Of a stretch of 26,527 nucleotides of DNA, positions 1 to 26,527 are shown piece by piece. The stretch's first letter is position 1. Every line of letters starts with the position of its first letter. Position numbers and translations under genes: made by a program. The notes under the pieces were generated by a model that worked only from the letters and a program-made list of their open reading frames with translations, made no database searches and was not told the DNA's origin. This stretch comes from a virus: positions 1 through 26,527 of the IMG/VR virus record IMGVR_UViG_3300032291_002545; one strand, 5' to 3'.

Positions 1-134
1 CACCTACACCAACAGCACCTACACCAATACCTACGGCCCCTGAACCTACTCCAACACCAACTCCAACACCAACTCCAACACCGACTCCAGCACCTACTCC
101 AACACCTATTCCAACACCAACTGCTCTTCCTACA
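1..134 (+). repeat. Pro-Thr-Pro low-complexity coding repeat
   Basis: Degenerate CCAACACCAACT-like units encode a continuous Pro-Thr/Pro-Ala stretch that runs off the left edge. Similar VAPTP-encoding runs recur at about 396-461, 591-650, 783-863 and 1008-1088 and act as linkers between Cys-rich modules. Such Pro/Thr-rich segments are plausible sites for proline hydroxylation or O-glycosylation. Confidence 0.8.
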
Positions 135-1190
135 TTGCCAACCCCATCGATTGCGGTATACACTGGATGGCAGGTTTACCCAGGATCAGTTTATGCAACA
201 TTTAATATAACAAATTTTGATTCTGATGCAACATATTCATCAAATATGGGAACTAGAAATATAGAATTTCCAGAAGAATATATTTCTGAAAACCTAACTC
301 CTAACCAGTCATATACTGTTTCAATAACAGTCTCTAAGGCTGGATATACTAGTGCAACTGGGTCTGTAACATTTACCGCAAACCCTGCAAGCCAACCAAC
401 ACCAGTACCAGTAGCCCCAACTCCTATAGTAACTCCAGTAGCCCCAACTCCTGTAGCACTAGAGTGTGACTATGTAGATGCTCCTGTTTATTGTTTAAAT
501 GTTGACGCTCAAGGTTATGGAGATGCTTATCAGGAGTCTTGGACTGATGGATGTCCAGATGTTTCACTAGGAAGAAGTTTCTGCGGTGTTGCACCAACAC
601 CAACACCCACACCTGTAGCACCTACACCTACACCTGTACCAGTTGCAGGGCAACCATGCTGTCAAGATGATGATGCAGGATTCTGTCAAGGAAGAGACTA
701 TTACCAATATCAGTATGACCCATGTACAGGATCAAACTGTGCACCTAGATTACTAGAGACTAACTCCCTAGGCTGTGTCCCTGCACCTACTGCTCCAGCA
801 CCAGTTGCACCTACACCTGTAGCGCCTACACCTGTAGCGCCTACACCCATACCTGTTGTAGCACAAGCATGCTGCCAGGATGACGACGCTGGATTCTGTA
901 CAAATGTAAACTCAGATGGCTATGGAGACTACTATAATTACCAATACGACCCTTGCACATCTTCTAGTTGTTCACCACGATATGTAGGAAGAACTTTCTG
1001 TGGAGTCCCTACTCCTACTCCTGTAGCACCTACGCCTGTAGCACCTACACCTGTAGCACCAACACCTGTAGCACCAACACCAACCGCATCTGGATGTACT
1101 TATAACGGACAAGTAACATTTGTATCATGCCCACCAAATGTTTGTGTTTATGATAACTGCGGTAACTTTATAGGGTATACATCAACATGA
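1..1190 (+). CDS. Proline-rich, Cys-rich phage surface/tail protein (5' partial)
   Basis: The reading frame is open at the left edge (first full codon at base 3), so the N-terminus is missing; the TTG at 135 is only an internal codon. The visible part begins with a Pro-Thr-Pro run, then a beta-rich fibronectin III-like domain (about bases 141-395). Four Cys-rich modules follow (462-590, 651-782, 864-1007, 1092-1187), separated by VAPTP-type linkers. The second and third modules share the head CCQDDDAGFC and the pattern YDPCT-x3-C-x-PR; the second is nearly the same as a module in the protein at 14017. The layout of stiff Pro-rich spacers between compact, probably disulfide-bonded knobs suggests a displayed virion fibre or receptor-binding protein. 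That role is inferred; the Cys module is not a family I can name. The TGA stop is also part of the next promoter. Confidence 0.75.
   Translation, partial: PTPTAPTPIPTAPEPTPTPTPTPTPTPTPAPTPTPIPTPTALPTLPTPSIAVYTGWQVYPGSVYATFNITNFDSDATYSSNMGTRNIEFPEEYISENLTPNQSYTVSITVSKAGYTSATGSVTFTANPASQPTPVPVAPTPIVTPVAPTPVALECDYVDAPVYCLNVDAQGYGDAYQESWTDGCPDVSLGRSFCGVAPTPTPTPVAPTPTPVPVAGQPCCQDDDAGFCQGRDYYQYQYDPCTGSNCAPRLLETNSLGCVPAPTAPAPVAPTPVAPTPVAPTPIPVVAQACCQDDDAGFCTNVNSDGYGDYYNYQYDPCTSSSCSPRYVGRTFCGVPTPTPVAPTPVAPTPVAPTPVAPTPTASGCTYNGQVTFVSCPPNVCVYDNCGNFIGYTST
462..1187 (+). repeat. Four Cys-rich modules separated by VAPTP linkers
   Basis: Module A (462-590) has GYGDAY and ends GRSFCGV. Module B (651-782) starts CCQDDDAGFC and ends with a lone Cys. 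Module C (864-1007) starts with the module B head CCQDDDAGFC but carries a GYGDYY segment and ends GRTFCGV like module A, so it looks like a mosaic of the two. Module D (1092-1187) is shorter and has four Cys. The CC-head modules have six Cys each, which would allow three disulfides. Confidence 0.75.
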
Positions 1191-1196
1191 TATACT
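1188..1196 (+). promoter_or_regulatory. Extended -10 promoter TGATATACT overlapping a stop codon
   Basis: The TGA stop of the upstream gene (1188-1190) is also the TGn of an extended -10, followed by TATACT at 1191-1196. The expected start of transcription is near 1203, giving a leader of about 12 bases to the ATG at 1215 with an AGAGGA ribosome site. No good -35 is visible. Confidence 0.5.
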
Positions 1197-1214
1197 TAAT
1201 GGATAGAGGATAAA

Positions 1215-2009
1215 ATGACAACAAATAAAACTTTGTATTTTTTGCATATACCAAAAACTGCTGGAATGACAGTAGGAGTTAATTTTGCTCAATTTTTGAT
1301 AGCAAACAATCTATCTAAATATCCACCAACGCCACCACCACATAGCGATGTTTCTTCTGAATACGCATTTATTCAAGGGCATTTAGGAAGATATCCAATT
1401 TCACAAATTGAGAATATTTCTGTTGCAACACTTGTAAGAGATCCACTTGATCGTGCAATTAGCAACTTCTTGTATATATATAACAGAGTCCTTTCTAGCA
1501 GAGAAGAGTATACGTCTTTGGCAACAATGGAAGAAAGATTAAAATATTACCTATTTGAAGATCCACTTTACATTTCCCACAGGAATATTCAATCAAAGTT
1601 TATATGTTCTGAACCAGAGTTGAATATGTTCAAGGATATTCCAGAAAACGAAGAAGAAGATTACTTGACTAGATCAAAGCAGTGGTATCTAAAGGATTTA
1701 GATATTAATTTTGAACTTGTTAAAGAAAATATTGATAGTTTTGATATTGTTAATACAAGCAACAAGGTAAATGAATTTATTCAAAAACTAGTTGACTGGT
1801 TTAACGAAAACTATGAAGACCTAGATGTTAAGGTATTAAATACTGAAATTTTCAGCATAAATGACTCATCTCTCAAAATTGGAAGAAAAACATATACCAC
1901 GGCTGGACTCAAGTCTTCTTTGTCAGACCAAGATATAGCAGACTTTTTGGATTTAAACGAAATTGACTTTGAACTTTACGACTACGTCTATAGTATAGAA
2001 AACGCTTAG
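1215..2009 (+). CDS. Sulfotransferase family protein
   Basis: This 264-residue protein has the PAPS-dependent sulfotransferase signature. The N-terminal beta strand and P-loop FLHIPKTAG (residues 10-17) would bind the 5'-phosphosulfate. The 3'-phosphate-binding motif LVRDPLDRAISNF (73-85) matches the usual RdP..R..S pattern. It would transfer sulfate from PAPS to a hydroxyl group, most likely on a carbohydrate or a protein, in the host cytoplasm. The start at 1215 follows an AGAGGA ribosome site. It sits directly after the Pro/Cys-rich surface protein and upstream of a glycosyltransferase and sugar-nucleotide epimerase, so sulfation of a virion glycan is a reasonable inference. The acceptor cannot be read from the sequence. 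Confidence 0.8.
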   Translation: MTTNKTLYFLHIPKTAGMTVGVNFAQFLIANNLSKYPPTPPPHSDVSSEYAFIQGHLGRYPISQIENISVATLVRDPLDRAISNFLYIYNRVLSSREEYTSLATMEERLKYYLFEDPLYISHRNIQSKFICSEPELNMFKDIPENEEEDYLTRSKQWYLKDLDINFELVKENIDSFDIVNTSNKVNEFIQKLVDWFNENYEDLDVKVLNTEIFSINDSSLKIGRKTYTTAGLKSSLSDQDIADFLDLNEIDFELYDYVYSIENA

Positions 2010-2053
2010 ACACGGCCTGTCCCGCTGTCTAAATAGGAAATATGGTAGCCATA
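2006..2053 (+). other. Two consecutive hairpins between genes
   Basis: TTAGACA (2006-2012) pairs with TGTCTAA (2026-2032), extended inward by CGG/CCG with one bulged base, so a GC-rich stem of about 10 pairs starts at the sulfotransferase stop codon. A second hairpin follows: TATGG (2041-2045), loop TAG, CCATA (2049-2053). No T-tract follows either one. They may act as a terminator without a U-run or as an mRNA 3'-end stabiliser before the promoter at 2061. Confidence 0.5.
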
Positions 2054-2060
2054 GGAAGCA

Positions 2061-2089
2061 TTGACTATGTCTATTTGATATGGTACAAT
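2061..2089 (+). promoter_or_regulatory. Sigma70-like promoter TTGACT-17-TACAAT
   Basis: TTGACT at 2061-2066, a 17-base spacer and TACAAT at 2084-2089, with TGG at 2081-2083 forming an extended -10. This is the best complete + strand promoter in the window. The -10 ends 7 bases before the ATG at 2097 and there is no ribosome site, so the mRNA is probably leaderless. Confidence 0.75.
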
Positions 2090-2096
2090 TGTTATT

Positions 2097-2336
2097 ATGA
2101 AAATAAACATTTATAAAGAGGAAAACCTATACATTATGGTCAACGGTAAAAATGGTTTGGATCATTTTTTTAAGAATGTTGACAGTCTAGAATATACAAT
2201 AGAGCCTAGTCCAGCAAATTCACAGAGACATATTCTAAAGTATACATTCGATGGAGAGAATTTTAATATCGGAATTAGCGAGGTCGTTGCAGAGTCTATA
2301 TTAAACAAGTATAGAGTAGAGTTTGTAAATGAGTGA
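2097..2336 (+). CDS. Small protein of unknown function
   Basis: I do not recognise this 79-residue protein. It is mixed beta/alpha in character, with no Cys, no membrane segment and no signal peptide. The start at 2097 is supported by the strong promoter whose -10 ends 7 bases upstream, and no Shine-Dalgarno sequence is present, which fits leaderless translation. It is the first gene of a tightly packed run (2097-5212) whose members overlap or nearly touch, so it is probably co-transcribed with the oxygenase and glycosyltransferase. Its 3' end overlaps the next gene by 8 bases. Confidence 0.65.
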   Translation: MKINIYKEENLYIMVNGKNGLDHFFKNVDSLEYTIEPSPANSQRHILKYTFDGENFNIGISEVVAESILNKYRVEFVNE

Positions 2337-2568
2337 AGAACTTACTCCCTGGCAAAAATATAAACAAAATCTTGGAGAGTCACGTCCATGGGATATGATA
2401 AATCCAAATACAGAATGGGCAAGCGAAGAAAAAGCAGAAGAAAGATACTCTATTTGTAAAGCATGTCCAGAACTAATAAAGTTAACAAAACAATGCAAAA
2501 AGTGTGGATGTTTTATGGCAGGAAAAACAAAGTTAGAAAAAGCAGTTTGTCCACTGGGGAAGTGGTAA
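2329..2568 (+). CDS. Small zinc-ribbon-like protein
   Basis: This 79-residue protein carries ICKACPELIK, then CKKCGCFM and a final CPLGKW. The C-x2-C...C-x2-C-x-C...C pattern suggests a zinc-ribbon fold. I recall similar short proteins ending in CPLGKW in many phages (DUF6171-like, from memory), with no established function. The ATG at 2329 overlaps the end of the preceding gene by 8 bases, pointing to translational coupling. Only three bases separate its stop from the 2OG-oxygenase gene. A metal-binding or protein-interaction role in the modification cassette is possible but is only inferred. Confidence 0.65.
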   Translation: MSEELTPWQKYKQNLGESRPWDMINPNTEWASEEKAEERYSICKACPELIKLTKQCKKCGCFMAGKTKLEKAVCPLGKW

Positions 2569-2571
2569 AAA

Positions 2572-3162
2572 ATGAAAGATCCATTTTTACTAAAAAATGT
2601 TCTTCCACCAAAAGAGCATAAAGATTTACAAAACCTAGCAATGGGTTTATGGGCAACAGACAAAAGCACATATGATCAAGGATTTGGAAGACACCAATGG
2701 ACAATTTGGGATAATACACACGGACCAAACATAGAACCACTTAGAAAGTTTCATGAAATGCTTTTGCCATTAGCAAGAGAAGAATTTGAGTCAAACACAT
2801 TAATTCCATCATGGTGCGTTCTTAGCATCTATGAGGGAGATAAGGCAAGGCTATGGAAGCATAAAGATGACAATGCATGTACATATCACATAAATTACAC
2901 AATTTTCCATAAAACTCCGTGGGATTTTTATGTAGAAGGAGTGAAGTTTGAAGCAGAAGAAAATGATGCAGTTTTTTCTTATGGAAATGATCAAGAGCAC
3001 TGGAGAGAAGAGTTTCCAAACCCAGCAACAAATTTAGTGTCTAATGCATTTTTCTTTTATACAGAGCCAGACCATTGGTTTTTTAAACATGGTCCACAAT
3101 ACCTATATACAGACATTAGAAAAACAGACAATAACGAAAAACCAAAAACTGAAAGCATGTAA
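2572..3162 (+). CDS. 2-oxoglutarate/Fe(II)-dependent oxygenase (prolyl-hydroxylase-like)
   Basis: This 196-residue protein has the double-stranded beta-helix oxygenase pattern. An HxD iron motif lies in WKHKDDN (H97, D99), a distal His in DQEHWRE (H143), and a C-terminal FFFY strand follows. The family uses Fe(II), oxygen and 2-oxoglutarate to hydroxylate a substrate; the closest general type is prolyl-4-hydroxylase-like enzymes, which are common in phages. The usual 2OG-anchoring basic residue about ten positions after the distal His is not obvious, so the co-substrate contact is uncertain. It abuts the zinc-ribbon gene and the glycosyltransferase (stop TAA followed at once by ATG). Given the Pro-rich protein upstream, hydroxyproline formation before glycosylation is an attractive but unproven role. 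A sugar or lipid hydroxylase is the alternative. Confidence 0.7.
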   Translation: MKDPFLLKNVLPPKEHKDLQNLAMGLWATDKSTYDQGFGRHQWTIWDNTHGPNIEPLRKFHEMLLPLAREEFESNTLIPSWCVLSIYEGDKARLWKHKDDNACTYHINYTIFHKTPWDFYVEGVKFEAEENDAVFSYGNDQEHWREEFPNPATNLVSNAFFFYTEPDHWFFKHGPQYLYTDIRKTDNNEKPKTESM

Positions 3163-4194
3163 ATGAATAAGTTATTTTTTCAGTTGTACAACCCCACAGG
3201 TTTAATAAATCAGGTAATGAGTCTTGAGTTGGCAACAGGTCTTTCTCATGAACTAAATATCCCAGTAACAGTTCACTATGCACAATATACTGCAGACAAA
3301 AAACTTTACAATACTGACAACATTCCAATCTTTACTCCTAGCAGGTTTTATAATAAACAAAGAGAAGGATTTACAAATCCAGATCAATATCCACATCTTT
3401 TAGATCTTATGGATTTTGACTCAAATTTAGTTTTTATTAATGAAAAAATAGATCACTTCAAGCAAGAAGAGTTGGTCATTGAAGATATTTTAAATAATTT
3501 TTATTATAGCAACCAGCAAGATATCTCTGATGATGAAAAATATTTTGCAGAAGGAAGAAAAAGGCTACCACTAGACAAGACGCTTCATCTAAAACTTACA
3601 CTTGGATGGTATTCCAGATTTTTTTATAAAAGGACTGATAGCCTTAATAAAGCAATTTCTTCGGTTAGATTTAAAAAAGAATATGTTGACCTAGCAAACA
3701 AGATCTATTACTCAATTGGACATTTTCAGGGAATGCATTTAAGGCTTTCAGACCATGTTAAGATGTTTGAAACAAAGCAAGAAATGTTTGAGTTGTGGTT
3801 AGATAAGTTTGCACAAAATAATCTTCCAATAGTTTTAACAACATGTGAGCCAGGACACAAAATGGTTCAAGACAATAAGCACAGGTTTATATTACTAGAT
3901 GAGTATATTGTAAATAATTTTAAAGATGAATTTATGGCTCTACCATTTCAAGACGAAGTTGTTTTTGGTCTTATATGCAACTTGGTAATGCATCATGCTA
4001 CAAATTTTGTCGGTACATCAGGAAGCACATATACTGCATATATTCATAGAAATAGAAATCAAAAAGGCATAGAGACCTGGGACTTTTTTGACAGCCCTTC
4101 AAAAGAAGTTGGTACCCCATATTCTTGGAATAAGTACCCACTAGACGATGGAAGAAAAATGTGGTGGAGAGAGTGGCCAGAGTCAAAATGCTAA
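3163..4194 (+). CDS. O-fucosyltransferase-like glycosyltransferase
   Basis: This 343-residue protein shows hallmarks of the fucosyltransferase superfamily with a GT-B fold. The conserved GMHLRLSDH (residues 190-198) matches the HxRxxD donor-site motif of protein O-fucosyltransferases, and FVGTSGSTYTAYIH (282-295) matches the F(I/V)G(T/S)xxST motif near the C-terminus. The family transfers L-fucose (or a related L-sugar) from the GDP-sugar to protein Ser/Thr or to a glycan. The sequence begins immediately after the oxygenase stop codon and overlaps the next small ORF by 7 bases. The GDP-mannose 3,5-epimerase homologue at 5255 could supply GDP-L-galactose, an L-fucose analogue. Specificity cannot be read from the sequence. 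Confidence 0.65.
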   Translation: MNKLFFQLYNPTGLINQVMSLELATGLSHELNIPVTVHYAQYTADKKLYNTDNIPIFTPSRFYNKQREGFTNPDQYPHLLDLMDFDSNLVFINEKIDHFKQEELVIEDILNNFYYSNQQDISDDEKYFAEGRKRLPLDKTLHLKLTLGWYSRFFYKRTDSLNKAISSVRFKKEYVDLANKIYYSIGHFQGMHLRLSDHVKMFETKQEMFELWLDKFAQNNLPIVLTTCEPGHKMVQDNKHRFILLDEYIVNNFKDEFMALPFQDEVVFGLICNLVMHHATNFVGTSGSTYTAYIHRNRNQKGIETWDFFDSPSKEVGTPYSWNKYPLDDGRKMWWREWPESKC

Positions 4195-4265
4195 AAAGAA
4201 CTATTTATAAATTTAAAATGTGGAGAAAGTATAGAAAAATTAAAAAAGGTGGGTATACATATTAA
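4188..4265 (+). CDS. Putative 25-residue highly basic peptide
   Basis: An ATG at 4188 overlaps the end of the glycosyltransferase gene by 7 bases. It opens a 25-codon frame that ends in TAA at 4263-4265, whose last A is the first base of the next ATG (TAATG). About half the residues are Lys or Arg, with several Tyr and a Trp. Perfect tiling between two genes in a compact operon supports real translation and coupling. It may simply serve to carry ribosomes across the gap, or it may be a functional nucleic-acid- or membrane-binding peptide. No family is recognised. Confidence 0.5.
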   Translation: MLKRTIYKFKMWRKYRKIKKGGYTY

Positions 4266-5212
4266 TGCTGTTTGATATATTTAGCCCAAGAGTAATCCCC
4301 TATTGTGGAATCAATAGAAAACATCCTAATTCAAATTATTCTCATACTAATGCAATATTAGCATCACATTCAGAAGTAGAGCGACCAGAATATAATTATG
4401 TATGGAATAGTGATGGACTAAGATCTATAGAATTTTCTACAAATCCAGAAATTGTAGTTTTAGGGTGCTCATTAACCTTGGGACAAGGAATGCCAGAAAA
4501 TCTTAGATGGAGTAATATTCTTTCAGATAAAATTAATAGACCTATTGGAAACATATCTTACTCTGGAGCATCTGCTAACTTATTAGTGTCTAGTTTTTTT
4601 GGAATGATTCACCAATACAAATATAAACCAAAAGTAGTCCTTGCACATTTTGCTAACTTTGAAAGATTTTATTTTATTAGTCAAGATGCTAATTCAATGC
4701 ATATGTGGTACATTAATCACAAAGAGAAAAAAACAAAAGCAACAGCACCCTGGGATTATGAAGAAATTTTACCATATGAGTGGGTCTATTATCAAAATCT
4801 AGATCACATTAAAATGCTAGAGGCTTTTTGTGAATCTAATGATATTAAACTAATTTGGACTACATGGTCAAATAGAATAACAGAAGAAGATGAGCAATTT
4901 CTAAAGACTAATTTTAGGCATTATGTTACAGACACAACAAAAACACAATTTCCTACAGCATTTGAGTTTGGATGTAATCCAGAAGATATATCTGGACTGC
5001 CTCCTCACTTTGAAATGATAGATTGGGAGGGATGCCACAAAGAGTATAAAGATCAATACCCAGATATATTTGATCACGCATACGACTACCACAAAGTCCC
5101 TTATAACTATGGAAGACTAAAAGGTCCTGGAGCGCACTGGCCACACCCTGGACTTCACAGGCATTTGCATGTTTCTGAGTTTTGGGAAAAACAAATATCT
5201 GGGTTAATTTAA
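4265..5212 (+). CDS. SGNH/GDSL-like hydrolase (putative carbohydrate esterase)
   Basis: This 315-residue protein has VVLGCSLTLGQG (residues 64-75), in which GCSLT stands in the place of the GDSxT block I, with Ser69 as the likely nucleophile. SYSGASAN (98-105) resembles block II, with its Gly and Asn. Near the C-terminus AHWPHPGLHRH (290-300) is His-rich and could supply the catalytic His of block V. The family removes, or sometimes transfers, acyl groups on sugars and lipids. The start is coupled to the preceding peptide by TAATG. Its place between a glycosyltransferase and a nucleotide-sugar epimerase suggests action on the phage-made glycan or on host surface polysaccharide. The unusual Cys in place of Asp in block I lowers certainty. 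Confidence 0.6.
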   Translation: MLFDIFSPRVIPYCGINRKHPNSNYSHTNAILASHSEVERPEYNYVWNSDGLRSIEFSTNPEIVVLGCSLTLGQGMPENLRWSNILSDKINRPIGNISYSGASANLLVSSFFGMIHQYKYKPKVVLAHFANFERFYFISQDANSMHMWYINHKEKKTKATAPWDYEEILPYEWVYYQNLDHIKMLEAFCESNDIKLIWTTWSNRITEEDEQFLKTNFRHYVTDTTKTQFPTAFEFGCNPEDISGLPPHFEMIDWEGCHKEYKDQYPDIFDHAYDYHKVPYNYGRLKGPGAHWPHPGLHRHLHVSEFWEKQISGLI

Positions 5213-5217
5213 AATAT

Positions 5218-5228
5218 TGATATATACT
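5218..5228 (+). promoter_or_regulatory. Possible -10 element before the epimerase
   Basis: TGATATATACT lies six bases past the esterase stop. Either TATATA (5221-5226, with TGA in front) or TATACT (5223-5228) could serve as a -10. A leader of about 20 bases with a TGAGGAAG ribosome site follows before ATG 5255. No convincing -35 is present. Confidence 0.35.
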
Positions 5229-5254
5229 TTAATTAACAGAATTGTGAGGAAGTA

Positions 5255-6286
5255 ATGAAGACAGCGCTAGTGTTTGGTGCAGGTGGATTTATCGGTAGCC
5301 ATATGGTTAACAGACTTAAGTCTGAAGGGTATTGGGTTAGAGGTGTTGATCTAAAACATCCAGATTTTTCCAATACCCAAGCAGATGAGTTTATCGAAAG
5401 AGATCTTTCTGTTTATGAAAATGTTGAAAAGGCAATCCAGTTTAAGGGGTATCAGGGAAACTTTTATAATGAGATTCCGTATAAGTTAATCACAGGATTT
5501 GATGAAATATATCAGTTTGCTGCAGACATGGGTGGTGCGGGATATATATTTACTGGAGACAATGATTCTCAGATTATGGAAAACTCTGCCTTGATAAACC
5601 TTAATCTTCTTAGAGCCCAGTCAAGACTAAATGCAAAATATGACATTAACAAGACTAAGATATTCTATTCCAGTTCTGCCTGTATGTATCCTGACTATAA
5701 GCAGTTGGATGTCAATAATCCTGGACTCAAAGAGTCTGACGCATACCCTGCAGATCCTGACAGCGAGTATGGCTGGGAAAAACTGTTTAGTGAAAGAATG
5801 TTCTTAGCCTTTAACAGAAACAATAAGATCCCAGTGGCCATTGCCAGATATCACAATATTTACGGCCCAGAAGGAACTTGGGATGGTGGAAAAGAAAAGG
5901 CTCCTGCTGCAATGTGTAGAAAAGTTATACAGGCAGACGGCTCTATAGAAATTTGGGGGGATGGAGAGCAAACTCGTTCATTCCTATACATAGATGAATG
6001 CATAGAAGCAACAAGAAGACTGATGCAATCAGACTTTACTGGTCCTGTTAATATAGGTTCTGAAGAAATGGTTACTATAAATCAACTGGTTGATATTGCT
6101 TGCAGTATTGAGGGCAAGGTTTTAAGTAAAATGCATATACCTGGACCTTTGGGAGTAAGAGGAAGAAATTCTAATAATGACTTGGTCAGAGAAAGACTAG
6201 GCTGGGACTATTCCTTATCCCTTAGAGAGGGAATTGAAAAAACTTATAATTGGATACTTCAGGAAACAAAAAAGAACCCCTCCTAA
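5255..6286 (+). CDS. GDP-mannose 3,5-epimerase-like NAD-dependent epimerase
   Basis: This 343-residue extended short-chain dehydrogenase has the Rossmann motif GAGGFIG (8-14) and the catalytic pair YGWEK (Y172, K176). It also has features typical of plant-type GDP-mannose 3,5-epimerase: AADMGGAG, SSSACMYPDYKQ (Cys143, the expected acid/base), KEKAPAAMCRK, WGDGEQTRSFLYIDEC, NIGSEEMV and IPGPLGVRGRNSNN. These match that enzyme better than generic UDP-sugar epimerases. The product would be GDP-L-galactose (and GDP-L-gulose) made from GDP-mannose in the cytoplasm. It completes the cassette with the O-fucosyltransferase-like gene, the esterase and the sulfotransferase. The stop codon lies in the loop of the hairpin that ends the convergent lysozyme transcript. 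Confidence 0.85.
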   Translation: MKTALVFGAGGFIGSHMVNRLKSEGYWVRGVDLKHPDFSNTQADEFIERDLSVYENVEKAIQFKGYQGNFYNEIPYKLITGFDEIYQFAADMGGAGYIFTGDNDSQIMENSALINLNLLRAQSRLNAKYDINKTKIFYSSSACMYPDYKQLDVNNPGLKESDAYPADPDSEYGWEKLFSERMFLAFNRNNKIPVAIARYHNIYGPEGTWDGGKEKAPAAMCRKVIQADGSIEIWGDGEQTRSFLYIDECIEATRRLMQSDFTGPVNIGSEEMVTINQLVDIACSIEGKVLSKMHIPGPLGVRGRNSNNDLVRERLGWDYSLSLREGIEKTYNWILQETKKNPS

Positions 6287-6293
6287 GAGGGGT
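6271..6293 (-). terminator. Intrinsic terminator of the lysozyme-like gene
   Basis: ACCCCTC (6276-6282), loop of four, GAGGGGT (6287-6293): a perfect 7-pair GC-rich stem. Read on the - strand it is followed by a T-rich tail (complement of the A-run at 6268-6275), as in a Rho-independent terminator. It lies just past the - strand stop at 6308 and overlaps the stop codon of the convergent epimerase gene, so it may block read-through both ways. Confidence 0.75.
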
Positions 6294-6307
6294 CCTAATT
6301 TGATATA

Positions 6308-6871
6308 TTACTTAGGAAATTTACTCATCCAATATTTAGTTCTTGGGGTAATGCCCTTCCAAGAAGACCAATCTTCTCCACCATTAGTCATATAGTATGC
6401 AATCTCTGCATTCTTGACGGGATTGAATAGTTCAGCGTTTGACTCAAGATCAAACTTAGTTCTACGATCAGGACCAAGGTTGTCGATCATGTTAATTTGA
6501 AACATACCATAAGATGAGTCACCAGTCTTGTGGTTGCCATTAAAAGCCAGTGGTCGCCCATTGGACTCCTTTTTAGCAACTGCCCAAGCCACAACAAGGT
6601 CTTGCCCCTTGAAGCCTACTAACGAAAGCAGTTCTTTTAGTTCTAAATCAGTTAGAGAAACCTTATTCTCAAAACTCTCTAGTTTTTTAGCCTTAGAAAC
6701 CAAAAAAACCTCTTTCGAGGCGGTTTCCGATGTCTGAGCCTGTTCAAGGCTAAGATTGTTTTTTGTACTTAGTTCTGTTGTAGCATTAGCAGCATTAGAA
6801 GATATCGCTACTAACAATACAATACTGAGTGTGCTAATGATCTCTTTGTTTCTTTCGATAAATTTAATCAT
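6308..6871 (-). CDS. Secreted lysozyme-like / lytic transglycosylase protein
   Basis: This 187-residue protein is the only - strand gene. The start at 6871 is chosen because a strong GGAGG ribosome site (6877-6881) precedes it; the frame extends further upstream without support. Residues 1-30 form a signal peptide: basic start, hydrophobic core STLSIVLLVAISS, and likely cleavage after ANA. The C-terminal half has the lysozyme-fold SLT pattern: AWAVAKKESNGRP with candidate catalytic Glu102, GDSSYGMFQIN (117-127), then a helical region ending near the C-terminus. It would cleave peptidoglycan glycan strands after export. It could be a signal-exported endolysin or a virion- or host-acting wall enzyme. 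It has its own promoter and terminator. Confidence 0.8.
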   Translation of the reverse strand: MIKFIERNKEIISTLSIVLLVAISSNAANATTELSTKNNLSLEQAQTSETASKEVFLVSKAKKLESFENKVSLTDLELKELLSLVGFKGQDLVVAWAVAKKESNGRPLAFNGNHKTGDSSYGMFQINMIDNLGPDRRTKFDLESNAELFNPVKNAEIAYYMTNGGEDWSSWKGITPRTKYWMSKFPK

Positions 6872-6893
6872 AGTTTCCTCCTTAGAAAACAAT

Positions 6894-6918
6894 AACACCC
6901 TGGTAGGTGTTACTACCA
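6894..6918 (-). promoter_or_regulatory. Overlapping inverted repeats at the lysozyme transcription start
   Basis: TGGTAG (6901-6906) pairs with CTACCA (6913-6918), and AACACC (6894-6899) pairs with GGTGTT (6906-6911). The two palindromes overlap and exclude each other. With the -10 ending at 6919, the mRNA should start near 6912-6911, so the second hairpin would be at the extreme 5' end of the transcript and the first would straddle the start site like an operator. Confidence 0.45.
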
Positions 6919-6948
6919 AGTATAACACAAAATTTTATCAAAAGTCAA
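6919..6948 (-). promoter_or_regulatory. Sigma70-like promoter of the lysozyme gene
   Basis: Read on the - strand: TTGACT (complement of 6943-6948), an 18-base spacer and TATACT (complement of 6919-6924), with TGT forming an extended -10. It diverges from the + strand promoter at 6959. Confidence 0.75.
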
Positions 6949-6958
6949 CTTTAGAGGG

Positions 6959-6967
6959 TGGTATAAT
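6959..6967 (+). promoter_or_regulatory. Extended -10 promoter TGGTATAAT
   Basis: TGG at 6959-6961 and TATAAT at 6962-6967, ending 7 bases before ATG 6975. There is no ribosome site, so the transcript is probably leaderless. No consensus -35 is seen. Confidence 0.65.
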
Positions 6968-6974
6968 AAAGATT

Positions 6975-7553
6975 ATGGCTACAGGCAGATCAATTAACTA
7001 TCCTAATATGAAGTATCCTCTTGCGTCAGATCCTGTAAATGTGCATGGAGATATTAAAACATTAGTAGATGCTTTAAATGATATTTTGCCACCGCTAGGA
7101 ATGACAGGTGTCACATCGCTTGTAAGAAATGCAAGTTCTTCAACTCCTATTTTGGCAGGAACTCCAGTTTTTATTTCTGGAACAGTCTCCTATAATGGAC
7201 AAATGGTTCCAACTGTATTAAAATATGATCCATCAAGCCCTACTCACAATCCAGATGTTCCCATACTTGGTTTAATGCAATCAGACATGCTTGCTGCTGG
7301 AGATGAAGATAGAGGAAACGGAACTGTTGTAGTTTCTGGAATTATACAAATGAATACAAGTCAACTAGGAGTTGCTGGAACAAAAATATATGTGGGAGTT
7401 AATGGATCTCTTGTTTCAGGACGACCAACTACTGGCCCAGCAAGATATGTTGGAGTAGTTGGAGTTTCAGGATTAAAAACAAATGGCGGAATGATAATTG
7501 TTCAAACAAAAGGAAACGGTACTTGGGGAGCACTCAAGGACGGTTTATCGTGA
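6975..7553 (+). CDS. Putative virion (fibre/baseplate-like) beta-rich protein
   Basis: This is a 192-residue protein. The start is set at 6975 because the frame upstream runs antisense to the lysozyme leader, while the TGGTATAAT promoter ends 7 bases before this ATG. The middle and C-terminal part is Gly/Val-rich with regular beta strands (GTPVFISGTVS, GTVVVSGIIQMN, GTKIYVGVNGSLVSG, RYVGVVGVSG), like small phage trunk, fibre or decoration proteins. It opens a run of small proteins leading into large fibres, so a virion role is likely. The exact function is not recognised. Its TGA stop is also used as the TGn of the next promoter. Confidence 0.65.
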   Translation: MATGRSINYPNMKYPLASDPVNVHGDIKTLVDALNDILPPLGMTGVTSLVRNASSSTPILAGTPVFISGTVSYNGQMVPTVLKYDPSSPTHNPDVPILGLMQSDMLAAGDEDRGNGTVVVSGIIQMNTSQLGVAGTKIYVGVNGSLVSGRPTTGPARYVGVVGVSGLKTNGGMIIVQTKGNGTWGALKDGLS

Positions 7554-7559
7554 TATAAT
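7551..7559 (+). promoter_or_regulatory. Extended -10 promoter TGATATAAT overlapping a stop codon
   Basis: The stop TGA (7551-7553) is followed directly by TATAAT (7554-7559). The next ATG is at 7566, six bases after the -10, with no ribosome site, so the transcript is probably leaderless. Confidence 0.65.
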
Positions 7560-7565
7560 AACATT

Positions 7566-7976
7566 ATGGCAACTTTAAGAGGATCTCAGTCACTATACAA
7601 TATTGGAAACCCACCACCAACAGTTATTTGGACTGTGGTTCGTGGAGATACTTCTGGATTTAAGGTTTATGTAACTGATGATGCCAAAGAGCCTTTAATT
7701 TTAAAAGGTCCTGGGTCTGAATGGGATATTGCTATGAAGATTAAAAGACCAAATTCTACTCCTGGAGTAATTACAGATAATGCTACAACAATAATGGCTT
7801 TACATCCAGTTGCAGATGAAGATGATCTAGTTGGAGAGTTTACAGTTTGGCTTACAGCAGAAGAATCCAATGTCTTACAAACAGGAGACATCTTTGATAT
7901 TCAGGTTAGCGATCCATCAAGAGTTTGGACAGTTTGCCAGGGTAGCATGAAGATTCTTGAAGATGTAACAGATTAA
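7566..7976 (+). CDS. Baseplate/upper-fibre-like virion protein
   Basis: This 136-residue protein has the pattern of small phage baseplate-attached domains (BppU N-terminal-like). It has a strand around WTVVRGDTSGFKVYVTD, a central IAMKIKRP segment, then GEFTVWLTAEES, LQTGDIFDIQVSDPS and a final strand TVCQGSMKILEDVT. This order (input from a value/function pair, a limit on the slope, then a declared phase and a closing strand ending in DVT) is typical of the family as I remember it. The ATG is only six bases from the -10. The stop overlaps the following start (TAATG), so the next gene is coupled. Assignment is by pattern only. Confidence 0.6.
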   Translation: MATLRGSQSLYNIGNPPPTVIWTVVRGDTSGFKVYVTDDAKEPLILKGPGSEWDIAMKIKRPNSTPGVITDNATTIMALHPVADEDDLVGEFTVWLTAEESNVLQTGDIFDIQVSDPSRVWTVCQGSMKILEDVTD

Positions 7977-8200
7977 TGGCAACAGCATTAATACTTGATG
8001 AACTTAATGGTAAAACCAAAAGAATTTTTCCTATTGACTATCCTTTAATTCAAGTAGAAGATTTTACAAGAAACACATTAGTAACGGATATACTGCCATT
8101 TAGGGTTAAGTTTTCAGCCATTCAGATTGTGGCTATTGGTTTGGGAAATACCCCAGGAATTCCTCTGCAGGTTATTGGCTACAGCAACTATATTCTTTAA
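7976..8200 (+). CDS. Small protein of unknown function
   Basis: I do not recognise this 74-residue protein. It begins MATALILDELNGKTKRIFPIDYPL and is beta-rich and hydrophobic toward the end, without a clear membrane helix. The start overlaps the stop of the preceding gene by one base (TAATG), so it is translated by coupling. A small accessory virion protein is the most likely role given the neighbours. An AT-only hairpin (8196-8213) covers its stop codon. Confidence 0.6.
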   Translation: MATALILDELNGKTKRIFPIDYPLIQVEDFTRNTLVTDILPFRVKFSAIQIVAIGLGNTPGIPLQVIGYSNYIL

Positions 8201-8218
8201 TAGTCTTATTAAAACACA

Positions 8219-8227
8219 TGTTATAAT
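8219..8227 (+). promoter_or_regulatory. Extended -10 promoter TGTTATAAT
   Basis: TGT at 8219-8221 and TATAAT at 8222-8227, ending six bases before ATG 8234, with no ribosome site. Probably leaderless. Confidence 0.65.
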
Positions 8228-8233
8228 TACGAC

Positions 8234-8680
8234 ATGGCTAAAGTATCAATTCCATCAGTTAAGGCTCTATTCCAAACTGGAGATAGACCAACTCAAGAAA
8301 ACTATGAAGATTTAATCGATACCGCTTCAGCACAGGCAACAGACCTGGGCTCAGCAGGTAACAATGAAAACACAATCAATGGTATTGAGAACGTAACTGT
8401 TGTTGATAACTTTGACGCTACAGTTTGGCGCATGGTCAAGTATATTGTTTCAATATCAAAGACCTCTGCAGGGGACAACAAGTTCTATGCAACCGAACTA
8501 ACAATTCTCGTTGACGGTACAAATGTAAATGTCAGCGAATACGGCACAATCGACAATGATGGGAATATTGGCACCATTAATGTCTCTCGCTCTGGAAATA
8601 CCGTGGCCTTAACAGTCACTCCAGACCCTGCGATCAAGCCAGTCACAGTTCGTTTCGCACGAATTGGACTTAAGGCATAA
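8234..8680 (+). CDS. Short tail-fibre protein
   Basis: This is a 148-residue protein. The N-terminus (SVKALFQTGDRPTQENYEDLIDTA) matches the short entry segment of many phage fibre proteins. The C-terminal part (about residues 60-148) is a beta domain with WRMVKYIVSISK, YATELTILVDG, VSEYGTIDNDGNIGTINV and a closing VTVRFARIGLKA. The same domain, diverged, ends the 660-residue fibre at 8698 (YRSAEYLVKVAYG...MTEYGIVGTNG). This C-terminal fold is common in marine and freshwater phage fibre proteins as I remember them. It is likely a tail-associated adsorption or tip protein. An AAGGAGA ribosome site in the following gap serves the next gene. Confidence 0.7.
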   Translation: MAKVSIPSVKALFQTGDRPTQENYEDLIDTASAQATDLGSAGNNENTINGIENVTVVDNFDATVWRMVKYIVSISKTSAGDNKFYATELTILVDGTNVNVSEYGTIDNDGNIGTINVSRSGNTVALTVTPDPAIKPVTVRFARIGLKA

Positions 8681-8697
8681 CTAAGGAGATATAAAAA

Positions 8698-10680
8698 ATG
8701 GCAACAGTAAATAAAGATTTTAAAATTAAGAGTGGCTTAATTGTTGAAGGTACAACAGCGACAGTTAACGGTTTTGACGTTCTTACAAAGAAACAACCAG
8801 ATCAAGACTACATTGTTGGTCTTATCGGCGGTACAGCAACATCTGCTAATGAAGCAGACAAGGTTGTAAAGCGTGATGCTAATGGTAACTTTGCTGCAAC
8901 TCAGGTTACAGCAGATCTAGTCGGTGACGTAACTGGTCAAGTATCAGATATTTCAAACCACTCAACAACAAATCTTACAGAAGGTACAAACCTTTACTTC
9001 ACAGAACGAAGAGCACAAGATGCACTAGCAGGAACAATTTCTGGAGTAACATCAGCAACAGCAACTAATCTTGCAACTCACGAAGCAGATACATCAACAC
9101 ACGGTGTAACTGGAGCAATTGTTGGTACAACAGATACACAAACATTAACAAATAAGACTATTGGAGATACACTTAACTTCACTGGCGCAGGAGCAATGAC
9201 AATCAATTCTGATTCTCATATCGTTCTTACTCCAGCAGCAGGATCTTCTGTTAAGTGGGGTTCAGATGTTCTTGCAACTCAGGCTTACGCAGATCAGGCA
9301 GAAGCAGATGCAGTCTCAACAGCCTCAGCAGATGCAACCACAAAGGCTAACAACGCAAAGTCAGGTGCAGAAGCAACAGCAGCAGCAGCACTTTCAACTG
9401 CAATCGGTACAGAAGTTGCAGATCGTAACTCAGCAATAACTTCAGCAATTGGAACAGAAATTGCAGATCGTAACTCTGCTATTGCAACTGCTAAAGCACA
9501 GGCTATTGCAGATGCTGCGTCATACACAGATGCAGAAGTTGCAGCACTTGTAGGACAAGCACCAGAACTTCTTGACACACTCAATGAGTTGGCTCAAGCA
9601 ATTGCAGATAATCCAAACTATGCAACTGATGCAGCAGCAGCCGTTGCTGGTAGAGTAGCAAAGTCTGGCGACACAATGACTGGAGATTTAACACTTCCAG
9701 GTGCACCAACATTAAACCTACATGCAGCAACTAAGGGCTACGTAGATGCAGCACAAGCAGCAGCAGAATTATCAGCATCAATAGATGCAACAACTGCAGA
9801 AACAAATGCTAATGCATACACAGATGGAGAAATCACAACTGCTCTTTCAACAGCACAAGGTTATGCCAATACAGCAGAATCAAGTGCAGTAACTACAGCA
9901 AACTCTTACACAGATGGCAGAGAGACAGCAATTACAACTGCTTACCAGACATATGCTGACCAAGCAGAAACAGATGCTAAGGCTTACACAGATACTCGTG
10001 AGACAGCAATTACAACTGCTTACCAGAACTATGCAGATCAGGCTGAAGTAGATGCAAAGGCTTACGCTGATGCACTTGATACAGACGATATTGCAGAAGC
10101 AGGAAACCTATACTTCACAGATGCTCGTGCTAAGTCTTCAGCAACAGACCTTTTGGTTGGTGCAACAAAGACTAACATTACAATTGATGCACAGCCTGGT
10201 GGCGGAATTGTTATCACCGCTGAAAACGGTGTAGCAGATTCTACAACTGATGACCTTGTTGAAGGTGAAGATAATCTTTACTTCACAAATGAACGTGCAG
10301 TAACTGCTCTTCAAGGGGTTACTCCAAACTTTACAGAAGTTGATATAAACTCAGTTTCTAAGCAGTTTGCAGCAACTACTGAAGCACCAACAGCAGGAAT
10401 TCAACTAGCATACAATTTTGAGAAGTCAGTTTATCGTTCAGCAGAATACCTTGTAAAGGTTGCTTATGGAGATCATACAGAAATCTCAAAGGTACTTTTA
10501 ACTCTTGATGCTAATGACAACATTGCTATGACTGAGTATGGGATTGTTGGAACAAATGGTTCAGCATCATCAATCTCAGCACAAATTTCACCGTACATGG
10601 GTGGAAGATTTGTACAACTTATGGTAACAACTGTCAACAATAATTCAACAATTACTGTTGCTGGAACACTACTTAAGTAA
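8698..10680 (+). CDS. Long tail fibre protein
   Basis: This 660-residue protein begins MATVNKDFKIKSGLIVEG, an N-terminal segment shared with the protein at 10716. It has three NLYFT-(E/D/N)xRA motifs typical of fibre shafts, a long Ala-rich helical middle (about 195-455) with repeats such as IGTE(V/I)ADRNSAI and a 26-residue unit containing RETAITTAYQ, and LHAATKGYVDA. It ends in the same C-terminal beta domain as the protein at 8234 (about 555-660). The likely role is an adsorption fibre, trimeric by analogy. AAGGAGA at 8683-8689 supports the start. There is no promoter directly in front, so it is probably read from the promoter at 8219. Confidence 0.85.
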   Translation: MATVNKDFKIKSGLIVEGTTATVNGFDVLTKKQPDQDYIVGLIGGTATSANEADKVVKRDANGNFAATQVTADLVGDVTGQVSDISNHSTTNLTEGTNLYFTERRAQDALAGTISGVTSATATNLATHEADTSTHGVTGAIVGTTDTQTLTNKTIGDTLNFTGAGAMTINSDSHIVLTPAAGSSVKWGSDVLATQAYADQAEADAVSTASADATTKANNAKSGAEATAAAALSTAIGTEVADRNSAITSAIGTEIADRNSAIATAKAQAIADAASYTDAEVAALVGQAPELLDTLNELAQAIADNPNYATDAAAAVAGRVAKSGDTMTGDLTLPGAPTLNLHAATKGYVDAAQAAAELSASIDATTAETNANAYTDGEITTALSTAQGYANTAESSAVTTANSYTDGRETAITTAYQTYADQAETDAKAYTDTRETAITTAYQNYADQAEVDAKAYADALDTDDIAEAGNLYFTDARAKSSATDLLVGATKTNITIDAQPGGGIVITAENGVADSTTDDLVEGEDNLYFTNERAVTALQGVTPNFTEVDINSVSKQFAATTEAPTAGIQLAYNFEKSVYRSAEYLVKVAYGDHTEISKVLLTLDANDNIAMTEYGIVGTNGSASSISAQISPYMGGRFVQLMVTTVNNNSTITVAGTLLK

Positions 10681-10715
10681 TAAAAAATAAAAATAGTTGG
10701 AAGAAGGAGTAGTAA

Positions 10716-11171
10716 ATGACAACAGTCGACAAAGACTTCAGAGTCAAGAATGGACTAGTCGTAGCAAACGGCGGTACATTCGGAGGTGCAGTAACAGTAG
10801 GGGAACCAACCCTTGCTTCACATGCAGCAACTAAGGAGTACGTAGATTCATTAACAGGATCTATGGCTGTTGGTCCAACTGCTCCTTCTTCACCAACTAA
10901 CGGAACACAGTGGTTAGACACTCTAACCAACAGAGTTAATTTTTATTATGGCGGAACTTGGTATACCCAAGCAACCATAGATGATACAAATAATATTCCA
11001 GATCACATTCATGATACAGCAATTGATGGCACAGGCCTAATTGTAAGCATGTTCGTAGATTCTGGGTTTTTTGATAGCCCAATGACTTCTGTTTCAGATT
11101 CTGGAAATGCATCAGACACAGAGTTTACTTCTACCAGAGACGGCGGAATAGCAATAGATAACTTCAATTAA
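10716..11171 (+). CDS. Short tail fibre-related protein
   Basis: This 151-residue protein shares its start (DKDFRVKNGLVV) and the motif ASHAATKEYVDS with the long fibre upstream. It then has PTNGTQWLDTLTNRVNFYYGGTWYTQ, a motif of a small beta domain often found in phage fibres. It looks like a short or truncated fibre, or a separate distal subunit, produced by duplication of the 8698 N-terminus. The ribosome site GAAGGAG (10702-10708) precedes the ATG. It is likely co-transcribed with 8698. Confidence 0.7.
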   Translation: MTTVDKDFRVKNGLVVANGGTFGGAVTVGEPTLASHAATKEYVDSLTGSMAVGPTAPSSPTNGTQWLDTLTNRVNFYYGGTWYTQATIDDTNNIPDHIHDTAIDGTGLIVSMFVDSGFFDSPMTSVSDSGNASDTEFTSTRDGGIAIDNFN

Positions 11172-11179
11172 AAATTGGA

Positions 11180-11188
11180 TGTTATAAT
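11180..11188 (+). promoter_or_regulatory. Extended -10 promoter TGTTATAAT
   Basis: TGT at 11180-11182 and TATAAT at 11183-11188. Transcription should start near 11195 and give a leader of about 34 bases that opens with the hairpin at 11200-11214. Confidence 0.6.
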
Positions 11189-11199
11189 AATATAAGTAA

Positions 11200-11214
11200 A
11201 TGGGCAGCCCCCAT
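11200..11214 (+). promoter_or_regulatory. 5' leader hairpin with GCAGCCC core (copy 1)
   Basis: ATGGG-CAGCC-CCCAT: a five-pair stem with a five-base loop, directly followed by TAAGGAG. It has the same core (GCAGCCC), the same position between promoter and ribosome site, and a different but pairing stem compared with copy 2 at 12033-12047. Confidence 0.65.
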
Positions 11215-11228
11215 AAGGAGAAAAATAA

Positions 11229-11993
11229 ATGGCAGTAAGACAACAGCAACGAAGAGGCACTGCAGCGCAGTGGACATCTGCAAACCCAATCCTATCACCA
11301 GGAGAAATTGGTTTTGAAATTGATACAAATAAATTTAAGATTGGTGATGGAACAACTCGCTGGGCCTCCCTAATCTACTTTACCGCAGACGCAGCAGGAG
11401 CGATTGAAGACTTAATTGGTGGTGCTCCAGGCCTTCTAGATACACTTAACGAACTAGCAGCAGCAGTTGGCGACGATGCAAACTTTTTCTCTACAGTAAC
11501 AACAAACATTGCAACTGCTAAGTCGGAGGCTATATCTACAGCATCAGCAGATGCTACTACAAAGGCTAACGCAGCAAAGACTGCTGCAGAGGCCACAGCG
11601 TCAGCAGATGCTACTACAAAGGCTAACGCAGCAAAGACTGCTGCAGAGGCCACAGCGTCAGCAGATGCAACTACAAAGGCAGCAAATGCTAAGTCAGAAG
11701 CAATCTCTGTATCAGCAGCAGATGCTACTGCAAAAGCAAACGCTGCAGCAGAAGCAGCAATCGCTGCAGCAGCAACAGACGCTACATCCAAGGTTGCTAC
11801 AGAAACAACTGCTCGTAACACAGCACTTGATCTAAAAGCACCAAAGGATTCACCAACTTTTACTGGAACACCTTTAGCACCAACTGCTTCAGTTGGAACT
11901 GATACAACACAAGTTGCCACAACAGCATTTGTTAAGGCAGCAATAGAAGATATTGCAAGTCTAAACCTTGTCCTTGATGGCGGGGGAGTTTAA
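11229..11993 (+). CDS. Tail fibre with Mtd-type N-terminal domain
   Basis: This is a 254-residue protein. Residues 1-50 (MAVRQQQRRGTAAQWTSANP...LSPGEIGFEIDTNKFKIGDGTTRW) match the N-terminal domain found in Bordetella phage major tropism determinant and many other fibres, which anchors the fibre to the baseplate. Then comes LLDTLNELAAAV, a long Ala-rich coiled-coil region with a 19-residue repeat (ASADATTKANAAKTAAEAT), and a C-terminal segment SPTFTGTPLAPTASVGTDTTQVATTAFVKAA, the classic phage fibre repeat. It ends shortly after, with no large tip domain, so it may be a shaft piece that pairs with another subunit. AAGGAG at 11215-11220 is the ribosome site. A paralogue follows at 12063. Confidence 0.8.
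   Translation: MAVRQQQRRGTAAQWTSANPILSPGEIGFEIDTNKFKIGDGTTRWASLIYFTADAAGAIEDLIGGAPGLLDTLNELAAAVGDDANFFSTVTTNIATAKSEAISTASADATTKANAAKTAAEATASADATTKANAAKTAAEATASADATTKAANAKSEAISVSAADATAKANAAAEAAIAAAATDATSKVATETTARNTALDLKAPKDSPTFTGTPLAPTASVGTDTTQVATTAFVKAAIEDIASLNLVLDGGGV
11544..11680 (+). repeat. 57-bp tandem repeat in the fibre shaft
   Basis: Two identical copies (11544-11600 and 11601-11657) are followed by a 23-base partial copy with one mismatch (11658-11680). The unit keeps the frame and encodes a 19-residue Ala-rich coiled-coil segment, so copy number could change the shaft length without a frameshift. Perfect identity suggests recent duplication. Confidence 0.9.
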
Positions 11994-12011
11994 GATAATG
12001 CAAGAACTTAG

Positions 12012-12020
12012 TGGTATAAT
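12012..12020 (+). promoter_or_regulatory. Extended -10 promoter TGGTATAAT
   Basis: TGG at 12012-12014 and TATAAT at 12015-12020. The predicted start near 12027 gives a leader of about 36 bases carrying the hairpin at 12033-12047. Confidence 0.65.
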
Positions 12021-12032
12021 TACAAAGAATAC

Positions 12033-12047
12033 GTACGCAGCCCGTAC
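12033..12047 (+). promoter_or_regulatory. 5' leader hairpin with GCAGCCC core (copy 2)
   Basis: GTACG-CAGCC-CGTAC, a five-pair stem with the same loop as copy 1, directly followed by TAAGGAG. The core GCAGCCC is the same, while the four outer stem bases on each side differ from copy 1 and still pair. Confidence 0.65.
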
Positions 12048-12062
12048 TAAGGAGAACTAAAC

Positions 12063-13994
12063 ATGGCAACAAGAATGCAACAGCGAAGAGGATTGCAAGC
12101 CCAATGGACGGCAGCAAACCCAGTATTGGCAGCAGGTGAAATCGGTTTTGAAACTGATACCCGTAAATTTAAAATGGGTGATGGAACACGCACATGGTCC
12201 CAGTTAGAGTATTTTGCTAATGCAGCAGAACTTACAGCAGCGATTCAATCAGTTGTTGGCATGGCTCCAGAAACTCTAAACACTTTGTCAGAGATCGCAG
12301 CAGCGCTAGACAATAATGAAGACTTCTTGTCAGCCCTAGTGACAAAGACAGAATTTGATTCTGGCACACTTAATGCAGCAGCAAGCATCCAGAGTCTAAG
12401 CAACTCAGTATTTTCAGCAATTACAACTCATACAGAGAAGACAACAAACGTACATGGTATTTCAGATACCTCCCTTCTAGCAACCACAGCAAATGTGGCA
12501 AATGCCAAGACAGAGGCAATCACAGCAGCAGGATTAGCAGCAGATACAAAGGTATCAACCGCAGTAGAAGCACTTACAAAGTCTTCAGTAGGACTTGGAA
12601 ATGTTGACAATACAGCAGATGCTGACAAGCCTGTTTCTTCAGCACAGACACTTGCAATTAATACATCAAGAGCAGATGCTGTGGAAGAGGCACTAGGAGA
12701 AACAGATAACAAGATTTCTGATCACGCATCAATACAAACAAGTGTGCACGGAATTACAAATGCAGCAAACCTTGTATACGTAGCAGATCTTGAAGATGCA
12801 GTTTCTGCTCACAACGATCTAACACTAAATGTTCACGGTATCGCAAACACAGCAGATCTTGCACTTAAGTCAGAAGTTGCAGCAGTAACAAAGGCTACAA
12901 TTGGTCTTGCTTCTGTTGATAACACAGCAGATGACTCAAAGCCAGTATCTACAGCACAAGCATTAGCAATTGATACTGCAAAGACTGAAGCAATTACAGA
13001 TGCAGGCGCAGCAGCAGATACAAAGATTTCAGATCACAATCTTGAAACACAGAATGTCCATGGCATTGCAGACACACAAGATTTGGTAACTCAGACAGAT
13101 CTTTCAACTGCTATTCTAGGTGTGACTATAGACATGTCATCATTTGCTGGTGCAGGAATTGATTGGAATGCAGTCAGCGAAGAATTTGATATAGACAGCA
13201 CAGTTGCGACAAAGACATATACAGATGGCGCTGTTTCAACACACGAAGCAGACACAACATCTGTTCACGGTATCTCAGATACAACACAATTAGCATATAA
13301 GAATGCAGCAAACCAAACATTTACAGGCAACATGGAAGTTGACGGTAACATGGTTGTTGACGGAAACCTAACAGTTAACGGTACACAGTTTAGCGCATCT
13401 GCAACATCTATCACAATCGAAGATAACCTAGTCCAACTTGCTCACCAAAATGCAGCAAATACAGTTGACCTAGGTATTGTGGTTGGATACAATGATGGTG
13501 CAAACAAGCACTCAGGTATCGTAAGAGATGTTTCTGCAGACAAGTGGAAGTTGTTTAAGGGAGTTACAACAGAACCTTCAACAACAGTAGACTTTACACA
13601 GGGATCACTTGATGCACTACAGGTTGGAGCACTTGAAGCAACAACCGTAACTCCATCATCTGGTATCGTATTTTCAGACGGAACACAGACAAAGTTGGGA
13701 GTTCCATCTGTAACAACAATTGCATCAGAGGTTGCTTCTAACACAACTCTTGCAGCAGGTGAAGCAGATAAGTTTATTCCACTAAATGGTGCAGTAACAA
13801 TTACCCTTCCTTCAACTGGATATTCAACTGGACAGTCAATCGACTTCTGGCAAAGCACTGGAACAGGTGCACAGTTTGCTAACGCAAATGGTGTAGTTGG
13901 AACACCAGGACTTAAGTTTAGAACTACAAACTCAGTTGTAACAGCACTAAAAATTTCAACAGGATGGCTAGTCTTCGGCGACTTGTCCCTGTAA
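12063..13994 (+). CDS. Long tail fibre with Mtd-type N-terminal domain
   Basis: This is a 643-residue protein. Residues 1-50 (MATRMQQRRGLQAQWTAANP...AGEIGFETDTRKFKMGDGTRTW) give the same anchoring domain as the preceding gene. The shaft has five related VHGI(S/T/A)(D/N)T-type repeats and two copies of the fibre repeat (SVGLGNVDNTADADKPVSSAQ and TIGLASVDNTADDSKPVSTAQ). Next is a region with GNMEVDGNMVVDGNLTVNG beta-helix-like repeats. The distal part (about 450-643) is a beta-rich domain (IVVGYNDGANKHSGIVRD...) that may carry receptor contacts. It is a likely adsorption fibre. The start follows AAGGAGA. The leader and N-terminus are duplicated from, or with, 11229. Confidence 0.85.
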   Translation: MATRMQQRRGLQAQWTAANPVLAAGEIGFETDTRKFKMGDGTRTWSQLEYFANAAELTAAIQSVVGMAPETLNTLSEIAAALDNNEDFLSALVTKTEFDSGTLNAAASIQSLSNSVFSAITTHTEKTTNVHGISDTSLLATTANVANAKTEAITAAGLAADTKVSTAVEALTKSSVGLGNVDNTADADKPVSSAQTLAINTSRADAVEEALGETDNKISDHASIQTSVHGITNAANLVYVADLEDAVSAHNDLTLNVHGIANTADLALKSEVAAVTKATIGLASVDNTADDSKPVSTAQALAIDTAKTEAITDAGAAADTKISDHNLETQNVHGIADTQDLVTQTDLSTAILGVTIDMSSFAGAGIDWNAVSEEFDIDSTVATKTYTDGAVSTHEADTTSVHGISDTTQLAYKNAANQTFTGNMEVDGNMVVDGNLTVNGTQFSASATSITIEDNLVQLAHQNAANTVDLGIVVGYNDGANKHSGIVRDVSADKWKLFKGVTTEPSTTVDFTQGSLDALQVGALEATTVTPSSGIVFSDGTQTKLGVPSVTTIASEVASNTTLAAGEADKFIPLNGAVTITLPSTGYSTGQSIDFWQSTGTGAQFANANGVVGTPGLKFRTTNSVVTALKISTGWLVFGDLSL

Positions 13995-14016
13995 TAAAAA
14001 TTAAAGGAGAATAACC

Positions 14017-15507
14017 ATGTCAAAGCAAGCAGGTAGAATGAGTCAGTCGGCAAACGACTTCTTAGAGCCAAAAGCACCAATAAATGTTGTTGCAACAGAT
14101 GTAGGAACAAATCGTGCATTTAACAATGGAGCAGCAACAGTTGCTTTTGAACTACCAGCGGGATCACCTGCTGCTACATCCTTTACTGTAACATCAAGTA
14201 CAGGACAAATAATGACAGGGATATCTTCTCCAATTGTTGTGTCTGGAATTGCTTCAGGCGCATATCCAACATTTACTGTAACAGCAACTAACTCATATGG
14301 AACATCAGCAGCATCTTCTCCATCAACTTCTATAACTGTTACCACTGTTCCAGCAACTCCTTCAGCACCATCAGCATCATCTCCATCTGCTGGTACAGAC
14401 TCAGTTTCATGGAATGCACCATCAAATGGTGGAAAAGCAATTACTAACTATTTCTGGTCATCTTCTGATGGAAAATCAGGGAATACAGCATCAACATCGG
14501 TTTCTGTAGGACAAGAGCAGGGAACAGCACAGACATATACAGTCCGTGCAGATAACGCAAACGGAAGTTCTGACACATCCTCTTCATCAGGATCTGTTAC
14601 TACAGCATTCTCATTTGCCCCATTCGGTGCATTTGGTTTCGTGCCAGCACCAACTCCAGTACCAGTCCCAGTGCCAGTGCCAGCACCAGCGCCAGTACCA
14701 GTACCAGCAGCGCCACAGCCTTGCTGTCAGGATGACGATGCTGGTTTCTGTTCTGGAAGAGATTATTATCAGTATCAGTATGACCCATGTACAAATGCAA
14801 ACTGTTCACCTAGACTTCTTGAATCAAACGCTCCTGGATGTCAGCCATTCGGTGCTTTCGGAGCATTTGGAGCATTTGGAGCATTTGGAGCCTTCGGAGC
14901 ATTCGGTGCATTCGGTGCATTCGGTGCATTCGGTGCCTTTGGTGCATTCGGTGCATTCGGTGCCTTTGGTGCATTCGGTGCATTCGGAGCATTCGGTGCA
15001 TTCGGTGCATATGATTTCGGAGGAAAATCTGTAAGCGTAGATACATTGGTTTTGACTACAAGTGGATATACTCAGGCAATAAATCTTAAAGTAGGAGATG
15101 TTCTTGTTTCAACAGAAGTTCCTGGCTTGGGAATCAACTTTACACTTGAAGATGTTCAGAATTGGTCAGGGGATCCAAGTAACCTTTCTATGGTACCTGA
15201 TAAAGAAACAACAATTATGCATATAGGAACTACAACAGCAGAAGAGTCTGTTTCTATAAATGGTGAATTCTATTCAGGATCTCACTACATGCTAGTTAAA
15301 AGAGATGGCGAAGCAAAGATGATTGCTTCTATAGATCTTTTAAACACAGATGAGTTATGGTCTGCAGACACAAATACTTGGGTTGCTATTACTGATTTGA
15401 TTATTACATACTTGCCTCATCAGGTTGTTTCTATCAACTGTGAACCTTATGACATGTTCTATACAGATCATTTCTTAGTGTATGACGGATATCAAACAGA
15501 AAACTAG
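14017..15507 (+). CDS. Fn3/Cys-rich/FGA-repeat tail protein with C-terminal Hint domain
   Basis: This is a 496-residue modular protein. Residues about 20-200 are two fibronectin III-like domains. About 200-233 are Pro-rich linkers; 234-276 are a six-Cys module (CCQDDDAGFC...YDPCT...CSPR). Residues 278-331 are 18 exact Phe-Gly-Ala units. Residues 338-496 match a Hint autoprocessing domain: SVSVDTLVLTTSGYTQ aligns with intein block A, with Ser338 as the position-1 nucleophile; SGSH (H423) fits block B TxxH; YDMFYTDHFLVYDG fits block F (D484, H485); and the protein ends in Asn496 right at the stop codon. A Hint domain cleaves, or transfers, the preceding segment by an acyl shift. The penultimate residue is Glu rather than His and there is no C-extein. 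The start has an AAAGGAG ribosome site. Confidence 0.75.
   Translation: MSKQAGRMSQSANDFLEPKAPINVVATDVGTNRAFNNGAATVAFELPAGSPAATSFTVTSSTGQIMTGISSPIVVSGIASGAYPTFTVTATNSYGTSAASSPSTSITVTTVPATPSAPSASSPSAGTDSVSWNAPSNGGKAITNYFWSSSDGKSGNTASTSVSVGQEQGTAQTYTVRADNANGSSDTSSSSGSVTTAFSFAPFGAFGFVPAPTPVPVPVPVPAPAPVPVPAAPQPCCQDDDAGFCSGRDYYQYQYDPCTNANCSPRLLESNAPGCQPFGAFGAFGAFGAFGAFGAFGAFGAFGAFGAFGAFGAFGAFGAFGAFGAFGAFGAYDFGGKSVSVDTLVLTTSGYTQAINLKVGDVLVSTEVPGLGINFTLEDVQNWSGDPSNLSMVPDKETTIMHIGTTTAEESVSINGEFYSGSHYMLVKRDGEAKMIASIDLLNTDELWSADTNTWVAITDLIITYLPHQVVSINCEPYDMFYTDHFLVYDGYQTEN
14716..14847 (+). repeat. Cys-rich module copy (paralogous to 651-782)
   Basis: This six-Cys segment begins QPCCQDDDAGFC and continues GRDYYQYQYDPCT, then CSPRLLES. 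It is nearly the same protein sequence as the module at 651-782, while the codons differ at many third positions. The DNA has therefore diverged while the protein was kept, which suggests functional constraint rather than a recent copy. Confidence 0.8.
14848..15009 (+). repeat. 18 tandem 9-bp units encoding (Phe-Gly-Ala)18
   Basis: There are 18 perfect-frame 9-base units (TTC/TTT-GGN-GCN), with mixed synonymous codons, between the Cys module and the Hint domain. Lengths would vary in whole triplets, so slippage would lengthen or shorten the linker without breaking the Hint domain. The unit has glycine and aromatic residues like an elastic or self-associating linker. Confidence 0.95.
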
Positions 15508-15512
15508 AAATA

Positions 15513-16034
15513 GTGATAAAAGTTGGGGATGCGTCAAAACTTGAAGGATTTGAATATCCAGAACAACTAAAAGGTGCATGGTTTTACTATGTATTTTTTG
15601 AGAATCACCCACTTGCAGATATAGATGGAATATGTTGTATATATTTTAATGACAAGTATCCAAGCGGATCCGTATACACTGGGAAGTATATTTTAAATGA
15701 TTATCCAGACGCATATTCTTCGTGGAGAAAACCAGACGAAGATGGCAATGTAAAGTCAGATAGAGTTCTTGTATCTCCCATATTGAGGAATAAAGGTATT
15801 GCTATAGCAGGTGGCGCATACGGAATGACAATGTTAAAAAACATTTTTAATAAAACAGTTTACCATGCATCTGGTTCAGAATTTGCAAATAAAGCATATG
15901 CCTCTGCTGCTGAAATTGCAAATCTTCCTAAATACGATAACCCAGGAATAGATATAGGAATTCACATGAAAAAAGATTTTTTTGATCAACCAGTTTTCCC
16001 ATATGTTTTTTTTGGAAGAAGAGTTGTAGAATGA
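15513..16034 (+). CDS. Putative GNAT-like acetyltransferase
   Basis: This 173-residue protein begins with GTG at 15513, six bases after the preceding stop, with no clear ribosome site, so coupling is likely. A central segment LVSPILRNKGIAIAGGAYGMTMLKNIF resembles the acetyl-CoA-binding motif A of GNAT enzymes (R-x-x-G-x-A with a following helix), and YHASGSEFANKAYASAAEI fits the usual later helix. If correct, it would transfer an acyl group to an amine. Place and coupling to the Hint protein could mean action on a virion component. The match is by pattern only; another fold is possible. The 3' end overlaps the next gene by four bases (ATGA). Confidence 0.45.
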   Translation: MIKVGDASKLEGFEYPEQLKGAWFYYVFFENHPLADIDGICCIYFNDKYPSGSVYTGKYILNDYPDAYSSWRKPDEDGNVKSDRVLVSPILRNKGIAIAGGAYGMTMLKNIFNKTVYHASGSEFANKAYASAAEIANLPKYDNPGIDIGIHMKKDFFDQPVFPYVFFGRRVVE

Positions 16035-16447
16035 CAGAGTATATTCTTACAGTTATAGACGACGACGTAGATATCAAAATAAATTCATTAGTTAAAGACA
16101 TGTGTAAAAAAAATAAAATAAACTATGAAAAGCAAGACTATAGAATTTTGTTTTCTGATGAAAAAATTCCTTTAACTCACAATGATGTAAAGTTTACATC
16201 TGGCTCAAAAAAATATCTAAGTTTTTATGGTAAAATTTATTTAAATAAGACTAGTAGAATTTTTGAAAGTTTGTATTTGGATAGTGGTCTTATTAGTATT
16301 GAGCCAAAAAGAACAGAACTTATTCTTGTTTGTGGGGGAGTCGAGAACTCAACAGTTGTTGAAACTGATGAAAGAATTCTACACTTTTATGTTGCACCAA
16401 ACCACTTGCTTGAATTGCAGGACCCACTTTTGTGGAAAAGCCTTTAG
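16031..16447 (+). CDS. Protein of unknown function
   Basis: I do not recognise this 138-residue protein. It is rich in Lys and Asp, with an acidic start (VIDDDVDIK) and a C-terminal part (ELILVCGGVENSTVVETDERILHFYVAP) that reads as a run of strands like the end of a cupin or double-stranded beta-helix fold. No metal-binding His pair is evident, so I do not call it an oxygenase. It overlaps the GNAT-like gene by four bases (ATGA), so the two are translationally coupled. Confidence 0.6.
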   Translation: MTEYILTVIDDDVDIKINSLVKDMCKKNKINYEKQDYRILFSDEKIPLTHNDVKFTSGSKKYLSFYGKIYLNKTSRIFESLYLDSGLISIEPKRTELILVCGGVENSTVVETDERILHFYVAPNHLLELQDPLLWKSL

Positions 16448-16458
16448 TGTGATATAAT
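16430..16458 (+). promoter_or_regulatory. Promoter TTGTGG-17-TATAAT with extended -10
   Basis: TTGTGG at 16430-16435, a 17-base spacer and TATAAT at 16453-16458 preceded by TGA at 16450-16452. A leader of about 14 bases carries the GAGAGG ribosome site for ATG 16479. The -35 match is partial. Confidence 0.55.
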
Positions 16459-16478
16459 TAAAGAAACGAGAGGCTTAT

Positions 16479-17192
16479 ATGAATACTATTAGATTTTTGC
16501 AGATGTATCCAGCGCTAACAAATATTGTTCCAGAGCCAGAACCAGGTACAAAGAATATACCTTCATGGTATAAAGAACAACCAGGTATTGCAGGAAGCGA
16601 TATTCCTGACAGAGGAATGCTTAGGCTTACTGTAAAAAAGTGTCAGCCCTTTTTTGATGCAATGTCAATGGGATATCTTTTAAAAGTGCCATGCGATATA
16701 CATATAGATACTACTGATGGAAACATTAATGTTCAACTTCCTGTTCACATGAACAAATACTATACATTATTGCTAAGCGAGCATCACGAAGAGCAAGTGT
16801 CTCATTTATCTATAGACAAAGATGTATATTGTAGCAAAATATTAAGAATTCATCCTACCTGGATGGTTCAAACTGATAAAGGATATAGTACATTTTTTAC
16901 AAATCCAATTCACCAAAGCCCTTCACCATTAAAGGCTATTGATGCAGTTGTTGACACCGACAACTATTTTACCGACGGACATCTTTCATTTTTAGTAAAA
17001 AAGAATTTTAAGGGAACTATAAAGCAAGGAACACCAATGTTTCAGGTTTTTCCATTTAAAAGAGAAGAATGGACAATGGAATTAGATAAAAACTTTTCAG
17101 CAGCAAAAGTAGAAGAGCAAAGAGGAAGAGTCAGATCTAGTTTTCAGCATGGATATAGACTTAAGTTTTGGGAAAAGAAAACCTTTAAGTAA
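16479..17192 (+). CDS. Conserved phage protein of unknown function
   Basis: This 237-residue protein starts with Pro-rich IPSWYKEQ, then VKKCQPFFDAMSMGYLLKVPCDI, SKILRIHPTWMVQTDKGYSTFFTNP, a VVDTDNYF motif and KQGTPMFQVFPFKREEW. I recall proteins with this set of motifs in aquatic phages (possibly the DUF6065 family, from memory), with no known function. The beta-rich middle with repeated hydrophobic strands could be a jelly-roll fold. It has its own promoter upstream and a terminator-like hairpin straight after the stop codon, so it looks like a single-gene unit between the tail and nucleotide-metabolism genes. Confidence 0.6.
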   Translation: MNTIRFLQMYPALTNIVPEPEPGTKNIPSWYKEQPGIAGSDIPDRGMLRLTVKKCQPFFDAMSMGYLLKVPCDIHIDTTDGNINVQLPVHMNKYYTLLLSEHHEEQVSHLSIDKDVYCSKILRIHPTWMVQTDKGYSTFFTNPIHQSPSPLKAIDAVVDTDNYFTDGHLSFLVKKNFKGTIKQGTPMFQVFPFKREEWTMELDKNFSAAKVEEQRGRVRSSFQHGYRLKFWEKKTFK

Positions 17193-17230
17193 AACTCTCA
17201 ACAATAGATTTAGGTAGAGTTTTGCTTTTT
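17191..17230 (+). terminator. Hairpin with T-run after the 16479 gene
   Basis: AAAACTCT (17191-17198) pairs with AGAGTTTT (17216-17223) across a 17-base loop, then GCTTTTT. This is terminator-like though AT-rich. A further copy of AAAACTCT at 17233-17240 can pair with the same AGAGTTTT through a 9-base loop, giving two mutually exclusive hairpins just before the nrdJ promoter. Confidence 0.5.
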
Positions 17231-17239
17231 ATAAAACTC

Positions 17240-17248
17240 TGGTATACT
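17240..17248 (+). promoter_or_regulatory. Extended -10 promoter TGGTATACT for nrdJ
   Basis: TGG at 17240-17242 and TATACT at 17243-17248. Transcription from about 17255 would give a leader of roughly 28 bases with a GAAAGGAC ribosome site before ATG 17283. That leader is too short for a cobalamin riboswitch. Confidence 0.6.
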
Positions 17249-17282
17249 TAAGTCTTAATCCGTTTTTGAAAGGACGATACAA

Positions 17283-19316
17283 ATGTCAGATTTTTTTAGT
17301 TTTAAACTTCCAGAGGACTTCGTAGAAAAGTACAAAAGCCAAGAAAGCCCATTTGGGTTTAAAGATGCAGCAGAAAATTCACTTGGAGAAATTACTTTTA
17401 TTCGTACATATTCTAGAATGAAGGAAGATGGAACTAAAGAAAGATGGCATGAAGTTTGTCGTCGAGTAATCGAGGGTATGTATTCAGTACAAAAGAATCA
17501 TGCTAAAGAAAACCGCTTGCCATGGAATGACTACAAGGCACAGAAGTCTGCACAAGAAGCATTCCAAAGAATGTTTGAATTGAAGTGGACACCACCAGGA
17601 CGAGGTATGTGGGCATTTGGAACTCCTATGACTATGGAGAAGAAGAACTCAGCAGCACTACAAAACTGTGCCATGGTATCTACAAAGGACCTTGACAAGA
17701 ATGATCCAGGAGCCCTATTTGCTTGGGTTATGGATGCATTGATGCTTGGTATTGGTGTAGGGTTTGATACAGTGGGACAGGATAAGAATTTCTCAATCTA
17801 TACCCCAACAGAACCAGAACAGGTGTTCGAAATTCCAGACACTCGTGAAGGGTGGGTAGAGTCAGTCAGACTTCTAATCAACTCATACCTAAGAGCAAAC
17901 CAAAGCATTCAGAAGTTTAATTATGATTTGATTAGACCTCTTGGAGCACCCATTAAGGGCTTTGGAGGCGTTGCATCAGGACCTGCACCTCTTATCAAGT
18001 TACATGACCAGATAGACCGTGTAATCGGCTCCAGAGGCGGAGAAACACTAGATTCTCGTGCCATTGTAGACTTGGTAAACCTTATTGGTACCTGTGTGGT
18101 ATCAGGAAATGTTCGTAGATCAGCAACTCTTGCTTTGGGTAATGAAGGGGATGAAACATTTATGAACCTAAAGAACTCAGAGATGTTTCCAGAGCGTAAC
18201 TCGTTTGATCCAGACAATCCAGGCTGGGCTTGGATGTCTAACAATTCTATTTCAGCAGAAGTAGGAACAAGGTACGAAGACTATGTAGATTTAATTACTG
18301 AAAACGGAGAACCAGGTTTTATCTGGCTTGATGTTGCTCGTAATTATGGACGACTAAAGGATGCGCCAGACGGTAAGGATTATCGTGTGATGGGATTTAA
18401 CCCATGTGCGGAGCAGCCATTAGAATCATACGAACTATGTACACTTGTAGAAGTGCACTTAAATCGTCATGAATCTAAGGAGGACTTCCTGCGTACCCTG
18501 AAGTTTGCATACCTTTATGGAAAGACTGTGACACTTGTTCCAACACACTGGCCACAAACAAACGGTATCATGCAACGCAACCGTCGCATTGGTACATCGC
18601 TAACAGGTATTGCATCGTTTGCAGATCAAAAAGGTTTACCAATTGTTCGTGAGTGGATGGATGAGGGATACAACAAGATCCGTCACTATGACCATCAGTA
18701 TTCAGAATGGCTTTGTGTTCGTGAATCAATTCGTGTAACAACAGTTAAGCCATCAGGATCAGTTTCAATTCTTTCAGGTGCAACTCCTGGAGTTCACTGG
18801 GGACCTGGAGGAAACTTCTTCCTTCGTGCAGTTCGATTTGGAAACACAGATCCAATGATTCACTTGTTCAAAGCAGCGGGGTACACAATTGAAGATGACG
18901 TAGTATCAGCAAACACATCAGTAGTTTACTTCCCAATCAAGTCAGGTCACCCAAGATCTGAAAAGGATGTAACATTATTTGAAAAGATTGCACTTGCTGC
19001 AACTGCTCAGAAGTATTGGTCCGATAATGGCGTTTCTGTAACGCTTTCATTTGATAAGGAAACAGAGTCAAAGCATGTTGTTCCAGCACTCCATATGTAT
19101 GAGGGACAACTTAAAGCAGTCTCATTCCTTCCAATGGGAAATCACACATACCCACAACAGCCATACACTCAAATTACTGAAGAGCAATATGAGTCATATA
19201 TTGGCAAGTTGAAACATATTGACTTTAGTGCAATTTACGATGGTGTAGATAATCTTGAGGCTCAAGGTGAGTCATACTGCACAACAGACTACTGTGAAAT
19301 TAAAATAAACAAGTAG
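17283..19316 (+). CDS. nrdJ: Adenosylcobalamin-dependent ribonucleoside-triphosphate reductase (class II)
   Basis: This 677-residue protein is clearly a class II ribonucleotide reductase of the monomeric triphosphate type. It converts NTPs to dNTPs with B12 coenzyme as radical source. The active-site motif NPCAEQPLE has N373, C375 (thiyl) and E377. C129 in LQNCAMVS and C386 (11 residues after C375) are the reducible pair. The C-terminal shuttle is C-x4-C (C666, C671), as in the Lactobacillus enzyme. It is somewhat shorter than that roughly 740-residue enzyme but nothing essential is missing. It feeds phage DNA synthesis and is placed between tail genes with its own promoter. Because the class is oxygen-independent and needs B12, the host must take up or make cobalamin. 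Confidence 0.95.
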   Translation: MSDFFSFKLPEDFVEKYKSQESPFGFKDAAENSLGEITFIRTYSRMKEDGTKERWHEVCRRVIEGMYSVQKNHAKENRLPWNDYKAQKSAQEAFQRMFELKWTPPGRGMWAFGTPMTMEKKNSAALQNCAMVSTKDLDKNDPGALFAWVMDALMLGIGVGFDTVGQDKNFSIYTPTEPEQVFEIPDTREGWVESVRLLINSYLRANQSIQKFNYDLIRPLGAPIKGFGGVASGPAPLIKLHDQIDRVIGSRGGETLDSRAIVDLVNLIGTCVVSGNVRRSATLALGNEGDETFMNLKNSEMFPERNSFDPDNPGWAWMSNNSISAEVGTRYEDYVDLITENGEPGFIWLDVARNYGRLKDAPDGKDYRVMGFNPCAEQPLESYELCTLVEVHLNRHESKEDFLRTLKFAYLYGKTVTLVPTHWPQTNGIMQRNRRIGTSLTGIASFADQKGLPIVREWMDEGYNKIRHYDHQYSEWLCVRESIRVTTVKPSGSVSILSGATPGVHWGPGGNFFLRAVRFGNTDPMIHLFKAAGYTIEDDVVSANTSVVYFPIKSGHPRSEKDVTLFEKIALAATAQKYWSDNGVSVTLSFDKETESKHVVPALHMYEGQLKAVSFLPMGNHTYPQQPYTQITEEQYESYIGKLKHIDFSAIYDGVDNLEAQGESYCTTDYCEIKINK

Positions 19317-19323
19317 CCTTCTA

Positions 19324-19332
19324 TGGTAAAAT
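19324..19332 (+). promoter_or_regulatory. Extended -10-like element TGGTAAAAT
   Basis: TGG at 19324-19326 and TAAAAT at 19327-19332, a weaker -10, ending 9 bases before ATG 19342 with no ribosome site. Probably leaderless or nearly so. Confidence 0.45.
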
Positions 19333-19341
19333 AGACCTATA

Positions 19342-22300
19342 ATGTCTACTCCATCAAACCTATATGCAGAAAAAGTGTTTGCAGAACACCCAATAGGTTT
19401 GTGGGCACTAGATGACAATGTAGACTATATTTCTTTAATTTCAGAAGAGTCTAGAGATCTTTCTTTGTGGAAGGTTTATGGAGGAACTGCTTCTAGATAT
19501 TCTGAGTCTGTAGGAGAGCCATTTATTGACAGTTATGTTGGTAAGATTACTGCTGACAGAATATTAGCAAAAACAGGAACAATTACTGCAGTAAGTCCAA
19601 AAATAGTTAATGTAAAAGAGTTAAACTCTTATCTAAGAACATTTTCTGTAGGTGGGTATTTTTATTCAGAAAGTTCTTATATCTCAGGGTTTTCAATTGG
19701 ATATCAATACATTGATCAAACTAGTAGTACAGTAATAACACATGTTAAAGATTTTGACACAGTTATAAATAATAACTGGGTTTTTATATCAGAAACATTT
19801 GATGCTCCGCCAGATGATACAGATATTAGAATAGTTTTTAAAATTAACTTTGTTGGAGACGAAGACCAAGATCATTCATTTAGAGTAAACGGTATAACTT
19901 TTGGTCAGTGGTCAGAAGAGTTTTCTTCAACATCTTTGGGCATAAGCGCTACAAACATTCCTTCTACAATATCGATTGCACCACAAAAAGGAATTGTTGC
20001 TAAATGTTATGGATTGCAAGAATTTAATGGGTATTACATTGTTTCTGAAAACATGTTAAAAGCAAAAAACTCTGGAATCCCTTTGGTTTACGGAACACCT
20101 GGACACACAACTTTATATGCAAACAATGGCTTACCATCTTTAATAGTTCCTGGCTCTGGAATGCTAAACAAGACTGGACAATATAAACAATATACTTTAG
20201 AAACTTGGATTAGAATAAATTCATATACAAACGAAACTAAAAGAATCATTGGTCCAATAGGTTCTTCTGATGGAATATATGTAGATGGTCCAGCAATAGG
20301 TTTAAAAATTGGAAACGAATACTCTACAAATTACGTAGGTGAGTGGACAAGGCCTATGCTTTTGCATTTAAAGGTTGGAAAAGATAATGCCTCTATTTTA
20401 ATTAACGGAGAAGAAGTAGTTTCTATTCCATATTCTCAAGAACTTGCAGAACTTCCATCACAATTTTTAAACGGAAAAGATCAGGACTGGATAGGCTTTT
20501 ATGCTTATGAAGATGTTTCTCCTATAGATATAGACTGTGTAGGAATTTATCCATACTTAGTTGCTAGTCAAGTTGCAAAAAGAAGATATGTTTTTGGACA
20601 AGGAGTTGAAATTCCAGAGAACATTAATACATCTTACAGTGGAACATCTGTCTCAATCGACTACTCATTTGCAGACTACACCGCCAATTACTCTTATCCA
20701 AAAACAGGTTCTTGGAATCAGGGCTTTAGCGACAACATGTCAACAACAAACAAATCTCTTGCTGTGATATCTCATCCACTACCAGAAATTATACTTTCTT
20801 CTAAAACACCGTCAGAGTTATTTCAAGATAACAAGTTTGCTAATCGCATAGAAGATCAGTCCAATTTCTTTTATGATACCAAAGACTATTTTTCTTTTAG
20901 GCCAAACTCTTCCTGGAGTAGTGTGTCTGGATATCTTTTCTTTGAAAATTTTGATATTTTAAAAACACCTATATCAGCATTTTATGGATGCTTCCAGTTA
21001 AAAAATAATGCAACAACACCACAAATACTTTTCAAAATTGAAAAAGAAAACACTTCTAATTATTTTAAAATACAGGTAGAAAACAATATACTAAAATATA
21101 TAATAAGTGTAAATGGTCGATCAGAAACTCTTTATTCTTCAGAAGTTTTAAATCAAAGCGAATTCTTTGAGGTGGGAGTTAACATTCCTAGGTTTGTAGA
21201 AGTTTTTGGAAATCCTGTATCAGACTTTTTTGGATCTTTTTCAGACTTAAGAATGTTTGTTGGTGGAGATAAAAACAACTTAGAACAGTTTGACGGTAAG
21301 ATTTATAACATAGGATTTTCAACAAAATACAACTTTCAAAAAATTAAAAACTTGTTTAATGAAATAGGTGTTCCAAAACTAAATGAAGATCTTTTCTTTG
21401 CCTATCAAACAAATCAACTAATAGATATTGATGCAGGTATCGACACCACATCATTGCCACCATACGGAGCATTAACAGACACATCCCCAGGAGCAGTGTC
21501 TGGCGGAGGAGTAATACTTTTAGAGGAAGACTTTTTGGTGGAACACATAGCAACATACACCTTAGTTCCTGATATTTTATTTGATAGGTATACTCTTGCT
21601 GTTGCATCAAATGCGTACTGGGAAGATAATATTCCACTAACATATTTTGCAGAGTCTGTTTTTGATAAAAGAGGAGATCAATATTTTGATCTTGATTTTA
21701 TCCAGTTTAATATTAACTATCCAATTCCAACAAAAACAATTGCTATAGAAACTGATCCAGTTGATTGGACATATGCAGATCTTGCTAATGAGTACGGTGT
21801 GCCAATACAAAGAACTTATGAATCTTTGGATAACTACCTGTTTACTGGCTACAATGATTACGAAGATTTAAAAAATAAAATATCAAAAGACTATAGGTAT
21901 GATACCGACGGTTCACTTGCAAAAACCTATGTAACATTCCAATATACAGAACTTGGAGCAAATGCAACTTCATCATATTTTACTAAGGTAGAAAGACCTT
22001 CAAGAAACGGGGTTTTAATTCCAGGTACAGACTGGATGACAACAAAGTATGAGGTTGTTGATAATATGATTATCTATCCTCCTTCTGGAGTTGATTTTAA
22101 TGATCTTTCAATTGTCACACATATAGATGTAAATGTAAAAAATTCTCAGGTAAACAATATCAGCATAAAAAATATGTCGTATGCATCACAAGCCCTTAAT
22201 GAATCTGATGCAAGCCCAATTGGAACTCGTTTTGGAACTCCTATATACCCTTACACAAAAACTGGAATTTACTATAACTTTAAAAAGAATAATCCATTTT

Positions 22301-23079
22301 CAATTTATAACGCATCGTCTCCATATCTTTATTTAACCAAGACAAGCGGAATTCAGTTAAAAGGAAAATATGACCCACTTGTAAATAGGGGTCTCATGAT
22401 ACCAATTAACTCAAGCAGAGCAGAAGGCTTTAAGGTTATTGCAATGCAACTTGCAATTAGGTTTGATGGAGACTATTTTCCATATGCACCAACAGAAATT
22501 TTTGAAATAGAGAGTAAGGGATCTTATATTAAATTTTATCTCGTTGCCTGTGATCCAAGCGGAAGACGAGCAAAAATCTATGGAATTGATTCAAAGACTG
22601 GCCTTGTGCAGGACGGGATAGGATTTTATTGGAATGGCAAGATTGTAAAAGAGCCAGTCGTTACTCTTCAAGACTGGGGATTCTTGGGCATTAGTTTTGC
22701 AGATAGCCTAGATTTTTCATATTTCGAGGGAGCAATCAGACTAACTGGCCCACTGCTATTCAACAATATATCTTTCTATCAGTCAACAAACCTTCAAGAG
22801 GTTCAGAACATATCTGAAAGACCTTGGTTTAGGGTCAAGGTTCTAAATTCTACTGATTTAGATTGGAAATTCTGGAATGTTGGGTCATTTAACTGGAATA
22901 AGGTGCTAGTTTTGTCAGAAACAAGTTATTATGGTGTAAATCCATCTGAAGTCTATAAGAGTTATACGGGAACCAATAAGATTATAGTAGATGATGAAAA
23001 GGTTTTAAGGTTTGGAAGTTATAAGTATACAGCCTACAATGAGGTTGGATGGAACCAAATAGTTGTTGATCCAGTTTAA
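19342..23079 (+). CDS. Large multi-domain tail protein with LamG/concanavalin-like domains
   Basis: This is a 1245-residue protein. The start NLYAEKVFAEHPIGLWALDD resembles the opening of LamG/concanavalin-type domains. Further lectin-like jelly-roll segments can be seen around residues 225-425 (YTLETWIRINS...LKVGKDNASILINGEEV), about 510-670 (FEVGVN...FSDLRMFVGG...FDGKIYNIGFS) and near 1040-1210. The order of strands and the Trp/Tyr-rich, Cys-poor composition fit a virion tail-tip or minor tail protein that binds carbohydrate. It lies right before the head genes. Catalytic residues are not visible, so binding rather than cleavage is the better guess. It is probably leaderless. Domain limits are rough. 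Confidence 0.65.
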   Translation: MSTPSNLYAEKVFAEHPIGLWALDDNVDYISLISEESRDLSLWKVYGGTASRYSESVGEPFIDSYVGKITADRILAKTGTITAVSPKIVNVKELNSYLRTFSVGGYFYSESSYISGFSIGYQYIDQTSSTVITHVKDFDTVINNNWVFISETFDAPPDDTDIRIVFKINFVGDEDQDHSFRVNGITFGQWSEEFSSTSLGISATNIPSTISIAPQKGIVAKCYGLQEFNGYYIVSENMLKAKNSGIPLVYGTPGHTTLYANNGLPSLIVPGSGMLNKTGQYKQYTLETWIRINSYTNETKRIIGPIGSSDGIYVDGPAIGLKIGNEYSTNYVGEWTRPMLLHLKVGKDNASILINGEEVVSIPYSQELAELPSQFLNGKDQDWIGFYAYEDVSPIDIDCVGIYPYLVASQVAKRRYVFGQGVEIPENINTSYSGTSVSIDYSFADYTANYSYPKTGSWNQGFSDNMSTTNKSLAVISHPLPEIILSSKTPSELFQDNKFANRIEDQSNFFYDTKDYFSFRPNSSWSSVSGYLFFENFDILKTPISAFYGCFQLKNNATTPQILFKIEKENTSNYFKIQVENNILKYIISVNGRSETLYSSEVLNQSEFFEVGVNIPRFVEVFGNPVSDFFGSFSDLRMFVGGDKNNLEQFDGKIYNIGFSTKYNFQKIKNLFNEIGVPKLNEDLFFAYQTNQLIDIDAGIDTTSLPPYGALTDTSPGAVSGGGVILLEEDFLVEHIATYTLVPDILFDRYTLAVASNAYWEDNIPLTYFAESVFDKRGDQYFDLDFIQFNINYPIPTKTIAIETDPVDWTYADLANEYGVPIQRTYESLDNYLFTGYNDYEDLKNKISKDYRYDTDGSLAKTYVTFQYTELGANATSSYFTKVERPSRNGVLIPGTDWMTTKYEVVDNMIIYPPSGVDFNDLSIVTHIDVNVKNSQVNNISIKNMSYASQALNESDASPIGTRFGTPIYPYTKTGIYYNFKKNNPFSIYNASSPYLYLTKTSGIQLKGKYDPLVNRGLMIPINSSRAEGFKVIAMQLAIRFDGDYFPYAPTEIFEIESKGSYIKFYLVACDPSGRRAKIYGIDSKTGLVQDGIGFYWNGKIVKEPVVTLQDWGFLGISFADSLDFSYFEGAIRLTGPLLFNNISFYQSTNLQEVQNISERPWFRVKVLNSTDLDWKFWNVGSFNWNKVLVLSETSYYGVNPSEVYKSYTGTNKIIVDDEKVLRFGSYKYTAYNEVGWNQIVVDPV

Positions 23080-23081
23080 TA

Positions 23082-23090
23082 TGGTATACT
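23082..23090 (+). promoter_or_regulatory. Extended -10 promoter TGGTATACT
   Basis: TGG at 23082-23084 and TATACT at 23085-23090, ending 7 bases before ATG 23098. TTGTTG at 23063-23068 (16-base spacer) is a weak -35. No ribosome site, so the transcript is probably leaderless and starts the head operon. Confidence 0.6.
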
Positions 23091-23097
23091 TGTAGTT

Positions 23098-23484
23098 ATG
23101 GATTCTCTAATAGACCCAAAAACTGGTCAACCAATTGTAAAAAATGTAAGACGCCAAGTAATTGAAAAGAATTACGACTGGGGTCTTTATGTATATAAAA
23201 AAGCAAATGGTAAGTGGTTTACAGATGGCAATGGATCAGTTCTTAATATTCCTTCAGATAAGAATGACATATCTAGAATGGCAGAACTAAAAAAGACTGC
23301 AATGCATTATGGAGATCCAGGAGATGGTACATGCGTATTTGTTCCAGGACTTACAAGAGTAAGCGAAGAAGAATACTCAGAGCAGGTTGATAGACTTAAG
23401 GCTGGACTCATTCCATCCCTAAACGACCTTGGTGCTGTTCAAGCAGCAAAAGACACAATTGCCAAGTATGGAGACGAGGATTAA
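23098..23484 (+). CDS. Small protein preceding the portal (unknown)
   Basis: This is a 128-residue soluble protein with no signal or membrane segment. Its start MDSLIDPKTGQPIVKNVRRQ, a central YVYKKANGKWFTDGNGSVLNIPSD and a GDPGDGTCVFVPGL segment are not a family I can name. It lies two bases ahead of the portal gene and shares its promoter, so a head- or packaging-related role is likely. The order small protein, portal, protease is seen in many phages. The start follows the -10 by seven bases with no ribosome site. Confidence 0.65.
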   Translation: MDSLIDPKTGQPIVKNVRRQVIEKNYDWGLYVYKKANGKWFTDGNGSVLNIPSDKNDISRMAELKKTAMHYGDPGDGTCVFVPGLTRVSEEEYSEQVDRLKAGLIPSLNDLGAVQAAKDTIAKYGDED

Positions 23485-23486
23485 TC

Positions 23487-25082
23487 ATGCAAGACAATGA
23501 ATACGAAATCGGCGCAAGAATTGATGAAGCAGCAAAGAAAGACGACACATTTTCAAAATCAGACCCATTCAATGGCAACTGGGAAACATTAAAAACTTTA
23601 GATGGACTAGACGCAAATTTTAAAAGACGTACAAACAGAATGTCAACCAAAATGGTTGAGCCAACAACACAATATACAACTGCAGCCCTTGCTGGAAAAA
23701 GCGGTATTGATGGAGCACAATCAAAAGAAATAAACCCAGGACTAGTATATGTAAATGGCTACGGAATGTTCGATGTTATTACACCACCATGGAATCTTTA
23801 TGAATTAGCAAACTACTATGACACATCATTTGCAAACCATGCAGCAATTGATGCCAAGGTGGAAAACATTGTAGGCCTTGGTTATGAGTTTAAGGTTTCT
23901 CCAAGAACAATGATGAGACTTGAAGCATCAGAGGACAACAGCGCAACTCAAAAGGCAAGAAAAAGAATTGAAAGAGCAAAGATTGAAATGCGTGATTGGT
24001 TAGAATCTCTTAATGATGATGATTCTTTTACAGCCACAATGGAAAAAGTTTATACAGATCTTCAGTCAACAGGAAATGGTTATCTAGAAATTGGTAGAAC
24101 AACTCGTGGAGAGATTGGATACGTTGGACATATACCAGCAACAACAATGCGAGTAAGAAGACTAAAAGACGGCTATGTTCAAATTATTGGAAACAAGATT
24201 GTCTACTTCCGTAACTTTGGGGCAAAAAATCAAAACCCATTAACCACAGATGCAAGACCAAATGAAATAATTCATTTTAAGCAGTACTCACCTCTAAACA
24301 CATTCTACGGAGTGCCAGACATTATGTCGGCCATAAACTCACTACATGGAGACTCTCTTGCTTCACAATACAACATTGACTATTTTGCAAATAAAGCAGT
24401 TCCACGATACGTTGTAACATTAAAGGGTGCGAAACTTTCTGGAGATGCAGAAGACAAGATGTTTAGATTCTTGCAAACAAGTCTCAGGGGGCAATCGCAT
24501 AGAACGCTATATATTCCACTTCCAGGTGATAGCGAAAATAACAAGGTTGAATTTAAAATGGAGCCCATCGAAGACGGTATACAGGACGGCTCATTTAAAG
24601 AGTATCGTAAACAAAACCGTGATGATATCCTGGTAGCACACCAAGTGCCACTGTCTAAACTTGGAGGTGGCGATTCTGGATCTATTGCAGCAGCACTTGC
24701 ACAGGATCGCACCTTTAAGGAACAAGTTGCAAGACCAGCACAGAGACAACTTGAAAAGATGATCAATAAAATAATTCGTGAAAAGACAGACATAATTGAG
24801 TTTGTGTTTAACGAGTTAACACTAACAGATGAGATTGCTCAATCTCAGATTCTTGAAAGATATGTTAAGAATCAAATCATGACCCCTAACGAGGCAAGAG
24901 TTGTCTTGGACATGCCACAGCGAGATGGTGGGGATGAGGTCTTAGACCTTAAGCCAACCACTGCAGCAGAGGCAACTACAACAAGGGCAAGAGATGCAGA
25001 AAGAACAAACAGTAATTCGGACAGTACTTCAACCGTATCGGGAAGAAACCCAAAGGGCGAAGGAAGAAAGTTTGACGAATAG
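23487..25082 (+). CDS. Phage portal protein
   Basis: This 531-residue protein has the features of the portal family. These include an early WNLYELANYYDTSFANHAAIDAKVENIVGLGYEF segment, the clip/stem-like YTDLQSTGNGYLEIGRTTRGEIGYVGHIPATTMRV, a DARPNEIIHFKQYSPLNTFYGVPDIMSA segment, and FANKAVPRYVVTLKG. It forms the dodecameric ring at the capsid vertex through which DNA is packaged. The C-terminal tail is Ser/Thr-rich and low in complexity. It starts two bases after the preceding stop, so it is coupled. The gene order to the prohead protease is canonical. No sign of truncation. Confidence 0.9.
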   Translation: MQDNEYEIGARIDEAAKKDDTFSKSDPFNGNWETLKTLDGLDANFKRRTNRMSTKMVEPTTQYTTAALAGKSGIDGAQSKEINPGLVYVNGYGMFDVITPPWNLYELANYYDTSFANHAAIDAKVENIVGLGYEFKVSPRTMMRLEASEDNSATQKARKRIERAKIEMRDWLESLNDDDSFTATMEKVYTDLQSTGNGYLEIGRTTRGEIGYVGHIPATTMRVRRLKDGYVQIIGNKIVYFRNFGAKNQNPLTTDARPNEIIHFKQYSPLNTFYGVPDIMSAINSLHGDSLASQYNIDYFANKAVPRYVVTLKGAKLSGDAEDKMFRFLQTSLRGQSHRTLYIPLPGDSENNKVEFKMEPIEDGIQDGSFKEYRKQNRDDILVAHQVPLSKLGGGDSGSIAAALAQDRTFKEQVARPAQRQLEKMINKIIREKTDIIEFVFNELTLTDEIAQSQILERYVKNQIMTPNEARVVLDMPQRDGGDEVLDLKPTTAAEATTTRARDAERTNSNSDSTSTVSGRNPKGEGRKFDE

Positions 25083-25097
25083 TCCAATTTGTCCACA

Positions 25098-25129
25098 TTG
25101 TGATATAGTTGTAAAAAGGGGTATATAAT
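25098..25129 (+). promoter_or_regulatory. Possible promoter with TATAAT before the protease
   Basis: TATAAT at 25124-25129 with a weak, badly spaced TTGTGA (25098-25103). The -10 ends three bases before ATG 25133 but six bases before an in-frame GTG at 25136, the spacing seen for the other leaderless genes. A GGGG run at 25118-25121 could instead act as a weak ribosome site for the ATG. Confidence 0.45.
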
Positions 25130-25132
25130 ATA

Positions 25133-26470
25133 ATGGTGAGCAATATATCTAAGGCCCATTGGAATTCAGATGGGGAAAATCTTCGTCTTTCGATGCCTTT
25201 TAATAAGGTGGACAAAGAGCGTCGTGTCGTTTCAGGATTTGCATCGCTAGATAACCTTGACAAGCAGATGGACATTGTTACATCTGAAGCATCAATGAAT
25301 GCGTTTGCAAAGTTTCGTGGAAATATTAGAGAAATGCATCAGCCACTTGCAGTTGGCAAGATGATTAATTTTAAAGAAGATAAGTATTTTGATCCAGAAA
25401 GTAAGAAGTTTTATAAGGGAGTGTTTGTGTCAGCATATGTTTCAAAAGGTGCACAAGACACATGGGAAAAAGTTCTTGATGGGACACTAACTGGTTTTTC
25501 TATTGGTGGAAGGATGAACAAGTGGGATGACGGTTATGATGAGAAGTCAGACTCACAGATTAGAATTATTAAGGATTATGATTTGGTTGAGTTGAGTCTT
25601 GTAGACTCCCCAGCAAATCAATTTGCAAATATTGTATCAGTTGAAAAGGTTGATGGAGTCGACATTATTAAGGGCGACGCAACAATACTAGAAAATGTTT
25701 TTTATGATAAAGAAAATGGAATTGTTATTTCATCTGAAAACGAGTCAGAACTTAGCCCCGTTACTGGAGAGCAGATGGAAAATATAGGGTTCGTTGAAAA
25801 AACGGATGATGAAAAAACAACAATGATAAAATTCTTAGTTGATAGTGCTAAAGGCATTAATACTTCTAAGATTAACAAGGAGGTACAACCTATGACAAAA
25901 TCAAAAACACAAGTTGAAAAGACAGACGTAATTGAAGATGTTGTGGTCGCTCCAGAGGCAGATGCCGTGGTTGAAGAAGTTACAGAAGAAGTTGCAAAGG
26001 CAGAAGAGACTGAAACAGCAGATGTTGTTAAGTCAGACGAAGTCCCAGCAGTAGAGACAGTTGAAGCACCAGTTGCAGAAACAGTTGAAGAAGTAACAGA
26101 CGCAGACGCTAATGTATCTAAGTCAGATGATGTAGTTGTTGAAGCAATTACTGAAATCAAGAATAATCTAACATCAGCCTTTAGCGATCTATTGTCAACA
26201 GTAAAATCTTTGCAAGCAGAAGTAGAACTTCTTAAGTCTTCAAAGGTAGATGTTGACACAGTAAAGGATTCATTTGCAGCAGTTGCAAAAGATATTGCAG
26301 CAGTATCAAATGAGTTTAATGAATTTGGAAAACGAGTAGACGCTGTGGAAGCAGACACCGCATTCCGAAAGTCTGGAGATATCGGCGATATCTTCCAGTC
26401 TCAACCTGAAATGGTTGAAAAATCCCTATGGGGCGGTAGTTTCCTCAAAACAGCCGATCTATTCAAATGA
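25133..26470 (+). CDS. Prohead protease (S78-like) fused to scaffold-like region
   Basis: This is a 445-residue protein. Residues about 20-165 match the S78/HK97-type prohead protease: ERRVVSGFASLDNLDKQMDIV, IREMHQPLAVG (catalytic His69), LTGFSIGG (nucleophile Ser123) and DLVELSLVDSPANQ (with the acidic partner near E153). It matures the capsid by cutting scaffold and capsid subunits. The rest is highly acidic and coiled-coil (EEVTEEVAKAEETETADVV; SLQAEVELLKSS), like a scaffold. An in-frame ATG at 25892 has a perfect AAGGAGG site and would produce this part alone. The start may be ATG 25133 or GTG 25136. The major capsid gene should follow downstream. Confidence 0.85.
   Translation: MVSNISKAHWNSDGENLRLSMPFNKVDKERRVVSGFASLDNLDKQMDIVTSEASMNAFAKFRGNIREMHQPLAVGKMINFKEDKYFDPESKKFYKGVFVSAYVSKGAQDTWEKVLDGTLTGFSIGGRMNKWDDGYDEKSDSQIRIIKDYDLVELSLVDSPANQFANIVSVEKVDGVDIIKGDATILENVFYDKENGIVISSENESELSPVTGEQMENIGFVEKTDDEKTTMIKFLVDSAKGINTSKINKEVQPMTKSKTQVEKTDVIEDVVVAPEADAVVEEVTEEVAKAEETETADVVKSDEVPAVETVEAPVAETVEEVTDADANVSKSDDVVVEAITEIKNNLTSAFSDLLSTVKSLQAEVELLKSSKVDVDTVKDSFAAVAKDIAAVSNEFNEFGKRVDAVEADTAFRKSGDIGDIFQSQPEMVEKSLWGGSFLKTADLFK
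25877..25883 (+). promoter_or_regulatory. Internal Shine-Dalgarno AAGGAGG inside the protease gene
   Basis: AAGGAGG (25877-25883), which in the protease frame encodes part of Asn-Lys-Glu-Val, lies eight bases before an in-frame ATG at 25892. Strength and spacing are ideal, and stronger than the site in front of the full gene. Confidence 0.7.
25892..26470 (+). CDS. Nested scaffold protein from internal start
   Basis: This 192-residue product starts at ATG 25892 in the protease frame and is therefore the C-terminal part of the protease gene made on its own. It is dominated by Glu/Asp/Val/Ala repeats and an amphipathic segment (EIKNNLTSAFSDLLSTVKSLQAEVELLKSS), the usual makeup of an assembly scaffold. 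The layout parallels lambda C/Nu3, in which a scaffold is translated from inside the protease gene in the same frame. The full-length protein would target the protease to the scaffold. Evidence is the strong internal ribosome site; whether both products are made is not shown. Confidence 0.6.
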   Translation: MTKSKTQVEKTDVIEDVVVAPEADAVVEEVTEEVAKAEETETADVVKSDEVPAVETVEAPVAETVEEVTDADANVSKSDDVVVEAITEIKNNLTSAFSDLLSTVKSLQAEVELLKSSKVDVDTVKDSFAAVAKDIAAVSNEFNEFGKRVDAVEADTAFRKSGDIGDIFQSQPEMVEKSLWGGSFLKTADLFK

Positions 26471-26493
26471 ACAAATCACTAGGAGGTGACAAT

Positions 26494-26527
26494 ATGTCAG
26501 AAGAAATAATCAAAAACCAGCCAGGCG
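26494..26527 (+). CDS. Start of the next head gene (probable major capsid), 3' partial
   Basis: ATG at 26494 is preceded by AGGAGGTGA (26481-26489), the strongest ribosome site in the window. The frame reads MSEEIIKNQPG and runs off the right edge. From its place straight after the protease/scaffold, the major capsid protein is the usual occupant, and a strong ribosome site fits a protein made in large amounts. Only 11 residues are visible, so identity rests on context. Confidence 0.5.
   Translation, partial: MSEEIIKNQPG

Follow-up and report, generated by a model that had tools for sequence, protein, structure and literature searches.

The 26,527 nucleotides analysed here (positions 1 to 26,527 of the IMG/VR virus record IMGVR_UViG_3300032291_002545, in the following called the window) encode a putative phage display protein that carries an apparent autoprocessing domain of the Hint type at its very end, and the question arises what such a domain would do in this position. 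From our point of view, the best reading is that the Hint domain cuts the chain, or transfers its upstream part, at Lys337|Ser338 in the manner of Hedgehog or B-type intein-like (BIL) domains. We estimate the probability that it processes the display protein at its own N-terminal edge at about 0.66, the activity itself being deduced from the comparisons given below.

Layout of the display protein and its relatives

The gene (14017-15507; like all features located below, on the plus strand) encodes 496 aa, and its frame and coordinates were borne out when the open reading frames were checked again; the same layout recurs in the homologues. An Fn3/Ig-like region with a Pro/Val-rich end (residues about 1-234; 14017-14718) is followed by a Cys-rich module that was read in the translations (residues 235-277; 14719-14847; CCQDDDAGFC...) and by a low-complexity linker (residues 278-331; 14848-15009), in which we counted exactly the 18 perfect FGA units that the preliminary description had given. 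A short YDFGG linker joins these units to Lys337 (15025-15027), which occupies position -1 of the junction, and the Hint domain extends from Ser338, its position 1 (Ser1), to residue 490 (~153 residues; 15028-15486). The N-terminal assignment draws on homologues with fn3 matches (L134, L133 and L128) or PASTA matches (L104, L132 and L138), the window protein itself having no Pfam fn3 match in the single-sequence search, and the label "fibre" is our deduction from the modules and the gene context. The Cys-rich module is common to the Hint protein and the ORF at 135-1190, where it (CCQDDDAGFC...YYQYQYDPCT) is repeated between TPVAP-type repeats.

A search of IMG/VR returned 61 places with the sequence and 192 with a profile, and a search of genome contigs found no relative. 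From the IMG/VR matches, 111 distinct rows were used to assess Ser1, with the Hint start of L211 and L222 corrected by eye to NTF|SINFNT for this count, and 58 rows were used for close inspection of the residues.

In every locus read, the protein ends in the Hint domain, which stands behind a linker, mostly a low-complexity one (FGA, GFGHY, Pro-rich or FSPFG). The modules in front of it are swapped between Fn3-like regions, PASTA domains and long Fn3 arrays; mapped onto the Hint tree, they have changed five times or more, and in L132 and L133 closely similar Hint domains follow PASTA and Fn3 modules, respectively. Such swapping in front of a constant terminal domain is the behaviour of a portable processing domain. 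The proposed "Hog-like" layout, i.e. a display part, a linker and a final Hint domain, is upheld by homology, by the predicted fold and by the invariance of Ser1 and of a block-B His, and residues 337/338 do form a conserved junction.

The terminal domain belongs to the Hint superfamily

Searches of Pfam, PHROGs and the PDB with the single sequence gave only low-complexity or chance matches, no Pfam or NCBIfam model recognises the family above its cut-off, and hhalign comparisons with single sequences of Npu DnaE, gp41-1 and Drosophila Hedgehog reached block A at most or yielded nothing useful. When a profile of the homologues was used, the similarity to Hint domains was far beyond chance: a bacterial intein-like domain in the PDB was matched with an E-value of 2.1e-6, and the C-terminal Hint domain of an Alcaligenes phage tail protein was aligned over its full length (E 2.7e-8). 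Members of the family also match the Hint end of phrog_38766, a virion structural protein of jumbo phages.

The AlphaFold model of the domain (pLDDT 87, pTM 0.81) retrieved with Foldseek, as best matches, the intein-like domains 2lwy (E 2.6e-7) and 6y75, along with inteins and the Hedgehog structures 1at0 and 6tyy, with TM-scores by target of up to 0.79; relatives from uncultured Caudovirales phages in UniProt matched it structurally with a TM-score of 0.83 over the query. Profile matches and fold thus both confirm the Hint call of the preliminary description. With the fold, a nucleophile at position 1 and block B all present, the C-terminal domain is a member of the HINT superfamily, and residues Ser338 to about Asp490 are a divergent Hint domain.

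Conserved and replaced residues

Ser338, which had been proposed as the block-A nucleophile, is invariant in all 111 distinct IMG/VR homologues. Both TCN and AGY codons are used for it, with at least four switches of codon class on the tree, an indication that selection acts on the residue itself. The SGSH motif was likewise correctly placed as block B (S420-G-S-H423, positions B:7 and B:10; 15274-15285): residue 423 is His and residue 420 is Ser or Thr in 58/58 rows, and the motif pairs with TPEH of the Alcaligenes phage tail protein in the profile alignment.

The assignments further downstream have to be revised. His485 had been aligned with a Hint block; it is variable (H20 R13 N12 K7 and others among the 58 rows). 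The terminal Asn496 had been read as the end of the domain, preceded by a Glu in place of the penultimate His, but only eight of the 58 rows have Asn there, within a tail of varying length, so that this reading was misplaced. The true block G is Val488-Tyr489-Asp490 (15478-15486), the equivalent of the HN of inteins, which pairs with VHN of the Alcaligenes phage protein and is followed by the tail GYQTEN. As it occurs in so few rows, the terminal Asn was also rejected as the cyclising residue. Across the 58 rows, residue 489 is Tyr (27), His (24) or Phe (7) and residue 490 is Asp (55) or Asn (3), the variants being V-Y-D in the window, T-H-D|S in the sister clade and V-Y-N in a few rows; the extension after block G measures 2-16 residues in 57 of them (6 in the window protein) and 42 in the remaining one.

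The nearly invariant motif of block F, I473-N-C475-E-P-Y-D479 (15433-15453), had escaped the preliminary description. C475, E476, P477 and D479 are each present in 58/58 rows, and in the alignment to the Alcaligenes phage protein, which has the canonical Cys1, TPEH, Asp, His and His-Asn at the aligned positions, Ser472 pairs with the Asp of F:4 and Asp479 with the block-F His.

A GNAT-like gene accompanies Lys337

Directly downstream of the Hint gene lies a gene for 173 aa (15513-16034), a candidate partner that would act on Lys337. We regard its product as GNAT-like, a putative acyltransferase assigned with moderate confidence on the basis of an R/Q-x-x-G-x-G/A motif (RNKGIA in the window, non-canonical in the PASTA clade), of weak matches to Pfam GNAT families in 10/33 rows (best 2e-4), and of a model (pLDDT 84.5) whose Foldseek matches are nearly all acetyltransferases. 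It resembles these enzymes in the motif A-like RxxGxA, the predicted fold and the expected acylation of an amine, and differs from known members in being very divergent (best Foldseek E 0.02), in the motif of the PASTA clade and in its constant place beside a Hint gene.

Within the window's half of the tree, most loci have a gene of this family behind the Hint gene, with one gene between them in L128 and L129, and in most of the PASTA clade the two genes overlap. Its presence goes together with a Lys at position -1: 47 homologues have both, 59 have neither, L091 has only the Lys and L135 (SKG|S) only the gene, so that an adjacent GNAT-like gene is found in 47/48 homologues with the Lys vs 1/60 without it (Fisher p 2e-28, with rows that are related by descent; the count excludes one short contig and two rows whose start was unclear).

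It could be argued that this association reflects shared ancestry, in that one clade happens to have both traits and the enzyme does not act on the Lys, and we give this explanation a little less than even odds. For each trait the tree implies only about five changes, an independent-pairs test was not significant, with too few events to reach significance, and L091 and L135 break the rule in opposite directions. Against it, all three losses of the Lys within the window's Fn3 clade (L020, L026/27 and L092) are confined to the four lineages, out of 20, that lack the GNAT-like gene (P 0.0035, lineages collapsed by hand), the 56 loci found by searching for the GNAT family all adjoin a Hint gene except three that are cut by the contig start, and the pairing persists at only 25-30% identity between the GNAT-like proteins. 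The neighbour's probable role in the window's clade is to modify Lys337. One could further speculate that the two genes form a C-terminal processing system, in which the Hint domain opens the chain after the Lys and the enzyme acylates or otherwise modifies that Lys; this is a tentative proposal, to which we give clearly less than even odds, and if true it would represent a phage counterpart, in logic, of the cut-and-modify maturation of Hedgehog.

Several observations on neighbouring genes may be added. L091 is a close relative with zinc-ribbon-like and other genes downstream of 590, and its sister L092 has lost both the Lys and the GNAT-like gene. A downstream gene for 138 aa was rejected as the specific partner because its cluster also occurs in clades without the Lys. 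In the other main Hint clade, a family of ~247 aa (cluster c7) directly follows the Hint gene, in the slot that the GNAT-like gene occupies in the window (L054, L055, L057, L059, L061, L136, L158, L161, L162, L165 and others), and could be an alternative partner.

Proposed processing and alternative explanations

Processing at the N-terminal edge is favoured by homology, the predicted fold, the conserved Ser1 and block-B His, the exchange of the modules upstream and the link between Lys(-1) and the GNAT-like gene. In the reaction that we propose, Ser338, aided by His423 and Ser420, would attack the carbonyl of Lys337 (N-to-O acyl shift), and the ester would then be hydrolysed or passed to another nucleophile. 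The display protein would be left ending in the linker ...YDFGGK and the Hint part would be freed, and the adjacent GNAT-like protein would probably act on Lys337. Members of the window's clade probably make no use of the C-terminal intein reaction, because block G there ends in Tyr-Asp and is followed by Gly. Against processing stand the replacement of canonical helper residues (Ser at F:4, Asp at the position of the block-F His and the Tyr-Asp C-terminus), the moderate assignment of the GNAT-like protein and the few independent changes that couple it to the Lys. Moreover, the ester route from a Ser1 is usually slower than that from a Cys.

The same replacements, and the fact that the Hint domain was never lost from the protein end in the loci seen, would also fit a fold that has given up cleavage and now plays a purely structural part at the fibre end, as an anchor or a folding cap. 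We regard this as unlikely, since a cap would need neither a Ser1 that stays invariant across switches of codon class while the preceding residue varies, nor an invariant block-B His, nor a -1 residue that is tied to a neighbouring gene. Less probable still is splicing, in which the domain would act as a full mini-intein or an A-type intein-like domain and join the display part to the short tail, for example in THD|SSAI of the sister clade. Ser follows His-Asp in 22/24 rows with His489, a tail of the form S-x-x-I/V is conserved in the PASTA clade, and inteins ending in Asp are reported to splice, to judge by the title of a paper (JBC 2004;279:3121) cited in PMC4031507. However, Tyr-Asp|Gly in the window's clade offers neither a +1 nucleophile nor an Asn, the tails vary in length and sequence, and the pairing of His489 with Ser+1 rests on about three changes, too few for this co-variation to be accepted as proof of splicing. 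A mechanism resembling that of class 3 inteins, with the invariant Cys475 of block F as the first nucleophile, appears highly improbable and was rejected, as Cys475 lies three columns after F:4 in the alignment to a canonical Hint domain and as class 3 inteins lack the position-1 nucleophile (PMC4031507) that is invariant here. Cleavage or transfer at Lys337|Ser338 remains the preferred reading.

Relation to known Hint systems

Hint domains, autocleavage by B-type intein-like domains and the Hog layout are already known (PMC7765530, PMC4031507). The closest likeness is to the BIL domains, the B-type in particular (PMC7765530); BIL domains provide the best Foldseek match and share blocks A and B and the variable protein context; as in these, intein motifs occur without the C-terminal motif, and N-terminal cleavage would be expected to proceed without a C-terminal His-Asn. 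The window protein differs from them in its Ser1 in place of Cys, its INCEPYD motif, the Asp at the position of the block-F His and its C-terminal [YHF]-[DN]. With the Hog domain of Hedgehog it shares a display or signal part followed by a terminal domain of the Hint fold and, as predicted here, N-terminal cleavage that needs no C-extein. In contrast to Hog it has a Ser1 and no sterol-recognition region, as the protein ends 6 residues past block G, and the profile alignment to Hedgehog reaches block A only. Canonical class 1 inteins have a C-terminal His-Asn and a +1 Cys, Ser or Thr and are inserted into a conserved host protein with a C-extein, whereas the window has Tyr-Asp|Gly and a terminal Hint domain behind an upstream part that is swapped.

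A homologous C-terminal Hint domain with a short tail also ends phage structural proteins with a collagen-like fibre part, namely the "virion structural protein" phrog_38766 of Alexandravirus and the tail protein XUE01657 of Afa-NA1. These differ in having Cys1, a canonical His-Asn end (AHN|T, VHN|M) and collagen and Ig modules, and show no similarity to the window protein outside the Hint domain. Within the sampled loci, L144:5002-6441, L145:5002-6441 and L001:2017-3447 are jumbo-phage tail or virion structural proteins with collagen-like repeats and an Ig-like region, whose C-terminal Hint domain has Cys1 and HN and is followed by a tail of 10-12 aa; a literature search found no virion proteomics of these jumbo-phage relatives. 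The same modules together with the Hint domain occur in A0A6J5NY54, A0A6J5NYB8 and A0A6J7WKC1 of uncultured Caudovirales phages in UniProt, whose labels ("PASTA", "Fibronectin type III", "Hint domain containing") are automatic annotation only and for which the literature search yielded no study.

The literature search returned no study of a family of Ser1 Hint domains that end modular phage display proteins and no description of the INCEPYD motif or of a lysine-linked GNAT-like partner. If active, the domains would make these display proteins of tailed phages, whose hosts are probably actinobacteria, a self-trimming family that is common in IMG/VR and goes unrecognised by Pfam and NCBIfam; Hint chemistry would here be put to use in maturation instead of selfish insertion. 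From the invariant Ser1, the exchangeable modules before it and the lysine-linked partner, the mature C-terminus can be predicted exactly, and the family could become a source of Hint domains with Ser1 that accept widely differing fusion partners upstream.

Genomic context

Neighbouring genes upstream of the Hint gene resemble those of tail fibre proteins, and downstream lie the genes of a head maturation protease and of a portal protein that shares 48% identity with portals of Streptomyces phages, which points to a structural role in an actinobacterial phage. The Hint protein is thus likely to be a structural protein of a phage of actinobacteria and would presumably be located in the virion. 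Two genes upstream of the portal gene, the window encodes a protein of 1245 residues (19342-23079) that has no Pfam or PHROG match. A cluster of modification-type genes at 1215-6286 comprises a sulfotransferase, an oxygenase-like protein (phrog_2954) and a nucleotide-sugar epimerase, which suggests a decoration of surface proteins or glycans.
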